Assembly (NCBI RefSeq): GCF_014653785.1
Contig: NZ_BNAS01000002.1
Coordinates: 656,807-720,806, forward strand
DNA from: Promicromonospora soli
Lineage (GTDB): Bacteria; Actinomycetota; Actinomycetes; Actinomycetales; Cellulomonadaceae
Length of the DNA: 64,000 nt
Direction of reading: 5' to 3'
In this document: in pieces, positions 1-64,000 of the stretch
How the letters are laid out: each line of letters begins with the position of its first letter
Numbering within the stretch: the first letter of the stretch is position 1
Notes under the pieces: model-generated
Databases searched by the model: none
Told to the model about the DNA's origin: nothing
Seen by the model: the letters and a program-made list of their open reading frames with translations, nothing else
Position numbers and translations under genes: made by a program

Positions 1-859
1 GGCGGACTACCCGCACGTAGATGGCGACGATCCCGATGACCACCAGGAACGCGATGACGGACAGCGCGCTCGCCAGATCGATCTGCCGCTGGTTCTGCAT
101 GTACTTGAAGATCATGGTCATGACGGTGTCGGCGTCGTACCCGGGGATGGACCCCGTCATGACCTTCAGGATCGGCAGCGAGTTGAACACGTTGATGATG
201 TTGATCAGCACCGCCACCGATACCGCGCCCCGTAGCTGCGGCAGCACCACGCTGAAGTAGGTCCGCACCCCGCCGGCGCCGTCGATGCGCGCGGCCTCGA
301 CGGTCTCGCCGGGGACGGTCTGGAGGCCGGCCAGGATCGTGTACGTGGTGAAGGGCAGCGACACGAACACGGCGACCACCATGGCCCACGCGAACGCGGT
401 GCCCGGGTGCCGGGTCCAGCCGTAGCCCTCTGGAGTGTCGATCAGGCCGACGTCCACGAGGAACGAGTTGATGATGCCGAAGTACGGCTCCAGGCCGTAG
501 TGCACCACCAGCGTCGTCATGACGACGCTCGACGCCCACGGCACGATGACGGCCATGCGCACCAGGCGGCGACCCGGGAACGCCTTGTTGAGCAGCGCCG
601 CGAGCGCGAGCGACCCGATCAGCGTGCAGGCCACGACGACGACCACCCAGACGACGGTGCGCCCGAGGATCGGCCAGAAGTACTGGAAGCCGACCACCGT
701 CGCGAAGTTCGCGAGGCCTACGCCTCCGTCGTCCACGCCGCTCTGGCTGATGTCGCGTGTCGAGTTCCAGAACATCAGGCCTACCGGGAACAGGACCACG
801 GTCGCGATGAGTGCGACCGCGGGCCCGATCCACGGCACGGCCTTCAAGAGGTCCTTCAC
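1..859 (-). CDS. Sugar ABC transporter permease, MalF-like (3' end cut by window edge)
   Basis: Membrane-spanning permease of a carbohydrate-uptake ABC importer. Reading from GTG at 859, about 286 residues are present and no stop occurs before position 1. The N-terminus has a hydrophobic segment (VALIATVVLFPVGLMFW), followed by several more membrane segments. The cytoplasmic EAA loop that contacts the ATPase is visible as EAARIDGAGG ending in VVLPQ. The solute-binding lipoprotein gene lies 83 bases upstream on the same strand, which is the usual binding protein-permease order of CUT1 systems; a second permease would be expected beyond the left edge. The substrate cannot be read from the sequence. 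The GTG start is preferred because it begins the family-like N-terminus and GGGGG lies a few bases upstream. Confidence 0.88.
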   Translation of the reverse strand, partial: MKDLLKAVPWIGPAVALIATVVLFPVGLMFWNSTRDISQSGVDDGGVGLANFATVVGFQYFWPILGRTVVWVVVVVACTLIGSLALAALLNKAFPGRRLVRMAVIVPWASSVVMTTLVVHYGLEPYFGIINSFLVDVGLIDTPEGYGWTRHPGTAFAWAMVVAVFVSLPFTTYTILAGLQTVPGETVEAARIDGAGGVRTYFSVVLPQLRGAVSVAVLINIINVFNSLPILKVMTGSIPGYDADTVMTMIFKYMQNQRQIDLASALSVIAFLVVIGIVAIYVRVVR

Positions 860-942
860 AGGTTTCCCCCTGCTTTCCGTTCGTAGTGTGGTCAGCCGTG
901 TGGTTCAGCCGCGAGCTTGCTCGCGGCGGTCAGCGTCGGGCG

Positions 943-2187
943 TCAGCCCGCGTCGACCTGTTCCTGGATCTCGGCCAGGACGTCCTTGGCCGACTTGTCG
1001 CTGTCGAGCTGGCCGAAGAGCGCCTTGAACGCGGAGTCCGCGGCGGCCCAGTCGGGGTTGGTGCTCGGGTAGAACTGCGCGTCCGGCAGGACCTCGAGGA
1101 ACGGGGCGAGCGCCTCCTCGTCGGCCAGCGCCTCGGAGCCGGAGACAGTGGTGGGCAGGAAGCCCTCGGCCTGGACCCATGGGACGTAGACGTCGGCGGA
1201 GTACAGGTAGTCGAAGAAGGAGGTGATGGCCTCCTGCTTGTCGCCGTCGTTCTGGAACGCCATGAGGTGGTCCGCGACGCCCAGAGTGAACGGGGAGCCG
1301 TCCTTCGTCGGGATCGGGTGGATCGAGTACTCGAGGTCCGGGTTGTCGGACTCGATCTGGCCCACGCTCGGCGGCAGGCCGACCTGCATGCCGATCTTGC
1401 CCTGGACGAAGATGTCGAACAGCGGGCTGCGGTCGGTCGCGCCGGCGTCGGCCTGCGTCGCGCCTTCGTCGATCACCTTCTTGATGTACTCGGCACCCTC
1501 GAGGTTCTCCGGGGTGTCGACGGTGATGGCCTCGGCGTCACCGAAGGATCCGCCACCGCCCCACAGCCACACCGCTGCCTCAGCCTGGGCCTCCTCGGAG
1601 CCGAGCGGCATGCCGTAGCCGGCCACGCCGCCGCCGAGCTCCGAGACCTGCTTGGCCGACTCGAGCAGCTCGTCCCAGGTGGCGGGGACCTCAGCGCCCG
1701 CCTCCTCCAGGAGCGCGTCGTTGACGAACAGCGCGCGGGCCGAGGCGATCCACGGCAGGCCGTAGGCGGTGTCGCCCACCTGAGCGTTACCCAGGAACGT
1801 CGGCTGGAAGTCGGCGTAGGTCTCGTCGGAGGTGACGTCCTCGACCGGGTACAGCAGCTCGTCGTCGGCGAAGCCCGCGAAGGGGCCGCCGTTGTAGATG
1901 TCGGGTGCGTCGCCGCCCTGGATCTTGGTGGCGATGACGGACTCGAGGTTGTCCCAGGACTCGACCTGGAGGTTGACCTTGACGTCGGGGTTCGCCTCTT
2001 CGAACCCGGCGATCACGTCTTCCCACAGTCCCTGGGTGGCGTCGGAGTAGCTGGGAACGAGCAGGTCGAGCGTGGTTCCGTCACCGCTCGCTTCCCCGCC
2101 GGACCCGCCGAAACCGCATGCCGTCAGACCGGTTGTCGCGGCCAGCGTGATCGCGATGATCCCGCCAGACCTCTTGTACTGGGCCAT
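943..2187 (-). CDS. Extracellular sugar-binding lipoprotein of an ABC importer
   Basis: Captures a solute outside the cell and hands it to the adjacent permease. The 414-residue protein has a lipoprotein signal peptide with lipobox LTAC, so Cys24 should be lipidated. The mature region is a family 1 solute-binding fold (SBP_bac_1 type): DLLVPSYSDATQGLWEDVIAGFEEANPDVKVNL near the N-terminus, and the NDALLEEAGAEVPATWDELLESAKQ stretch typical of CUT1 binding proteins. It is the first gene of the transporter operon. A GAGGG element sits upstream of the ATG. Length is normal for the family (400-450). The ligand is unknown. Confidence 0.9.
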   Translation of the reverse strand: MAQYKRSGGIIAITLAATTGLTACGFGGSGGEASGDGTTLDLLVPSYSDATQGLWEDVIAGFEEANPDVKVNLQVESWDNLESVIATKIQGGDAPDIYNGGPFAGFADDELLYPVEDVTSDETYADFQPTFLGNAQVGDTAYGLPWIASARALFVNDALLEEAGAEVPATWDELLESAKQVSELGGGVAGYGMPLGSEEAQAEAAVWLWGGGGSFGDAEAITVDTPENLEGAEYIKKVIDEGATQADAGATDRSPLFDIFVQGKIGMQVGLPPSVGQIESDNPDLEYSIHPIPTKDGSPFTLGVADHLMAFQNDGDKQEAITSFFDYLYSADVYVPWVQAEGFLPTTVSGSEALADEEALAPFLEVLPDAQFYPSTNPDWAAADSAFKALFGQLDSDKSAKDVLAEIQEQVDAG

Positions 2188-2320
2188 TTCTGTCCCTCGC
2201 TCTCTTCGTGGTGCCGGTCACGTTTTCACTTGGGACCATAATCTGTCAAGGGTTCTAACAAACCTGTGACATGCGAGTGACACGATGGCCCCAGACGGCC
2301 CGGAGGCCAGTGGAGAGGCT

Positions 2321-2359
2321 AAAAAGGAGGGCCGCAGCCCACGGCTGCGACCCTCCTTC
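2321..2359 (-). terminator. Rho-independent terminator after the secreted protein gene
   Basis: Read on the minus strand, AAGGAGGGTCGCAGCC pairs with GGCTGCGGCCCTCCTT around a short loop, followed at once by TTTTT. It lies 46 bases beyond the stop of the 2406-3260 gene, and separates that gene from the ABC transporter operon. Confidence 0.85.
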
Positions 2360-2405
2360 GGCATGCCTCCGGACCGACGGCGGGCACCGCCGCCGGCCGG
2401 ATTCG

Positions 2406-3260
2406 TCAGCAGCCGCAGCCCGAGTGGTCGCCCTGCGGGAGCCACTCGACGGCTGGGGCGTTCTGGACGTTGCCCGTGTAGGTGAGCTTCCACCACCGGT
2501 CACGCGCGGCGACGCGCGTGAAGAACGTTCCGTAGTCCGAGCTGACGGTCAGGTCGCGCACGAACACTTCGCTCATGCCGTCCTCCCAGGGGCCGTCCGG
2601 GTCGTAGGTGAGGCGCACGGTGCCCATGTACATCCTGTCCCACGTGAGGTCGCCGTCGTCGCGGATGCCAAGGACCAGCACGTTTCCCTTGATCCGCGAG
2701 GTTCGCCCGTCGGTGGCCGTGGGGTTCGAGATCGACGCCTCGATCATGGTCTGGCGCCGGATGGGTACCGTCTTGGCGTTGTTCACGTCGACCGTGTGCA
2801 CGACCAGCTGGCCGTCGGGGCGCTCCACCGTCGCGGTGAACTCGATACCCACACGGTAGGACCCGGTGGTAATGGTTCCGGGCAGGGCGATCCTCTTGCT
2901 CCGGTCCCCGTCCGCGTCCACGGTGAGCGGGAACGTGCGCACCTGCCGCGCGCCGGCTCGTTGGAGCGTGACCACGCCGTCGAACGCCTGCAGCTCGCCG
3001 CCGGTCCAGTCCAGGTTGACCCAGTAGAAGACAAGCGCGCGCGAGAGCTCGTCGGTCTCCACGTTGCCTGTGATGACCGAGCCCCTGGCCTGCATGCGGG
3101 TCGTGACGACGGTGCCGTCACGCTCGCTGGTGTCGACGAGCGGGGTGGCCTGAGCCGCCGGTGCGGCGACCAGGCCGCCGGCGAGCAGGGTCGCGGCGGT
3201 GGCGAACACCACCAGACCCCGGCGAAAGATGGAACTGCGGGACGTGCTGTGCAGAGACAT
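2406..3260 (-). CDS. Exported protein of unknown function
   Basis: A 284-residue protein with a Sec-type signal peptide (arginine-containing n-region, hydrophobic GLVVFATAATLLAGGLVAA, cleavage probably after AAQA). The mature part is rich in alternating hydrophobic residues (for example GVVTLQRAGARQVRTFPLTV), suggesting beta-sandwich domains, and it ends in a Cys-Gly-Cys tail. The final segment (YGTFFTRVAARDRWWKLTYTG) resembles the closing strand pattern of the exported proteins at 18757-19935 and 20161-21696, so it may be a distant relative. No catalytic motif is recognised. The ATG at 3260 is chosen over GTG 3263 because AGGA lies seven bases upstream. It is transcribed alone and ends at a strong terminator. 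Confidence 0.75.
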   Translation of the reverse strand: MSLHSTSRSSIFRRGLVVFATAATLLAGGLVAAPAAQATPLVDTSERDGTVVTTRMQARGSVITGNVETDELSRALVFYWVNLDWTGGELQAFDGVVTLQRAGARQVRTFPLTVDADGDRSKRIALPGTITTGSYRVGIEFTATVERPDGQLVVHTVDVNNAKTVPIRRQTMIEASISNPTATDGRTSRIKGNVLVLGIRDDGDLTWDRMYMGTVRLTYDPDGPWEDGMSEVFVRDLTVSSDYGTFFTRVAARDRWWKLTYTGNVQNAPAVEWLPQGDHSGCGC

Positions 3261-3405
3261 CACGGTTTCCTGTCTGTTCGGTGGCGCCTGTCCCGGCGAG
3301 CACGTCGCTCGCCGTCAGGCTTCACCACCGAGTACGGACGGCAGGACCGGAACGTTGTGGGAGAGAGCCGGAACGTGATGAAGACGGTCGCCCTCGTTTG
3401 CGCGG

Positions 3406-3624
3406 TTACCGCTCAGTGGCGCCGGTCATCGGCAGGCCGAAGGCCAGCCCGACGGTGAGGATGCCGGCCACGAACAGGTACGGCGACGACGCCCCCTCGT
3501 CCGTCGCGCCGATGCCGATCAGGGCGAGCCCGCCCAGGAACAGCGCGAAGCAGAAGATCGCGCGTACCAGCAGGGTCGCCGTGGGCTCCTGCTTCTGCCT
3601 GCGGGCCACCTCGAAATCGCTCAT
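3406..3624 (-). CDS. Small two-helix membrane protein
   Basis: A 72-residue protein: charged N-terminus (MSDFEVARRQKQ), a first membrane helix (LLVRAIFCFALFLGGLALIGI), a short polar turn containing DEGASSPY and a second helix (LFVAGILTVGLAFGLPM). No family is recognised and no function can be assigned. It lies alone on the minus strand between the exported protein gene and the divergent ComB-like gene. The membrane topology is what supports it being coding; a longer overlapping frame (3413-3901) is less convincing. Confidence 0.6.
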   Translation of the reverse strand: MSDFEVARRQKQEPTATLLVRAIFCFALFLGGLALIGIGATDEGASSPYLFVAGILTVGLAFGLPMTGATER

Positions 3625-4077
3625 GGGGCAAATCTACCGTCGCGGCGCGTGACGACGCGTCCCCATCGAAGACGAGGGGGAGATGGGTGACATCTTCGGA
3701 AATTTCCACGGCCTTGGCGGACGCCCGCGTGGCGCTCGCCAACGGCGATGGAGCCGTCCGCGCGGCGCTGGGCGAGGGCCGTCCTCCGGTTTCGGACGGC
3801 GGCGCCGCGAGCGGACCCGTGCCCAGGGCAACCAGGACAGCCGTAGCGATCCCCCAGGTCAGCGCTTTGGTCAAAGCACTCCGCCGCATCACCGAAGGCA
3901 CTGGGGCGCAGGGCTCGCAGCATGCTCTCTCCGTCTAGGGTTCGGGGGGAGCGTTCGGCGGCAGCCTTGCGCGGCGAGGCCATGGCCCCGCGGCCGGAGT
4001 GTGAATAGCGCCCAAACCGCAACGATGTTCACTGAGCGCGAAACATGGGCGAGTCCAGGTGACACTACGATGCGTTC
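3625..4077. other. Gene-poor spacer with an unconvincing signal-peptide-like frame
   Basis: No confident gene. On the minus strand a frame opening near 3889 encodes a signal-like stretch (MRRSALTKALTWGIATAVLV) and a proline/serine/alanine-rich segment, but then runs into the neighbouring gene in another frame; it could be the remnant of an exported protein. On the plus strand a short frame (3687-3938) overlaps it. The promoter of the ComB-like gene must lie at the right end. Confidence 0.35.
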
Positions 4078-4899
4078 GTGGCAAACACGTCCCCCGCCTT
4101 CGACCAGCGTCCAGCCCGTGTGCGCACGGACTGGGGTATCTCCGGCGCGCTCGCCCTCACCGCCACCGATGCGCGATCGTCGCTCGTGGTCGTCGTGGAC
4201 GTGCTCTCCTTCTCCACCGCGGTCACCGTTGCCTGTGAACAGGGCGCCGGCGTGTATCCGTTCCCGTATCACGACCCCGCCGGAGCGGCCCGGCTCGCGC
4301 GCACCATGCGCGCCGCTCTGGCCGGCCCGCGCTGGGAGGACGGCATCAGCATCTCGCCGGCCTCTCTGCAGCAGCTCGACGCCGAGCGCCTGGTGATCCC
4401 GTCGCCGAGCGCGGCCCAGATCTGCCACACCATCGCAAACCGCGGCGCGCTGATCGTCGCGGGGAGCTTCCGCAACGCGAAGGCTGTTGCCGGCCTCGCC
4501 GCCGCGCATCTGGACGCCTCCGAGAAGCACGACGTCGTGCTCGTCCCCGTGGGCGAACGGTGGCCCGACGACACGCTGCGGCCCGCGCTCGAGGACTACC
4601 TCGCCGTCGGCGCCATCGCGTCGCGGCTCACCGCGATGCTGCCCGCAATAAGCGTCTCCCCCGAGACCGCCGCGACGGTCACCTTGTGGAAGTGCACCAA
4701 GGACATCCCGGACTCAGTGGGCGGCACGGCGAGCGGCCGGGAGCTGCTCGACTCCGGGTTCGCCGACGACGTCACGATCTCCACCGAGGTAGACGCCACC
4801 GATGTGGTGCCGGTGCTGCTGGACGGCGCGTTCGTGCCGCTCGGGCACCGCGTCGCCGCAGCCCGCGGCCGCAGGAACGTCTCGGCGGGCGCCCGCTGA
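4078..4899 (+). CDS. comB: 2-phosphosulfolactate phosphatase-like protein (ComB family)
   Basis: ComB-family enzymes are Mg-dependent acid phosphatases that hydrolyse 2-phosphosulfolactate to sulfolactate, originally in coenzyme M synthesis. The 273-residue product has family signatures: VVVVDVLSFSTAV near residue 42, SPSAAQICH, GSFRNAKAVAG and VPVGERWPDDTLRPALEDYLAVGAI. The start is GTG at 4078, with DWGISGAL close behind as expected. Coenzyme M is not expected in this host, so the real substrate may be another phosphorylated hydroxy-acid; family membership is clear but the role is inferred. No partner genes for coenzyme M or sulfolactate metabolism are adjacent. Confidence 0.82.
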   Translation: MANTSPAFDQRPARVRTDWGISGALALTATDARSSLVVVVDVLSFSTAVTVACEQGAGVYPFPYHDPAGAARLARTMRAALAGPRWEDGISISPASLQQLDAERLVIPSPSAAQICHTIANRGALIVAGSFRNAKAVAGLAAAHLDASEKHDVVLVPVGERWPDDTLRPALEDYLAVGAIASRLTAMLPAISVSPETAATVTLWKCTKDIPDSVGGTASGRELLDSGFADDVTISTEVDATDVVPVLLDGAFVPLGHRVAAARGRRNVSAGAR

Positions 4900-4920
4900 C
4901 CCACCCGCCGAGGTAGTCGT

Positions 4921-5346
4921 CTACTTGGGCGCCAGGAGCTGGGAGAGGGCCGCGACGATCTGGACGTCGCCCTCCAGCCAGGGGACGTCGTCCAGCTCGG
5001 ACGCCGTGAGCCAGCGCAGCTCGTCGTGATCCTCCAGCGGTTCGGGCGTGCCGTCCTGCAGCCGCGCGAACCAGACCCGCATCCGGTGCTTGGCCGTGAT
5101 GGGCCACGCGCCGCCGTCGGGTCCCGGGAGCTCGGCGCCCAGGGCGACCCGCACGCCGAGCTCCTCATCGAGCTCGCGGCGCAGCGCATCGAGCTGCTCC
5201 TCGCCCGGCTCCACCTTGCCGCCCGGGAACTCCCAACGCCCGGCGAGCGCCTCCGGGGCAGAACGTCGGGCGGCGAGCAGCCGGGTGGGATGGTCCAGGT
5301 CGTCGACGATCACGGCGGCAACCACGTTGATGAGGGTCTCCTGCAT
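4921..5346 (-). CDS. NUDIX hydrolase, MutT-like
   Basis: Hydrolyses a nucleoside diphosphate-X compound; MutT-type members clean oxidised or damaged dNTPs. The Nudix box is intact: GGKVEPGEEQLDAL followed by RRELDEELGV, providing the metal-binding glutamates. The preceding AGRWEFPGG is typical of MutT-like enzymes. The 141-residue product starts at ATG 5346 (MQETLINVVAAVIVDD); an upstream in-frame GTG/ATG would add a poorly conserved extension. It is convergent with comB, with 21 bases between the stops. The precise substrate cannot be told. Confidence 0.86.
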   Translation of the reverse strand: MQETLINVVAAVIVDDLDHPTRLLAARRSAPEALAGRWEFPGGKVEPGEEQLDALRRELDEELGVRVALGAELPGPDGGAWPITAKHRMRVWFARLQDGTPEPLEDHDELRWLTASELDDVPWLEGDVQIVAALSQLLAPK

Positions 5347-5433
5347 GCCGAGCAGTCTCCCACCCGGAACTTCCACCGACACATACGACGACGGCACCGC
5401 TGGGGACAGGCGCCGTCGTCGTAGTGCTGGGTG

Positions 5434-5658
5434 TCAGTCAGCGATATGGAACTCGTTCGCCTTGGCAATCGCCTCCGCACGCGAGGAAACGCCGAGCTTA
5501 CGGTAGACGCTACGGACCTGCGTCTTCACCGTGTTGCGGGTGACATACAGGCGTCGAGCGATCTGCTCGAGCGTGGCGTCCTCGGTGAGGTTCGCCAGGA
5601 TTACCCGCTCACGACGGGTCAGGCTGGGGATACGGTGGTCAAGGGTCATCGCAGTCAT
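5434..5658 (-). CDS. Stand-alone LuxR-type helix-turn-helix regulator
   Basis: A 74-residue protein made up almost solely of a GerE/LuxR DNA-binding domain: LTRRERVILANLTEDATLEQIARRLYVTRNTVKTQVRSVYRKLGVSSRAEAI, with the TVKTQVRSVYRKLGV recognition helix. No receiver or sensor domain is present, unlike ordinary response regulators. ATG 5658 is chosen because GGAGGA lies eight bases upstream. Single-domain LuxR proteins such as GerE act by DNA binding alone and are usually controlled by expression level. It is not part of the gcv operon by spacing (203 bases downstream of gcvH). Targets are unknown. Confidence 0.85.
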   Translation of the reverse strand: MTAMTLDHRIPSLTRRERVILANLTEDATLEQIARRLYVTRNTVKTQVRSVYRKLGVSSRAEAIAKANEFHIAD

Positions 5659-5861
5659 GGTCGTTTTCCTCCACACAGCGGCCGGTTCTGGGGTTCCGGC
5701 CTTCGGTTGCTGCTATGTGGTAGAGCCCAGCGCGTGAAATTCATGACGCGGTTATCACGTGACTTTTCGACTGTTACCGTTCCGAGACCCAAGCCGCCCC
5801 CCGGATGCGCACAAAGCGACCCGAGGGGCGGTTCTGACGGGCTCGGAGGAGCCGCGAGCGG

Positions 5862-6233
5862 TCAGTGCCCGGTGTGCTCCGCGTACTCCGCGGCGGTGAG
5901 CAGCTCACCCGTGCCGGAAACCTCGACCTTGAAGAGCCAGCCCTTGCCGAACGGGTCCTGGTTGACGATCTCCGGGTTCGCCACAGCCTCGGTGTTCACC
6001 TCGGTGACGGTGCCGCTGACCGGCGAGTACAGCTCGGACACGGACTTGGTGGACTCGATCTCGCCCACCACGGCGCCCGCCTCGATCGTGGCGCCCACCT
6101 CGGGCAGCTCCAGGTAGACGACGTCGCCGAGCGCTTCGGCCGCGACGTCGGTCACGCCGATGACGGCGGGCGTGGACCCGTCCAGCCACTCGTGCTCGGT
6201 TGTGTACTTGAGGTTCTCGGGGAAGTCGGCCAT
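5862..6233 (-). CDS. gcvH: Glycine cleavage system H protein
   Basis: Lipoyl carrier that shuttles the aminomethyl group between GcvP, GcvT and dihydrolipoyl dehydrogenase. The 123-residue length fits the family. The lipoylation site is the lysine in VGEIESTKSVSELYSPVSG. The N-terminal TEHEWLDG and the C-terminal GKGWLFKVEVS are also diagnostic. Start ATG 6233 (MADFPENL) has AAGGAG six bases upstream. It is the last gene of the gcvP-gcvT-gcvH operon; a long inverted repeat occupies the gcvT-gcvH spacer. Confidence 0.95.
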   Translation of the reverse strand: MADFPENLKYTTEHEWLDGSTPAVIGVTDVAAEALGDVVYLELPEVGATIEAGAVVGEIESTKSVSELYSPVSGTVTEVNTEAVANPEIVNQDPFGKGWLFKVEVSGTGELLTAAEYAEHTGH

Positions 6234-6267
6234 GTCAGCTCCTTGCATGCTTCGGATCGGTGGATGT

Positions 6268-6324
6268 CGGTGGTCGAGCCTGTCGAGACCTCGCGCAGCC
6301 AGGTCTCGACAGGCTCGACCACCG
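6268..6324. repeat. REP-like inverted repeat in the gcvT-gcvH spacer
   Basis: Two perfectly complementary 24-base arms (6268-6291 and 6301-6324) around a nine-base loop. Each arm contains the core GGTCGAGCCTGTCGAGACC. The same core occurs as a single arm inside gcvP (8227-8249) and, imperfectly, twice inside anmK (29645-29690), so it is a dispersed repeat. Confidence 0.9.
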
Positions 6325-6329
6325 ATCGT

Positions 6330-7496
6330 TCAGTTCTGGGGACGACGGTAGAACGGCATGGGCACGACCACGAACGGTTCGGCCCGCCCGCGGACGTCGA
6401 CGGCGAGCTCCGTGCCCTCGGCCGACACCTCGGGCGTCACGTAGGCCATGGCGATCGGGTAGCCGAGCGTCGGCGACGGCGCACCCGACGTCACGTGGCC
6501 GACTACCGCTCCCGGTTCGGAGCCGACGCCGCGCTGCACGACGGCGTAGTCGGCGCGCGCCGGGCGCCGGCCCTCGCCGCGCAGCCCCACGAGCACGCGC
6601 GCCGGCGCGGACTCCTTGCGTGCGGCCAGGGCGTCCCGGCCGACGAAGGGCAGCGGCGTGCCGTCGTCGGACACCTTGTCGAGCCGCACCACGCGACCCA
6701 TCCCCGCCTCGAAGGGCGTGGTGGTGGTGTCGAGCTCGTGGCCGTAGAGCGGCATCCCGGCCTCGAGGCGCAGCGAGTCGCGCGCCGAGAGGCCCGCCGG
6801 GACGAGCCCCAGCGGCTCCCCCGCCTCGAGCAGTGCGCGCCACAGCGCTACGGCCTGGCCCGCGGGGACCCAGATCTCGAACCCGTCCTCGCCCGTGTAC
6901 CCTGTGCGGCCCACGAGCACGGGCTCGCCCTCGAAGCGCATGCCCATGCAGGCGTAGTACTTGAGGTCGGCGAACGCGGTACCGCCCGAGATCTCGGCGT
7001 CCTCCGCGAGACCCTTGGTCGCGAGCATGATCTCCACGGCCCGCGGACCCTGCACCGCGATCAGCGCCTGGTCAGGCTGGACGTCCCGGAGAACGACGTC
7101 GAATCCGGCGGCTCGCTGGAGCAGCTCCGACATGACCAGCCCCGCGTTGGCGGCGTTCGCGATGACCGAGTATTCGCCGGGAGCATTGTGGTAGACGATG
7201 AGGTCGTCCAGCACGCTGCCGTCCTGGGCGCAGATCATCGAGTAGCGCGCGCCCATCTCGCGGACCTTCGAGATGTAGCCCACGAGCGCGTAGTCGAGGA
7301 ACGCCGCGGCGTCGGGCCCGGTGACGTTGATGTTGCCCATGTGCGACAGGTCGAACAGGCCGGCGGCCTCGCGCACCGCACGGTGCTCGGCCAGGTCGGA
7401 CGTGTACCGCAGCGGCATGAGCCAGCCGCCGAACGGCGTCATCGAAGCACCGAGCGCCACGTGCTCGTCGTGCAGCGGGGTGGTCTTGTCAGCCAC
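6330..7496 (-). CDS. gcvT: Aminomethyltransferase, glycine cleavage T protein
   Basis: Transfers the methylene group from aminomethyl-lipoyl-GcvH to tetrahydrofolate, releasing ammonia. The 388-residue protein has the folate-binding GcvT N-domain (PFGGWLMPLRYTSDLAEHRAVREAAGLFDLSHMG) and C-terminal barrel domain, with VGRTGYTGEDGFEIW and LEAGMPLYGHELD. GTG 7496 (VADKTTPLHDEH) is the start, with AAGGAG five bases upstream; a longer frame to 7553 reads through the spacer and is not credible. It lies between gcvP (80 bases upstream) and gcvH on one strand and should be co-transcribed under the glycine riboswitch. Confidence 0.95.
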   Translation of the reverse strand: MADKTTPLHDEHVALGASMTPFGGWLMPLRYTSDLAEHRAVREAAGLFDLSHMGNINVTGPDAAAFLDYALVGYISKVREMGARYSMICAQDGSVLDDLIVYHNAPGEYSVIANAANAGLVMSELLQRAAGFDVVLRDVQPDQALIAVQGPRAVEIMLATKGLAEDAEISGGTAFADLKYYACMGMRFEGEPVLVGRTGYTGEDGFEIWVPAGQAVALWRALLEAGEPLGLVPAGLSARDSLRLEAGMPLYGHELDTTTTPFEAGMGRVVRLDKVSDDGTPLPFVGRDALAARKESAPARVLVGLRGEGRRPARADYAVVQRGVGSEPGAVVGHVTSGAPSPTLGYPIAMAYVTPEVSAEGTELAVDVRGRAEPFVVVPMPFYRRPQN

Positions 7497-7509
7497 AGAC
7501 TCTCCTTGG

Positions 7510-7568
7510 TTGTGGGCGTGATTCTTGCGACTACCTATCCCTTTTGGGCGCAACGATCACGCCCACAA
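7510..7568. repeat. Inverted repeat in the gcvP-gcvT spacer
   Basis: TTGTGGGCGTGAT (7510-7522) is exactly complementary to ATCACGCCCACAA (7556-7568). Inside, TTGCG pairs with CGCAA after a two-base internal loop. On the minus-strand transcript this hairpin ends directly before the gcvT Shine-Dalgarno sequence. It could stabilise or separate the gcvP and gcvT parts of the message. Confidence 0.75.
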
Positions 7569-7576
7569 CAAATGGG

Positions 7577-10504
7577 TTACTCCGCGAACGCCTCTACCGG
7601 CGGGCAGGAGCAGACCAGGTTGCGGTCGCCCTTGGCGCCGTCGATGCGGCGCACCGGCGGCCAGTACTTGTTCCCGCGGAGCGACGCCACGGGGAACGCG
7701 GCCAGCTCACGCGAGTACGGCCTGTCCCACTGGTCCGTCATGAGCGACGCCGCCGTGTGCGGCGCCCCGCGCAGCGGCGAGTCCTCGGCGCTCCAGCGGC
7801 CGGCCGCGACGGCGTCTATCTCGCCGCGGATGGCGATCATGGCGTCGATGAACCGGTCCAGCTCGGCGAGATCTTCCGACTCGGTGGGCTCCACCATGAG
7901 CGTGCCCGGCACCGGGAACGCCAGCGTGGGGGCGTGGAAGCCGTAGTCCATGAGGCGCTTCGAGACGTCCTCCGCGGTCACGCCGGTCTCGGCGGTGATC
8001 TTGCGCAGATCGAGGATGCACTCGTGCGCCACCAGGCCGTTCGGCCCGGTGTACAGCACAGGGAAGTGCGGGTCGAGGCGCGAGGCCACGTAGTTCGCCG
8101 TCAGGACGGCGGCCTTGGTCGCCTCGGTCAGCCCGTCCGGCCCCATCAGGGCCACGTAGGCGTACGAGATCGGGAGAATGCCGGCGGAGCCGTACAGCGT
8201 CGAGGCCACCGGGGTGCCCGCCGAACCGGTGGTCGAGCCTGTCGAGACCCCCGGCGTCGGGTCGCCCGGGAGAAACGGAACCAGGTGCTCGGCCACTGCG
8301 ACCGGGCCCACGCCAGGGCCGCCGCCGCCGTGCGGGATGCAGAACGTCTTGTGCAGGTTCAGGTGCGAGACGTCGCCGCCGAACTCACCCGGCCGGGCCA
8401 GGCCGACGAGGGCGTTGAGGTTGGCGCCGTCGATGTACACCTGGCCGCCGGCGTCGTGCACCAGGTCGCAGACCTCTCGCACGTGCTCCTCGTACACACC
8501 GTGCGTTGAGGGGTACGTGATCATGATCCCCGCCACCTGCGGGCCGTACTGGTCGAGCTTGGCGCGCAGGTCGTCCAGCAGGACCTCGCCGTCGTCCGCC
8601 GTCGACACCACCACTACCCGCAGGCCGGCGAGCGCCGCCGAGGCGGCGTTCGTGCCGTGCGCCGACGCCGGGATCAGCACGATGTCGCGGCCCTCTTCGC
8701 CGCGCGACGCGTGGTAGCCCTTGATCGCGAGCAGGCCCGCGAACTCGCCCTGGCTACCCGCGTTGGGCTGGAGGGAGACGGCCGCGTAGCCGGTGATCTC
8801 GGCGAGCTGGTCCTCCAGCGCGGAGATGAGCTCGACGTAACCCTGCGTCTGGTCGACGGGCGCGTAGGGGTGGATGTCCGCGAAGCCAGGCCAGGAGATG
8901 GCCTCCATCTCGGCGGTCGCGTTGAGCTTCATGGTGCAGGAGCCCAGCGGGATCATCGTGCGGTCGAGCGCCAGGTCCTTGTCGGAGAGCTTGCGCAGGT
9001 AGCGGAGCATGCTGGTCTCGGAGCGGTGCTGGTGGAAGATCGGGTGTTGCAGGTACTTGGTCGTTCTGGTCAGGTGCGCGGAGAAGTCGGCGAACGCTCC
9101 CTGCACCGTGCCGGCTTCAGCGGTGGGGGTCGGCTCCAGGCCCAGGGTGGCGAGGAGGGTGGAGGCGACCGTCTCGATATCCGACTGGGTCGTCGTCTCG
9201 TCGGTGCTGATCTGGATGTGGTCGGCGTCCGGGACGAAGAGGTTGTAGCCCGCCTCGGCTGCTGCGGCCGCTAGCGCCTGGGCCTTGCCGGGGACTGCTG
9301 CGCGGACCGTGTCGAAGAAGAGGTCGTGCTCGATCTCGACGCCCGCTGTGCGGAGTGTGTCGGCGAGGTCTGCCGCGTGCTGGTGGACGCGGGTCGCGAT
9401 CGCCTTGAGGCCCTCTGGGCCGTGGTAGACCGCGTACATGCTGGCGACGATGGCAAGCAGTGCCTGCGCAGTGCAGATGTTGCTCGTGGCCTTCTCGCGG
9501 CGGATGTGCTGCTCGCGGGTGGCCAGCGCCAGGCGGTATCCGGCAGCGCCGTCGACGTCGATCGAGACGCCGACCAGGCGGCCGGGGAGCTGGCGCTCCA
9601 GGCCCTTCTTGACCGCCATGTATGCGGCATGCGGGCCGCCGTAGAACAGCGGGACGCCGAAGCGCTGCGCGGAACCGACCGAGATGTCGGCGCCGAGCTC
9701 GCCCGGGCTGACCAGGAGCGTCAGGGCGAGCAGGTCGGTCGCGACGGTGACGAGCGCGCCGGCCTCCTTGGCCTCGGCGACCACTCCGCGCGCGTCGAGC
9801 ACGCGGCCCGACGCCCCGACCTGCTGCACCACGAGGCCGACCAGCTGGCCCGCGGGCAGCACGCCGCCGTCGGACGCCGCTGCCGCGAGGCCCGCCTGCA
9901 GACCCTGGGTGAGGTCCGCCACGACGACGGGGAGGCCGATCGCCTCGGCGCGGCCCTGAGCCACGGCGAGCGACTGCCCGAACAGGTCGGCGTCCAGGAC
10001 GACGTACCCCTCCTTGGCCCTCGACGCGCGCCACATCAGGGCGACGGCCTCCGCGACGGCGCTGGCCTCGTCAAGCAGGGAGGCGTTCGCGATCTCCAGG
10101 CCGGTGAGGTCCTCGACCGCGGTCTGGAAGTTGAGGAGCGCCTCGAGCCGGCCCTGGCTGATCTCCGGCTGGTACGGCGTGTAGGCGGTGTACCAGGCCG
10201 GCGACTCGAGCACATTGCGGCGGATGACGGCGGGCGTGTGCGTGCCGTAGTAGCCCTGGCCGATCATCTGGGTCTTGACCTGGTTCTTGCCCGCGAGCTC
10301 ACGCAGGTGGGCGAGCACCTCGGGCTCCGTGCGGGCGGCGGGCAGGTTCAGCGGCGTCTGGCTGCGGATCGCCTTGGGGACGGCCCGGTCGACGAGCGTG
10401 TCCATCGTGTCGATGCCGAGCTGGTCCAGCATCGTGCGGACCTCGCGGCCGCGTGGACCGAGGTGCCGGTCGGCAAAGACATCGGGGTTGTGGGGCGTGC
10501 TCAC
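7577..10504 (-). CDS. gcvP: Glycine dehydrogenase (aminomethyl-transferring), P protein
   Basis: PLP enzyme that decarboxylates glycine and passes aminomethyl to the lipoyl arm of GcvH. The product is about 975 residues and has the two-lobed homodimeric P-protein architecture: N-lobe with [10 protein letters not shown] and [40 protein letters not shown]-lobe with [12 protein letters not shown], and the PLP lysine in [21 protein letters not shown] 10504 has AGGAG seven bases upstream; ATG 10564 in the same frame would add 20 residues and has no comparable site. A dispersed REP-like repeat lies in frame near 8227-8249 and encodes a [14 protein letters not shown] insert between conserved segments. 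It is the first gene of the operon, under a tandem glycine riboswitch. Confidence 0.95.
8227..8249. repeat. REP-like repeat arm inserted in gcvP coding sequence
   Basis: Matches the arm of the gcvT-gcvH spacer repeat over its full 23 bases. In gcvP it is translated on the minus strand as GVSTGSTTG, keeping the frame open. It falls between the [10 protein letters not shown] and [14 protein letters not shown] segments, where the protein appears to tolerate an insert. Confidence 0.85.
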
Positions 10505-10595
10505 GGCGGGCTCCTGGCTGTCCGAGGGCGTGGGGACGACTGCGGTCCCTCCCCGCTCTGTCATCGGACGCTCTGCCCGCTCAGGGGCGTGCGTC

Positions 10596-10833
10596 TACCT
10601 GAGAGTTTTGCCGGTCCGTCGTCTTCCCTCCCGGTTCGCGGAGGGGGCGGGACGCGCCGACTTGCACCGTCGGTGGAGCCTCCGCACCCGGTTGCCCGAC
10701 GACGGCGGCTCGCTTTCCAGAGTTGCCTCGCCGTGACGGTACGGGGGCCTGAGAGATTCCCGGGGAGGAAATTGCTCCTTCGGCGCCGGGTCGGGCGTCG
10801 TCATACGACGACGCCGGGACCGGACTCTCCCGT
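10596..10833 (-). promoter_or_regulatory. Tandem glycine riboswitch
   Basis: Two aptamers lie in series on the minus strand, 5' of gcvP. Aptamer 1 opens with CGGGAGAGTCCGG, has the internal CGCCGAAGGAGCAA and closes with AATCTCTCAGG. The linker leads to aptamer 2 with ACTCTGGAAAGCGAGCC, CACCGACGGTGCAAG and AAAACTCTCAGG. These are the conserved glycine-aptamer elements. The known role is to switch on gcv genes when glycine is abundant. About 90 bases separate it from the GTG of gcvP; I do not see a clear poly-U terminator there, so control of translation start is the more likely output. Confidence 0.95.
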
Positions 10834-10937
10834 CGCGGCTGATGGCGGCGTATTCGGTTGTGGAGTCAAGCCTACTGTCATGCGGGGCTCATTCCGGCCA
10901 CCCCGCACCGATCTCTTCGACGAACCGGTAGCGGCCG

Positions 10938-11843
10938 CTAGCCCAGGTCGATCTCCCGGGCCGCGGCGACCATCTCGTCCACGACTGCCCGCACCGCCGG
11001 GCCTGGCTCGTGCCGGTTCTTGCGGTGCCGCACCACCATCCGCCGCGAGCCGAGACCGGCGAGCGCCACGACGGCGACGCCGTCGGGCACCTCCTGCTGA
11101 AGGGCCAGGGCGGGCAGCATCGCGATGCCCTGGCCTGCGGCCACGAGCGAGATCGCGGTGTCGAAGTCGTTGTAGGCGTGGCGGGTCTCGAAGGCCGTGC
11201 CGAGCTGAGCCGCCAGGCGGCTGACCGCGCGGTCAGCAGCCGAGCCGGCCTGCGGGCCCACCCAGGTGAGCCCGGCGAGGTCGTCGAGGCGCTTCGGCAC
11301 GGGCAGGCTCGTCGGCACCACTATGCGCCATGGCTCGTCGAGCAGCGGGACGTCGTGGGCGCCGCGCGGGGCCGGGGCGTCGACGTCGACGTCGCGCTCC
11401 AGCACCACCACATCCAGGTCACCGGCGCGCAGGCCGCGGATCGCCTCCGGCGGGTCGTGCTCCTGCACGTCCACCTCGATGTGCGGGTGGCGCTCGGCGA
11501 GCGAGACGAGCGTCGGCGCGACGACCGTGCGGATGGCGGTCTGGATGGACCCGACCGACACCCGCCCCGTGAGCTCGCCGCCCAGGGCAGCGACTGCCTG
11601 CCGCGCCTGGACCAGCTCCGCCTCGATGCGCTCGGCCGCGTCGGCGAGGATGCGGCCGGCCGGCGTGAGAGTCACGCCACGGGGTCCTCGGTCCAGCACG
11701 TCGATGCCCTCTTCCGCCTCCAGGCGGGCGATCTGCTGCGAGACGGCGGAGGGTGTGATGTGCAGGAGATCGGCCGCCGCGAGTACCCCGCCTGCCCGGT
11801 GGACGGCGAGGAGAAAAGCGAGTCGCCGCGGGTCGGTAGCCAT
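10938..11843 (-). CDS. LysR-family transcriptional regulator
   Basis: A 301-residue regulator. Residues 1-60 form the winged HTH (RRLAFLLAVHRAGGVLAAADLLHITPSAVSQQIARLEAEEGIDVLDRGPRGVTLTPAG). The rest is a LysR substrate-binding fold with GSIQTAIRTVVAPTLVSLAERHPHIEVDVQEHDP and AAGQGIAMLPALAL. LysR proteins commonly regulate a divergent neighbour; here that is the small membrane protein at 12031, with a 187-base shared intergenic region. The inducer is unknown. It is separated from the gcv riboswitch by about 100 bases and transcribed away from it only in the sense of having its own promoter; both point leftward. Confidence 0.92.
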   Translation of the reverse strand: MATDPRRLAFLLAVHRAGGVLAAADLLHITPSAVSQQIARLEAEEGIDVLDRGPRGVTLTPAGRILADAAERIEAELVQARQAVAALGGELTGRVSVGSIQTAIRTVVAPTLVSLAERHPHIEVDVQEHDPPEAIRGLRAGDLDVVVLERDVDVDAPAPRGAHDVPLLDEPWRIVVPTSLPVPKRLDDLAGLTWVGPQAGSAADRAVSRLAAQLGTAFETRHAYNDFDTAISLVAAGQGIAMLPALALQQEVPDGVAVVALAGLGSRRMVVRHRKNRHEPGPAVRAVVDEMVAAAREIDLG

Positions 11844-12030
11844 GTAGTGATGCTACATCCCGGAGTCACGAACGTTCGATTGTGCTGAATCAAGATCTGC
11901 CTCATGATTGACCTTGGCGACAGTCGGACCAGTTCCTCCGGACCGATGCCCACACCCCCCGCACGGACTCCGGCTCTCGGTCTCCAACTACCCATCGAAT
12001 CGTTTCGATCAGATCCTCAGGAGTATTGCC

Positions 12031-12447
12031 ATGACCCTCATGATGGTTGCCACCGCTCTCGGCTGGGTCGGCGCAGTCGCCGGCCTCGTGGCCTACGCCA
12101 TGGTCAGCCGTGGGCGCTGGAACGCCGACTCCCTCGCGTTCCAGGGCACCAACATGGTGGCGGGCGTGACGCTGCTGACAGTCGCCGCGACGAACGGTGT
12201 CTGGCCGTCCGTCGCTGCGAACATCGCCGCCATTCTGATCGGTATGAACGCAGTCGCCACCGTGCTCCGCGCGAAGAAGCGACCGGCGAGGAACGCACCT
12301 GGCCTGACGGTCGTCGAGGGCACCGCGCAGGACCGCACGGAGCCTGCGGGGCAGCCCGCCGCCCCACCCCACGGAGTCCTTGCTTCGCCGCGGAGCTCCG
12401 CGGGGACCCCGGGTGTCGGCCACCGCGTGTACGCCGAGGCCGCCTGA
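12031..12447 (+). CDS. CBU_0592-like small membrane protein
   Basis: A 138-residue protein with three predicted membrane helices (ALGWVGAVAGLVAYAMV, NMVAGVTLLTVAATNGVW, AANIAAILIGMNAVATVL) and a hydrophilic, proline-rich tail. The spacing of the helices and the GWVGxxAGLxAY and LAFQGTNMVAG motifs match the uncharacterised CBU_0592 family of putative transporters. ATG 12031 has AGGAG seven bases upstream; the longer frame from 11908 reads through untranslated leader. It is divergent from the LysR gene and is its most likely target. Function is unknown. Confidence 0.72.
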   Translation: MTLMMVATALGWVGAVAGLVAYAMVSRGRWNADSLAFQGTNMVAGVTLLTVAATNGVWPSVAANIAAILIGMNAVATVLRAKKRPARNAPGLTVVEGTAQDRTEPAGQPAAPPHGVLASPRSSAGTPGVGHRVYAEAA

Positions 12448-12485
12448 CTGGTGCGTCGCGGCGCGGGATGTGATGCGCTGTACGC

Positions 12486-12896
12486 ATGATCCCGCGCATC
12501 CGACAGGTGGTGCTCGACACCACGGACGCCCGCGCTCTCGCCGAGTTCTACCGGGAGCTCTTCGGGCTCTCGTACCGCCCCGGCGACGAGCCTCCGCCGC
12601 CCGGCGAACCCGACCCGAGGGGTCGCGACTGGCTTGTCCTCCAGAACGACGACGGCGTACCCCTCGCGTTCCAGCAGGTCGACGAGCTACCGAGGTCGAC
12701 CTGGCCGGAACCCGTCATCCCGCAGCAGCTCCACCTCGACACGACGGTGCCCGACCTGGCCGCGCTCACCGAGGCCCGCGACCGCGCCCTTGCCGTCGGG
12801 GCGACGCTGCTCTACGACCGCTCGGGCGATCCGGAAGAAGCGCTCTACGTCTTCGCGGACCCGATGGGGCACCCGTTCTGCATCTTTGTCGGGTAG
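12486..12896 (+). CDS. VOC-family (glyoxalase-like) protein
   Basis: A 136-residue vicinal-oxygen-chelate protein with the paired beta-alpha-beta-beta-beta modules. The first module contains VVLDTTDARALAEFYRELFGL, the second HLDTTVPDLAALTEARDRALAVGATLL, ending in YVFADPMGHPFCIFVG, the usual closing signature. Such proteins bind a metal and range from glyoxalases to drug-binding proteins; this one belongs to the short Glyoxalase_6-like group and its substrate is unknown. It follows the CBU_0592-like gene by 38 bases on the same strand and may be co-transcribed. Confidence 0.85.
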   Translation: MIPRIRQVVLDTTDARALAEFYRELFGLSYRPGDEPPPPGEPDPRGRDWLVLQNDDGVPLAFQQVDELPRSTWPEPVIPQQLHLDTTVPDLAALTEARDRALAVGATLLYDRSGDPEEALYVFADPMGHPFCIFVG

Positions 12897-12910
12897 CTCA
12901 GGCGGGGGTG

Positions 12911-13759
12911 CTATCCCTGCGGCTGAGCGAATGACACGTCCGCGACCAGCGCCCGATGGTCCGAGACGCCCGTGTCCACGACCTGGCCGTCCACTGAGTC
13001 GGGCGGCACTCCCCCGGAGCCCTCGTCCAGCAGGATGTGGTCGATCTGGAGCCGCGGGTCGTGCCGGGGGAACGTGTCGCCGGTCGCGAGCGGGCGCCAG
13101 CCGGTCCGGTCGGCCGGCACCGACCCGCGCAGGTTGAAGTCGCCCAGCAGGACGAGGGGCCGCGGTAGTCCCGCGAGCCGACGCCGGAGGTGGTCCACCT
13201 GGCGTTCCGCGTGCCGCTCTCCCGGCATACCCCGGCCAAATCCGATGGCCTGTCGCACGACCGCGCCCGCCCAGGTGACGGAGTGGAACCGGTACACGCT
13301 GAGGTGGGTGCACACGACGGTGAGCGGTCCCGACGGCGCGTCGATCACGGCCGCGAGCGCCACGCGGGGCTCGTCGGTGCCGAGCTGGGCGCGGCCCCAC
13401 ACCCAGGGTGTCGCGGGCGGCAGGAGCACGGTGTCCCAGCTCAGGACGCGAAAGCGGGACAGCAGGGCGATGCCGTAGCCGGGGGCGTCGGGCCGCTCGG
13501 TGCGGCTGGCGCGGCGTCGGAAGACCGGGTAGCGGAAGGGGCCCGCGAGCGCGGGCTGGAACCGGTGGTCGACGGCGCCCATCGTCTCCGCGCAGAGCCG
13601 CGCCTGGTCAACTCCCCCGGACCGCGCCTGCCGCCGGTCGACCTCTTGCAGCCCGACGACGTCGGCGTCGAGCGCGGCGACGGCTCCGGCCAGCCGGTCG
13701 TTGTCGACGCGACCGTCCGGGCCGAGGCCGTGCTGGACGTTGAACGTGGCGAGGCGCAC
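12911..13759 (-). CDS. Endonuclease/exonuclease/phosphatase family protein
   Basis: A Mg-dependent phosphodiesterase fold shared by DNase I, exonuclease III and sphingomyelinases. All key motifs are visible: LATFNVQHG (Asn), VGLQEVDRR (Glu), LLGDFNLRG (Asp/Asn), LQIDHILL (Asp-His) and VSDHRALVADV (catalytic His). About 282 residues from GTG 13759; an in-frame upstream start at 13795 would add 12 residues of little similarity, and neither has a strong ribosome site. It lacks a signal peptide, so it probably acts in the cytoplasm. The substrate is not predictable. It is convergent with the VOC gene. Confidence 0.86.
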   Translation of the reverse strand: MRLATFNVQHGLGPDGRVDNDRLAGAVAALDADVVGLQEVDRRQARSGGVDQARLCAETMGAVDHRFQPALAGPFRYPVFRRRASRTERPDAPGYGIALLSRFRVLSWDTVLLPPATPWVWGRAQLGTDEPRVALAAVIDAPSGPLTVVCTHLSVYRFHSVTWAGAVVRQAIGFGRGMPGERHAERQVDHLRRRLAGLPRPLVLLGDFNLRGSVPADRTGWRPLATGDTFPRHDPRLQIDHILLDEGSGGVPPDSVDGQVVDTGVSDHRALVADVSFAQPQG

Positions 13760-13822
13760 GCACCGATCATCGCGGCACCGGGCAGCGGGCGCCATGCTCA
13801 GCAGTGCTGACCCCAGGCCGGG

Positions 13823-14986
13823 TCAGTCGACGGTGACCCGGACCTTCTTGACGTCCGAGGCGTTGATGTTGTTCTGCCGGTTACCGACCTGCCAGGTGCC
13901 CGACCCGTCGGTCCACACTCGGGTCTGGTAGACCCCGTCGGCGTTCGTCTTCACCGTCTTCTCCAGGACCGGCCGCGATCCGTCGAGCCAGGAGACGTCC
14001 ACGGACACCCACTTGGCGGGCAGAAAGCTCGCGCTCTGACCGTCCGCGGCGAGGACCAGCTTGCGCACTCGTCCGGTCAGCGTGACCCATCCGGGTTCGT
14101 TCAGCGAGGAGTCGTCCGCCGTGGCCGTGACGAGGCTGGCGCGCCGCAGGCGGAACACCTCGAGCTTGTGCTCCTCGAACGAGAACTCCTGCGAGTCGAT
14201 CACGCCGTCCTCATCGGTGAGCGCGGTCTCCGTGTACACGCTCATCGAGCCGCAGGCGCCGATCTCGTAGAGGCCGACAGGATCCGTCGCCTGGAAGGTC
14301 TCCGTGGTGTGACCGGAGCCGGGGTTGGTCCACTCGACCGGAGCCGTGTTCGTCCGCTCCCCGGTCGCCCACTGGCCCTCGACGCTGATGTTCCGGAAGC
14401 AGGGCGCGAAGTCGCCCTGACCGTAGCTCCTCATCGCCGCGTCGAACGGCACCTGCACGGGCTGCGTGCCGAGCACCACGTCCCGCGCGTAGACCCTGCC
14501 CTCCGCTCGGGGGTCGGTGTTCACCGTGAAGCCCGACTGCTTGAGGCTCCACGTGTCGACCGGCCGGATCTCTTGGCGGATCTCGAACGTCGCGGGCTCG
14601 TGGGTCGCGTCGCCGTAGTAGCGGAAGCTCCACGTGGCCGTGCGCTGAGGAAGTGTGTTGAAGGAGAACCTGCCATCCGCGCGCACCACACCCCGGCTGG
14701 AGAAGAACTCGCGCCCGTCGTCGAGCACACGGTAGACGCTGAACGTCGCGCCCTCGTGCGGCTCCCAGTCCTGGGGGTCGCTCCCGGGCTCGGATCCGCG
14801 CGCGAGCAGGCCGTGCACCTGACCGTGCCCACCCTTGTACGAGGTGTCCGGCGCCACGTAGACGCCCATGAACTGCGTCTGCGTCTTCTCGACGGTCTCG
14901 TCTGCCGTCGCGGGGGCTGTCGCACCGCTCACTAGCAGCGCGCAGGCCGCAGCCAGCACCAGGATCGTCCGGTTCATCGACGCCAT
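13823..14986 (-). CDS. Exported protein, paralogue of 18757-19935 and 20161-21696
   Basis: A 387-residue secreted protein. The signal peptide is MASMNRTILVLAAACALLV with a probable cleavage after ATA in APATADE. The C-terminal ~130 residues (FRLRRASLVTATADDSSL, TGRVRKLVLAADGQ, ADGVYQTRVWTDGSGTWQVG) align with the C-terminal module of the two larger exported proteins nearby, which read VRRASSTTITASSTSF and GIYRTTVSTSTSGQWIAK at the same places. It lacks the LYFDPAG motif of those two. No enzymatic motif is present. ATG 14986 has GGAGGG eight bases upstream; the longer frame to 15109 reads through the leader. Function is unknown; a surface-binding or adhesion role is only a guess. Confidence 0.8.
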   Translation of the reverse strand: MASMNRTILVLAAACALLVSGATAPATADETVEKTQTQFMGVYVAPDTSYKGGHGQVHGLLARGSEPGSDPQDWEPHEGATFSVYRVLDDGREFFSSRGVVRADGRFSFNTLPQRTATWSFRYYGDATHEPATFEIRQEIRPVDTWSLKQSGFTVNTDPRAEGRVYARDVVLGTQPVQVPFDAAMRSYGQGDFAPCFRNISVEGQWATGERTNTAPVEWTNPGSGHTTETFQATDPVGLYEIGACGSMSVYTETALTDEDGVIDSQEFSFEEHKLEVFRLRRASLVTATADDSSLNEPGWVTLTGRVRKLVLAADGQSASFLPAKWVSVDVSWLDGSRPVLEKTVKTNADGVYQTRVWTDGSGTWQVGNRQNNINASDVKKVRVTVD

Positions 14987-15105
14987 AGCCGTGTCCCTCC
15001 CTCGGGGCCCCGTGGCCGAGGCCTCGTCCACTATGGCTGCCGGGCGGAGCCGGCGCACGTAAAATCGCGGGAGCTGCTCCCACCCTGGAACGCGACGCCC
15101 ACGCC

Positions 15106-15507
15106 TCACTCGTTCTCGACGATCTCCCTCGACTGCCGGTCGATCTCCACCGGGTCGAGCCCCCGTTCGCGCATCAGGGCATCAACCTTGGCCTCGAGAC
15201 GCTGGTCACCCTCGCGGGACTGCGACGACCCCCAGAAGTAGAACAGCCCTAGCCCGGCCGCCTGCCAGACGAGCTGGAGGAACTCGGACTGCCAGTTCTC
15301 GAACGTCGATGCGAGGAAGTCGGGCCAGTACTCGATCCAGGAGAACGTGGCGCCGTGGTCGCTCGCCTGGTTGCCGAACTGGATCGCCTGGAACACGAAC
15401 TGTCCCACCCACGACACCAGGAAGAACGCACCGGTCACCAGTCCGAACGAGTAGGCCTTCCAGAACACCGGACGCGACTTGACTTCGTCCGCCTTCGCGT
15501 CGCTCAT
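15106..15507 (-). CDS. DUF6766-like membrane protein
   Basis: A 133-residue protein with two membrane segments (FGLVTGAFFLVSWVGQFVFQAI and FLQLVWQAAGLGLFYFWG) and a charged C-terminal helix (GDQRLEAKVDALMRERGL). The TFENWQSEFLQLVWQ stretch and GSSQSREGDQRLEAKVD match what I recall of the DUF6766 family. ATG 15507 has AGGAGG four bases upstream. Its function is unknown. It is followed, 120 bases downstream, by an exported-protein gene on the same strand. Confidence 0.78.
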   Translation of the reverse strand: MSDAKADEVKSRPVFWKAYSFGLVTGAFFLVSWVGQFVFQAIQFGNQASDHGATFSWIEYWPDFLASTFENWQSEFLQLVWQAAGLGLFYFWGSSQSREGDQRLEAKVDALMRERGLDPVEIDRQSREIVENE

Positions 15508-15576
15508 CACGCCTCCTGGCTGCCGATCGACGTCCCTTGGTGCGGGACGTCTGTCCCACCAACGTAGGCCGGTGTG

Positions 15577-16263
15577 TCAGAGCTCGCCCGGCGGGATCGG
15601 GTCGGCCAGGAACTCGTCGATCGCCGCGCGGGTCGGGAAGACCGTGACTGCCGGGCCTGAGAACAGGTGCACCAGCGTGAAGGCGATGTCCCGGACTGCG
15701 ATGTTCGCCTGGTTCGACGCCTTGCGCAGCAGCTCGAACGCAGCCTCTTCGTCGACGCCGTAGACAACCATGAGCACGCCCTTGGCCTGTTCGATCACTG
15801 CCCGCCGCTCCGCCGATGCCCGGATGGAGGCTGTCGCGTCACGTGCCGCCGCCTCGCGATGCGACTGCGTGACGTCGATGAAGTAGCCGAACAGCTCCGT
15901 CACCCGGCCGGTCCCGGGGTCACGCCGCCCCTGGCCGGTGACGGCCAGCGTGCGGGTCTTGCCCGTGGCATCGAGGATGCGGTGCACGGAGCTGAACGGC
16001 TGCCCGGTCTCGGCAGCGCGCCGCAGGACGCCGTCGACGCGCGCCCGGTCGTCGGGGTGCTTGTGGGACAGCATGAGCGGCGTCGTCGGCACGATCTGGC
16101 CGGGCTCGAAGCCGTGCATCACATATACCTCGTCAGACCATGCCCACTCGCCCGTCGCGAGGTCGAGCCGATACCGGCCGACGGGCGGCCGGTCACCCCC
16201 AGCCAGTACTTCCTCGATCTTGTCAACGAGCGGAGGCTCGCTGGGCGTTGGTGCGGAGTTCAC
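15577..16263 (-). CDS. PAS and ANTAR domain regulator
   Basis: A 228-residue regulator. Residues about 20-130 form a PAS domain of PAS_3 type (YRLDLATGEWAWSDEVYVMHGFEPG, SSVHRILDATGKTRTLAVTGQGRRD, VTELFGYFIDVT). Residues about 150-205 form an ANTAR domain (AERRAVIEQAKGVLMVVYGVDEEAAFELLRKASNQANIAVRDIAFTLV). ANTAR domains bind paired hairpins in nascent RNA and prevent termination, so this is probably an RNA-level regulator with a small-molecule or redox input. GTG 16263 has AAGGAG four bases upstream; the much longer frame to 17097 is antisense to the SDR gene. Its target is unknown. Confidence 0.9.
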   Translation of the reverse strand: MNSAPTPSEPPLVDKIEEVLAGGDRPPVGRYRLDLATGEWAWSDEVYVMHGFEPGQIVPTTPLMLSHKHPDDRARVDGVLRRAAETGQPFSSVHRILDATGKTRTLAVTGQGRRDPGTGRVTELFGYFIDVTQSHREAAARDATASIRASAERRAVIEQAKGVLMVVYGVDEEAAFELLRKASNQANIAVRDIAFTLVHLFSGPAVTVFPTRAAIDEFLADPIPPGEL

Positions 16264-16410
16264 GAAGCTCCTTCCAGGGCGAGTTCGCTGAACCGGTGCT
16301 CTGACAGTACGGGATGTGCGACGCACGAGCGCTCGGTCTAGCGTGAAGAACAGAGGTCGAGCAAAGGCCACCACGTCGGTTCGAGATGTCATACGACGAT
16401 GGAGGACGAC

Positions 16411-17271
16411 ATGAGCCAGGACCAGGGTTTCCCACCCCAGCAGCAGAACCCGCCGGGGACCACCGACCGGATGATCCCGACGCCTGATCACGGCGAGGCC
16501 AGCTACGTGGGCAGCGAAAAGCTCGTCGGCTACAAGGCGCTGGTGACCGGCGGTGACTCCGGCATCGGGCGGGCGGTGGCTATCGCGTTCGCCCGCGAAG
16601 GCGCCGACGTCGCGTTGTCGTACCTCCCCGAGGAGGAACAGGACGCCAAGACGACGGCGGAGTGGGTGCATGCGGCGGGACGCCAGTGCGCCCTTCTCCC
16701 GGGGGACCTGCGCGACGAGGCAACAGCGCGCGGCGTCGCGCACCGGGCGGCCGGCGAGCTGGGCGGCCTGGACGTGCTGGTGAACAACGCGGGCTATCAG
16801 ATGGCGCGACGCGACTCCATCGCCGACGTGACGACCGACGACCTGGACCGCGTGCTCAAGACCAACCTGTACGCCCTGTTCTGGGTGACGCAGTCGGCGC
16901 TCGGGCACCTCGGCGAGGGCTCGGCGATCATCAACAACTCGTCGATCCAGGCGTACCAGCCGTCGACCTCCCTGCTCGACTACGCGGCCACGAAGGCCGC
17001 CATCAACAACATCACGGTGAACCTCGCCGCTGAGCTGGGGCCGCGCGGAATCCGCGTGAACGCGGTGGCACCCGGGCCGATCTGGACACCGTTGCAACCG
17101 GCCACCCAGCCCGAGGAGAAGATCGCGTCGTTCGGTGCGGACACGCCCCTGGGCCGGGCCGGCCAGCCCGCCGAGGTCGCGCCGGCGTTCGTGTTCCTGG
17201 CATCACCCGTCACGGCGTCGTACGTGTCCGGGACGGTGCTCGGGGTGACGGGCGGAAAACCGGTGTTCTGA
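16411..17271 (+). CDS. SDR-family NAD(P)-dependent oxidoreductase
   Basis: A 286-residue short-chain dehydrogenase. The cofactor motif is TGGDSGIGRA, the core has NNAG, and the catalytic triad is Ser in INNSSIQAY with Tyr and Lys in YAATKAA. The hydrophilic N-terminal extension (FPPQQQNPPGTTDRMIPTPDHGE and SYVGSEKLVGYKALVTGG) is typical of the YghA/YdaD general-stress subgroup. ATG 16411 is preferred over 16399 because GGAGG precedes it by six bases. It is divergent from the PAS-ANTAR gene across 147 bases. The physiological substrate is unknown. Confidence 0.92.
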   Translation: MSQDQGFPPQQQNPPGTTDRMIPTPDHGEASYVGSEKLVGYKALVTGGDSGIGRAVAIAFAREGADVALSYLPEEEQDAKTTAEWVHAAGRQCALLPGDLRDEATARGVAHRAAGELGGLDVLVNNAGYQMARRDSIADVTTDDLDRVLKTNLYALFWVTQSALGHLGEGSAIINNSSIQAYQPSTSLLDYAATKAAINNITVNLAAELGPRGIRVNAVAPGPIWTPLQPATQPEEKIASFGADTPLGRAGQPAEVAPAFVFLASPVTASYVSGTVLGVTGGKPVF

Positions 17272-17308
17272 GCGCGCGGCTGGACGTTCAGCCGTTCTCG
17301 GCTGTCGT

Positions 17309-18355
17309 TCACACGTTGGTGACCGCGCCCTGGCCCGCCAAACCCGTGACGGGGCGCGCCTGCAGGATGAACGGCGAGCCGTCGTGCACGGCCCACTCCA
17401 CGTCCGTCGCGGCTCCGTACAGCTCCTCGATGCGGACGCCGAGCGCGGCGAGCCCCGCGGCCTGGGCGTCGGTGAGCGACGGCTCGTCCTGGAGCTCGGC
17501 GGGGACGGGCTCGTTCCGGGTTCCGTCATCGGCTCGGACGGTGCGCACCTCCTTGGTGCTCACCGTGGCATCGACGGCGCGGCCCACGCGCGCCACCAGG
17601 AAGGTGTCGGGCGTGACCTGCCCTCCGACGACCGCCTCCCCCAGTCCCCAGGCAGCGTTGATCAGCACGCGGTCCCGCGAGCCGGTCATCGGGTCGACGG
17701 TGAACAGGATGCCGGCCGTGTCGGCGTCGACCAGGTGCTGCACCACCACCGCGAGGGTCACCTCGTCGGCGGGTATGCGATGCCGCGCCCGGTAGCCGAT
17801 CGCGCGCGCCGTCCACAGGGAGGCCCAGCAGTCGCGGACCGCGCGCAGCAGCGCGTCCTCGCCTCGGACGTTGAGGAACGAGTCCTGCTGGCCGGCGAAC
17901 GACATGCCAGGCAGGTCCTCGGCGGTGGCGGAGGACCGGACGGCGACGGCGGGATAGCCGGCCTCGCTCGCATCGCCTGCGCCGCTTGCACCGCTTGCGC
18001 CGCGCATGGTGCGCAGCGCCGAGTACCCGGCCCGGACGGCGTCAGCCACCGCGGCCGGGATCTCCAGGGCCGCGAACACCTCGGTGATCCGCGCCGCCGC
18101 AGCCTCGTGGGTCTCGGGCCGGTTGGGGTCCACGTTCCTCGCCGCCGCGACGATGGCCCGCTGCGGAGCGCCGGTCACTGCCGCCCGGTAGGCGTCGGTG
18201 GTGACGTGAAATCCGCCAGGGACCGGCAGGCCCGCCGCTGCGAGGCGCGCCAGGGACGAGCACTTTCCGCCTGTCGTCTCCAGCCGGACCGCTGCGGGGT
18301 CCGCGAGGTCCAGCGCGAAGGGCTGACCGACATCAGTGATCACAGGGGCAGTCAA
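17309..18355 (-). CDS. Stand-alone PEP/pyruvate-binding ATP-grasp domain protein
   Basis: A 348-residue protein matching only the N-terminal ATP-binding domain of PEP synthase and rifampin phosphotransferase. Motifs: VRLETTGGKCSSLARLAAAGLPVPGGFHVTTDAYR, VAVRSSATAEDLPGMSFAGQQDSFLNVRG, AGILFTVDPMTGSRDRVLINAAWGLGEAVVGGQVTPDTFLV and EWAVHDGSPFILQARPVT. The swivelling phospho-histidine domain and the C-terminal domain of the full enzymes (about 800 residues) are missing, and no such gene follows. It may act with a separate domain encoded elsewhere, or be a degenerate survivor. An alanine/glycine/serine run (GASGASGAGDASEAG) interrupts the domain. The start is uncertain: TTG 18355 or GTG 18343. Confidence 0.82.
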   Translation of the reverse strand: MTAPVITDVGQPFALDLADPAAVRLETTGGKCSSLARLAAAGLPVPGGFHVTTDAYRAAVTGAPQRAIVAAARNVDPNRPETHEAAAARITEVFAALEIPAAVADAVRAGYSALRTMRGASGASGAGDASEAGYPAVAVRSSATAEDLPGMSFAGQQDSFLNVRGEDALLRAVRDCWASLWTARAIGYRARHRIPADEVTLAVVVQHLVDADTAGILFTVDPMTGSRDRVLINAAWGLGEAVVGGQVTPDTFLVARVGRAVDATVSTKEVRTVRADDGTRNEPVPAELQDEPSLTDAQAAGLAALGVRIEELYGAATDVEWAVHDGSPFILQARPVTGLAGQGAVTNV

Positions 18356-18412
18356 TCGTTGATCGGGTCATCGTTCGAGGTTAGACCTGGTCCCGCGAGG
18401 CGTGGACGGGCC

Positions 18413-18658
18413 ATGGTCGCCTGCTCTCCCTCGTCCGCGCTCTTGCTCTCCGGCGACCCGCATCGCGCCGAGGAGCTGGTCCAGGCGACCTTCGAGCGCA
18501 CCTACCGCTCGTGGCGCAGGGCCCGCGACGGGGAGCCCAGGGCCTACGCCCGGCGCATCCTGCTCAACCTGCGAATCGACGGCTGGCGCCGGTCCCGGAC
18601 GAGGTCGTTCGCCATTTTCCCGACCCCAACTGACCTTCGATCTCGGGCGAGCACCTAG
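18413..18658 (+). pseudogene. Truncated ECF sigma factor remnant
   Basis: The frame encodes LLLSGDPHRAEELVQATFERTYRSWRRARDGEPRAYARRILLNLRIDGWRRSR, an unmistakable SigE-type sigma-70 region 2, then loses similarity at TRSFAIFPTPTDLRSRAST and stops. The first ~20 residues of region 2 and all of region 4 (promoter -35 binding) are absent, so no working sigma factor can be made. Similarity ends about 40 bases before the long inverted repeat at 18643-18752, suggesting that whatever placed the repeat also deleted the rest of the gene. Confidence 0.75.
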
Positions 18659-18752
18659 AAAGGTCCGCTTCGAGAACGCGATCTGGCATGGGTCTCGCAT
18701 CAGAATCATGCCGGATCGCGTTCTCGAAGCGGACCTTTCTAGGTGCGCCCGA
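18643..18752. repeat. Long hairpin, copy 1, after the exported-protein gene
   Basis: Arms 18651-18690 and 18707-18746 are complementary over 40 bases with a single G-T wobble, around a 16-base loop. After a two-base bulge, another six pairs (TCGGGC with GCCCGA) extend the stem. It begins four bases after the stop codon of the 18757-19935 gene. There is no U-run, so it is not a standard terminator. A second hairpin of the same design follows the paralogous gene (20054-20144). Confidence 0.92.
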
Positions 18753-18756
18753 CGGG

Positions 18757-19935
18757 CTATCTGACCGTGATGGTCACGGCGCGCTGCGACGGCGCCTGCA
18801 GGCCGGTGCCCGGGCACTTCGCGATCCACTGGCCCGAGGTGCTGGTGCTGACCGTCGTCCGGTAGATCCCGCGGGAACCCGTGCGGACGGTCTTGCGGTA
18901 GAACGGCCCGCGCGGACCAGCCGGATCGAAGTACAGGTTCACCGCCGTGTTCGGCGCCAGCAGGTTTGCGGCCTCACGATCCCTGATGAGCTGCACCTTG
19001 CGAACCGAACCGGTGAGCTCGATCGACCTCGGTCCGGTGAACGACGTCGATGATGCCGTGATGGTTGTGCTGCTGGCGCGGCGGACGCGAATGGTAGCTA
19101 TGGGCTCGTACGGGATGGGAATCCATGCATTATCTCTTGAGCCATTACCACTAGTATCCCAGGGGTCCGTGTAGACACTGAGCTTGCCATCGTAGTAAAT
19201 GTCATAGAGACCCGCGGGCTGCAGCGCGGACATGCGATAGGACGCCGTAAAGCTGTAATCCGTAAGCCATGTTCCATCGTGACCACCCAGATACCCACGA
19301 GCGTCGTACCCGCCCTCGGTGCGCCGGTTGCTCAGGTACGGCCCGCCGTCGCTGCTGGCGTAACCCGGGGTCAGGATCCCCGCTTCGAGATAGACGGTCT
19401 GTGGTTCTACCTTGGTGACGACATCCTGCGCGATAACGCGCATCTTCGCGGTGTAACCGTTCCTCGTCGCCGAGACCACGGTGGACCTCGCGGCCTGCCT
19501 GGTCGGGCGCCTCGTGAACGTCGCCTCGTTGCGTCCGTAGATCTCGCCCCCTGACTCCACAAGAACCTCGTACGTTCCGGAGGTACGGGGCCAGAACGTC
19601 TTGGCGAACCAGCCGACGTCATCGGTCACCACGGTCGCAACGGCGGTACGGGGCGCCGTACCGGCGGGGTCGAAGTAGATCGTGGCACCGACACCGATCA
19701 TGGGATCCCGCAGACCCTGGTCCCCGATGTACCCGTGGAGCTGGACAGGTTCACCGGCCGGCGCCCTGCTTGGCGCCAGTGACACTTCATAGCCGGTGTA
19801 CACAGCCTGCGACTCGATCGACCTCGTCTCTGCGTCGTCCGAGCCTGCGGCGGTCGCCGGTGGCCCGCCCACCAGGCTCCCGGCCAATACCAGCCCGAGC
19901 GCAGACGTGAACAGCTTTCGGGCACCGATGACCAT
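18757..19935 (-). CDS. Exported protein with C-terminal beta-sandwich-like module
   Basis: A 392-residue secreted protein; the signal peptide is ARKLFTSALGLVLAGSLVGG with cleavage probably after ATAA. Two similar modules are seen: residues about 45-135 (ATIYFDPAGTAPRTAVATVVTDDVGWFAKTFWPRTSGTYEVLVE) and about 285-390 (RRASSTTITASSTSF, ELTGSVRKVQL, VNLYFDPAGPRG, GIYRTTVSTSTSGQWIAK). The latter is shared with 20161-21696 and 13823-14986. No catalytic residues are evident. The middle (19110-19270) is clearly richer in A and T than its surroundings. ATG 19935 has GAGG seven bases upstream. Function unknown. Confidence 0.8.
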   Translation of the reverse strand: MVIGARKLFTSALGLVLAGSLVGGPPATAAGSDDAETRSIESQAVYTGYEVSLAPSRAPAGEPVQLHGYIGDQGLRDPMIGVGATIYFDPAGTAPRTAVATVVTDDVGWFAKTFWPRTSGTYEVLVESGGEIYGRNEATFTRRPTRQAARSTVVSATRNGYTAKMRVIAQDVVTKVEPQTVYLEAGILTPGYASSDGGPYLSNRRTEGGYDARGYLGGHDGTWLTDYSFTASYRMSALQPAGLYDIYYDGKLSVYTDPWDTSGNGSRDNAWIPIPYEPIATIRVRRASSTTITASSTSFTGPRSIELTGSVRKVQLIRDREAANLLAPNTAVNLYFDPAGPRGPFYRKTVRTGSRGIYRTTVSTSTSGQWIAKCPGTGLQAPSQRAVTITVR

Positions 19936-20053
19936 GGAGAAACCTCGCGGGAGGAGTGGGGCCCGAGAACCGGGAACAGGCCCAGATCCTGCCAGCCCTA
20001 GTGGGGCCGGAAGACGGCCGGGCGGAGATCTCCCGGGTGAACTTGTGGCCGGT

Positions 20054-20144
20054 CGACAGAAAGATCCGCCTCCACCACGCAGTTATGCATGCTATTTCGC
20101 GAGAACGCATGCGTAACTGCGTTGTGGAGGCGGACCTTTTGTCG
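20054..20144. repeat. Long hairpin, copy 2, after the paralogous exported-protein gene
   Basis: Arms 20054-20091 and 20108-20144 pair over about 37 positions with a few mismatches, around a 16-base loop, ending 16 bases from the stop codon of the 20161-21696 gene. It shares AGAAAG-TCCGC, ACGC and GCATG positions with copy 1, but the intervening bases differ in both arms so that pairing is kept. Confidence 0.9.
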
Positions 20145-20160
20145 GGCGTCGGACGACGCG

Positions 20161-21696
20161 CTAGTTGACCGTGATGGCCACAGTGCCCTTCGACGACGCC
20201 TGCAGGCTCGTACCGGAATACTTCGCGATCCACTGGCCCGACGTGCTGGTGACGACCGGCGTCGCGTAGGTCCCGTCGGATCCCGTGGTCACCGTCTTCG
20301 TGTAGACCGGCGCCGCCGAACCCGCCGGGTCGAAGTACAGCTTCACCGACACGTTCGGCGCAGGCCGGATCGCGGCGCCGCCCGTGCTGAGGAGCTGCAC
20401 CCTGCGGACATCACCCCGCAGGGTGATCGTCTTCGGCCCGGTGAACGACGTCTCGGACGCCGTGACGGTGGTGCTTGTCGCGCGCTTCACCACGATGGTC
20501 GTGACCGTTGAGTCCTGCACCAGCATGTCGTGCGTGCAGTTGCTCGCGCCGCTGGCGGCGTCGTTCGCGACCCAGTCAGGTGCGGAGCATGCCTTCATTG
20601 CGTCCCGGATGCCGATGTCGTACACGCCCGCCGGCAGCGTCGGGTTGAAGGTCAGGGTCGCGTGGCTCGTCCCGACCCCGGAGTGCACCAGCTCCTTCTG
20701 CACCTGGTACCCGTCCGGGAAACTGCCCTCACCGCGCCGGCTGGTGGCACTGACCCAACCGGAGGTCCCACCCACGGTGAAGTCGAGGCTGCCGACGTCG
20801 ACGCGCCGCAGCACGGGTGTCAGACCCACCACGACGTCGTGCGTCATCACGTGGTCGCCCGCAGTGAAGCCGTTCTGGGTAGCGCTGACCGAACCCTGCC
20901 GCAGGATGGTGTCACGGACCCGCTCGGCGGAGGTGATGGTCCACACCGCACGTGCGCCCGTCTCGGTCATCGGCATCTCCGCCCGCCACTTTCCGGACGC
21001 GCCGGGCTGCTGCCGGACCGTGAAGAAGCCGCGCGAGTCCGTCGTGAGGGTCGCCCGGTAGGTCTCCGGTGCGTCGCCAGTGGGGTCGAAGTAGAGCTTG
21101 ACCTCCTGCTCCGTGGCCGGCTCGTACTCGCCGGTTCCCAGGCTCCTGATGTTTGCGGCTCCCGAGACCGAGATCATCGAACCCGCGGGCGCGCTCGCCG
21201 TTGACGTCCAGATCATGGGGATGTTCCGCTGCGCCCGGAACGGCACCGCTACGGGGTCCGTGGTGCGGATCGGCACGTTGACCACTCCGTCGCTGGTCGT
21301 GATGGCGACCTCCGCGACGACGCTGACCTGGTAGATGCCCGGTGCGGCGTCCGCGGACAGCGGGACGTTCGAGGTCCACGCGTTCGCGGTCCCGGATGCG
21401 ACGAACTGCGTGCCCGCGAGGTCCCGGCCGTCCGGGTCGACCATGGTCATGCGTCCGGACCGGATCGCCGCAGACGTCCCGTTGTGCGTGATGCTGAGCG
21501 TCCCGGTGATGGACCCTTGCACGGCCGACCCCGGCGGCAACGAGATCTTCGCGGTGACGACCACGTCGTCCACCCGCATGGTCATGTTCCCCTCAGCGCC
21601 GCCGGGCGGCGCGGCGACGCCTGGCGGCGCGAAGCCAGCCACCATCAGTGCTGCCCCGAGCGCCATGCTCAGTGGCACACGCATCCTTGCTCTCAT
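20161..21696 (-). CDS. Exported multi-module protein, paralogue of 18757-19935
   Basis: A 511-residue secreted protein with signal peptide MRVPLSMALGAALMVAGFAP. At least two Ig-like or carboxypeptidase-regulatory-like modules carry the same LYFDP pattern: one at about residues 190-290 (VKLYFDPTGDAPETYRATLTTDSRGFFTVRQQPGASGKWRAEM) and one at the C-terminus (RATSTTVTASETSFTGPKTI, VKLYFDPAGSAAPVYTKTVTTGSDGTYATPVVTSTSGQWIAKYSG). A further N-terminal region (DDVVVTAKISLPPGSAVQG) is also beta-rich. Length differs from the neighbour by one added module, as expected from duplication. ATG 21696 is taken, with GAGGGGG upstream; ATG 21684 is possible. Function unknown. Confidence 0.8.
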   Translation of the reverse strand: MRARMRVPLSMALGAALMVAGFAPPGVAAPPGGAEGNMTMRVDDVVVTAKISLPPGSAVQGSITGTLSITHNGTSAAIRSGRMTMVDPDGRDLAGTQFVASGTANAWTSNVPLSADAAPGIYQVSVVAEVAITTSDGVVNVPIRTTDPVAVPFRAQRNIPMIWTSTASAPAGSMISVSGAANIRSLGTGEYEPATEQEVKLYFDPTGDAPETYRATLTTDSRGFFTVRQQPGASGKWRAEMPMTETGARAVWTITSAERVRDTILRQGSVSATQNGFTAGDHVMTHDVVVGLTPVLRRVDVGSLDFTVGGTSGWVSATSRRGEGSFPDGYQVQKELVHSGVGTSHATLTFNPTLPAGVYDIGIRDAMKACSAPDWVANDAASGASNCTHDMLVQDSTVTTIVVKRATSTTVTASETSFTGPKTITLRGDVRRVQLLSTGGAAIRPAPNVSVKLYFDPAGSAAPVYTKTVTTGSDGTYATPVVTSTSGQWIAKYSGTSLQASSKGTVAITVN

Positions 21697-21878
21697 CCCT
21701 GCACGCCCCCTCGTCCTGGGGACGCAGACGCGTCCCGCCGAGCCGCATATTCCCCCGGCCGGCGAAGGCGGGCGACGGGAGGCAGTGATGTGATCGGGTG
21801 AATTTTGTTATGACGATCGAGACCCGTGGGCCCGGGTGATCTTTGTCCGCGGCGGCCGGTCAGGGCGACAATGGAACC

Positions 21879-22343
21879 GTGGAGGACGACGGACGCAATG
21901 AGTCACCCGCCCAGCGCGCCGACCGGAACTGGAACGAGCTCCTCCAGGAGCTACGTGTCATGCAGACCGGCGTGCAGATCCTCACTGGGTTCCTGCTCAC
22001 GCTGCCCTTCCAGTCACGGTTCGCAGACCTCGACGCCTACCAGCGCACCGTCTACCTGGCTCTCGTGGTGACCGCTGTGATCGCCACCGCCCTCATCGTG
22101 GCCCCGGTCAGCGTGCACCGATCGCTGTTCCGCAAGCAGATGAAACACAGCATCGTCACCCTGACCGACAGGCTCACGCGCATAGCGCTCGGCGTGCTGG
22201 CGCTGGTGATGACGGGAGCCGCCCTGCTCGTGTTCGACATAGTGGTCGGGCGGACCGAGGGAATCGTGGTCGGCGCGTGCGTGCTTGTCGTGCTGGTGAT
22301 CGTGTGGGTAGTGCTCCCCGAGGTGCTGCGCCGCCAGCGCTGA
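21879..22343 (+). CDS. DUF6328-like membrane protein
   Basis: A protein of about 154 residues with four membrane segments: ILTGFLLTLPFQ, VYLALVVTAVIATALIVA, IALGVLALVMTGAALLVF and IVVGACVLVVLVIVWVVL. The N-terminal DRNWNELLQELRVMQTGVQILTGFLLTLPFQSRF is the hallmark of the actinobacterial DUF6328 family. Function is unknown. Start choice is uncertain: GTG 21879 (VEDDGRNESPAQR) or the TTG at 21843. It is divergent from the exported-protein gene and its stop directly abuts the stop of the aminotransferase gene. Confidence 0.78.
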   Translation: MEDDGRNESPAQRADRNWNELLQELRVMQTGVQILTGFLLTLPFQSRFADLDAYQRTVYLALVVTAVIATALIVAPVSVHRSLFRKQMKHSIVTLTDRLTRIALGVLALVMTGAALLVFDIVVGRTEGIVVGACVLVVLVIVWVVLPEVLRRQR

Positions 22344-23513
22344 TCAGAGCGTCTTGTGCCAGGCCACTATCCGGTCCACGGCGCGCGTCACGGTGTCCAG
22401 CGAGGACGCGAACGACAGCCGCACCCAGTCGTGGCCGTGCACGCCGTCGAAGTCGGTGCCGGGCGTGATCGCGACGTCGGCCTCCGCGAGGAGCCGCGCG
22501 CAGTACGTGACTGAGTCCAGGCCGAACTCGGCGATGTTTCCGTACAGGTAGAACGCGCCGTCGGCGGGGGCGACGGGCCGCCAGCCGAGCTCCCCGAGCC
22601 GCTCCAGGAGCAGCGTTCGCGACGCCGCATACTGCGCCACGTTCTGCGCAGCCGCCGCATAACCCTCGGGAGTGAACGCGGCGATGCCCGCCTGCTGCGC
22701 CAGCGCCGGCGGTGAGAGCGCCACATTGCCCGCGAGGGCGTCGACGGGCGCTACCAGCTCGTCGGGCAGCACGAGCCAGCCGAGCCGCCAGCCGGTCATC
22801 GCCCAGTACTTCGAGAAGGAGTTCACGACGACGGCGCCCTGGTCGACGAACGTCGCCGCCGTCGCCTGCGCCACCTCGTCCGAGTACGCGATGCCGTGGT
22901 AGATCTCGTCGCTGATCAGGCGCACGTCGTGATCGGCGCACCACTCTGCGATCGCGGCCAGCTCGGCCGGCGTGATCATCGTGCCGGTCGGGTTGGCGGG
23001 CGAGGCGACCATGACGCCGTCGAGCCCTCCGCCGTAGTACGCCTCGTTGAGCTGCGACACCGTGGGCTGGTAGCGGGTCTCTGGACCGCAGTCCAGCTCC
23101 ACGACCTCGCAGCCCAGCGCCGACAGGATGTTCTTGTAAGCGGGATAGCCAGGCCGGGCGAGAGCCACGCGGTCGCCGACGTCGAACGACGCGAGGAACG
23201 CGAGCACGAACCCGCCGCTCGAACCCGTGGTGACAGCGATGCGCGCCGGGTCGACGTCGACGTCATACCAGCGCTTGTAGTGGCCCGCGATCTCGGCACG
23301 CAGGGCCGGCACGCCCAGCGCCTCGGTGTAGCCGAGGTTGCCGTCCCGGAGCAGCGCGATGGCCCGCTCCCGTACGACGTCGGACGCACCGGTCGACGGC
23401 TCCCCCGCGCAGAGGTTGAGTACGTCCGCACCGGCGGCCCGGCGCGCGTTCGCGGCCGCGAGCACCTCCATGACGGCGAACGGGGGCACGTGAGACCGGC
23501 GAGAAACCTTCAT
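22344..23513 (-). CDS. Class I/II pyridoxal-phosphate aminotransferase
   Basis: A 389-residue fold-type I aminotransferase. Motifs are GEPSTGASDVVRERAIALLRDGNLGYTEALGVPALR, VTTGSSGGFVLAF, PGYPAYKNIL, SPANPTGTMI, SDEIYHGIAY and the PLP lysine in VVNSFSKYWAMTGWRLGW. The sequence resembles aspartate/aromatic-type aminotransferases, but the amino donor cannot be told. ATG 23513 (MKVSRRSHVPPF) is chosen; ATG 23522 is also possible, and a longer frame reaches 23645. It is convergent with the DUF6328 gene, the two stops being adjacent. Confidence 0.9.
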   Translation of the reverse strand: MKVSRRSHVPPFAVMEVLAAANARRAAGADVLNLCAGEPSTGASDVVRERAIALLRDGNLGYTEALGVPALRAEIAGHYKRWYDVDVDPARIAVTTGSSGGFVLAFLASFDVGDRVALARPGYPAYKNILSALGCEVVELDCGPETRYQPTVSQLNEAYYGGGLDGVMVASPANPTGTMITPAELAAIAEWCADHDVRLISDEIYHGIAYSDEVAQATAATFVDQGAVVVNSFSKYWAMTGWRLGWLVLPDELVAPVDALAGNVALSPPALAQQAGIAAFTPEGYAAAAQNVAQYAASRTLLLERLGELGWRPVAPADGAFYLYGNIAEFGLDSVTYCARLLAEADVAITPGTDFDGVHGHDWVRLSFASSLDTVTRAVDRIVAWHKTL

Positions 23514-23605
23514 GCGGCCCATCATGCCCGGATCGGGCGCGCACGCTCGCGCGACCGCGGTCCTCAGCCCTTTCGGGCCGCTTGTGAAGGTTGTAACATG
23601 ACTCC

Positions 23606-24244
23606 ATGGCGCCGGGATCGCGCGATGACGCAGACAACGACCCACTCCGCCGGGCCGCGCAGTATCGCGTGGACCGGGAGGCCGAGCTCGCCGGGGAACC
23701 AGCCGACACCTCCGCGCCCGACGATGCGGACGAGTCCGACGGGAAGAAGCCGCTCGGCAGCATGAGTGTCGAGGAGCGCTCGCGTTACGTCGACGTGGTC
23801 ATCGACCAGGCGATGCGCCGCGGCGAGTTCGACAACCTCCCCCTGCAGGGCAAGCCGATCCCCGGCCTGACCGGCACGCACGACCCCGACTGGTGGGTCA
23901 AGGGCTTGATCGAGCGCGAGAACATCACGGGCGTCCTGCCCTCGGCGCAGCTCCGCAAGGACGACGCCGAGCTGAACGCCAAGCTCGACCTCGAGGCGAT
24001 GGATACGCGCGTCCGGGAGATCGTCACCGACTTCAACGCCCGCGTCGTCGACGCCCGACGTCAGCTTCAGGGCGGCCCGCCCATCGTCACGCCCACCCGG
24101 GACGTGGACGAGGAGGTCCGGAGGTGGCGGGATCGCCGGGCGGCGCGGCGATCCGCGAGCGCACAGCCGACGCCGGCCGCGCGGCGCGAGCCGACGACAT
24201 CGGGCAAGACGTCGGAGAACAGGCCGTGGTGGAGGTTCTGGTGA
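23606..24244 (+). CDS. DUF1992 (DnaJ-C28-like) domain protein
   Basis: A 212-residue protein. The central domain (SRYVDVVIDQAMRRGEFDNLPLQGKPIPGL, DPDWWVKGLIERENITGVLPSAQLRKD) is DUF1992, the conserved domain of human DNAJC28, though no J domain is present here. The C-terminus (DEEVRRWRDRRAARRSA) is arginine-rich, ending in PWWRFW. The biochemical role is unknown. It is divergent from the aminotransferase gene across 92 bases. Confidence 0.87.
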   Translation: MAPGSRDDADNDPLRRAAQYRVDREAELAGEPADTSAPDDADESDGKKPLGSMSVEERSRYVDVVIDQAMRRGEFDNLPLQGKPIPGLTGTHDPDWWVKGLIERENITGVLPSAQLRKDDAELNAKLDLEAMDTRVREIVTDFNARVVDARRQLQGGPPIVTPTRDVDEEVRRWRDRRAARRSASAQPTPAARREPTTSGKTSENRPWWRFW

Positions 24245-24258
24245 CGCACGTCCGGCGG

Positions 24259-24552
24259 TCAGAACCCGTACGCCGTCACGATGACCACGGCGGTCATCAG
24301 CCAATAGGGGACGGACCCGAGCGCGAACCCCAGTCCTGCTGCGACGGCCATGCGCCCCCAGCCGGCGCCGAACCTGCCGAACAGCACGCCCGCAGCCATG
24401 GCGAGACAGCCCGTGATCGTCACCCCCTCGGCCGCGCCCTGCGAGATCAGCATCCCGAATATCAGCGCAGAAATTCCTACGGCGGCCTCGCTCCTAGCGA
24501 GGTACGGCCCGCCCCGGCGAGACCGGTGGTGGGTCTCCTGGTGCGTTGTCAT
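24259..24552 (-). CDS. Small membrane protein of unknown function
   Basis: A 97-residue protein with three hydrophobic helices (AAVGISALIFGMLIS, TITGCLAMAAGVLFG, LGSVPYWLMTAVVIVTAYGF) after a short histidine- and arginine-rich cytoplasmic N-terminus (TTHQETHHRSRRGG). ATG 24552 has AGGGG nine bases upstream; the 14-residue extension to 24594 is unlikely. No family is recognised. It is convergent with the DUF1992 gene, and the alpha/beta hydrolase gene ends in the opposite direction 115 bases upstream. Confidence 0.68.
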   Translation of the reverse strand: MTTHQETHHRSRRGGPYLARSEAAVGISALIFGMLISQGAAEGVTITGCLAMAAGVLFGRFGAGWGRMAVAAGLGFALGSVPYWLMTAVVIVTAYGF

Positions 24553-24667
24553 GGCGCATCGCCCCTCGTGCCCGACGTCGGTCGGTTTGGGCACCTCCTT
24601 TCCAGGATCGCACCACGGCCCGCTCTTTTCCAGGGTTCGCCGCGACCGGAAGACGGGGCCGCAGATG

Positions 24668-25900
24668 CTATTCCGGAGAGAGCACGTAGCCGCGGAACCA
24701 GCGGGCAGTCTCGCGCCATACCTGCTCCCGCGCGGGCTTCGCGGAGAGGGTCACGTCGTGCAGGCCACCAGTGATGCGCACGAGCGTGGTGACGGAGCCG
24801 ACGTCGGGCACCCGGCGAGCGATCCCGACCACGTCCAGCACCGAATCCGTGCTCTTCATGTCCTCGCTCCACCGCGTCGGGATGGTGCTGCGGCTGCTGA
24901 GCAGCACGAGGACCGGTATCTCGATGCCTAGCCCTCGTGCCACCTGGTCCTGCCCGCGAAAGATGGCGGCGAGCCAGGCCGGTGTGGGGGACCATCCCGC
25001 GTCGGGCCGCCAGACGACGTCGTAGTCCCACTCCCCGTCGAACCGCGACGAGATGGAGCGCGCATACAGGCCCCGGTCCAGGTTGACGAGCTGGCTGCGC
25101 GGCACCAGCGCGGACTGGACTCGGATGCCGGGCTCCATGATCTTGCGCACGGCCTCCCGGGGCTGGAACTCGAGCCACGGCGCGTTCAGCACGAGCCCGG
25201 CGACGCGCTCCTGGTTGCGCGCCGTCCACAGGCTGACGATGAGGCCGCCCGTGGAGTGCCCCATGAGCAGGAGCTTGCGCTCGTGCGCGGCGTCGCGACC
25301 GTGCCCCATGGCTTCGAGCGCGGCCTCGATGTCCTCGTCGTAGGTCGCGAGGCTGCGCACGTACCCCGGGGTCTGGCCCTCGCGCAGGCTACGGCCGTAA
25401 CGCCGCAGGTCGAGGGCGTGGAACCGCACCCCGTGCGACTCCCAGAAGTCCGCGAGGTGGGTCTGAAAGAAGTAGTCGAGCCAGCCGTGCACGTACAACA
25501 CGTCCACGCCGGAGTCGGGCGCCGAAGCCCGCGGCTCGCCGTCCTGCCCAGCGTCGGGCGCGGCTGGAACGGAATCGTGCGTGGCCTCTGGTTGCGGCCG
25601 TGCGGCGCCCCGCAGGTGCAGCCGCCGGCCCAGCTCCGACAACTCGTCCCAGAGGCGCGCCACCTGCGGGTTCTCCGCGCCGACGAGGCGGATGCCCCGG
25701 CGTGGCTCGGCATCGTCAGGCCGGTCCGGTGCGGGCCGGGCGCGGCGCACCAGGGTCGCCACCACCTCGTCCTCGTCCTCGTCGGGTTGCAGTTGCAACG
25801 TCAGTCGCTCGAAGCCCGGCAGTACGTCGGGCTCCCACGCCGGCTCCGGCGTCGGTTCCGGCGTCGGCCCGTCTTCCAGACCCGGGGAGAGGCTCGTCAT
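24668..25900 (-). CDS. Alpha/beta hydrolase (serine aminopeptidase S33 type)
   Basis: A 410-residue hydrolase. After an acidic, proline-rich N-terminal region, the fold starts at DVLYVHGWLDYFFQTHLADFW, with the nucleophile elbow GHSTGG (LLLMGHSTGGLIVSLW) and the catalytic His in TGGLHDVTLS. It belongs to the lysophospholipase/monoglyceride-lipase-like group, and acts probably in the cytoplasm because no signal peptide is present. ATG 25900 overlaps the TGA of the NmrA-like gene (ATGA), a translation-coupling arrangement that fixes the start; the longer frame to 26041 is antisense shadow. The substrate is unknown. Confidence 0.86.
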   Translation of the reverse strand: MTSLSPGLEDGPTPEPTPEPAWEPDVLPGFERLTLQLQPDEDEDEVVATLVRRARPAPDRPDDAEPRRGIRLVGAENPQVARLWDELSELGRRLHLRGAARPQPEATHDSVPAAPDAGQDGEPRASAPDSGVDVLYVHGWLDYFFQTHLADFWESHGVRFHALDLRRYGRSLREGQTPGYVRSLATYDEDIEAALEAMGHGRDAAHERKLLLMGHSTGGLIVSLWTARNQERVAGLVLNAPWLEFQPREAVRKIMEPGIRVQSALVPRSQLVNLDRGLYARSISSRFDGEWDYDVVWRPDAGWSPTPAWLAAIFRGQDQVARGLGIEIPVLVLLSSRSTIPTRWSEDMKSTDSVLDVVGIARRVPDVGSVTTLVRITGGLHDVTLSAKPAREQVWRETARWFRGYVLSPE

Positions 25901-26829
25901 CTGACCGACGGTAACCGGAGGTGCGCCCACTCGGCCGGATAGTCGTCGAGCCAGACGTCGAGCGACTGCGCCTCGCGCCCGGCGAGATGCCCGACGTCGG
26001 AGGTCACGTCCTCGAGCACGCCGGCCTCGATCGCCTGGCACTGGGTGATCCAGTCCTCCACCTCAGTGGCCGTCGACCGGTAGAACAGGGCGCGCGCCTG
26101 CTCGACGGTTTGCGGCACGTACTGGATGGTCCGCCCGGCGGCCGCCGCCAGCGACGCCGCGATCTCGTCGAAGCTCAGCGCTTCCGGGCCGGTCAGGAGA
26201 TAGGTCCGGCCGGCATGTCGGCGCCGGTTCTCGTCGAGGAGAACGGCGGTGGCGACATCTGCCACGTCGTCGTGCGATACGGAGGCGACCCTGCCCTCGC
26301 CGGCGGGTGCGCGGAGCAGCGCGGTATGCCTCCCGGACGACTCGTCGTGGACCGCAAACGCCAGGGTGCGATGGAACATGGCGGTCCGCAGCATCGTCCA
26401 CGTCAGGTCGGTGCCGCGCAGGTACTCCTCGGTGAGCCAGTCGTCTCGGGCCGCGGAGGCGATGGCGTCCGGCCCCGCGCCGACCGACGACACGTAGACC
26501 ACGTGCCGCACGCCGGCGAGCACGGCGGCATCGATCGCCGCGCGGTGCTTGCCGAGCCGGCCGGGACGCTCAGGGCTCGGCACGAGGAACACGGCGTAGG
26601 CCCCGGCGAACGCTCTGGTCAGCGCCCTGGTGTCGGCGTCGGACGGCGTGGTGAGGACCTGGGCCTCCGGCAACGGAGCGCCGTTGGGCAACCGGGGTGC
26701 CACGCCCCGCCCGCTGACCAGGAGGCGCTGCTGACCACCCGCCGCGGCCACGCGGAAGGCAAGCTTTGAACCCAGACGACCGTCAGCCCCGGTGAGGACG
26801 ACCAGCCGGTTGGGCGACGCTGGCGTCAT
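25897..26829 (-). CDS. NmrA-like NAD(P)-binding protein
   Basis: A 310-residue atypical short-chain dehydrogenase. The Rossmann motif is VVLTGADGRLGSKLA; downstream are AGAYAVFLVPSPE and VRHVVYVSSVGAG, with TWTMLRTAMFHRTLA and YLLTGPEALSFDEIAASLA. The arrangement matches NmrA/QOR2-type proteins, which sense or bind NAD(P)H and may lack enzyme activity. It starts at ATG 26829 (or GTG 26835) without a clear ribosome site. It overlaps the alpha/beta hydrolase start by four bases, so the two form an operon. Confidence 0.84.
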   Translation of the reverse strand: MTPASPNRLVVLTGADGRLGSKLAFRVAAAGGQQRLLVSGRGVAPRLPNGAPLPEAQVLTTPSDADTRALTRAFAGAYAVFLVPSPERPGRLGKHRAAIDAAVLAGVRHVVYVSSVGAGPDAIASAARDDWLTEEYLRGTDLTWTMLRTAMFHRTLAFAVHDESSGRHTALLRAPAGEGRVASVSHDDVADVATAVLLDENRRRHAGRTYLLTGPEALSFDEIAASLAAAAGRTIQYVPQTVEQARALFYRSTATEVEDWITQCQAIEAGVLEDVTSDVGHLAGREAQSLDVWLDDYPAEWAHLRLPSVR

Positions 26830-27299
26830 CCACACACCGTAATCGCCGGAGGCTCACCGAGGCGGGCGTAACGGGGTGAAATGCCCGCATCGCGCCGTCA
26901 TGTTCCGATAGGGAGTCAGGCGCACATTCTGCCTGATTGCGTGGGAAAGCCCGCGGGGCGACTTTCGTCAGCCGTGCTGGACGAGGCACGGCACCCGCGG
27001 GCTCCGGTGGCCGCGAGAAACTCGCCACCATGTCCCGTTGCGCCTGAACAGATCAGGAAGGCCCCGTGCTGAGCACTCCGACCGGCGTCGGCGCGAAACG
27101 CTTACGCGTCACGCGACTAGCGCGCGACCACCTCATGGGTCCGATGTGCATTCACTACTCGGATCACCTCCCTTCTCATGTGCCCACGAACCTACGCCGT
27201 CCGGCGGCGTCCGCCCAGGCTTTTTCCTTGCGGCGAAATCCATAGCCCCGAGCATCGGTCCGAGCGACGACTTTTGGTGCGTTCGTCCGTCTGCCCTGC
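26830..27299. other. Spacer between divergent genes without recognisable features
   Basis: About 470 bases between the NmrA-like gene (leftward) and the alpha/beta hydrolase gene (rightward). Only frames lacking protein-like character are seen. The two promoters must lie here, but I could not identify convincing -35/-10 pairs, RNAs or repeats. Confidence 0.5.
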
Positions 27300-28133
27300 A
27301 TGAGCATCACCACCGTCGACGCCTTCACCACGTCTGCCGACGGCACCCGGATCGCGTACGACCTCACCGGGCCCGGCCGCGGCCTGGCGCCGGCCATCGT
27401 GGTGGTCGACGGCGTCCTCGCCCACCGCCTGCCGATAACGCTCGCCGTGGCGTCGAAGCTTGGCGACCGGGCGACCACGCTGCGGTACGACCGGCGCGGG
27501 CGGGGCGGCAGCGGCGACACACCCCCGTACAGCGTGGACCGGGAGGTCGACGACATCGCCGCGCTGCTGGAGGTCACCGGTCCGGCGGCGCTGCTTGGTA
27601 TCTCCTCGGGCGCGTTCCTGGCACTGCGGGCGGCGGCCGATCTCGGCGCCTGTGTCACCGGCGTCCTCTGCTACGAACCGACCTACGACGTGGCGAGCGG
27701 CGAACCGCCCACCGACCCCCGGATGATCGCGGGGGTCGAGGCCTGCGTCGAGGCGGGCGACCCGGGCAGCGCCGTCGAGCTGTTCCTCGACGCGGTGGGC
27801 ATGCCCTGTCGGCTCGTGCCCCTCATGCGGGCGTCGCCGTCGTGGGCGAACCTCGAGGCGATCGCACCGACCATCGCCTACGACGGCCGGATACTCGCGA
27901 ATGTCGCCCTGGGGCACCGCGCCCTGATGGGCCGGTGGGACCTGATCACCCAGCCCGTTCTCGTGGTCGACGGCTCCGCGAGCGCCGCGACGGTCGCGGC
28001 CGCCGCCGAGTCGCTGGCGGCCGTGCTTCCGGCGGCGCGTCGGATCACCCTGCCCGGGCATGGGACCGACGTGCCGCCGGAGGCGATGGCGGAGGCCGTC
28101 GCCGGCTTCCTCAGAACGGCCGGCGCGCCTTGA
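27300..28133 (+). CDS. Alpha/beta hydrolase family protein
   Basis: A 277-residue hydrolase: oxyanion-region VVVDGVLAHR, the conserved TLRYDRRGRGGSGDTPPY, nucleophile elbow LLGISSGAFLALRAA (Ser in GISSG) and catalytic His in ITLPGHGTDVPPE. The acid is likely the Asp in QPVLVVDGSASA. The fold is that of small esterases and C-C hydrolases; the substrate is unknown. Start ATG 27300 (MSITTVDAFTTSADGTRIAYD) gives the standard N-terminal strand. Its 3' end overlaps the methyltransferase gene tail-to-tail by 23 bases. Confidence 0.85.
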   Translation: MSITTVDAFTTSADGTRIAYDLTGPGRGLAPAIVVVDGVLAHRLPITLAVASKLGDRATTLRYDRRGRGGSGDTPPYSVDREVDDIAALLEVTGPAALLGISSGAFLALRAAADLGACVTGVLCYEPTYDVASGEPPTDPRMIAGVEACVEAGDPGSAVELFLDAVGMPCRLVPLMRASPSWANLEAIAPTIAYDGRILANVALGHRALMGRWDLITQPVLVVDGSASAATVAAAAESLAAVLPAARRITLPGHGTDVPPEAMAEAVAGFLRTAGAP

Positions 28134-28959
28134 CCAGGATGCGCGGGGCCTCGTCGACGAGCTCGTTGCCCGTCGCGAAGTGCATGTGCAGCGCGCGCAG
28201 CCCCGCCTCGTGCCGAGCGACGGCGGCCGGGCTCAGCTCGGCGAGGTCCGGCACCTGCCATGCCGCCATCCGCAGGTACCAGAGCACCGAGGACAGGTCC
28301 TTGAAGGTGCGCGTGCCCGCGTACTCCGTGGCCTCCACGACCTCCAGGCCGGAGGCGACGAGGCCGTCCGAGATGACGTCGAGAGTGACGCCGTCCGGGT
28401 CCCAGCCGAGCGGCACACCGAGCGCCTTGTTGAGGACGATGCCGTCGCGCGTGTCCACCTGCTCGGTCAGGAACGTCCCGCCCGGCTCCAGCACGCGGCC
28501 CACCTCGTCGGGGTCGATGGCGCTGAACCGGCTGAGCACCGCGCTGTACTGGCCGTCGAAGAAGGGCAGCAGCACGTCACCCGCCCAGGACGGCTCGACC
28601 CGGCGTACGTCCACGCCGATCGGCTCGAGGCGACGTCGGGCGGTGAGGAAGGCCGGACCGACCTCCGTCGCGGCCGAACCCTTGGGGAGCGGGCCGAGGC
28701 CCGCGAAGAAGTCACCGTCGCCGGTGCCGATGTCGAGCACGGCACCCGTGGAGCCGAGCACCACCTCGCGTGCGAGCGCGGGGTAGTCCCACTCGGGGGC
28801 GTCAATCGTGAGACGGTCGTCGACGGGGGCGCCGTCGAGACCACCTGTGAACAGAGCAGAGGGGGTCGAAGGGGTCGCAGGGGCGTTGCGCGCCCATTCG
28901 ATGTGGTCCTCGAACGGCGCATCCGGCGCCGGAGCTGGGGCGATCGAGACGTCAAGCAT
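28111..28959 (-). CDS. Class I SAM-dependent methyltransferase
   Basis: A 282-residue enzyme. The SAM-binding motif I is GAVLDIGTGDGDFFAGL, followed by ATEVGPAFLTARRRLEPIGVDV, motif II-like SAVLSRFSAI and the post-motif EPGGTFLTEQVDTRD. The sequence resembles small-molecule methyltransferases; the acceptor is unknown. ATG 28959 (MLDVSIAPAP) is taken because the extension to 28989 is unconserved; no Shine-Dalgarno sequence is evident. It is divergent from anmK across 83 bases. Confidence 0.84.
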   Translation of the reverse strand: MLDVSIAPAPAPDAPFEDHIEWARNAPATPSTPSALFTGGLDGAPVDDRLTIDAPEWDYPALAREVVLGSTGAVLDIGTGDGDFFAGLGPLPKGSAATEVGPAFLTARRRLEPIGVDVRRVEPSWAGDVLLPFFDGQYSAVLSRFSAIDPDEVGRVLEPGGTFLTEQVDTRDGIVLNKALGVPLGWDPDGVTLDVISDGLVASGLEVVEATEYAGTRTFKDLSSVLWYLRMAAWQVPDLAELSPAAVARHEAGLRALHMHFATGNELVDEAPRILVKARRPF

Positions 28960-29042
28960 GTGGGAGATTGTGGCGCAAACGGGGAGCAAGGGCTAACACC
29001 GCCATAAACACGACCGGAGCGGTCGGTCGGAAGGGGGATCGG

Positions 29043-30317
29043 ATGCTCTCGGATCGGCAGCCGGCGGCGGGGTCGCAGTCCCCGTTGCGCGTGATCGGCC
29101 TGATGTCGGGCACGTCCCACGACGCCGTCGACGCCGCCGCGTGCGAGCTCCGCCTCGCCGGCGACACACTTGTGCTCACGCCGCTCGGACACCTCTCCGT
29201 TCCTTACCCGACGGCGCTCCGGGCCGACCTCATGGCGGCCCTCCCGCCAGCCTCGACCACGCTGGAGACCGTGTGCCGGCTGGACACGGGAGTCGGACAG
29301 GCCCTCGCCGATGTCGCCGCCCGCGCCGTGGCCGAGCTCTGCGGCGGGCGCGCCGACCTCGTGGTCTCGCACGGCCAGACGGTCTTCCACTGGGCGGCCT
29401 CTGACGGGGGTGTACGCGGGACGCTGCAGATCGGCGAGCCAGCGTGGATCGCCGAGGCGACCGGGCTGCCCATCGTCTCCGGCCTCCGGACGCGGGACGT
29501 CGCCGCGGGTGGGCAGGGCGCTCCCCTGGTCGGCCTGTTCGACGCCCTGTGGCTCGCCGGCCGCCCCGGCACGACCGTCGCGCTGAACCTTGGCGGCATC
29601 GCGAACGTGACGGTGCTGCCTTCGGCGTCACCGCGGGCCTGGTCGCTGGTCGAGCCTGTCTCTTCGCTGGTCGAGCTTGTCGAGACCCCTCTCGCCTTCG
29701 ACACCGGCCCCGCGTGCGCGCTGCTCGACGCCGCGACGCGACACGTCACTGCCGGCCGCCTCGCGTTCGACGCCGACGGAGCCCTCGCCGCGCGCGGTCG
29801 CGTGCTCCCCGACCTCCTGGCACGCCTGCTCGACGAGCCGTACTACGCGCGCCCGGCGCCGAAGTCGACGGGCAAGGAGCTGTTCAACCTGGACTACCTG
29901 TTGGCTCGCCTCGTGCCCACGCCGCCGACGCCGGAGGACCTGCTCGCCACCCTCGTCGCGCTCACCGCCGGCACCGTTGCGGACGCCGTCCGGCACACCG
30001 CCACCGAGGTCGTCGCCTCGGGTGGTGGTACGCACAACCCGGTTCTGATGGCGGCGCTCCGGGAAGAGCTGCCGGGCGTCGCCGTGCGGACCTCGGACGA
30101 GCTGGGCGTACCGAGCCAGGCCAAGGAGGCGCTGGCGTTCGCGGTGCTGGGCTGGCACACCTGGCACGGCCTGCCCAGCGTGCTGGCGGGTGCCACGGGT
30201 GCGCGGCACCCGAGCGTGCTGGGGTCGGTCACGCCTGGGCCGGACGGGTGGTATCCGCCGGGGCGGGGCGCTTGGGTCGGACAGCCGACGCGGCTGGAGA
30301 TCTCGCGGCCGGTCTGA
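29043..30317 (+). CDS. anmK: Anhydro-N-acetylmuramic acid kinase
   Basis: Phosphorylates and hydrolyses 1,6-anhydro-N-acetylmuramic acid to MurNAc-6-phosphate, recycling cell-wall sugar. The 424-residue product shows the family motifs VIGLMSGTSHDAVDAA, VSHGQTVFHWA, SGLRTRDVAAGGQGAPL, LNLGGIANVT, FDTGPACALLDAA, STGKELFNLDYL and VVASGGGTHNPVLM. ATG 29043 has GGAAGGGGG upstream. Two copies of a REP-like repeat (29645-29690) encode a WSLVEPVSSLVELVETP insert just before the FDTGPA motif; the frame remains open. No MurQ etherase or other recycling gene is adjacent. Confidence 0.94.
   Translation: MLSDRQPAAGSQSPLRVIGLMSGTSHDAVDAAACELRLAGDTLVLTPLGHLSVPYPTALRADLMAALPPASTTLETVCRLDTGVGQALADVAARAVAELCGGRADLVVSHGQTVFHWAASDGGVRGTLQIGEPAWIAEATGLPIVSGLRTRDVAAGGQGAPLVGLFDALWLAGRPGTTVALNLGGIANVTVLPSASPRAWSLVEPVSSLVELVETPLAFDTGPACALLDAATRHVTAGRLAFDADGALAARGRVLPDLLARLLDEPYYARPAPKSTGKELFNLDYLLARLVPTPPTPEDLLATLVALTAGTVADAVRHTATEVVASGGGTHNPVLMAALREELPGVAVRTSDELGVPSQAKEALAFAVLGWHTWHGLPSVLAGATGARHPSVLGSVTPGPDGWYPPGRGAWVGQPTRLEISRPV
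29645..29690. repeat. REP-like repeats inserted in anmK
   Basis: TGGTCGAGCCTGTC (from 29647) and TGGTCGAGCTTGTCGAGACC (from 29668) are direct repeats with the same core as the gcvT-gcvH spacer element. Together they add about 15 codons in frame, giving the peptide LVEPVSSLVELVET. Confidence 0.8.
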
Positions 30318-30465
30318 GCTGCCAAGACGGTGCGGCGCGGAACCTGTCCGGGTGAATACGGTGAGGAACGCCCCGTTTCGGCGGAAACCCGGTTCGGCGC
30401 CGGATAAAGTCACGCGACTTGTCGTCCCGCGCACGAATCATGCGCGGCTACCGCTGGAGCGTCCG

Positions 30466-33000
30466 ATGTCGACCTCAGTATCTCGGCGGTTCCTCCCCTC
30501 AGCCCGGCGGGTTGGTGCGTCACTCGTGGCTTCCGGGCTGGTCCTCGCTCTTGCCACGACGACCGCCGGGGCCGCGCCGGCACCAGCCGCGCCCGCCTCG
30601 TCGGGAGCGACGGAGGCGGTGGCCGAGCCCATCGACCCCACGTTCGTGCAGGAGGGGATGCCGAGCCTGAACGGGGGGCAGGTAGTCGCGTGGGGAGACC
30701 TCGGCGGCCCGCTCCCCAGCGCCTCACCGCGAGCGCTCCCGGACGGGGTGCATGCCGTCGGAATGTCTGCCGACAAGCACCAGGTCATGGTGCTACGGAG
30801 TGACGGACGGGTCGACGTGCACCCGTACGACGTCTCCGGCGGCACCGCACGTCACCTCATTCCTCCGACGGGCACAACGTTCGTTGCCGTCTCAGCGGAC
30901 TGGTACGGGACGGCGGAGCTCCTCAGGTCCGACGGCGTTGTGGTGAACGCAGCAGGCGAACCGACGAAGACACCTCCCGAGGGCCTGGAGTACACCGCGA
31001 TCTCAGGTCACCTGGCCCTCCGTTCAGACGGAACCCTCGACCCCGCCCCGGTACCAGGCGAGTCATGCCCCGAATCGCGCGACCCGGGTACCGGTCTTCG
31101 CTACACGGCCGTCACCGCTCTCCCGCGGTGGCGCAGCTGGGCCGCGCTCCGGAGCGACGGCGCTTACGTGCACTGCGGGTGGCCGCTCGACGGGGCCGAG
31201 GGATCAGAGCCAATGGTCGTCAAACCTCCGGCGGGCACGATCTTCGTCGGCATCGACATGAGCCTGGGGGAGGTGGTGGGTGCCACCGCGGACGGTCGGA
31301 TCATCTCGTCCGGCGGGAGGCAGCTCGCGACCGCTCCTCCGGGACGTTCGATCGTCTCGCTGGCCACGCTGGAGCAGGGGGCCGGCGCCGCAACGCTTGA
31401 CGACGGGTCGATCCTTGAGTGGGGTCTCAGCGAAGTGGACTCCGCGCCCCCACTTGTCCCAGCCGACCGCGCCGTGTTCTCTGCCGTCGGCGGATATACG
31501 AGCGACGGACAGCACTGGGCGATCGTCGTCGGCGACCCCGTACCCGTGGAGGTCTCCGTAGAGCCGGTGCTGCCACTGGACCGGCCCCTCCGGGTCACGG
31601 ATTCCGTCCAAGTCAGCGTGACCGCGGCGCTCGCCGACGGAATGCCTGTCCCCGGGCAAGCAGAGCCGACAGTGCGGGCACCTGACGGGGGAGATCAGAC
31701 GCTTGCGCCGGTGAGCGTGTCGCGGTCGGATCCTGCCGAGATCTCCCTCTCGCGCGAGCAGCACGCACAGATCGGAACCCACACGCTGAACGTGGCCTTC
31801 TCCGGGGCGCCTTACATCACGACCACCGTTGAGACCCCGCTCGACTTCGTCGAGCCTAGCCCGGTCGTGCTCACTACTTCGGGCCCGACCACCTGGCACC
31901 GCGGCACCGAGAACTCACTCTGCTTCACGCTCGCTACCGAGGACGGGTCACCCCTCTGGTGGACGAGGGCCGGCCAAGCGACGATCAGCGTGGAAGGTGA
32001 TCCGGGCCAGGTCTACCAGGTGTGGCAACCCTCCTGGGAGAGCGCGACGGTCAGGTCGTGCATGCACTATCTCGCGCTTCAGCCGGGGACCTACACGGCC
32101 CACTTCGACTACGAGGGTTGGAGTGCAGCCGACTCGGCATCGTGGACAGGTCAGGTCGTGGTCTTGCCGCCAGCGAGAACACAGGTCGAGAGCGATCTGC
32201 CGACGGGGTGGCGCTACGGGCAAATGCCAGACGTTGTCTGGGCCGACGTGACGTCCGAGGGTCCCGTGCCGTCCGGGTACGTTCATTTGCAGGTGGACGG
32301 CTCCTCGTTCGGCTCTGGCGATTGGCTTGACGCGACCGGGCGCGGTCGACTCTGGATCGGCGACGAGGAAGAGCTGGTTCCAGGCAGCTACTCGATGGTG
32401 GTGAGGTACAGCCGCGACCCCGGCTTCCTCCTGTCTAAGCTGGAGCGAACCGTCTTCGTCCGTCCTGCGGTCTTCACCACGAAGTCTGCATCGATCAGCG
32501 GAACTCCGAAGGTGGGCCAGACCCTGACCGCCGTGCCTGGCACGTGGTCGCCAACGCCCACCAGCTACCTCTACACCTGGAAGGTCGACGGCGTGGTCGT
32601 CCTGGGCGCGACGTCGAGCACGTTCACCGTCCCAGCGTCCGCGGCGGGCAAGACGATCAAAGTGCTTGTCACTGGTCTCAGGCAGTACTACGAGTCGTTA
32701 GCAGCCAGCGCCCCCGTCACTGTCGCGCCGGGGACCTTCACGGCGCCGAGGCCGACGATCACGGGGACGAAGCAGGTCGGGTCGACGCTGACGGTGAGCC
32801 GCGGGACGTGGTCGCCGCAGCCGACGTCGGTCACCTACGTGTGGAAGGCAGACGGCGTGAAGATCGCGACCCGCACGAGCAACCAGTTCGTGATCCCCGT
32901 ATCGGCTCGGGGCAAGCACCTGACAGTCACGGTGATCGGTTCCCGCACCGGCTACACAACCAAGTCGGTCACGAGCTACCGCACGGTGACCATCCGCTGA
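30466..33000 (+). CDS. Large exported protein with RCC1-like and Ig-like repeats
   Basis: An 844-residue secreted protein. Signal peptide: RRVGASLVASGLVLALATTTAGAA. Residues about 60-370 contain RCC1-like propeller repeats with recurring (L)RSDG or (A)DDG strands (VMVLRSDGRVDV, AELLRSDGVVV, LALRSDGTL, AALRSDGAYV, GATADGRIIS, ATLDDGSILEWG). Residues about 370-670 are beta-rich. The last ~170 residues are two tandem repeats of the actinobacterial Ig-like type (SISGTPKVGQTLTAVPGTWSPTPTSYLYTWKVDGV and TITGTKQVGSTLTVSRGTWSPQPTSVTYVWKADGV). No anchor motif is present. ATG 30466 has GGAG six bases upstream. A surface or secreted binding function is inferred only. Confidence 0.85.
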   Translation: MSTSVSRRFLPSARRVGASLVASGLVLALATTTAGAAPAPAAPASSGATEAVAEPIDPTFVQEGMPSLNGGQVVAWGDLGGPLPSASPRALPDGVHAVGMSADKHQVMVLRSDGRVDVHPYDVSGGTARHLIPPTGTTFVAVSADWYGTAELLRSDGVVVNAAGEPTKTPPEGLEYTAISGHLALRSDGTLDPAPVPGESCPESRDPGTGLRYTAVTALPRWRSWAALRSDGAYVHCGWPLDGAEGSEPMVVKPPAGTIFVGIDMSLGEVVGATADGRIISSGGRQLATAPPGRSIVSLATLEQGAGAATLDDGSILEWGLSEVDSAPPLVPADRAVFSAVGGYTSDGQHWAIVVGDPVPVEVSVEPVLPLDRPLRVTDSVQVSVTAALADGMPVPGQAEPTVRAPDGGDQTLAPVSVSRSDPAEISLSREQHAQIGTHTLNVAFSGAPYITTTVETPLDFVEPSPVVLTTSGPTTWHRGTENSLCFTLATEDGSPLWWTRAGQATISVEGDPGQVYQVWQPSWESATVRSCMHYLALQPGTYTAHFDYEGWSAADSASWTGQVVVLPPARTQVESDLPTGWRYGQMPDVVWADVTSEGPVPSGYVHLQVDGSSFGSGDWLDATGRGRLWIGDEEELVPGSYSMVVRYSRDPGFLLSKLERTVFVRPAVFTTKSASISGTPKVGQTLTAVPGTWSPTPTSYLYTWKVDGVVVLGATSSTFTVPASAAGKTIKVLVTGLRQYYESLAASAPVTVAPGTFTAPRPTITGTKQVGSTLTVSRGTWSPQPTSVTYVWKADGVKIATRTSNQFVIPVSARGKHLTVTVIGSRTGYTTKSVTSYRTVTIR

Positions 33001-33019
33001 CTCAGGGACAGCCCCACAC

Positions 33020-33063
33020 CGGCCGAGGCAGTGACGTCCGAGCGGACGTCACTGCCTCGGCCG
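33020..33063 (+). terminator. Perfect 21-bp palindrome after the exported-protein gene
   Basis: Two complementary 21-base arms (33020-33040, 33043-33063) separated by AG, 20 bases after the stop. No U-run follows. It probably terminates or protects the message of the upstream gene. Confidence 0.6.
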
Positions 33064-33148
33064 TTCGGGAGGTGAGAGAGGGCGACCCGAGCCACGGGAG
33101 AAGTACCCATATCGGGGCGCTGACCGCCGCCCCGGTCCGGGCATGACG

Positions 33149-33177
33149 AAGGCCCCGACTCTCTGAGTCGGGGCCTT
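33149..33177 (-). terminator. Hairpin after tRNA-Leu
   Basis: AAGGCCCCGACTC (33149-33161) pairs exactly with GAGTCGGGGCCTT (33165-33177). It lies just 3' of tRNA-Leu on the minus strand, consistent with its terminator; the U-tract is short. Confidence 0.6.
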
Positions 33178-33187
33178 GCGTACAACG

Positions 33188-33271
33188 TGCGCGAGGGGGG
33201 AGTTGAACCCCCACGCCCTTTCGGGCACACGGACCTGAACCGTGCGCGTCTGCCTATTCCGCCACTCGCGC
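33188..33271 (-). tRNA. tRNA-Leu (anticodon CAG)
   Basis: On the minus strand, GCGCGAG pairs with CTCGCGC in the acceptor stem, the D-arm includes GGCGGAATAGGCAGACGC, the anticodon loop is TTCAGGT (CAG) and a class II long variable arm (TGCCCGAAAGGGCG) precedes GGGGGTTCAACTCCCCC. CCA is not encoded. Confidence 0.93.
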
Positions 33272-33510
33272 GCTGCTGGACGAGGCTAGCACGGCGAAGA
33301 GGGTGACTCCGAATCCAATAACGGTGAAGTGGTTCACGTCCCGCCGCAGGTCTAGTAGCGTGCGGATCCGCCCAAGTCTCTCCTCACCGCGCCACCTGAG
33401 GGAAGATCGGAGAAGATCCGCAGGACATCCACAGTATTGGAGTCTGCGGAGACCTACCGGTCTATACGATCTAGGTAGTCTGCCCGGCGCAGACCCTGGA
33501 AGGAGGTGGC

Positions 33511-34227
33511 ATGGGCGCCCTGGACCGCTTCGAGAAGAGCGTGGAGCGCATGATGAACAACGCGTTCGCCAAGGTGGGTCGTGGCGAAGTGAAGCCCGTC
33601 GAACTGGCGAGCAGGCTGCGGCGCGAGCTGGACGACCGTGCCGCGGTCGTCGGACGCGACCGTACTGTCGCACCGAATGAATTCACCATCGAGCTCGCTC
33701 CCGACGACTTCGCCCAGATCGAGGCGTGGGGTGCACAGACCCTGGCCGACGAGCTCGCGTCCAACATCACGGCATATGCCGCGACGCAGCACTATGCGTT
33801 CGTTGGACCCGTGAGCGTGACGTTCGACGAAAAGTACGAGCTGGTGCCCGGCCGCTTCACGGTGCGGTCACGCAGCGTGCAGGGGAGCGTCGCCCCGGCG
33901 ACGTCCGGCGCGCCGACCGGCCGCCACCCGCTCATCGACATCGATGGTCAGCGGTACCTGCTTACCGGGCCCGTGACCGTCATCGGGCGCGACGCCGAGG
34001 CTGACATCGTGGTGGACGACCCGGGTGTCTCCCGGCGCCACCTCGAGATCCGCGTGACGCCGGACGGCGTCGTCGCAACCGACATGGGCTCCACGAACGG
34101 TCTGTACGTGGAGGGCCACCAGGTCCCGGCCGCGACGCTGCTCGATGGCAACACGATGACCATCGGCCGTACCCGCATCATGTTCTGGACCGGCAGTGCG
34201 TCCGGTGCGGACAACGAGGACTGGTGA
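33511..34227 (+). CDS. fhaA: FhaA-like DUF3662 and FHA domain protein
   Basis: Phosphothreonine-binding adaptor that links the PknA/PknB kinases to cell-wall synthesis in actinobacteria. The 238-residue protein has an N-terminal DUF3662 domain (MGALDRFEKSVERMMNNAFAKVGRGEVKPVELASRLRRE) and a C-terminal FHA domain with VIGRDAEADIVV, GVSRRHLEI and DMGSTNGLYVEG, the phosphopeptide-binding residues. ATG 33511 has AAGGAGG upstream. It is the first gene of the cell-wall operon that runs to pknB. It is shorter than mycobacterial FhaA because the middle linker is absent. Confidence 0.93.
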   Translation: MGALDRFEKSVERMMNNAFAKVGRGEVKPVELASRLRRELDDRAAVVGRDRTVAPNEFTIELAPDDFAQIEAWGAQTLADELASNITAYAATQHYAFVGPVSVTFDEKYELVPGRFTVRSRSVQGSVAPATSGAPTGRHPLIDIDGQRYLLTGPVTVIGRDAEADIVVDDPGVSRRHLEIRVTPDGVVATDMGSTNGLYVEGHQVPAATLLDGNTMTIGRTRIMFWTGSASGADNEDW

Positions 34228-34237
34228 AGAATCTGAA

Positions 34238-34729
34238 ATGAGCGAGCTGACGTTCACCCTGCTTCGGCTGGGCTACCTGGTGCTGCTGTGGGTGTTCGTG
34301 CTCTCCGCCGTCGCCGTGCTCCGGCGCGACCTGGCCGGACCGCGCACGTCCAGCAGCCGGCGGCGCCGGCCTGAGCTCGCGGGGCCGGCCCCGGCTGCAG
34401 GCCCCGGTGGCGGCGCGTCCCGCGCGCCCCAGCGCGGTGGCCCGTCGCGGCTCGTCGTGGTGGCCGGCCCGCTCACCGGGACGACCATCCCGCTCACCTC
34501 GTCCGGCGTGCTGATCGGGCGCGCGCCGAGCTGCACCCTCGTGCTCGACGACGACTACTCGTCATCGCGCCACGCGCGGATCTTCCCCCAGGGCGGCCAG
34601 TGGTTCGTGGAGGACCTCGGTTCCACGAACGGCACCTACATCGGTGAGGAGCGGGTACAGGGCATCATCCCACTCGCTCCCGGCGTGGGCGTGCAGATCG
34701 GACAGTCCGTCGTCGAGCTCCAGGGATGA
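34238..34729 (+). CDS. fhaB: FhaB/FipA-like membrane-anchored FHA protein
   Basis: Signal-relay protein that binds phosphorylated partners near the division site. 163 residues: an N-terminal membrane anchor (FTLLRLGYLVLLWVFVLSAVAVL), an alanine/proline/glycine-rich linker, and an FHA domain with VLIGRAPSCTLVL, YSSSRHARIF and VEDLGSTNGTYIG. It starts at ATG 34238, ten bases after fhaA stops; an upstream frame from 34196 lies inside fhaA. It precedes pstP by seven bases. Confidence 0.92.
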   Translation: MSELTFTLLRLGYLVLLWVFVLSAVAVLRRDLAGPRTSSSRRRRPELAGPAPAAGPGGGASRAPQRGGPSRLVVVAGPLTGTTIPLTSSGVLIGRAPSCTLVLDDDYSSSRHARIFPQGGQWFVEDLGSTNGTYIGEERVQGIIPLAPGVGVQIGQSVVELQG

Positions 34730-34736
34730 CCACCAC

Positions 34737-36242
34737 GTGACCGTGACCTTGCGGTATGCCGCGCGCTCCGACGTCGGCCTCGTCCGCTCCAACAACCAGG
34801 ACTCCGCCTACGCGGGGCCCAACCTCCTCGTCGTGGCCGACGGGATGGGCGGGCACGCAGGCGGCGACGTCGCGTCCGCGCTGACGATCGCGGCCCTGGT
34901 GGGTCTTGACCGGCCCGACCACAGCTCCGACCAGTCGATGTCCGAGCTCGAACGCTCGATCGACCGCGCCCGGCAGGACCTCGTCGACGCGACGACGGCG
35001 AACCCGGACCTCGCGGGCATGGGCACCACGGTGACGGCCCTGCTGAAGTCCGGCAACACGCTGGCCATGGCCCACCTGGGCGACTCGCGCGCGTATCTGC
35101 TCCGCGACGGCACCCTGGCGCAGGTCACGGTGGACCACACCTTCGTGCAGCACTTGGTCGACACGGGTCGCATCACGCCCGACGAGGCCGAGACCCACCC
35201 GCAGCGCAACGTCGTCATGCGGGTGCTCGGTGACTTCGACCTGGACCTTACGCCCGACCTGTCGATCCGCGAGGCGGTGCCCGGCGACCGCTGGATGCTC
35301 TGCTCCGACGGCCTGTCCGGGTTCGTCCCCAACGAGGAGATCGGCGAGGTCCTCAACTCGGTCCCCTCCCCGCAGGACGCCGTCGAGCGGCTCGTCTCGA
35401 TGTCCATGCGCGCGGGCAGCACCGACAACATCACCGTCGTCGTGGCCGACGTCCTGGACGACGCCGCTGCGGCTACGACCGCCGTCAGCGTCACCCCCGA
35501 GATCGTCGGCTCGGCCGCCCTCGCGGGCGTGACCGCCGCAGGCGGCGGGCCTTCGCCCACGTCCCTGCCGGGCTCCGACATCGACGGCGACACCGTGACG
35601 GGCTTCAGCCGAGGTGCAGTCCCGCCGGGCGGTCAGTCCGCGCCCTCGCCCGCGACGGTGGGTGTACTGCCCGACCCCACGGCGCAGGACGGCCTCGCGG
35701 ACACGCTCGAGCAGGCCATGATCGCGGGTTCGTCCGACGAGGAGCAGTACCAGCCGGACGTCCAGCCCGACGACGACCTCGAAGAAGAGGTCGACGAGGA
35801 GGAAGCGGCGCCGAAGAAGCGCGGCTGGCTGACCGTCGTCGGCGTGTTCCTGCTCGTGATCGGCCTGGCCCTCGCGGGCTGGGGCGGCTACCGCTGGACC
35901 CAGACCCAGTACTACGTGGGCGAGGCCGACGGACAGGTAGCTGTGTTCCGCGGTATCCCGGCGACCGTCGGTCCCCTGACCTTCTCGACGGCGGTCGAGC
36001 TCACCGGCACCCGTGTCGACGAGCTGCCCGGGTTCGTCGCCGACCGCGTGCAGGAGACCATCCGGGCCACGTCGCTCGAGGATGCCCGCGGACGCGCCGA
36101 CCGCCTGATCTCGGACGCCGCCGAGGAGACCGAGCCGTCGCCGTCGCCCAGCCCCTCGCCGAGCGACGAGCCGCGCGGGAGCTCCTCGCCGGAGTCCCGG
36201 TCGACGGCTACGAACGACTCCGACCAGGGGGCGAACGGATGA
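34737..36242 (+). CDS. pstP: PP2C-family Ser/Thr protein phosphatase
   Basis: Removes phosphates placed by PknA and PknB. The N-terminal catalytic domain (residues about 5-240) has SDVGLVRSNNQDSAYAGPNLLVVADGMGGHAGGDVAS, MGTTVTALLKSGNTLAMAHLGDSRAYLLRDG, LCSDGLSGFV and GSTDNITVVVADV, with the Asp residues that bind two or three metal ions. A proline- and acid-rich linker precedes a membrane helix (LTVVGVFLLVIGLALAGWGGY) and an extracytoplasmic tail. The GTG at 34737 starts the conserved domain. It is 501 residues and overlaps rodA by four bases. Confidence 0.94.
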   Translation: MTVTLRYAARSDVGLVRSNNQDSAYAGPNLLVVADGMGGHAGGDVASALTIAALVGLDRPDHSSDQSMSELERSIDRARQDLVDATTANPDLAGMGTTVTALLKSGNTLAMAHLGDSRAYLLRDGTLAQVTVDHTFVQHLVDTGRITPDEAETHPQRNVVMRVLGDFDLDLTPDLSIREAVPGDRWMLCSDGLSGFVPNEEIGEVLNSVPSPQDAVERLVSMSMRAGSTDNITVVVADVLDDAAAATTAVSVTPEIVGSAALAGVTAAGGGPSPTSLPGSDIDGDTVTGFSRGAVPPGGQSAPSPATVGVLPDPTAQDGLADTLEQAMIAGSSDEEQYQPDVQPDDDLEEEVDEEEAAPKKRGWLTVVGVFLLVIGLALAGWGGYRWTQTQYYVGEADGQVAVFRGIPATVGPLTFSTAVELTGTRVDELPGFVADRVQETIRATSLEDARGRADRLISDAAEETEPSPSPSPSPSDEPRGSSSPESRSTATNDSDQGANG

Positions 36243-37735
36243 GCGGCCTCCGGCCCGAGGAGAACGCCCCCACCCGCATCGCGGAAGCGGTGCTGCTCGT
36301 CGTGGCGCTGGCCCTCGGCATGGGCGGCATGTGGATGGTCGGCTATGCGCTCGAGGACGGTCTGCCCGAGGGCTTCTGGACGTACTCGATAGTGCTGGCG
36401 GCGCTGGCGTTCACCACGCACATCGTGCTGCGGCTGCGCGCACCCTACGCCGACCAGGTGATCCTGCCGGCCGTGGTGCTGCTGAACAGCGTCAGCATGG
36501 CGATGGTCCTGCGGCTGGACCTGGTGGATATGCGAGGTGCGAACGCCTCCCGCCACCTCATGTGGACCGCGTTGGGCGTCATCGTCGCCTGCGTCGTCAT
36601 CTTCCTGCTGCGTGACCACCGCAGTCTGCGGCGTCTGACCTACACGGCGATGGTCGTGGGCATCGTCCTCGTGATCCTTCCGCTGATCCCCGGCCTGGGC
36701 CAAGAGATCAACGGTGCCCAGATCTGGATCTTCATCGGCCCGTTCTCGCTGCAGCCGGCCGAGTTCGCCAAGATCGCGTTCGCCGTGTTCTTCGCGGGCT
36801 ACCTGGTCGCGAACCGCGACACCCTGGCACTGGCCGGCAAGAAGTTTCTCGGCCTGCAGCTCCCCCGGCTGCGCGACCTGGGGCCCATCCTGATTGTCTG
36901 GGCGGTTTCGCTGGCGGTCCTCATCGGCGAGAAGGACCTGGGTACGTCGCTCCTCTTCTTCGGCCTGTTCGTCGGCATGCTCTACCTGGCCACCGACCGG
37001 GTGGGCTGGATCGTCATCGGTCTCACCATGTTCGCCGGCGGCGCGGTGGCGGCGTGGTCGATCTTCAGCCACGTCCAGGCCCGGGTGGACATCTGGCTCA
37101 ACCCGCTCGACGCCGAGCTGTACGCGCGCGAGTTCGGCGGCTCCTACCAGATCGTCCAGGGCCTGTTCGGCATGGCGTACGGCGGCATGTTCGGCGCCGG
37201 CTGGGGCGAGGGCTACCCGGACCGCGTGCCGTTCGCGTTCTCCGACTTCGTCTACGCCTCGCTCGGCGAGGAGCTCGGACTCACCGGCCTGCTGGCGATC
37301 CTGCTCATCTACCTGGTGATCGTCCAGCGCGGCCTGCGCCACGCGGTCGGTGTGCGCGACGGATTCGGCAAGCTGCTCGCGGGCGGCCTCGCGTTCGTCA
37401 TGGCGCTGCAGCTCTTCGTGGTGGTGGGCGGCATCACCCGCATCATCCCCCTCACCGGCCTGACCCTGCCGTTCATGGCGCAGGGCGGATCCTCCCTGCT
37501 CGCGAACTGGATTGTCATCGCACTCATGCTGCGCATCTCCGACGCCGCTCGACGCCCCTCGGCCCTGCCCACCCGCGGCGCGCTGGCCGACCCGGCGCCC
37601 GCGATGGTGGGCGGCGACGCCATCGAGGTGGGTGGCCCCGGTGTGGGCCCGGTGCAGGCGGGGACCGAGGCCGGCGCCGGCCGGGGTGCGACGCCCGACG
37701 AGGCTACCCAGATCGTCCGGGGGGTGGAGCGGTGA
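36239..37735 (+). CDS. rodA: SEDS-family peptidoglycan glycosyltransferase (RodA/FtsW)
   Basis: Polymerises lipid II glycan strands in partnership with the adjacent class B PBP. The 498-residue protein has about ten to twelve membrane helices. SEDS signatures are FIGPFSLQPAEFAKIAFAVFFAGYL, the LPRLRDLGPIL and LIGEKDLGTSLLFFGLF loop, and AYGGMFGAGWGEGYPDRVPFAFSDFVYASLGEELGL and VVVGGITRIIPLTGLTLPFMAQGGSSLLANW near the C-terminus. A 60-residue proline/glycine-rich tail follows. ATG overlaps the pstP stop, and its own stop overlaps the GTG of pbpA. Confidence 0.94.
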   Translation: MSGLRPEENAPTRIAEAVLLVVALALGMGGMWMVGYALEDGLPEGFWTYSIVLAALAFTTHIVLRLRAPYADQVILPAVVLLNSVSMAMVLRLDLVDMRGANASRHLMWTALGVIVACVVIFLLRDHRSLRRLTYTAMVVGIVLVILPLIPGLGQEINGAQIWIFIGPFSLQPAEFAKIAFAVFFAGYLVANRDTLALAGKKFLGLQLPRLRDLGPILIVWAVSLAVLIGEKDLGTSLLFFGLFVGMLYLATDRVGWIVIGLTMFAGGAVAAWSIFSHVQARVDIWLNPLDAELYAREFGGSYQIVQGLFGMAYGGMFGAGWGEGYPDRVPFAFSDFVYASLGEELGLTGLLAILLIYLVIVQRGLRHAVGVRDGFGKLLAGGLAFVMALQLFVVVGGITRIIPLTGLTLPFMAQGGSSLLANWIVIALMLRISDAARRPSALPTRGALADPAPAMVGGDAIEVGGPGVGPVQAGTEAGAGRGATPDEATQIVRGVER

Positions 37736-39264
37736 ACACGACTCTGCGTCGCCTCTCGACCGTCGTGATGGCCATGTTCGTGGCCCTCATGGTCTCGACG
37801 ACCTGGATCCAGTTCGTGACCGCGGGCTCGCTGAACGAAGATCCGCGCAACTTCCGCAACATCTACAGCGAGCTGGGCCGCGACCGCGGGCCGATCGTCG
37901 TGGGCGGCGAGCCGATCGTGACGTCCGAGCCGGTCGACGACGACTACAAGTACCAGCGCACCTACTCGGGCGGGGACGCGGGCGCCGCCAGCGTGTACGC
38001 GCCGCTGACCGGCTTCTTCGCTGTCACCGGCACCTACACAGGGCTCGAGCGCTACGCGAACGGGTACCTCGGCGGCGAGGACGACTCGCTCTGGCTCGAC
38101 CGGCTGCAGAACCTCATCACCGGTGAGGAGGCGCAGGGCTCCTCCGTCGAGCTCACCATCGACCCCAAGGTTCAGAAGGCCGCCTGGGACGCCCTCGGCG
38201 ACTACACCGGTGCCGCTGTGGCGTTGGACCCGAAGACGGGGGCCATCCTCGCGATGGTCTCCAAGCCTTCGTACGACCCGAACACGATCGCGGTGCACAG
38301 CAACGACGAGGCCACCACCGCCTACAACAAGCTTCTGAACCAGAACCCGCAGGTCAACTCGGTGGACGGCTCGGAGCGGTTCAGCCCCTACGGCCCGACC
38401 GTGAACCGTGGCATCAATGCCACGTACCCGCCTGGGTCGACCTTCAAGCTGCTCACGGCGGCCGCGGCCGTCGAGTACGAGGGCATGTCCCCTGACACCC
38501 AGATCCCGGCGCCGGACGTCTACCAGCTTCCCGGCACGACGGGCGACGGCGGCAGCGTGCAGAACTTCGGCGGCGAGACCTGCTCCGCCACGGGCGAGAT
38601 GACGCTCAAGGACGCCCTCCGGATCTCCTGCAACACCGCTTTCCTCGGCCTGGCCAACGAGGTCGGCAAGGACGGCATGCAGCAGATGTTCGAGGACTTC
38701 GGGTTCACCGAGTCGATCGACATCCCGATGTCCACTTCGATCGGCGCCTACCCGGGCCTGTCCGACACGGCCAAGGACGACTCCGACGCCCGCATCGCGC
38801 TGTCCGGCATGGGCCAGGGTGACCTCCGCCTGACGCCGCTCCAGGTCGCCATGATGTCGGCCGCGATCGCGAACGACGGCGACCTCATGGAGCCGTACCT
38901 CATCAAGAGCGTGCGGGACAGCGACGTCGAGCTGGTCAGCCAGACCAAGCCGAGCCGCTACAAGAGCCCGTTCTCGTCGTCCACGGCCGACGCGCTGACC
39001 GAGATGATGATCGCGGTCGTCAACGACGGCTCCGGCCAGGGCGCCCAGATCCCGGGCGTGGAGGTGGCCGGCAAGACCGGTACCGCCGAGGACGACCCGC
39101 GGTCGCCGACGCTGTGGTTCACGTCGTTCGCCCCGGCCAACGACCCGCAGGTCGCAGTGGCCGTGGTGCTGGAGAACGAGGGCCAGTCCACCAACGAGTC
39201 GACGGGTGGCGCCCTGGCCAGCCCGATCGCCGCGCAGATCATGCAGGCGGCGATCTCGAAATGA
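37732..39264 (+). CDS. pbpA: Class B penicillin-binding protein (transpeptidase)
   Basis: Crosslinks peptidoglycan downstream of RodA. The 510-residue protein has an N-terminal membrane anchor (LSTVVMAMFVALMVSTTWIQFV), a dimerisation domain, and a transpeptidase domain with the active-site serine in PGSTFKLL, SCN in RISCNTAFL and KTG in VAGKTGTAED. The start GTG 37732 overlaps the rodA stop (GTGA). It matches the PbpA subgroup of mycobacteria and other actinomycetes in length and neighbours. Confidence 0.94.
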   Translation: MNTTLRRLSTVVMAMFVALMVSTTWIQFVTAGSLNEDPRNFRNIYSELGRDRGPIVVGGEPIVTSEPVDDDYKYQRTYSGGDAGAASVYAPLTGFFAVTGTYTGLERYANGYLGGEDDSLWLDRLQNLITGEEAQGSSVELTIDPKVQKAAWDALGDYTGAAVALDPKTGAILAMVSKPSYDPNTIAVHSNDEATTAYNKLLNQNPQVNSVDGSERFSPYGPTVNRGINATYPPGSTFKLLTAAAAVEYEGMSPDTQIPAPDVYQLPGTTGDGGSVQNFGGETCSATGEMTLKDALRISCNTAFLGLANEVGKDGMQQMFEDFGFTESIDIPMSTSIGAYPGLSDTAKDDSDARIALSGMGQGDLRLTPLQVAMMSAAIANDGDLMEPYLIKSVRDSDVELVSQTKPSRYKSPFSSSTADALTEMMIAVVNDGSGQGAQIPGVEVAGKTGTAEDDPRSPTLWFTSFAPANDPQVAVAVVLENEGQSTNESTGGALASPIAAQIMQAAISK

Positions 39265-41045
39265 GACCGGTTGAGGGTCTGACGCTCGGCGAGCGCTACA
39301 CGCTGGTGCGGCGCATCGCCATGGGCGGAATGGGCGAGGTCTGGGTCGCGCGCGACGAGAAGCTCGCGCGCGAGATCGCCGTCAAGGTGCTCCGCGAGGA
39401 GTACACGGGCAACGAGGACTTTCTTCGTCGCCTGCGCACGGAGGCCCGGAACTCGTCGACCCTCACTCACCCCAACATCGCTCAGATGTTCGACTACGGC
39501 GAGGAGAACGGCGCCGGCTACCTCGTCATGGAGCTGGTCCTGGGCGAGCCGCTCGCCGACCTGCTCGAGCGCGAGCCGGTGCTCCCGCCGGCCAAGCTGC
39601 TGCCGATCCTGGCGCAGACGGCGCGCGGCCTGCACGCCGCGCACCTCGCCGGCGTGGTGCACCGCGACGTGAAGCCGGGCAACATCCTGCTGGAGCACAC
39701 CGGCACGGTGAAGATCACGGACTTCGGTGTCTCGGTCGCGCAGAACCAGGTGCCGATGACGGCCACCGGCATGGTCATGGGCACCGCGCAGTATCTGTCG
39801 CCCGAGCAGGCAGTGGGCCAGTCGGCCACCGGCGCCTCGGACATCTACGCGCTCGGCGTCGTCGCCTACGAGGCGACCGCGGGCCGCCGCCCGTTCACCG
39901 GCAGGACGCCGGTCGACATCGCCATCGCGCATGTCAACGCGCCCGTGCCGCTGCTGCCTACGTCGGTGCACCCGGGCCTGGCCGAGACCATCACGCAGAT
40001 GCTGGAGAAGGACCCGGCGCAGCGGATCTCCTCCGCGGACCTGCTTGCGCGGCACCTCGACGTGCTCGCCGCCGAGATCGCGGAGGACCCGTTCGGCAGC
40101 TCGCGCTACGCGCGCCGCACGCGCCGGGACGGGCAGGCGCCATCCCCGCAGCGAGCGGCCAACGGCCGGAGCAACGCGGCGCAGCCTGGTCCGTCGCACG
40201 CCCGACGGCAGGCTCCGTTCGGCCAGAGCAGCGGCGGCCGGCACACCACGGTGGCCAACGCGCAGTCCGCACCGCCCAGCCCGGACCAGGGCACGCCGAC
40301 GAGCGGATACGGCTCGGGCACCTCGGCGGGTGGCTACGGCTCCGGCCCCTATGCTTCCGGCTCGTACGGCTCCGACTCGGCCGGGTACGGCACGACGTCG
40401 GGCGCCTATGGGACGGACGCCTACGGGCGTCCTTATTCGCCTGCGCCGGGCACCCCGGCCGGCGGTCCCGGCTCGGCTCCCCGCTCGGACGCGTACGGCA
40501 CGGATTCCGCCGGCTACGGCTCGGACTCCGCGGGCTACGGCACGACGTCGGGCGCCTATGGCTCCGATGCCTACGGCCGGCCGAACGGTTCCGGATACGT
40601 CCCGCCGCCGTCGGGGGGCGGGGCCGGCAGCGGCGCCGGGAACGGCGCGGCGCGGGCCTACCCATCCCGCCGCGACCTGCACTCGACACGCCAGGACGGA
40701 CGGAGGGTCCCCCAGCAGGGGCGCTCGGGAGGGCACCCTGGGAAAGGACGCCGAAGTCTGTCGTCCGACATCCAACACTGGGTGAACGGGATCGAGGGCC
40801 GTTTCGGGGTCCGGGTGTCCTGGCCGCTCGTTGCGCTGGTCGCGTTGCTGCTCGTGGTCCTCATCATCACGCTGGTCACGGGGGGCGGCAACGACGGCGC
40901 TCTGCAGGAGCCGTGGGGTTCCTCCGAAATCTACGCCGAAACGCTGAATTCCCCAGCAGCGGCCGGACTGGCCACTTCTGGGATGATGCTCCTCAACGAG
41001 TCGTATGCCCTGAGGCAGACGGCCACGACATCAAAGGACCTATGA
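39261..41045 (+). CDS. pknA: PknA-like Ser/Thr protein kinase with a repetitive linker
   Basis: Phosphorylates cell-division and envelope proteins. The kinase domain (residues about 11-270) has IAMGGMGEVWVARD, catalytic Lys42 (AVKVL), HRDVKPGN and DFGVSV. A long linker (residues about 285-480) is rich in Gly, Tyr, Ser and Ala with recurring SAGYGTTSGAYG and DAYGRP units. A membrane helix (WPLVALVALLLVVLIITLVT) and a short outer tail follow. Both length (594) and the linker exceed typical PknA (about 430). ATG overlaps the pbpA stop. Confidence 0.92.
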   Translation: MRPVEGLTLGERYTLVRRIAMGGMGEVWVARDEKLAREIAVKVLREEYTGNEDFLRRLRTEARNSSTLTHPNIAQMFDYGEENGAGYLVMELVLGEPLADLLEREPVLPPAKLLPILAQTARGLHAAHLAGVVHRDVKPGNILLEHTGTVKITDFGVSVAQNQVPMTATGMVMGTAQYLSPEQAVGQSATGASDIYALGVVAYEATAGRRPFTGRTPVDIAIAHVNAPVPLLPTSVHPGLAETITQMLEKDPAQRISSADLLARHLDVLAAEIAEDPFGSSRYARRTRRDGQAPSPQRAANGRSNAAQPGPSHARRQAPFGQSSGGRHTTVANAQSAPPSPDQGTPTSGYGSGTSAGGYGSGPYASGSYGSDSAGYGTTSGAYGTDAYGRPYSPAPGTPAGGPGSAPRSDAYGTDSAGYGSDSAGYGTTSGAYGSDAYGRPNGSGYVPPPSGGGAGSGAGNGAARAYPSRRDLHSTRQDGRRVPQQGRSGGHPGKGRRSLSSDIQHWVNGIEGRFGVRVSWPLVALVALLLVVLIITLVTGGGNDGALQEPWGSSEIYAETLNSPAAAGLATSGMMLLNESYALRQTATTSKDL

Positions 41046-43061
41046 GTGGTGGAGAACACGCCCCGCGTACTCGCCGGCCGTTATGAGGTCGGCGAGCTCG
41101 TCGGCCGTGGCGGCATGGCCGAGGTACACATCGGCCACGACACACGCCTCGGTCGTACAGTCGCGATCAAGGTGCTCCGTTCCGACCTCGCTCGCGACCC
41201 GTCCTTCCTCACGCGCTTCCGCCGTGAGGCACAGTCTGCTGCTGCTCTGAACCACCCGGCGGTCGTCGCCGTGTACGACACGGGCGAGGACATCCACCAG
41301 AACGCCGCGGGCGAGGACGTGCACGTGCCGTTCATCGTCATGGAGTACGTGGAGGGTCACACCGTCCGCGACATCCTGACCGACGGCGCAGCGGTGCCCA
41401 TCGAGGAGGCCGTCGAGATCACCGTCGGTGTGCTGAGCGCGCTGGAGTACTCGCACCACGCCGGCATCGTGCACCGCGACATCAAGCCTGCGAACGTGAT
41501 GATCACGCCGACGGGCGCGGTGAAGGTGATGGACTTCGGCATCGCGCGTGCCATGGCGGACTCCGCGTCCACCATGACGGCGACGCACGCCGTGATCGGC
41601 ACCGCGCAGTACCTCTCGCCGGAGCAGGCCCGTGGCGAGCAGGTGGACACACGGTCCGACCTGTACTCGACCGGATGCATGCTGTTCGAGCTGCTCACGG
41701 GCCGCCCGCCGTTCCAGGGTGACTCGCCCGTCGCAGTCGCCTACCAGCACGTGGGCCAGGAGCCGCAGCGCCCGTCGGAGGTCGCCACCGACGTCCCCGA
41801 CGTGCTCGACCGCATCACCCTCAAGGCCCTGACCAAGGACCGCGACCACCGGTACAGCACGGCCGCCGACTTCCGGCGCGACCTGGAGGCCGCCATGCGC
41901 GGTGGCCAGATCAGCGCACCGATGGTCGGCGCCATGATGGGCGCCACGCAGGTCGCGGGCCCGCCCGCCTACGGCGCCACCCAGGTCATGACGCCGGCCC
42001 AGGGCAACTGGGGTCCGACGACCGCGCAGCAGAGCCCGGTCACGCCTGGCGGGGGTTACCCCGGTCAGCCCACCCGCGGCCAGCGCGAGCCCGAGCAGAA
42101 GAGCCGGGCGCTCATGTGGTGGCTGCTGGGCATCGCCCTCGCGGCCGTCGCGGCGATCGTCATCGCCATGGCGATGAACAACCAGACTCAGACGCCGACG
42201 GGGGTTCCGGTACCCCCGATCGCGGAGGGCCTGACCGCCGAGGAGGCGCGGGGGCAGATCGAGGCCGCGGGCCTGCAGTTCGAGAAGGCCATCGACAAGG
42301 ACTCCGACCTGGAAGAGGGCCGGACGACGGGCAAGACCGACCCGGCCGCCGGGAAGGAGGTCGCCGCGAACTCGACGGTCACCGTCTTCGTGGCCGGCGC
42401 CCCTGGCCAGGTCACGATCCCTGACCTGAAAGGCCTGTCCGAGGACGCCGCCCGGGCTGAGCTCGAGAAGCTCAACCTCCAGGTCAGCGGCACCGACACC
42501 GAGAACAGCCCCGACGTCGATCAGGGCATGGTGACCAAGAGCGAGCCCGGCGCCGGCAAGCCGGCGCAAGAGGGCTCGGAGGTCGCCCTGTACCTGTCGA
42601 CCGGTAACACCACGATTCCGAACGTCATCGGGCAGTCGAGGGACGCCGCCGAGCAACAGCTGGGGAACCTGGGGCTCGGCACCATCCAGTGGGACGAGGA
42701 AGAGACCGACGAGGTCGCTGAGGGCACGGTGGCCCGCACCGATCCTGAGGCGGGTGACGTGCCGCAGGGCACCTCGATCACCGTCTACATCGCGGTGGCG
42801 CCGGCTCCCCAGGAGGCGACGGTCCCTCCGGACCTGGCCGGCAAGACGGTCGAGGAAGCCCAGCTCGCGTGCACCGGTGTGCAGATCACCTGCGTCGAAG
42901 CCGCCCAGGAGCCCTCCGACATCTTCGACGAGGGCCAGGTGATCCGCTCGGATCCGCCGCCCGGTTCCACCGTCGAGGTGGGAGACACCATCAACCTGGT
43001 CGTCTCGTCCGGCCCGGAGAACGGCGGCGGAGAGGGCGACGGCGAGGACATCATCCCGTAG
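41046..43061 (+). CDS. pknB: PknB-like Ser/Thr kinase with four PASTA repeats
   Basis: Senses peptidoglycan fragments and controls wall synthesis. The kinase domain has VGRGGMAEVHIG, Lys42 (AIKVL), HRDIKPANV, DFGIARAM and GTAQYLSPEQA. After a linker, the membrane helix is LMWWLLGIALAAVAAIVIAMAM, and the outer part has four PASTA modules (starting VPPIAEGLTAEEA, TIPDLKGLSEDAA, TIPNVIGQSRDAA and VPPDLAGKTVEEA). The last has a cysteine pair (LACTGVQITCVE). Starts at GTG 41046 directly after the pknA stop; GTG 41049 is also in frame. 671 residues; it closes the operon. Confidence 0.95.
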   Translation: MVENTPRVLAGRYEVGELVGRGGMAEVHIGHDTRLGRTVAIKVLRSDLARDPSFLTRFRREAQSAAALNHPAVVAVYDTGEDIHQNAAGEDVHVPFIVMEYVEGHTVRDILTDGAAVPIEEAVEITVGVLSALEYSHHAGIVHRDIKPANVMITPTGAVKVMDFGIARAMADSASTMTATHAVIGTAQYLSPEQARGEQVDTRSDLYSTGCMLFELLTGRPPFQGDSPVAVAYQHVGQEPQRPSEVATDVPDVLDRITLKALTKDRDHRYSTAADFRRDLEAAMRGGQISAPMVGAMMGATQVAGPPAYGATQVMTPAQGNWGPTTAQQSPVTPGGGYPGQPTRGQREPEQKSRALMWWLLGIALAAVAAIVIAMAMNNQTQTPTGVPVPPIAEGLTAEEARGQIEAAGLQFEKAIDKDSDLEEGRTTGKTDPAAGKEVAANSTVTVFVAGAPGQVTIPDLKGLSEDAARAELEKLNLQVSGTDTENSPDVDQGMVTKSEPGAGKPAQEGSEVALYLSTGNTTIPNVIGQSRDAAEQQLGNLGLGTIQWDEEETDEVAEGTVARTDPEAGDVPQGTSITVYIAVAPAPQEATVPPDLAGKTVEEAQLACTGVQITCVEAAQEPSDIFDEGQVIRSDPPPGSTVEVGDTINLVVSSGPENGGGEGDGEDIIP

Positions 43062-43113
43062 CCCCTCCGACCCGGGACGCCCGGTCAGCAGAGCGCGGAC
43101 ATGGCGCCGTTGG

Positions 43114-43776
43114 TCACGAGGTGACCAGCGGCGCCATCCCCTTTGCCCGCTCGACGGAGCCCTCGAGCCCGCAGGTCTCGAGCCAGTTCGCGAGCAGCCG
43201 GTGCCCGCCCTCGGTGAGCACGGACTCGGGGTGGAACTGGACGCCGTGCAGCGGCAGCTCACGATGCTGCAGCCCCATGACGATGCCCGACGCCGTCGAG
43301 CAGGTCACCTCGAGCTCCCCCGGCACGCTGTCCGGAGTCACGGCCAGCGAGTGGTACCGCGTGGCGGTGAACGGCGTCGGCAGGCCGGCGAGGACCCCGG
43401 CACCGGAGTGCTCGACGAGGCTCGTCTTGCCGTGCATGAGCTCTGGCGCGTGCGTCACCTTGCCGCCGAACACCTCGGCGAGCGCCTGGTGTCCCAGGCA
43501 GACGCCGAGCATCGGGGTGCGTGACCGGGCGCAGGCGCGGATCACGTCCTCGGAGGCACCGGCCTCGGCGGGCGTACCGGGTCCGGGCGAGACGAGCACG
43601 CCGTCGTAGGGCACGGGGGAGCCGTCGCCGCCGTCGTACCAGTAGCGGCCATCGGCGTCGGGGGAGGGCACGGCGTCGTTCCGGACCACAACGGTCCGGG
43701 CGCCGATCTGGTCGAGGTAGCCGACGATCGTATAGACGAACGAGTCGTAGTTGTCGACGACAAGGATGCGCGTCAT
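43114..43776 (-). CDS. pabA: Glutamine amidotransferase (anthranilate/aminodeoxychorismate synthase component II)
   Basis: Supplies ammonia from glutamine to a partner synthase for tryptophan or folate. The 220-residue class I amidotransferase has the oxyanion motif VSPGPGTPAEAG, nucleophile Cys in LGVCLGHQALAEVFGG, and catalytic His/Glu in GVQFHPESVLT. In related actinobacteria this gene, next to the PknB operon, is annotated as PabA/TrpG and probably serves folate synthesis; the amphibolic role cannot be separated from sequence alone. It is convergent with pknB and lies nine bases downstream of a small membrane protein gene. Confidence 0.9.
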   Translation of the reverse strand: MTRILVVDNYDSFVYTIVGYLDQIGARTVVVRNDAVPSPDADGRYWYDGGDGSPVPYDGVLVSPGPGTPAEAGASEDVIRACARSRTPMLGVCLGHQALAEVFGGKVTHAPELMHGKTSLVEHSGAGVLAGLPTPFTATRYHSLAVTPDSVPGELEVTCSTASGIVMGLQHRELPLHGVQFHPESVLTEGGHRLLANWLETCGLEGSVERAKGMAPLVTS

Positions 43777-43785
43777 GCAGGCATG

Positions 43786-43944
43786 CTACGCGCCGACCGT
43801 GGTGTCGTTGAACGGCATGTAGTCGCTGAGCCACGGAAAGAACTCCGTGAAGCACACTGCAACCACCCCGAACACCAGCACGAGACAGACCAGGAGCTTG
43901 AACCAGCCGGGGCCGGGGATGGCCCGCCACAGCAGCCCGTACAT
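43786..43944 (-). CDS. Small conserved membrane protein next to sortase
   Basis: A 52-residue protein: MYGLLWRAIPGPGWFKLLVC, a single membrane helix, then FPWLSDYMPFNDTTVGA. The WR-PGP start and the FPWL----MPFNDTTV ending match a small family routinely found between sortase E and the pabA gene in actinobacteria. Start ATG 43944 overlaps the sortase stop by one base (TGATG), so it should be translated with it. Its nine-base spacing to pabA makes one operon. Function unknown. Confidence 0.86.
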   Translation of the reverse strand: MYGLLWRAIPGPGWFKLLVCLVLVFGVVAVCFTEFFPWLSDYMPFNDTTVGA

Positions 43945-44774
43945 CAGCTCATCAGCTCCTTCGGCTTGCCTTCGCCCACCGGTGACCAGTACTCGAGCTC
44001 GCCGTGCACGATGTACCGCTGGGTCGCGGAGAACATGGGGTGGCAGGACGTCAGGGTGATGAACCGCTTCTTCGGGTCGGGCATGGGCTGGTCCTTGGTG
44101 ACCCCTGGCACCGGCGCGATGACCTCGACGTTCTGCGGGTACACGATCTTGTACTCCGTCACCTTGTACACGTACCAGGTGTCCTCGGTGCGGACCACCA
44201 GCGGGTCGCCCTTCTTGAGCTCCGCGATCTTGTTGAAGGGCTTGCCGTACGTGGTGCGGTGCGCGGCGACGGCGAAGTTGCCCAGGGCGCCCGGCATCGC
44301 GGTGCCCTCGTAGTGCCCGATGCCGATCGTGTCGAGAACCGTCGCCTTGTCCGTGCCCTCGGCGACCGGCTTGACGTAGTCGTCGCCGAACCGCGGGATA
44401 TACATCTGCGCGAACAGCTCGCCGACCCCAGGCTCCTCCAGGACCGGTGGTGGCCCGTCGCTCTCCGGGGTGGGCGCGGGGCCCGTCGGGGCCGCCTCCC
44501 AGTCCATCTCGGCGATGATCTCGCTCTGGGCACGCTCGCCCTCGACGTCGGTCCACCAGAGCTGCCACACCACGAACAGCCCCAGTACCACGCCCGCGGT
44601 CACGAGGAGCTCACCCACCACGCCGATCAGCCAGGCCACGGGCCGCATGGGGGACCCCGACGTCCGCGGACGCCGCGCGTTGCGCGGTCCCATCCCGGAC
44701 GGACCGCGTTCATACGCGATGGGGAACACCTCCTGTGGCAGTGGCACGTTGTGGCCGGTCTGCGCGTGGGTCAT
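43944..44774 (-). CDS. Class E sortase
   Basis: Cuts a C-terminal sorting signal and joins surface proteins to the cell wall. The 276-residue protein has a cytoplasmic N-terminus, a membrane anchor (WLIGVVGELLVTAGVVLGLFVVWQLWW) and the sortase domain with catalytic His in NFAVAAHRTTYGKPF, Cys in LTSCHPMF and Arg in SATQRYIV. In class E enzymes the preferred signal is LAXTG; a candidate substrate with LAATG is at 58664-59323. ATG 44774 overlaps the DUF881 stop (ATGA). Confidence 0.92.
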   Translation of the reverse strand: MTHAQTGHNVPLPQEVFPIAYERGPSGMGPRNARRPRTSGSPMRPVAWLIGVVGELLVTAGVVLGLFVVWQLWWTDVEGERAQSEIIAEMDWEAAPTGPAPTPESDGPPPVLEEPGVGELFAQMYIPRFGDDYVKPVAEGTDKATVLDTIGIGHYEGTAMPGALGNFAVAAHRTTYGKPFNKIAELKKGDPLVVRTEDTWYVYKVTEYKIVYPQNVEVIAPVPGVTKDQPMPDPKKRFITLTSCHPMFSATQRYIVHGELEYWSPVGEGKPKELMS

Positions 44775-45586
44775 CCAAAGACCTCCGTACCGTCGGGAAC
44801 CGTCGCGTACTGCAGACCGCCGCCGTCGTACGCCGGAAGGTCCAGATGGTCGCTGCGTTGCACATCCCAGCCCAGGTGCACCCAGTCGACGTACTCGAGA
44901 TACGTCTGCACACCCTCGGAGCTCATCAGCGCCGCCTCCATCTTCTCCGGGTCTCCCACCGCCGTCACCTTGTAGGGCGGGGAGAACACCTTGCCGTGCA
45001 GCAGCAGGATGTTTCCTGAGCAGCGGAACGCCGACGTCGAGGTCACGCGCTCGCCCTGGAGCGCCATCGCCTCGGCGCCGCCGCTCCACAGGGCGTTGAT
45101 GACGTGCTGCAGGTCCTGCTGGTGCACCACGAGATCGTCCGGCTGCGGCTCCACGCCGGCCGGACCCACGTCGACCGACGTCGACGGCGCGTCGTCGAGC
45201 GTTACCGTCAGGCCTTCGCCCGCCACGGGCTCGCTGCCCGACACCACGCCCTCGCGCTCCACCAGATCAGGGTCCAGCGTCGGGACGGTGGTACCGGCAC
45301 GCGAGCTGAGCGCCTCGATCTCGCTGTTCAGCTCATCGGTGAGCTCGGTGAGCTCGCTGACGCGCGCGGTCTCGTCGTCGACGAGCTGTGCCAGGTCCTG
45401 CGGGTCACGGGTGTGGGCGCCACCGCCGTCGGCCAGTCGCGCGCTCGCGCTGAACATGAGGCCGGCCAGCACGGCGACAGCACCCACGCTGAGCCACGAA
45501 CGCCATCTCGCGTTCACCGGGGCGCGAAAGAAGCCCGCCGCGCCGCCCTCGGACGGCGGCGTGCGCGTCGGTTCGGCTCCGGTCAC
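44771..45586 (-). CDS. DUF881 family membrane protein
   Basis: A 271-residue protein with a single membrane anchor (WLSVGAVAVLAGLMFSASARL), a coiled-coil stretch (DDETARVSELTELTDELNSEIEAL) and a C-terminal DUF881 domain (GEGLTVTLDDAP, LVVHQQDLQHVINALWSGGAEAMALQGERVTSTSAFRCSGNILLLHGKVFSPPYKVTAVGD). DUF881 proteins are found beside division genes in actinobacteria and resemble YlxW/YlxX; their role is not established. GTG 45586 has GGAGGG six bases upstream. It is divergent from crgA. Confidence 0.9.
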   Translation of the reverse strand: MTGAEPTRTPPSEGGAAGFFRAPVNARWRSWLSVGAVAVLAGLMFSASARLADGGGAHTRDPQDLAQLVDDETARVSELTELTDELNSEIEALSSRAGTTVPTLDPDLVEREGVVSGSEPVAGEGLTVTLDDAPSTSVDVGPAGVEPQPDDLVVHQQDLQHVINALWSGGAEAMALQGERVTSTSAFRCSGNILLLHGKVFSPPYKVTAVGDPEKMEAALMSSEGVQTYLEYVDWVHLGWDVQRSDHLDLPAYDGGGLQYATVPDGTEVFG

Positions 45587-45732
45587 ACGCGTCCCTCCTG
45601 CAGCACTCGACAAACCCGCGGACGCGTCTGGTCACGACTCAGGCCTGTTGACCACTACGCTAGTCCACGAGTAAGTCAGACGTCGGCTCGGCACACCTGT
45701 CGGGCAGACCCCCCAGGACAGGAGCCCGCCTC

Positions 45733-46005
45733 GTGCCCGAGTCGAAGTCCCGCAACAAGAAGAAGGTCACGGCCAAGGCAGAGAAGGCCGAGGCCAAGAT
45801 CGCCCTGCCCGGTGAGGCGGTCAACCCTCGTTGGCTCGCCCCGGTCATGGTCGGTCTCATGGTCCTCGGCCTCGCCTGGATCGTGACCTTCTACCTCACG
45901 AGCGCCGACCTCGGTCTGCCGATCCCGCAGATCGGCCAGTGGAATCTCGCCGTCGGCTTCGGTCTGATCATCGTCGGTTTCGGCCTCACGACCCGCTGGC
46001 GCTGA
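45733..46005 (+). CDS. crgA: Cell division protein CrgA
   Basis: Small division-regulating protein that localises to the septum and, in mycobacteria, interacts with FtsZ, FtsI and FtsQ. The 90-residue product has a lysine-rich cytoplasmic tail (SRNKKKVTAKAEKAEAK) and two membrane helices (WLAPVMVGLMVLGLAWIVTFYL and WNLAVGFGLIIVGFGLTTRWR) separated by a short outer loop. The NPRWL motif is typical. GTG 45733 has AGGAG upstream. Confidence 0.94.
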   Translation: MPESKSRNKKKVTAKAEKAEAKIALPGEAVNPRWLAPVMVGLMVLGLAWIVTFYLTSADLGLPIPQIGQWNLAVGFGLIIVGFGLTTRWR

Positions 46006-46100
46006 ATGCGGAGCGCAGTGCAGGGTGAGAGCCGAGGAACGAGGCACTCGCCCGCAGCGGAGCGCAGCGGAAGCGCCATCTGGCAGGGAAAGTAGCGGTT

Positions 46101-46126
46101 CCGCGGCCGCGCTGAGGCGGCCGCGG
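46101..46126 (+). terminator. Hairpin downstream of crgA
   Basis: CCGCGGCCGC (46101-46110) pairs perfectly with GCGGCCGCGG (46117-46126) around a six-base loop, about 95 bases after the crgA stop. There is no U-run, so termination is only likely. Confidence 0.45.
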
Positions 46127-46140
46127 GGCTGTGTCCCTCT

Positions 46141-46160
46141 TTATCCACAGCTGTGGGTAA
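46141..46160. promoter_or_regulatory. Inverted pair of DnaA boxes
   Basis: TTATCCACA (46141-46149) is a perfect DnaA box; the adjacent TGTGGGTAA (46152-46160) is a one-mismatch box in the opposite orientation (TTACCCACA). They sit in the crgA-rhomboid spacer, more than 17 kb from the origin. Confidence 0.6.
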
Positions 46161-46257
46161 AGCTGGGGAAAAGAGAGTGGTGCCACACCGCCAGCTGGTT
46201 CGTCCGGGTCCAGATCCGTATGTCTGACCGGGCTCCGGAGAGGCGCCGACGGTCCGT

Positions 46258-47139
46258 TCACAGGACCCCGACGGAGCTGTAGCGCCACACCGCCAGGCCC
46301 ACGAGCAGCACGACGCCGGCCAGCGGAACCACCCAGGCGACGACGCTGCGGCGGTCCTTCGGTGCGTACGCGTACGCAGTCGCTACCAGCGCACCGGTGA
46401 CGAGCCCGCCCAGGTGCGCCTGCCAGGCGATGTTCGGCACGTAGAAGCCGATCGCACCGTTCACCGCGAGCAGGACGAGCACCTGGCCCGTGCTGCGGCC
46501 GAGGCGCCGCATCACCGGAAGCATCGCCCCGAACAGGCCGAACACCATGCCGGACGCACCGACCACTCGCGTCCACCACGCGTCGGACGTGGCCGGGTCG
46601 CCCGCCAGGAGCAGCACTGCGACCGACCCACCCACGGCGGAGAGCAGGCACAGGACCCCGAAGCGCCACCGCCCGAGCAGAGGTTCGAGGAACTGGCCCG
46701 TTATCCACAGGGCATACATGTTGAACAGGATGTGCAGCGGTGACGTGGAGTGCAGGAACGACGCCGTGAGGAAGCGCCACGGCTCGTCCACGCCGCCCCA
46801 GGGCCAGAACCACAGCAGCTCCGTCCACCTGCCCCCCGTCACCAGCTGCAGCAGCCAGCTCACGACACAGAGCCCGATGATCGAGAGCGTGACGATCGGC
46901 CGGCCGTTGACGGCCGCGCTGCTTGCCGAGCCGCCGAACACCGTCCGCACGCGGGGAGCGGCACGCTGCGACTCCCGGACGCAGTCCACGCACTGCACGC
47001 CGACGGCGGCCGGGCGCTGGCATTCGGGACAGGCCGGCCGGCCACAGCGCTGGCAGCGCACGTAGGACACCCGGTCGGGATGTCGCGGGCAGACGGGAGC
47101 CGCGGCCTCGGTCGGCTCCTCGGCGGCCGGGTCGTTCAT
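46258..47139 (-). CDS. Rhomboid family intramembrane serine protease
   Basis: Cleaves membrane proteins within the bilayer. The 293-residue protein opens with a cysteine-rich zinc ribbon (CPRHPDRVSYVRCQRCGRPACPECQRPAAVGVQCVDC), then six or seven membrane helices. The catalytic Ser lies in VVGASGMVFGLFGA and the His in IAWQAHLGGLVTGA; HILFNMYALWITGQFLEPLLG gives the third helix. The order crgA-rhomboid-cyclophilin is conserved in actinobacteria. Substrates are unknown. A perfect DnaA box (46701-46709) falls within the coding sequence. Confidence 0.94.
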   Translation of the reverse strand: MNDPAAEEPTEAAAPVCPRHPDRVSYVRCQRCGRPACPECQRPAAVGVQCVDCVRESQRAAPRVRTVFGGSASSAAVNGRPIVTLSIIGLCVVSWLLQLVTGGRWTELLWFWPWGGVDEPWRFLTASFLHSTSPLHILFNMYALWITGQFLEPLLGRWRFGVLCLLSAVGGSVAVLLLAGDPATSDAWWTRVVGASGMVFGLFGAMLPVMRRLGRSTGQVLVLLAVNGAIGFYVPNIAWQAHLGGLVTGALVATAYAYAPKDRRSVVAWVVPLAGVVLLVGLAVWRYSSVGVL

Positions 47140-47213
47140 CGCGATACGTCCTCAGTCCCCTCGGTCCTCAGTGCTCAGGAACGTGCTCGGTCCGGCTCGG
47201 TCGCCGCCGGTCC

Positions 47214-47753
47214 TCAGGGCTCGATGGTGACGGAGTTGATGGTGATGTCCTCGACAGGGCGGTCGCCGGGGCGCGTGCGCGTCGTGCCGACCTTGTCGAC
47301 GACCTGACGCGAAGCGTCGTCCGCCACCTTGCCGAAGATCGTGTGCTTGCCGTTCAGCCACGGGGTCTCAGCGGTGGTGAGGAAGAACTGCGAGCCGTTG
47401 GTGCCCTCGATCTGGCCGGTCACCGGGTTGCGTCGCTTCCCGGCGTTGGCCATCGCGAGGATGTACTTCTCGTTGAACTGGAGCTCCGGGTGGATCTCGT
47501 CGTTGAACGTGTACCCCGGGCCTCCGGTTCCCGTCCCGAGCGGGCAGCCGCCCTGGATCATGAAGTCTTCGATCACGCGGTGGAAGATGAGGCCGTCGTA
47601 GAACGGGTCCTTGCGCTCTTCGCCCGTCCGCGGGTCCGTCCAGGCCTTCTCACCGGTCGCGAGGCCGACGAAGTTCTCGACAGTCTTGGGCGCGTGGTTC
47701 GGGAAGAGCTCGATGCGGATGTCACCGGAAGTGGTGTGCAGGATTGCGAACAT
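47214..47753 (-). CDS. ppiA: Cyclophilin-type peptidyl-prolyl cis-trans isomerase
   Basis: Speeds up folding by isomerising Xaa-Pro bonds. The 179-residue cytoplasmic cyclophilin shows FHRVIEDFMIQGGCPLGTGTGGPGYTFNDE, NGSQFFLTTAETPWLNGKHTIFGKV and other active-site residues. It is upstream of the rhomboid gene on the same strand with a 74-base gap. Length matches PpiA of related genera. Confidence 0.94.
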   Translation of the reverse strand: MFAILHTTSGDIRIELFPNHAPKTVENFVGLATGEKAWTDPRTGEERKDPFYDGLIFHRVIEDFMIQGGCPLGTGTGGPGYTFNDEIHPELQFNEKYILAMANAGKRRNPVTGQIEGTNGSQFFLTTAETPWLNGKHTIFGKVADDASRQVVDKVGTTRTRPGDRPVEDITINSVTIEP

Positions 47754-47876
47754 GCATCAATCCTCCCATGGAGCGGCCCGCTGATGCTGCACCATTGGCT
47801 CCCGCCCTCGCCAGCAGGCCCAGGCGGTGGCAGAGTGGCACCTTGAGGAGTATTTGAACCGTTCGGGGGGAGTTTC

Positions 47877-48905
47877 ATGACCCGCAAGAAGGTGACCGAC
47901 TACGTGGACACGAGCAAGATCGACACCGAGAAGGTCAAGGAGAAGGCCGCAGAGGCCACCGCTCTACTTTCCGACGTCAGCTCCAAGGCCGCCTCACAGG
48001 CGGGGTCTCTCGCGGCCCAGGCCAAGGATCGGGCCTCGAACGCCAAGGACTGGGCCCAGCCCCGCGTCCACGACTTCATCGCATGGCTGACGCCACGCGC
48101 TGAGAAGGCGTGGCAGGACAGCCTGCAGGCTGCTGCACCCCAGGTCGAGAAGGTGGCAGGCAAGGCCGCGCCGCTCATCGACTCCGCGCACGACAAGCTC
48201 GTGGACGACCTGCTGCCGAAGATGGTCGCCGCGTTCAACGCCGCAGCGTCCAACGCCGCAGCGTCTCAGAGCAAGGCATCGCTCACCGACACCGTCGCCG
48301 ACGCGGCGGACAAGGCCAGCAAGAAGGGCAAGAAGGGCTGGCTCGTAGCGCTGGCCGCTGGCGGCGCCGCCGTCGCGGGCTACGTCTTCTGGAAGCGCGC
48401 GCAGCCGCAGACCGACCCGTGGGCCGAGCCCTGGGAGCAGGGCGCGGGGGCCGATTACTCGAACGGCACCGCGGCGCACTCGTCCGGCATCGGCTCGGCG
48501 GCGGGTTCCGCCGTCGCCAAGGGCCGGGAGGCGGGAGCCAAGGCCGCGCAGACGGCCAAGGATCTCGGCATCCGGGCCTACTCGGCCGCCAGCCCCGCGT
48601 TCGAGGCGGCCAAGGAGAAGGCCGCACCGGTGCTCGACGCCGCCAAGGAGAAGGCCGCACCGGTCCTCGACGCCGCCAAGGAGAAGGCCGCACCGGTCCT
48701 CGACGCGGCACGGTCGACGGCACACAAGGCCACCACGGCAGTGTCCGAGGTCGCGCACAAGGCCGGCCGAAGCGACGCTGACAGCTCCAACGGCACGACG
48801 TCGGAGGCGTCCGACCTGGACGAGCCCACCGACACGGCTCCGCCGGTGGCGGACGAGCCGACCGTGGACCACGCCCCGCCGGGGGAGAGCAAGCAGGAGA
48901 GCTGA
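47877..48905 (+). CDS. Alanine/lysine-rich helical repeat membrane protein
   Basis: A 342-residue protein of low complexity, rich in Ala, Lys, Glu and Asp in heptad-like patterns. Residues about 1-150 form amphipathic helices, then comes a hydrophobic segment (GWLVALAAGGAAVAGYVFW) that could anchor it. Residues about 245-278 contain three tandem KEKAAPVLDAA units encoded by 33-base direct repeats. The tail is acidic and proline-rich. It resembles coiled-coil or apolipoprotein-like proteins such as DUF948/YtxH-type proteins, but no family can be asserted. ATG 47877 has GGGGGAG upstream. Confidence 0.75.
   Translation: MTRKKVTDYVDTSKIDTEKVKEKAAEATALLSDVSSKAASQAGSLAAQAKDRASNAKDWAQPRVHDFIAWLTPRAEKAWQDSLQAAAPQVEKVAGKAAPLIDSAHDKLVDDLLPKMVAAFNAAASNAAASQSKASLTDTVADAADKASKKGKKGWLVALAAGGAAVAGYVFWKRAQPQTDPWAEPWEQGAGADYSNGTAAHSSGIGSAAGSAVAKGREAGAKAAQTAKDLGIRAYSAASPAFEAAKEKAAPVLDAAKEKAAPVLDAAKEKAAPVLDAARSTAHKATTAVSEVAHKAGRSDADSSNGTTSEASDLDEPTDTAPPVADEPTVDHAPPGESKQES
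48612..48710 (+). repeat. Three 33-base tandem repeats in the helical protein gene
   Basis: Units 48612-48644, 48645-48677 and 48678-48710 are nearly identical; copies 1 and 2 differ at one base and copy 3 ends differently. Each encodes KEKAAPVLDAA. Near-identity at the DNA level suggests recent slippage or recombination. Confidence 0.93.
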
Positions 48906-48924
48906 CTCAGCCCACCGCGCATGT

Positions 48925-48957
48925 CAGAAGGGCCTGGCCAGTGGCCAGGCCCTTCTG
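48925..48957. terminator. Bidirectional terminator-like hairpin
   Basis: CAGAAGGGCCTGGCC (48925-48939) pairs with GGCCAGGCCCTTCTG (48943-48957) around AGT, between two convergent genes. The U-run on either strand is weak. Confidence 0.65.
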
Positions 48958-49019
48958 TCATGGGCGCCTGCGCCTCGTATGCGAACGACGCCGACCACCG
49001 ACCGCCATCGAGCTCGTCG

Positions 49020-49589
49020 TCACCGTGGGCCTCGCGGACGCATGATGAGCGCGGCGACGTAGTAGGTGCACGGTTCGCCGGCGGGGTTGGCGTAGGCGTG
49101 CGTCACGTCGGCGGCGAAGTAGACGGAGTCCCCGGCAGAGAGGTCGGCGACCTGGTCGGCGAGGCGGAGCCGGAGGGTGCCGGTCTCCACGACCACGAAC
49201 TCGTGTGAGCCTGGCGCGTAGGCGGGAAACTCACCGGCGTCGCAGCCGCCCGGCAGGGTGGTGCGGATCCACTCGAAGTTCACGCCGGGCACGACCGGGC
49301 TGACGATGGTGCGGTGCCATCCGCCGGGCTCCTCGACCGTGTCCTGGTCGGCGGCGCGGCGGACGATCACGCGGCGAGGTTCGGCATCGTTGATGAGGTC
49401 GGCCAGGCCGATGCCGAGCCCGTCGGCGATGCGGGACAGCACCACGACGGTGGGGGCCTTCTGCCCGCGCTCCACCGAGGACAGCATGCTGACGCTCACC
49501 TCCGTCGCGGAGGCCAGCTCGGCCAGAGTCATGCCCCGGTCGTGGCGCAGGCCCTGGACGCGACCGCCCAGCTTCACAAGGTCAAACAT
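49020..49589 (-). CDS. XRE-family regulator with cupin domain
   Basis: A 189-residue repressor-like protein. Residues 8-62 form the HTH (LGGRVQGLRHDRGMTLAELASATEVSVSMLSSVERGQKAPTVVVLSRIADGLG), and residues about 115-185 form a cupin (EFPAYAPGSHEFVVVETGTLRLRLADQVADLSAGDSVYFAADVTHAYANPAGEPC) that may bind a small ligand. Related proteins control export and modification genes. It is divergent from the acetyltransferase-MFS operon, with a palindromic site at the shared start region, so it very likely autoregulates and represses that operon. Confidence 0.92.
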   Translation of the reverse strand: MFDLVKLGGRVQGLRHDRGMTLAELASATEVSVSMLSSVERGQKAPTVVVLSRIADGLGIGLADLINDAEPRRVIVRRAADQDTVEEPGGWHRTIVSPVVPGVNFEWIRTTLPGGCDAGEFPAYAPGSHEFVVVETGTLRLRLADQVADLSAGDSVYFAADVTHAYANPAGEPCTYYVAALIMRPRGPR

Positions 49590-49626
49590 TCCGCTATAAT
49601 AGCAGATGTGTTTACTATAGTGGAAT
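49573..49626. promoter_or_regulatory. Shared operator/promoter of the XRE and acetyltransferase genes
   Basis: TTCACA (49573-49578) and TATAAT (49595-49600), 16 bases apart, form a good rightward promoter. ATTCCGCTATAATAG (from 49588) and CTATAGTGGAAT (ending 49626) are inverted copies of one half-site. Leftward, TATAGT (49614-49619 complement) could be the -10 for the regulator. The half-sites cover both -10 regions, a repressor arrangement. Confidence 0.75.
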
Positions 49627-49633
49627 CAGCCTG

Positions 49634-50158
49634 ATGTCTGCAGCACCTCCGGTCGTTCGTCCTGTGGTCCCTGGCACCTCCGACCTCTCCGCGGTGACGG
49701 CGATCATGGAGCACTACGTCGAGCACACCGTCGCGACCTTCAACGAGATCCCGCCGAGCACCGAGGACTGGGCACAGCGGTACTCGGCCCTGGCCGCGCG
49801 GGGCCTCCCGTTCCTGGTCGCCGAGATGGCCGGGGAAGTGGTCGGCTTCGCCTATGTCGCACCTTGGCGCCCGCAGTCCGCGTACCGGCACACGGTCGAG
49901 AGCACCGTCTATCTCGCCCCAGGCGCGACCGGTCACGGCATCGGTACCGCGCTGCTGAGGGAGCTGATCGACCAGGCCACCGCGGCCGGATGCCGCCAGA
50001 TGATCGCCGTCATCGCCGATACCGGCAGCCCGGCCTCGGCGGCTTTGCACCGCCACCTCGGCTTCGTCGACGCAGGCCGGCTCCACGCGGTCGGGGTCAA
50101 GCACGGCCGATGGATCGACACGATGCTCATGCAGCGCGACCTGACCACACCACCGTGA
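49634..50158 (+). CDS. GNAT acetyltransferase, phosphinothricin acetyltransferase-like
   Basis: Transfers acetyl from acetyl-CoA to an amino group. The 174-residue protein resembles the Pat/Bar/MnaT subgroup: DLSAVTAIMEHYVEHTVATFNEIPPS at the N-terminus, PFLVAEMAGEVVGFAYVAPWRPQSAYRHTVESTVYLAPGATGHGIGTALLRELI (the CoA-binding Q/R-X-X-G-X-A/G loop appears as GATGHGIGTALL), and VKHGRWIDTMLMQR near the end. The family acetylates methionine sulfoximine, phosphinothricin or related amino acids; the substrate here is not certain. Its TGA overlaps the GTG of the MFS gene. Confidence 0.88.
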   Translation: MSAAPPVVRPVVPGTSDLSAVTAIMEHYVEHTVATFNEIPPSTEDWAQRYSALAARGLPFLVAEMAGEVVGFAYVAPWRPQSAYRHTVESTVYLAPGATGHGIGTALLRELIDQATAAGCRQMIAVIADTGSPASAALHRHLGFVDAGRLHAVGVKHGRWIDTMLMQRDLTTPP

Positions 50159-51402
50159 GCATGCCGCGCGGTCCCGAAGGTCGGGGGCGCGCCGTCGGCG
50201 GACTGTGCATCACCGAGCTCGTCAGCTGGGGCGTCCTCTACTACACCGTCCCGGCCACGCTGCCGTCGCTGGTCGAGCAGACCGGCTGGAGCGCAACCCA
50301 GATCATGACCGGCTTCACCGCCGGGCTGCTGGTCAACGCCGCCGCGACCGTACCCGTCGGCCGGCTCATCGACCGGCACGGTCCACGCTGGGTCATGACC
50401 GCCGGCTCGGTGCTCGGTGCCGTCGCACTGGTGGCCGTGGCTGCTTCCACCGAACCCAGATGGTTCGCCGCGGCGTGGATGCTCGCCGGCCTCGCGCAGG
50501 CCTGCCTGCTCTACCCGCCGGCCTTCACAGCGCTGACCAGGTGGTACGGGCCGGGTCGTGTCCGCCCCCTCACCATCCTCGTTCTCACGGCCGGGCTGGC
50601 AAGCACCGTCTTCGCGCCCATCACGGCCGAGCTCACCACTGAGCTGGGCTGGCGGGATGCCTATCTGGTGCTCGCGGCACTGATGCTCTTCGTCACCGCT
50701 CCGATCCACGTGGTCACTCTCAACCTGCCCTGGCCCGCCGCGCGAGTCACCGACCGGCCCGGAGACGCCGGACATATCCGCCAGGTCACCTCCACCAGAG
50801 GGTTCCGGCTGCTCGCTCTCGCCTTCGCCGTGACCGGACTCGGTCTGTACGCCGCGACGACGAACCTGGTGCCTCTGCTGGTCGATCGCGGCATCGATCC
50901 CACGACCGCGGCCACCGTTCTCGGCCTGTGCGGCGCCGGCCAGCTGCTCGGCCGGGTCGGGTTTCCGGCACTGACCCGACGCACGCAGCCGCATGTTCGC
51001 GATGTCGCGATCCTGACGGCTGCTTCGGTCAGCGTCGTTGTGCTTGCCCTCAGCCCCGGCGCGCTGCTCCCTGCCATCGCCACGGCGGTCTTCGCCGGCG
51101 CAGCCCGAGGCGCCTTCACCCTAATCCAGGCCTCAGCCGTCGCCGACCGCTGGGGCACGCGTGACTTCGGAACGATCAACGCGTTGGCCACCACGCCGGC
51201 CGCGATCGCCATCGCCCTCGCACCGGCCACCGGTGCTGCACTGGCTGAATGGGCCGGCGGCTACACACTCGCCTGGCTGCTCCTCGGCGGCCTCGTCGCG
51301 ATTGGCGCCCTTCTCGTCACGGGCACCGCGCCGCCCGGCCCTCCGGCGCCGGAACCCGGCGGCACGCCATCCGAACCTGGCGGCGCGACGGACTCCACCT
51401 AG
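50155..51402 (+). CDS. MFS transporter
   Basis: A 415-residue major facilitator with twelve predicted helices (for example ELVSWGVLYYTVPATLPSL, VGRLIDRHGPRWVMTAGSVLGAVALVAVAA, GFRLLALAFAVTGLGLYA and YTLAWLLLGGLVAIGALLV). The A-motif-like GRLIDRHGPR lies between helices 2 and 3. It resembles CynX/NimT- or NreB-like transporters but the substrate is unknown. It is translationally coupled to the acetyltransferase gene (GTGA overlap), implying joint handling of a toxic or signalling amine. The C-terminus is proline-rich. Confidence 0.9.
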   Translation: MSMPRGPEGRGRAVGGLCITELVSWGVLYYTVPATLPSLVEQTGWSATQIMTGFTAGLLVNAAATVPVGRLIDRHGPRWVMTAGSVLGAVALVAVAASTEPRWFAAAWMLAGLAQACLLYPPAFTALTRWYGPGRVRPLTILVLTAGLASTVFAPITAELTTELGWRDAYLVLAALMLFVTAPIHVVTLNLPWPAARVTDRPGDAGHIRQVTSTRGFRLLALAFAVTGLGLYAATTNLVPLLVDRGIDPTTAATVLGLCGAGQLLGRVGFPALTRRTQPHVRDVAILTAASVSVVVLALSPGALLPAIATAVFAGAARGAFTLIQASAVADRWGTRDFGTINALATTPAAIAIALAPATGAALAEWAGGYTLAWLLLGGLVAIGALLVTGTAPPGPPAPEPGGTPSEPGGATDST

Positions 51403-51498
51403 GAGTGGAATCCCGTGAAGCACCAGGTTGCCGCGCCGGAACCCGGAAATGACTGCGCCCACCGAGAGCCGAATGTATTCGGCCCTGGTGGGCAGTGG

Positions 51499-51571
51499 TG
51501 GAGCCAGCGGGACTCGAACCCGCAACCCCCTGCTTGCAAAGCAGGTGCGCTACCAATTGCGCCATGGCCCC
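51499..51571 (-). tRNA. tRNA-Ala (anticodon TGC)
   Basis: Minus strand: acceptor GGGGCCA pairs with TGGCTCC (one G-T), D-arm GCGCAATTGGTAGCGC, anticodon stem-loop CTGCTTTGCAAGCAG with TGC, and T-arm GCGGGTTCGAGTCCCGC. 73 bases without CCA. It lies 12 bases beyond the DLW-39 gene. Confidence 0.95.
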
Positions 51572-51583
51572 GGTGAGGGCCGC

Positions 51584-51703
51584 TCAGTCGATCGAGTCGG
51601 TGACCTCGGACCAGAGATCGCGCCCGGCTGCGTCCTCACTCAGCTTGCGCCAGAGAACGTAGCCGGCACCGGCCGCGAGCAGCACTACGAGCAGCTTCTT
51701 CAC
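51584..51703 (-). CDS. DLW-39 family protein
   Basis: A 39-residue peptide. It starts at GTG 51703 with AGGAGGAA upstream and has an N-terminal membrane-like helix (KKLLVVLLAAGAGYVLW), the basic RK and the signature GRDLWSEVTDSID. DLW-39 peptides sit between tRNA-Ile and tRNA-Ala in actinobacteria; their function is unknown. Its position here, between the same two tRNAs and near gyrA, fits exactly. Confidence 0.92.
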   Translation of the reverse strand: MKKLLVVLLAAGAGYVLWRKLSEDAAGRDLWSEVTDSID

Positions 51704-51738
51704 GAGTTCCTCCTGAGGAGCCTCTGCAGGTCCGGGAG

Positions 51739-51812
51739 TGGGGCTAGGAGGACTTGAACCTCCGACCTCTTCCTTATCAGGGAAGCGCTCTAACCGTCTG
51801 AGCTATAGCCCC
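51739..51812 (-). tRNA. tRNA-Ile (anticodon GAT)
   Basis: Minus strand: acceptor GGGGCTA pairs with TAGCCCC, D-arm AGCTCAGACGGTTAGAGC, anticodon stem-loop TTCCCTGATAAGGAA with GAT, and T-arm GGAGGTTCAAGTCCTCC. 74 bases without CCA. Confidence 0.95.
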
Positions 51813-51963
51813 GGGCGAGCGTTCCGCACGCTCACGCGACACTGGAGATTACCCCAGGTAGGGACGATGTCCCAAACCGAAATCACGGTCCGCGGTGTGA
51901 CGTGCATCGAGTCGTGCGTGATGGCGCACGGGAACGCTCTGGGTGACGCCGACGAGGCGTGGT

Positions 51964-53220
51964 TCAGTCGTCGGTCAGCGTCATGTGGACGCCGCCGACG
52001 AGTGCTGCCGTGATGTTGTACAGGAACGCCATGATGGTCGCGATCGCCGTCAGCAGCACGATGTTGCAGATGCTGATCAGGGTCGCGAGCGAGATGACGC
52101 GGGGGAACTCCACGAACTGCGTGAGGTTCACGTTGCTCTGCGGCCCCACGGCGTCCTCCACGAAGCTCTGCACGGTGGTGAACACGCCGAAGCCGTCGAG
52201 AACCGACCAGAAAACCGCGGTGGCGACCACTGTCATGATCGCTATCGCGACGGCCAGCAGGAACGCCAGCTTCATGACGGACCACGGGTCCACACGGGAG
52301 ATCGCGAGACGCACACGTCGGGGGCCGGCCGGAGCCGGAGCCGGACGCGGCACCTCGGGCGTGGGGGTCGACGCCGGGTGCGTGGGCGCCTGCGGCCCCG
52401 GAGCGGCCGGAGCGCCGGTCGGGGTGGCAGTGCCGCGTACGCCGCCCGCCGTGTAGTGCATCTCGGGCCGCGGCTGAGGCTCGCTCGGAGCCGGAACCGT
52501 CTGCGCGTCGTCGTCTGGCATGATCGAGGACACCTTCTTCGCGGCACTGCGGGCTACGTCGAGGGCAGCCTGGGCAGCCTTCATCGCGCCGGCCTTCACG
52601 CCGTCCGCGGCACCCGCGGGGGCTGGGGCGTCCGGCGCCGGAACTCTGTTCCACGACTTCGCGTCGGGCTCAGGCACGGTGGCGCTCTGCGGCGTCGGGG
52701 CATCGGTCTTCTCCGATACACGCCCGATCGCGGAGACGAGGCCGGGAGGAGTCTTGGCCTCATCGTTCGCCGCTGTCTCCGGCTGCGCAGGCTTCGACTC
52801 CTTGCCCGCGCGGCCTGCCTCGTAGGCCGAACGCCAGACGCCACCGGTCGTGGGTATGTCCGTACCCGAGTCGCGCGGCGTCGTCGGGGCCGGCGCCTTG
52901 GTCTCGGGCTTGGCCTCGACCACCTTCACCGACGGCGACGGCGACGCGACCACTATCGGCTCCGACAGCTTCTCACCACTCTTGGCCGCGGCGGGCGTGG
53001 ACGCCTCACCGGTCGAGCCGGTACCCGGGTTGGCCTGGTTGGCCTTCGCCGAGCCGTTCGACCCGGAACTCTTGTCCGAACCGGTCTCGACCGATGCGGC
53101 TTCCGGGGTCTCGGCTGGAGCCTTGTCCTCGGTCAGATCCTTGCGATCCCGGGTGATCTCCAGGTCTTCCTCGAGGGCGGGCGGCGCGGTGCGCACGGGC
53201 CCGCTCTTGTCACTCGTCAT
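51964..53220 (-). CDS. DUF3566 domain membrane protein
   Basis: A 418-residue protein. Residues about 1-290 are a disordered, proline/alanine/serine/lysine-rich region. The C-terminal domain (RVRLAISRVDPWSVMKLAFLLAVAIAIMTVVATAVFWSVLDGFGVF, TQFVEFPRVISLATLISICNIVLLTAIATIMAFLYNITAALVGGVHMTLTDD) with two membrane helices is DUF3566. This family follows gyrA in actinobacteria and is of unknown function, with links to division or envelope. Its ATG touches the gyrA stop (TGATG), so it is co-translated. Confidence 0.93.
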   Translation of the reverse strand: MTSDKSGPVRTAPPALEEDLEITRDRKDLTEDKAPAETPEAASVETGSDKSSGSNGSAKANQANPGTGSTGEASTPAAAKSGEKLSEPIVVASPSPSVKVVEAKPETKAPAPTTPRDSGTDIPTTGGVWRSAYEAGRAGKESKPAQPETAANDEAKTPPGLVSAIGRVSEKTDAPTPQSATVPEPDAKSWNRVPAPDAPAPAGAADGVKAGAMKAAQAALDVARSAAKKVSSIMPDDDAQTVPAPSEPQPRPEMHYTAGGVRGTATPTGAPAAPGPQAPTHPASTPTPEVPRPAPAPAGPRRVRLAISRVDPWSVMKLAFLLAVAIAIMTVVATAVFWSVLDGFGVFTTVQSFVEDAVGPQSNVNLTQFVEFPRVISLATLISICNIVLLTAIATIMAFLYNITAALVGGVHMTLTDD

Positions 53221-55880
53221 CAGCTGTCCTCGCGTCCGGTGCTGTCCTGCTCTGGGGTGCTCGGAACTTCGTCGGGGGTCGGAATCCCTTCCACGGTAAC
53301 CCGCTCAGCGGGATCGCCGTCGGAGTTCTCGTCCAGAGCACCCGTCGCATCACCCGCGTCCTCACGCTCCGCGTTGCGCGCGACGGCGATTATCCTGTCC
53401 CCCTTGTCCGGCTTTGCGAAGGTTACTCCCTGTGTGTTCCTGCCGGTGAGGTTGACCTCGGCAACTGCCGAACGCACGATCTTGCCGCGCTCCATGATGA
53501 CCAGCACCTCGTCGTCGGCGTGCGTGACGAGCGCCCCCACAAGATCGCCGCGCGCCTCGACGAGGTTGGCGACCTTGATGCCGAGGCCACCGCGGCCCTG
53601 GATCCGGTACTCCGAGATGCGGGTCCGCTTGGCGAAGCCGCCCTCGGTGACGACAAAGAGATCGGCCCCGTCGATGACAACCGCGGCGGACAGCAGCTCG
53701 TCCTCCTCCCGGAACTTCATGCCGGTGACGCCGGAGGTGGCGCGACCCAGCGGGCGGATCGACTCGTCGTCCGCGTGGAAGCGGATCGACTGGCCCTTGC
53801 GCGACACCAGGATGAGGTCGTCGTCGGCATTCACCAGGCGGGCCGAGACCAGCTCGTCCGCAGCGCCGTCGGCGTCCTCCCGCAGGTTGATCGCGATGAG
53901 ACCGCCCGAACGGGGCGAGTTGTACTCGCTCAGGCGGGTCTTCTTCACGAGCCCGCGACGCGTGGCCAGGACCAGGTACTCCGCGGCCTCGTAGTCGGGG
54001 ATGTCGAGCACCTGGGCGATCTTCTCGCCGGGCTGGAAGGCAAGCAGGTTCGCGACATGCTGACCCTTGGCGTCCCGGCCGCCCTCTGGCAGCTCGTAGC
54101 CCTTCGCCCGGTAGACCCGGCCGAGGTTGGTGAAGAACAGCATCCAGTGGTGGGTGGTCGTCGTGAAGAAGTGGTCCACGATGTCGTCCTCGCGCAGCTG
54201 CGTGCCGCGCACACCCTTGCCGCCACGCTTCTGCGAGCGGTAGTTGTCCGTCCGCGTCCGCTTGGCGTAACCGCCTCGCGTGATCGTGACGACCACGTCC
54301 TCCTCGGGGATGAGGTCCTCCATCGACATGTCGCCGTCGTACGGGAGGATCGTGGTGCGACGCTCGTCGCCCCAGCGGTCGGTGACCTCGTCGAGCTCCT
54401 CGCCCACGATGGACCGCTGGCGGTCCGGCTTGGCGAGGATGTCCTGGTAGTCGTCGATCTCGGCCTGGAGCCGGGCGTGGTCGTTGAGGATCTTCTGTCG
54501 CTCGAGGGCCGCCAGACGGCGCAGCTGGAGCGCGAGGATCGCGTTCGCCTGCTGGTCGTCGATGGTGAGCAGCTCCATCAGGCCCGTCCGCGCCTCGTCG
54601 GCATCGGGGGAGCGGCGGATCAGCGCGATGACCTCGTCGAGCGCATCGAGGGCCTTGAGGTAGCCCTCGTAGATGTGGATCTGGTCCTGCGCCTCCTTGA
54701 GGAGGTACTCGGTGCGCCGGCGCACGACCTCGATCTGGTGCGTGGTCCAGTGCCGCACGAACGCGTCGATGCTGAGTGTGCGGGGCACCTCGTCGACCAG
54801 CGCGAGCATGTTCGCGCTGAAGTTCTCCTGCAGCTGCGTGTGCTTGTACAGGTTGTTCAGCACGACCTTCGCCACGGCGTCGCGCTTGAGCACGATCACC
54901 AGGCGCTGGCCGGTGCGGCCCGACGTCTCGTCGCGGATGTCGGCGATGCCCTGGATACGGCCATCGTTCACGAGGTCCGCGACCTTCGACGCCAGGTTGT
55001 CCGGGTTCACCATGTACGGCAGCTCGGTGATGACCAGGCAGATCCGGTTCTGGATCTCCTCGACGTTCACCACCGCGCGCATCGTGATCGACCCGCGGCC
55101 CGTGCGGTAGGCATCCTCGATGCCCTTGTGCCCCAGGATCTGGGCGCCCGACGGGAAGTCCGGCCCCTTGATGCGCTCCATGAGCGCCTCGAGCAGCTCC
55201 TCGCGCGTGGCCTCGGGGTGGGCGAGGTGCCATCGCACGCCGTCGGCCACCTCGCGCAGGTTGTGCGGCGGGATGTTCGTGGCCATACCGACGGCGATGC
55301 CGGCTGAGCCGTTGACCAGCAGGTTCGGGATACGCGCCGGGAGGACCACCGGCTCCTGCGTGCGGCCGTCGTAGTTGGGCCGGAAGTCGACGGTGCCCTT
55401 CTCGATGTCGCGCACCATCTCCAGTGCGAGCGGCGCCATCTTGCACTCGGTGTACCGCGGGGCGGCCGCGGGGTCGTTGCCCGGCGAGCCGAAGTTGCCC
55501 TGGCCCGCGACCAGCGGGTAGCGCAGCACCCAGTCCTGGACCAGGCGGACCAGGGTGTCGTAGATCGCGGTGTCACCGTGCGGGTGGTACTTACCCATGA
55601 CGTCGCCGACGACGCGCGAGCACTTGGAGAACGCGCGGTCAGGGCGGTAGCCGCCGTCGTACATCGCATAGATGACGCGGCGATGCACGGGCTTGAGGCC
55701 GTCGCGCACATCGGGCAGCGCGCGGCCCACGATCACGCTCATCGCGTAGTCGAGGTACGACCGCTGCATCTCCAACTGCAGGTCAACCTGCTCGACGCGG
55801 CCGTGGTGCACCGCGATCCGCGCGTCGTCGATGGGAATGCCGTCGTCGGAGTTCTCCACGCCGGGGGTCTCGTCCGTCAC
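53220..55880 (-). CDS. gyrA: DNA gyrase subunit A
   Basis: Breaks and rejoins DNA during negative supercoiling. The 886-residue protein has the winged-helix active site with Tyr143 ([10 protein letters not shown]) and the quinolone-determining region [18 protein letters not shown], where Thr104 occupies the Ser83 place of E. coli GyrA and Asp108 the Asp87 place. The C-terminal domain shows six-bladed propeller motifs such as [20 protein letters not shown] (the GyrA box QRRGGKG appears as QKRGGKG). The acidic tail is typical of actinobacteria. It is 119 bases downstream of gyrB. Confidence 0.97.
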
Positions 55881-55999
55881 CGTCTGTACTTCCTTTCCAC
55901 GCCGACAGGCGTGTCACTTCGTCTCCTGGGCCACCATCTCCGTGCCCGACGCCGGCCGCCCGGTAGGGCGATCGGCGTCGGCGCTCGCAAGCTCGTTCC

Positions 56000-58663
<2,664 letters not shown>

Positions 58664-59323
58664 GTGAAGAAGCTTCTAGCCGGCGGAACTCTCGCCGTTC
58701 TGGTTTTCGGCGGCTTTGTCGCCACCGCTGCCCCCGCATCGGCGCACAAGCCCGATGCCGTTGGAGTCTGCGACGCCGCGGCCAACGTCTCCTATGTCTC
58801 TGCTGATGCGGTCATGTACCCGGCCGACGCCAGTGTCGTCGTAACCATCGATGGCACGCAGGTCGAAGCGGGCACGTTCGAAGAGATCGGCTACAAGTCT
58901 GGTAGCAACCAGACGCAATACGAGTACAGCTACTCCAACAAGTTCGACACTCTCGACCCGACGATCGACCACACGTGGTCCGTCTCGTTCGACTCGCCCG
59001 ATGGCCAGGGCGTCAAGGAATTCGGCGACACCATCGCTGCTTGCGTCCAGGCAGCACCGACCCCGGAGCCGTCGCCGAGCGAGCCCCCGGTCACCGAGCC
59101 CGAGCCCTCGGAGGAGCCGACGCCGGAGCCGAGCGCCACGCCCAGCGAGGAGGCCGTGGTGCCGTCCGCCGAGCCGTCCGCGTCGCCCAGCCCCGCCGCT
59201 GAGGAGCCCCCGGTGCTCGCCGCGACCGGTGCGACCGTCGGTGGCGCCATCGCGTTCGCGGCGCTGCTCGCCGCCGGTGGCATCGCCCTGGTCTGGGCCC
59301 GCAAGCGCATGCAGAACGCCTGA
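58664..59323 (+). CDS. Surface protein with LAXTG-type sorting signal
   Basis: A 219-residue exported protein. Signal peptide: KKLLAGGTLAVLVFGGFVATAAPASA. A beta-rich domain of about 100 residues holds two cysteines (GVCDAA and IAACVQ). A proline/glutamate/serine linker (TPEPSPSEPPVTEPEPSEEPTPEPS and more) spans about 55 residues. The end is a cell-wall sorting signal: LAATG, a hydrophobic helix (GGAIAFAALLAAGGIALVWA) and basic RKRMQNA. LAXTG is the class E sortase motif, and a class E sortase is encoded at 43944-44774. GTG 58664 has AAGGG upstream. It is monocistronic, ended by a terminator. Confidence 0.88.
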   Translation: MKKLLAGGTLAVLVFGGFVATAAPASAHKPDAVGVCDAAANVSYVSADAVMYPADASVVVTIDGTQVEAGTFEEIGYKSGSNQTQYEYSYSNKFDTLDPTIDHTWSVSFDSPDGQGVKEFGDTIAACVQAAPTPEPSPSEPPVTEPEPSEEPTPEPSATPSEEAVVPSAEPSASPSPAAEEPPVLAATGATVGGAIAFAALLAAGGIALVWARKRMQNA

Positions 59324-59367
59324 GCAAGTACACCCCAGGCTGCGCTGAGGCGCCGCTGAACTGAGAA

Positions 59368-59400
59368 GGGCTCCCCGGCCTCGGCCGGGGAGCCCTTTTT
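59368..59400 (+). terminator. Rho-independent terminator of the surface protein gene
   Basis: GGGCTCCCCGGCC and GGCCGGGGAGCCC pair perfectly around TC, followed by TTTTT (59396-59400), 45 bases after the stop. Confidence 0.93.
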
Positions 59401-59448
59401 GCGTCTCCCTCCGCCGGTGCGCGACCGCCGCCCGAGCCCGACCCGAGA

Positions 59449-59991
59449 TCAGCCCCAGGTGTCCCGCGGCCCCGGTCCGCGCACGGAACGAGGACCCCGG
59501 CGGAACCCGGGTCCGGCCGGCCCGAGGACGGTGACTTCCTCGACCACGCCCTCCCCGATCTCCTCCGCCATGCGCCGCACCAGCGTCGGTGCGAGCAGAC
59601 GAAGCTGGGTTGCCCAGGCCGTCGAGTCCGCGCGCACCACGAGCACCTTGTCCTCGAACGTCTCGGGCGTGCAGTGGTCGGCAATCTCCGGACCTACGAC
59701 CTCCCGCCACCGGCCCATGACGCCCCCGACCGACACCTCCTCGGTCCAGCCCTTCTCGCGCAGGAGCCGGCCGACCACCGACCCGAGAAGCTGCGGGTCC
59801 CGGGCACCCGGACCCGATCCGCTCGACCGGGGCTCGGCCAAGGGCGAGCGGCGCGAGGGGGATCCGGGCCGCAGCCCGCGCGCCCGGGCCGCTGCCTTGG
59901 CGCGATTCAGTGCGGCCCGTGCCACCTCCGAAGCCGGCGTCAGGCTGGGCTCAGAGTTATCCACAGGCCCCTGTGGAGATTCGTCAGTCAC
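59449..59991 (-). CDS. dciA: DciA/DUF721 family helicase-loading protein
   Basis: DciA loads or activates the replicative helicase in bacteria lacking DnaC/DnaI. The 180-residue protein has a basic, disordered N-terminal half and the DUF721 core ([74 protein letters not shown]). It overlaps recF by eight bases, a standard arrangement here. A perfect DnaA box (59957-59965) lies near its 5' end. The C-terminus is glycine/arginine-rich. Confidence 0.92.
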
Positions 59992-61222
59992 GGGTCACCG
60001 TCCCGGGTTCCACGTGAAACCGTACGCCGTCGAGCACCTTCGGGATGTCCTCGGGCACTGCTGCCGTCACCAGCACCTGACGGGCCGGGAGCACCAGGTC
60101 CGCAAGCCGCTCCCGGCGTCGGACGTCGAGCTCGGCGAACACGTCGTCGAGGATCAGCACCGGGTCGGCGTCGGTGCCCAGATCGGGGTCCCAGAATGCG
60201 GGTGAATCCGCCGAATTCTGCGGATCTCCGCCGAGGAGACGGAACGATGCGAGCCGCAGCGCGAGCGCAAACGACCAGGATTCGCCATGGCTCGCGTAGC
60301 CCTTCGCGGGCAGTCCGCCGAGGGTCAGGACCAGGTCGTCCCGGTGCGGGCCGACCAGGCTCACTCCTCGCTCGAGCTCCTGCGGCCGAGCCGACACGAG
60401 AGCCTCCAGGAGCAGGTCACGCAGGTGTCCGACGTCCGCAAAGTTATCCCCAGAGCCTGTGGATAACTCCGGTGGATTACCCTCCGAGAGCGCCGGCAGA
60501 GAGGATCGATATGCAATCTCCGCGTCCCCGTCGGCATCGCTCACCTGCTCGTACGCAGAGGCGACGGCCGGTCGCAATGCGTCGACGAGCTGGACCCGGA
60601 GTGACAGGATCTCCGCACCGAGCTCGGCCAGCCTGGCGTCCCATACATCGAGTGTCGCCAGCTCGGCTGCCGCGGCATTCTCGGACCGCGACGAGCCGCC
60701 GGAACGGCGTGACGCCCGAGCCGACTTGAGGAGCGCGGAACGCTGCCGCAGCACCCGCTCGTAGTCGGAGAGCACGGCGGACACCCGCGGCATCATCAAG
60801 ACCAGGAGCTGGTCCAGGAACCGCCGTCGGCCGTCCGGATCTCCCTTGACCAGGGCGAGGTCCTCGGGCGCGAAGAGAACCGTGCGCAGCAACCCGAGGA
60901 TGTCCCGCGCGCGCACCGGCTGGCCGCGGTTGATCCGGGCGCGGTTCGCCTTTCCCTGCGTGATCTCTACCTCTACGGTGCTCGCACGATCGCCGCGGAC
61001 GATCCGCGTCCGCACAACGGCGCGGTCGGCACCTGACCGGACGAGAGGCGCGTCCGTGGCCACACGGTGCGAACCGAGGGTCGCGACGTAGCCGATCGCC
61101 TCGACGAGGTTGGTCTTGCCCCGGCCATTGCGTCCTACGAACGCGTTGACTCCGGGCTCAAGCTCCACGTCGACCGACGCATACGACCGAAAGTCCAGTA
61201 GGGAGAGGTGGGAGACGTACAT
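59984..61222 (-). CDS. recF: DNA replication/repair protein RecF
   Basis: SMC-like ATPase that helps load RecA at gaps. The 412-residue protein has Walker A at residues 30-38 (GRNGRGKTN), the ABC-type signature region ([13 protein letters not shown] and [17 protein letters not shown]) and the Walker [22 protein letters not shown] near the C-terminus. The order dnaN-gnd-recF is common in actinobacteria. It overlaps dciA. One perfect and one near-perfect DnaA box lie inside (60444-60466). Confidence 0.96.
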
Positions 61223-61248
61223 CGGTAGGAGATCGTACGTCCCGGCCG

Positions 61249-62145
61249 CTACTCCGCCGACTTCACCGCGTGCCCGCCGAACTGCTGGCGCAGCGCGGCC
61301 ACGGCCTTCATAGCCGGCGACTGCTCCTGGCGGGAGGCAAAGCGTGCGAAGAGAGCGGCGGAGATCACGGGAAGCGGGACAGCCATGTCGATGCCCTCGT
61401 CCACGGTCCAGCGGCCCTCACCGGAGTCGTCCACCCAGTCGTCGAGGAGGGCGAGCTTCGGGTCCTGCTCGAGCGCCTTGACCATGAGGTCGAGGAGCCA
61501 GGAGCGGACGACCGTGCCGCGGCTCCATGCCCTGATGGTGCCGTGTACGTCGGTGATGAGATCCGACTTGGCGGCCAGCAGCTCGTAACCCTCGGCGTAT
61601 GCCTGCATGAGTCCGTACTCGATGCCGTTGTGGACCATCTTGGCGTAGTGGCCCGCGCCCACGCCGCCGGCGTGGACGAAGCCCTCCTCGCGGGGGCCAT
61701 CGGGACGCAGTGCGTCGAAGACCGGCATGACGCTCTCCACGTCCGCGGCCGCTCCACCGACCATCAGGCCATAGCCGTTGTCGAGACCCCAGACGCCGCC
61801 GCTGACACCGACGTCGAGGTAGCCGATGCCGTTCTTGGCAAGTTCCGCGGCCCGCTCCTGGTCCTCCACGTAGTGGGAGTTGCCACCCTCGATCACGATG
61901 TCGCCCTCGGAAAGGATCTCACCGAGGTCGTCGAGCACGCCCCGGGTGGGGTCGCCCGCCGGAACCATGACCCAGACGACCCGCTTCTCCTGCGGAAGTG
62001 CGGCGGCGAGGTCTGCGAGCGTAGCGACGTCGGACACCTCCGGCCGCGGGTCGAAACCGGTGACCTCGATACCGCCCTTGCGCAGGCGGGACCGCATGTT
62101 GTTGCCCATCTTCCCCAGGCCGACCAGGCCGATGTGGGTGACCAT
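61249..62145 (-). CDS. gnd: 6-phosphogluconate dehydrogenase, decarboxylating (short form)
   Basis: Oxidatively decarboxylates 6-phosphogluconate in the pentose phosphate pathway. The 298-residue protein belongs to the short, GndA/YqeC class. The Rossmann motif is [17 protein letters not shown]; downstream lie [31 protein letters not shown], and the catalytic-region [21 protein letters not shown] with Lys and Asn. The coenzyme is probably NAD or NADP; not clear from sequence. The intergenic distance to recF is 26 bases, so they may be co-transcribed. Confidence 0.95.
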
Positions 62146-62270
62146 GTGCGTGAATCCTCCAGGGTCGTTCGACGGGCTCGCTCGTGGCGGCCGTCCTTGG
62201 TGCAGCCCGTGTAGCAGGCTGCCGGTGATCGTGGGGCTGTCGGGACCGTCCGTCGGACGACCCCCGACTG

Positions 62271-63404
62271 TCAGCCGGTGAAACGGATCGGAACCAGCAG
62301 GTACCGGTAGGCGGAGTCGTCCTCGCCGTCCAAGCTGCCCTGGCCGGTGAACTCGACCGGCTTGTTGGGGTGGGTGAACGACAGCCGGACGAAGTCGGTG
62401 CCCAGCGCGCCGAGCCCGTCGAGCAGGAACTGGGGGTTGAACGCTACCGCGATGTCCTCACCCACCAGAACGGCCTCCAGGGCCTCCGACGCCTGCGCGT
62501 CGTCCCCCTGCCCGGCGTCCAGCACGACCTGCCCCTCGCTGAACGAGAGCCGGATCGGCGTGTTGCGCTCGGCGACCAGGCTCACGCGCTTTGCCGCTTC
62601 GATCAGGGGAGCGGTGGCGACCACTGCATGGATGGGCGTGCTGTCCGGGAACAGCCGGCGGACAGCGGGGTAGTCGCCCTCGACCAGCTGGGAGGTGGTC
62701 TGTCGGCCGCTGGCCTCGAAGCCCACAAGATCCAGCCCCTGGCCTGTGGACAGACCGACGTTCACGAGACCGCCGCCCGAGCCGAGGGACTTGGCGACGT
62801 CGTTCAGCGTGCGTGCGCGCACGAGTGCGACGGCGGAGAAGCCCGGCGTTGCCGGGGTCCACGTCAGCTCACGCAGCGCGAGGCGGTAGCGGTCCGTGGA
62901 CAGGAGCGTGATGCGCTCGCCCTCGATCTCCACGCGGACGCCGGTCAGCAGCGGCAGGGTGTCATCACGGCTTGCAGCGACCGTCACCTGCGCGACCGCG
63001 TGCGTGAACGCATCGCCCGAGACGGTGCCGCTGACCTCTGGTAGGCCCGGCAGTGCGGGGTACTCGTCCACAGGCATGGTGAGGAGTGTGAACCGGCTGG
63101 CGCCACAGGTGACGATCACCTTGCTGCCTTCGAGCGACACGTCCACAGGCTTGTTGGGCAGTGCCCGGGAGATCTCTGCCAGCAGACGCCCCGAGACCAG
63201 GACCGTGCCTGGCTCGGCGACCTCGGCGGGGATCTCAGACCGCGCGGAGGTCTCGTAGTCAAAGCTCGCGAGGTTGATCACGCCCTCGGCAGCGGCCTCG
63301 ATCCGGACGCCGGCGAGCACGGGAGCCGGCGGGCGCGTGGGGAGCGTGCGAGCGGTCCATGTCACGGCATCGGCGAGGACATCGCGCTCGACCCTGAACT
63401 TCAT
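62271..63404 (-). CDS. dnaN: DNA polymerase III subunit beta (sliding clamp)
   Basis: Ring that tethers DNA polymerase to template. The 377-residue protein has the three repeated clamp domains: MKFRVERDVLADAVTWTARTLPTRPPAPVLAGVRIEA in domain 1, AVAQVTVAASRDDTLPLLTGVRVEIEG in domain 2 and PLIEAAKRVSLVAERNTPIRLSFSEGQVVLDA in domain 3, ending in YLLVPIRFTG. It starts at ATG 63404 and lies next to the origin; dnaA should follow beyond the right edge on the same strand. Confidence 0.97.
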   Translation of the reverse strand: MKFRVERDVLADAVTWTARTLPTRPPAPVLAGVRIEAAAEGVINLASFDYETSARSEIPAEVAEPGTVLVSGRLLAEISRALPNKPVDVSLEGSKVIVTCGASRFTLLTMPVDEYPALPGLPEVSGTVSGDAFTHAVAQVTVAASRDDTLPLLTGVRVEIEGERITLLSTDRYRLALRELTWTPATPGFSAVALVRARTLNDVAKSLGSGGGLVNVGLSTGQGLDLVGFEASGRQTTSQLVEGDYPAVRRLFPDSTPIHAVVATAPLIEAAKRVSLVAERNTPIRLSFSEGQVVLDAGQGDDAQASEALEAVLVGEDIAVAFNPQFLLDGLGALGTDFVRLSFTHPNKPVEFTGQGSLDGEDDSAYRYLLVPIRFTG

Positions 63405-64000
63405 GCCGTTGCATCTCCTCTTGTTCCTGGACTGTCGAGGGAAACCCTACGCGAGTTGCTGACCGGGCGGCACTCGGTACGCCGACCTGTGGATGGACAT
63501 CCCGTTGCTCCTCGTACTAGTGTTCGAACCGGTGTGCCGAGCGCTCGAACCGCCTGATGAAGGCGTGTGGATTCCCTCTTAGAGATAGATGTCGTAGTAG
63601 TAGTCGGTGCTGTGGAAACTGGGGAAATCGTGTCTTTCCGCAGGTCAGAGGCAATTTCCTCCTGTGGAGGAGCTGTGGGTCTATCTGTGCATGAACTGGG
63701 GACCCTTGTGGACGGCCAGTTTTTACACACAGGCTGTCCACCGATTGGGGGGTCGCTGCCCACAGAAATCGGGGGTTCATCCACACCCATCCACAGGCTT
63801 GTCCCCAGGTGTGTATGGGCAGGTCAGCGGTGTGGGCCGAGTTCTGCACAGAGTGTGTCCACAGCACTGGGGATGACCGGACCAGAGTGGCCACAATCCG
63901 CGGATCCACATGTGGATAGACCTGTGGAGGTGCGGATACGCAACACCCCCGCGCACCGGTGAGGCTGTGCACAGGGGTGTGGAAAGGTGTGGAACCGGGC
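63405..64000. other. oriC: Chromosomal origin region (oriC), left part
   Basis: Gene-free DNA next to dnaN. It holds many DnaA-box-like sites close to TTATCCACA/TTGTCCACA: TCATCCACA (63777), CCATCCACA (63787), TTGTCCCCA (63799), GTGTCCACA (63855), and the head-to-head pair GGATCCACA-TGTGGATAG (63902-63919), plus others at 63488 and 63611. A TAGTAGTAG tract (63595-63603) sits just left of TGTGGAAAC and recalls DnaA-trio elements. AT-richer DNA lies near 63575-63660. The window ends before dnaA. Confidence 0.85.

Follow-up and report, generated by a model that had tools for sequence, protein, structure and literature searches.

REP, BIME and REPIN sequences, with their RAYT transposases, are short palindromes, single or in inverted pairs, that lie dispersed outside genes in tens of copies or more. 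The hairpins described here, which we assign to a family designated A, resemble them in being dispersed, extragenic and numerous (22 loci in the genome of Promicromonospora soli and 16-78 two-strand matches per congener). They differ in that each has a single long stem, paired almost perfectly, where the REP-type elements have two small hairpins, and in that PF01797 was detected in none of 13 genomes.

Families of dispersed, intergenic stem-loop repeats are known in bacteria, and stem-loops are concentrated on the 3' sides of coding sequences, according to the portions of two surveys on which we draw (PMC2267715, PMC1590033). Our hairpins share with those families a common stem-loop and a dispersed, intergenic distribution. 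The surveys took in 40 genomes, at least three of them from high-GC Gram-positives, and exchange at orthologous gene ends was not met with in those portions of them. Terminators are usually thought to share structure but not sequence (stated in an excerpt of PMC5217627). According to the same excerpt, inverted pairs of uptake signals form terminators in Haemophilus and similar ones in Actinobacillus, and its authors regarded terminators made of repeated sequence in uptake-signal species as an unexpected find (PMC5217627). Here, as in that account of Haemophilus, a genome-specific repeat forms the stem at gene 3' ends, and inverted copies at gene ends were observed for family A; our stems, however, are much longer, with tens of copies per family, several families together and no known uptake role. 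Finally, U-poor, highly structured transcript ends ("HS-U-lack") have been reported in Streptomyces clavuligerus, with longer stems at bidirectional transcript ends (PMC8269248, in the part consulted). Like those ends, as that part presents them, and like high-GC actinobacterial terminators, our hairpins have a GC-rich stable stem and little or no U-run (PMC8269248). Unlike the S. clavuligerus ends, they have stems of about 30-70 bp and belong to dispersed sequence families that undergo exchange at orthologous gene ends.

Dispersed stem-loop repeats and terminators built from repeats were already known, and the exchange of palindrome families appears to be the new part; among the papers listed by our literature searches we met no report of these elements in Promicromonospora, nor of family exchange at orthologous ends. 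The sequence families of which gene ends in this genus are built would seem to spread, and to be swapped from one species to another. They offer a natural experiment in how long perfect stems arise, spread and stay paired, and they bear on the means by which transcripts may be ended in high-GC bacteria when a U-run is missing, both questions being directly testable in 13 genomes. The hairpins could, in addition, serve actinobacterial engineering as strong bidirectional terminators.

Two Long Hairpins Follow Paralogous Genes

The starting point was a stretch of 64,000 nucleotides of the P. soli genome (the window), in which a first-pass annotation had noted two long hairpins of one design (Table 1). 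Their existence was borne out by folding of the + strand, which gave -101.8 kcal/mol (z -13.2) for hairpin 1 and -73.0 kcal/mol (z -9.1) for hairpin 2, with none of 200 shuffles folding as well. The best inverted repeats without gaps reach a complementarity of 93% in hairpin 1 and 85% in hairpin 2, and whereas the window holds 10 palindromes with a score of at least 13, one third-order Markov copy of it holds none. The annotation had given both hairpins a 16-base loop, which is correct for hairpin 1 but not for hairpin 2, whose loop has 14 bases. In the fold, hairpin 1 reaches its copy-specific outer extension by way of a 2-nt bulge. The outer stem is common to both hairpins and inner differences are paired off, so that pairing is kept while letters differ, as had been noticed, although some changes are unmatched, an A.C pair close to the base of hairpin 2 among them.

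Table 1. Positions of the hairpins, neighboring genes and other palindromes in the window
Feature	Position	Strand	Description
Hairpin 1	18643..18752	n/a	Family A; inverted-repeat search, fold and covariance model
Hairpin 1, family core	18659-18738		
Hairpin 1, arms	18651-18690 / 18707-18746		
Hairpin 1, loop	18691-18706		
Hairpin 1, outer extension	to about 18643/18752		Copy-specific
Hairpin 2	20054..20144	n/a	Divergent family A member; position kept in genus
Hairpin 2, core	20060-20139		
Hairpin 2, arms	20060-20092 / 20107-20139		14-base loop
Hairpin 2, extension	about 20054-20144		
p1	18757..19935	-	Exported protein (from the N-terminus, first-pass annotation), 392 aa, no Pfam match
p2	20161..21696	-	Exported protein, 511 aa, p1 paralogue
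Sigma factor remnant	18413-18655	+	ECF-type; Sigma70_r2, E 2e-10, 81-residue piece, match to about 18598
Gene-end palindrome, GGTGGTCGAGC type	6267..6325	n/a	Relatives in L060, L130
Gene-end palindrome, TTGTTGTGGGCG type	7509..7569	n/a	Relatives in L009, L059, L123
Further intergenic palindromes beside gene ends	48916-48966, 33020-33063, 43101-43137, 59366-59397, 2324-2358, 33149-33177		

Hairpin 1 lies 4 nt past the stop codon of p1 and hairpin 2 lies 16 nt past that of p2, in agreement with the annotation, and the two genes are indeed paralogous: their products are 39% identical over 350 aa, and the 3' ends of the genes are 75% identical over 300 nt. The p2 product also shows weak, sub-cutoff matches to MG2/DUF4198/FixH. 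A tie between the hairpins and the C-terminal module shared by the two proteins, which the annotation had proposed to test, found no support in all-against-all BLASTP, where the genes that flank other copies showed no such module, and was rejected. The reading frame of the sigma factor remnant enters the foot of hairpin 1, which thus also lies 3' of that broken gene.

The annotation had further stated that the hairpins have no U-run. Indeed, a strict terminator scan, which asks for 5 or more T among 8 bases and for a loop of 3-8, flagged neither; each stem nevertheless ends in CTTT, and T is more frequent close to the ends of hairpins than further out (see below). Between positions 18000 and 21000 of the window, Rfam gave nothing above gathering and three sub-gathering matches to microRNA models, an identity that we rejected because all scores fell below gathering and any long hairpin fits such models.

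A Palindrome Family Dispersed through the Genus

A BLASTN search of the 5.38-Mb genome with hairpin 1 found 13 loci, hairpin 1 included, each on both strands, the 12 others matching over 73-79 nt; hairpin 2 is too diverged to be recovered in this way. The covariance-model search that the annotation had proposed was carried out with a model built on 14 copies. It found 22 loci in the P. soli genome, the last of them weak (E 0.0025), and had matches in 18 of 59 genomes, namely P. soli itself, all 12 congeners (with 16 to 78 two-strand matches apiece) and five further genomes. Among these five, G014 is strong (50 two-strand matches; at the one locus that was read, a long called ORF encloses the hairpin), whereas the weak matches in G025, G032, G034 and G056 may be merely long hairpins rather than family members.

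The unit is an almost perfect palindrome of about 78 bp, whose foot, AAGGTCCGCTTC...GAAGCGGACCTT, is fixed and whose upper stem varies. In an analysis of the edges of 52 copies, a few rows of which were misplaced by the pattern used, pairing is high out to about AAGGTCC/GGACCTT and has dropped to a background of 0.31 some six positions outside the TCC of the foot. Since pairing outside the unit is at background, nesting of hairpin into hairpin was rejected as a general rule; hairpin 1, in which pairing continues for 14 positions beyond the T of GGTCC, is an exception. An exact-pattern scan of genome contigs gave four matches, of which only that in Promicromonospora umidemergens is in a clean family hairpin; the other three are not in such hairpins and look like chance. 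At locus L099 (G003, site L008) we observed a lone half arm, CTGGAAGCGGACCTT, enclosed by a short GTGTGAG/CTCACAC palindrome; this may be an element that has decayed.

The position of hairpin 2 is kept across the genus. The stop codon of the p2 orthologue is followed by a family hairpin in 12 of 13 genomes, and in the thirteenth (G002) a family hairpin is present at the matching DNA, so that the position is occupied in all 13. Judging from match coordinates only, the element apparently persists there (G002:C16:33071-33239) with most of the adjoining p2 missing. The position of hairpin 1 is poorly kept: among three p1 orthologues, those in G005 and G010 are followed by a short form and that in G006 by no such hairpin. 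The short forms (L089 and L091) have a small loop and an outer foot like AGGTCCGCCTCCAG...CTGGAGGCGGACCT, less perfect in G010, and look as if the upper stem had been removed symmetrically.

Could the hairpins be selfish, non-autonomous repeats of a REPIN- or MITE-like kind, found at gene ends because other insertions harm the host or because they target hairpins? We regard this as unlikely. Such repeats would form discrete units with fairly sharp ends, as is the case here, and would be expected to vary widely in copy number, as do family A across the congeners and the further family D (none found in G006 and G007, at least 102 in G008); moreover, only five sites are common to the 22 P. soli copies and 20 copies from G001. 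A Y1/RAYT gene, however, was not found: at E 0.001 the Y1 transposase domain PF01797 had no match in any of the 13 genomes, whereas a control search was positive in 5 of 14 known genomes, and we accordingly rejected mobilization by RAYT/IS200. Nor were there clear target-site duplications, which a MITE would show and which we rejected for these copies: flanking direct repeats of at least 4 nt accompany 11 of 52 copies against 6.6 expected, none of them of 6 nt or more (4-mers alone, 9 against 4.4 expected), and family A searches of the P. soli genome (E 0.001) gave whole-hairpin matches only. Occupation of the p2 position in all 13 genomes by hairpins whose changes are compensated, and the greater frequency of long hairpins at orthologous than at background ends (reported below), also speak against this explanation.

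Pairing Is Kept While the Sequence Changes

We analyzed pairing in two alignments. Alignment A3 comprises 42 copies, 22 from P. soli and 20 of the 21 G001 loci (the weakest being left out); 28 of the 42 (8 from P. soli and the 20 from G001) had been found only by the model, which rewards pairing, and of the remainder 13 came from BLASTN and one is hairpin 2 of the first-pass annotation. Paired cells make up 87.3% of A3, falling to about 40% when the partner is slid by one column, and two-sided changes occur in 28 of 33 pairs. Two-sided cells number 237 against 87.6 in shuffles and against 44 one-sided standard cells, where cells count inheritance and not events; flips from G-C to C-G are common. 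Alignment A2 contains the 13 hairpins at the p2 position (window-20060), one per genome. Here 91.6% of cells are paired, and a two-sided change is seen in 15 of 34 pairs as compared to 9.3 in shuffles; the unpaired cells in columns 3-34 are 30 G.U, 13 A.C and 16 others. The covariation that had been claimed from two copies thus holds generally. The number of copies, their presence in relatives and the retention of pairing under sequence change together indicate that the hairpin itself is what is preserved, which partly supports the earlier suggestion that selection acts upon it.

Template switching between arms can create and repair perfect stems, according to the part of a published account used here (PMC8794818), and pairing might in principle be kept mainly by mutation of this kind, with arm-to-arm switching during replication and a hairpin of little function. 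The excess of two-sided over one-sided cells is what such a process would produce, as are the many G-C to C-G flips without a wobble intermediate. Inversion of the center, which would be its mark, is clearly the better match in the G000/G003 pair at site L053 (20 versus 14 of 22 letters), and at the p2 position 12 of 78 pairs score at least 2 better when inverted (a margin of 2-3 letters). Yet L053 is the only clear case among 11 same-family orthologous pairs (three more lean by 2 letters), and we rejected loop inversion as a general mark of template switching. Unpaired cells, moreover, persist, as A2 illustrates, and the position at gene ends and the foot shared by unrelated sites are left unexplained. 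As the main cause of pairing, then, template switching seems to us improbable, although it may contribute to the upkeep of pairing. The fold-back origin that the annotation had offered as an alternative to selection may likewise contribute: the preponderance of two-sided changes agrees with it and the rarity of clear loop inversion does not.

The Hairpins Lie at Gene Ends

Positions relative to genes were obtained with a codon-usage gene caller trained on the window. The 22 family A loci of P. soli are divided between convergent (10) and tandem (12) gaps, with none in a divergent gap; because 11 of the 37 window gaps longer than 40 nt are divergent, this would be expected with p 0.0006 under random placement. 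A facing stop codon is found within 43 nt of 21 of the 22 copies and at 106 nt from the exception. The same holds for long palindromes more broadly. Among 125 of them, 59 were convergent, 54 tandem and 4 divergent, with 3 in called genes and 5 at locus edges, and in the wider palindrome set 109 of 114 were no more than 50 nt from a facing stop (median 14). All 10 palindromes of the window that score at least 13 are intergenic and face the 3' end of a gene on at least one side, nine within 50 nt of it and one at 149 nt.

One Family Stands In for Another at Orthologous Gene Ends

The orthologous segments of 20 P. soli sites were searched for in G001, G003, G004 and G008, and the DNA past the stop codons was read; site L058, the G008 match of L056 and the G004 match of L054 are left out of the count. 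This yielded 64 ends at 19 sites, of which 11 (7 of them in G003) carry the same family, 29 another long hairpin and 24 none. When site L060 is omitted (its P. soli copy falls below the palindrome score, and two of its four orthologous ends have a hairpin and two do not), the 60 ends at the remaining 18 sites comprise 11 with the same family, 27 with a different hairpin and 22 with none. Thus, one family is exchanged for another at the same orthologous end. The 22 ends that have no long hairpin indicate that the hairpin is dispensable there.

Some long hairpin is nevertheless present at 38 of the 60 orthologous ends as compared to 25 of 94 pooled background ends (p 1e-5), a comparison in which expression was left unmatched and the four species do not provide independent sites. 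Taken separately, the backgrounds are 16 of 51 non-focal G000/G001 ends (p 0.001) and 9 of 43 window ends (p 2e-5), the latter including hairpins 1 and 2, which works against the claim of exchange. Background ends were filtered for a convergent arrangement or a gap of more than 60 nt; the unfiltered counts are 16 of 80 (G000/G001) and 9 of 57 (window).

Are the 27 different hairpins simply diverged copies of those they stand in for? Twenty-two fall into another sequence cluster and five into the same loose cluster of families A, B and C; single linkage joins these three and some others, and the five therefore count as distant subfamilies. For 23 of the 27 a relative was found elsewhere in the data set, at a locus that is not orthologous, and 18 of the 27 have a relative in the same genome, which argues that most replacements are other dispersed families and not copies that have diverged beyond recognition. 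An example is the tail-to-tail gap at site L053, which is occupied by family B in P. soli, a relative of B in G003, a D-related GAGGTAGTCAC hairpin in G004, family D in G008 and family F in G001, with gene sequence that is similar on both sides throughout. Beside the stop codon in the P. soli flank of this site, directly before the family B hairpin, is CGAGGTAG. This is the foot that the G004 and G008 families have at the site, and it is perhaps a relic of a replaced element.

A Candidate Role at the 3' Ends of mRNAs

The explanation that we favor, and consider probable, is that the hairpins are mRNA 3'-end elements, terminators or stabilizers that would often be bidirectional, drawn from swappable repeat families. 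The hairpin would form in the mRNA just past the stop codon and define or protect the 3' end of the transcript, acting as a transcription terminator or as a barrier to exonucleases. Because it would work on either strand, it could also be used between convergent genes. Pairing would be kept by selection, perhaps aided by arm-to-arm template switching, and exchange of families would come about as a discrete unit is copied by some route to new gene ends. The reasons for proposing a role at mRNA 3' ends are the proximity to stop codons, the avoidance of divergent gaps, the replaceability by other long hairpins and a mild enrichment of T, the frequency of which is 0.23-0.29 around hairpin ends and about 0.17 further out (161 ends); termination or stabilization as the job of the hairpins is what we infer from them.

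A stable hairpin right after stop codons, as is expected of a Rho-independent terminator, is found here, but we do not claim membership in that class in view of the failed U-tract test. Stems of about 30-70 bp far exceed the length needed for termination, which counts against reading the hairpins as terminators. The view of the first-pass annotation that they are not plain terminators is correct in that a strong U-run is missing, but a 3'-end role without a strong U-run would fit best. In tandem copies read in the sense of the gene, G.U cells outnumber A.C cells by 80 to 42, as compared to 50 and 48 in convergent controls; without the p2-orthologous loci the numbers are 52 and 38 (flip p 0.16), and since the asymmetry is carried mostly by the p2-orthologous copies, we rejected it as proof of action as RNA.

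A role at the level of DNA, as a cruciform or a protein-binding palindrome that marks gene ends as nucleoid sites or sites of conflict between replication and transcription, would make sense of near-perfect palindromy on both strands and of the near-invariant A.T pairs that are spaced along the stem across subfamilies in A3. The exchange between unrelated sequences, however, speaks against a sequence-specific binding protein, and the association of the hairpins with stop codons suggests a connection with transcripts; we judge this explanation very improbable. Within the favored reading, that of mRNA 3'-end elements, we tentatively entertain the possibility that a shared pool of unrelated, self-spreading long palindromes supplies the 3' ends of many genes, its members competing for these ends and displacing one another there. 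They would be interchangeable terminators that have no RAYT-type transposase, follow a copying route not yet described and are near-perfectly paired in each copy.

Other Palindrome Families

Finally, we note that several families (D, E, F and more) occupy gene ends likewise in the genus. Two-strand matches to family D number at least 67 in P. soli and at least 102 in G008, with none in G006 or G007 among the candidates scored, of which there were up to 40 per genome; family F has 40 in P. soli, 2 to 80 in the others that have it and none in G006. Of the P. soli copies taken from the head of each list, all 11 of family D have a facing stop codon no more than 26 nt away; among the eight of family F, six have one within 60 nt, the other two being at 148 nt and inside a called ORF. 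The arms of family D consist of two to four tandem units of 16-17 nt (CGAGGTAGAACCNNGG), both arms being lengthened together, and such arrays were seen at L150, L148 and L145 (G008) and L110 (G003). At about 1387-2807 of L176 (G012:C34), two family F hairpins flank a gene whose AbiEi-like matches are weak and sub-cutoff, and pairs of family F hairpins at similar spacing are also present in G003, G004 and G010.
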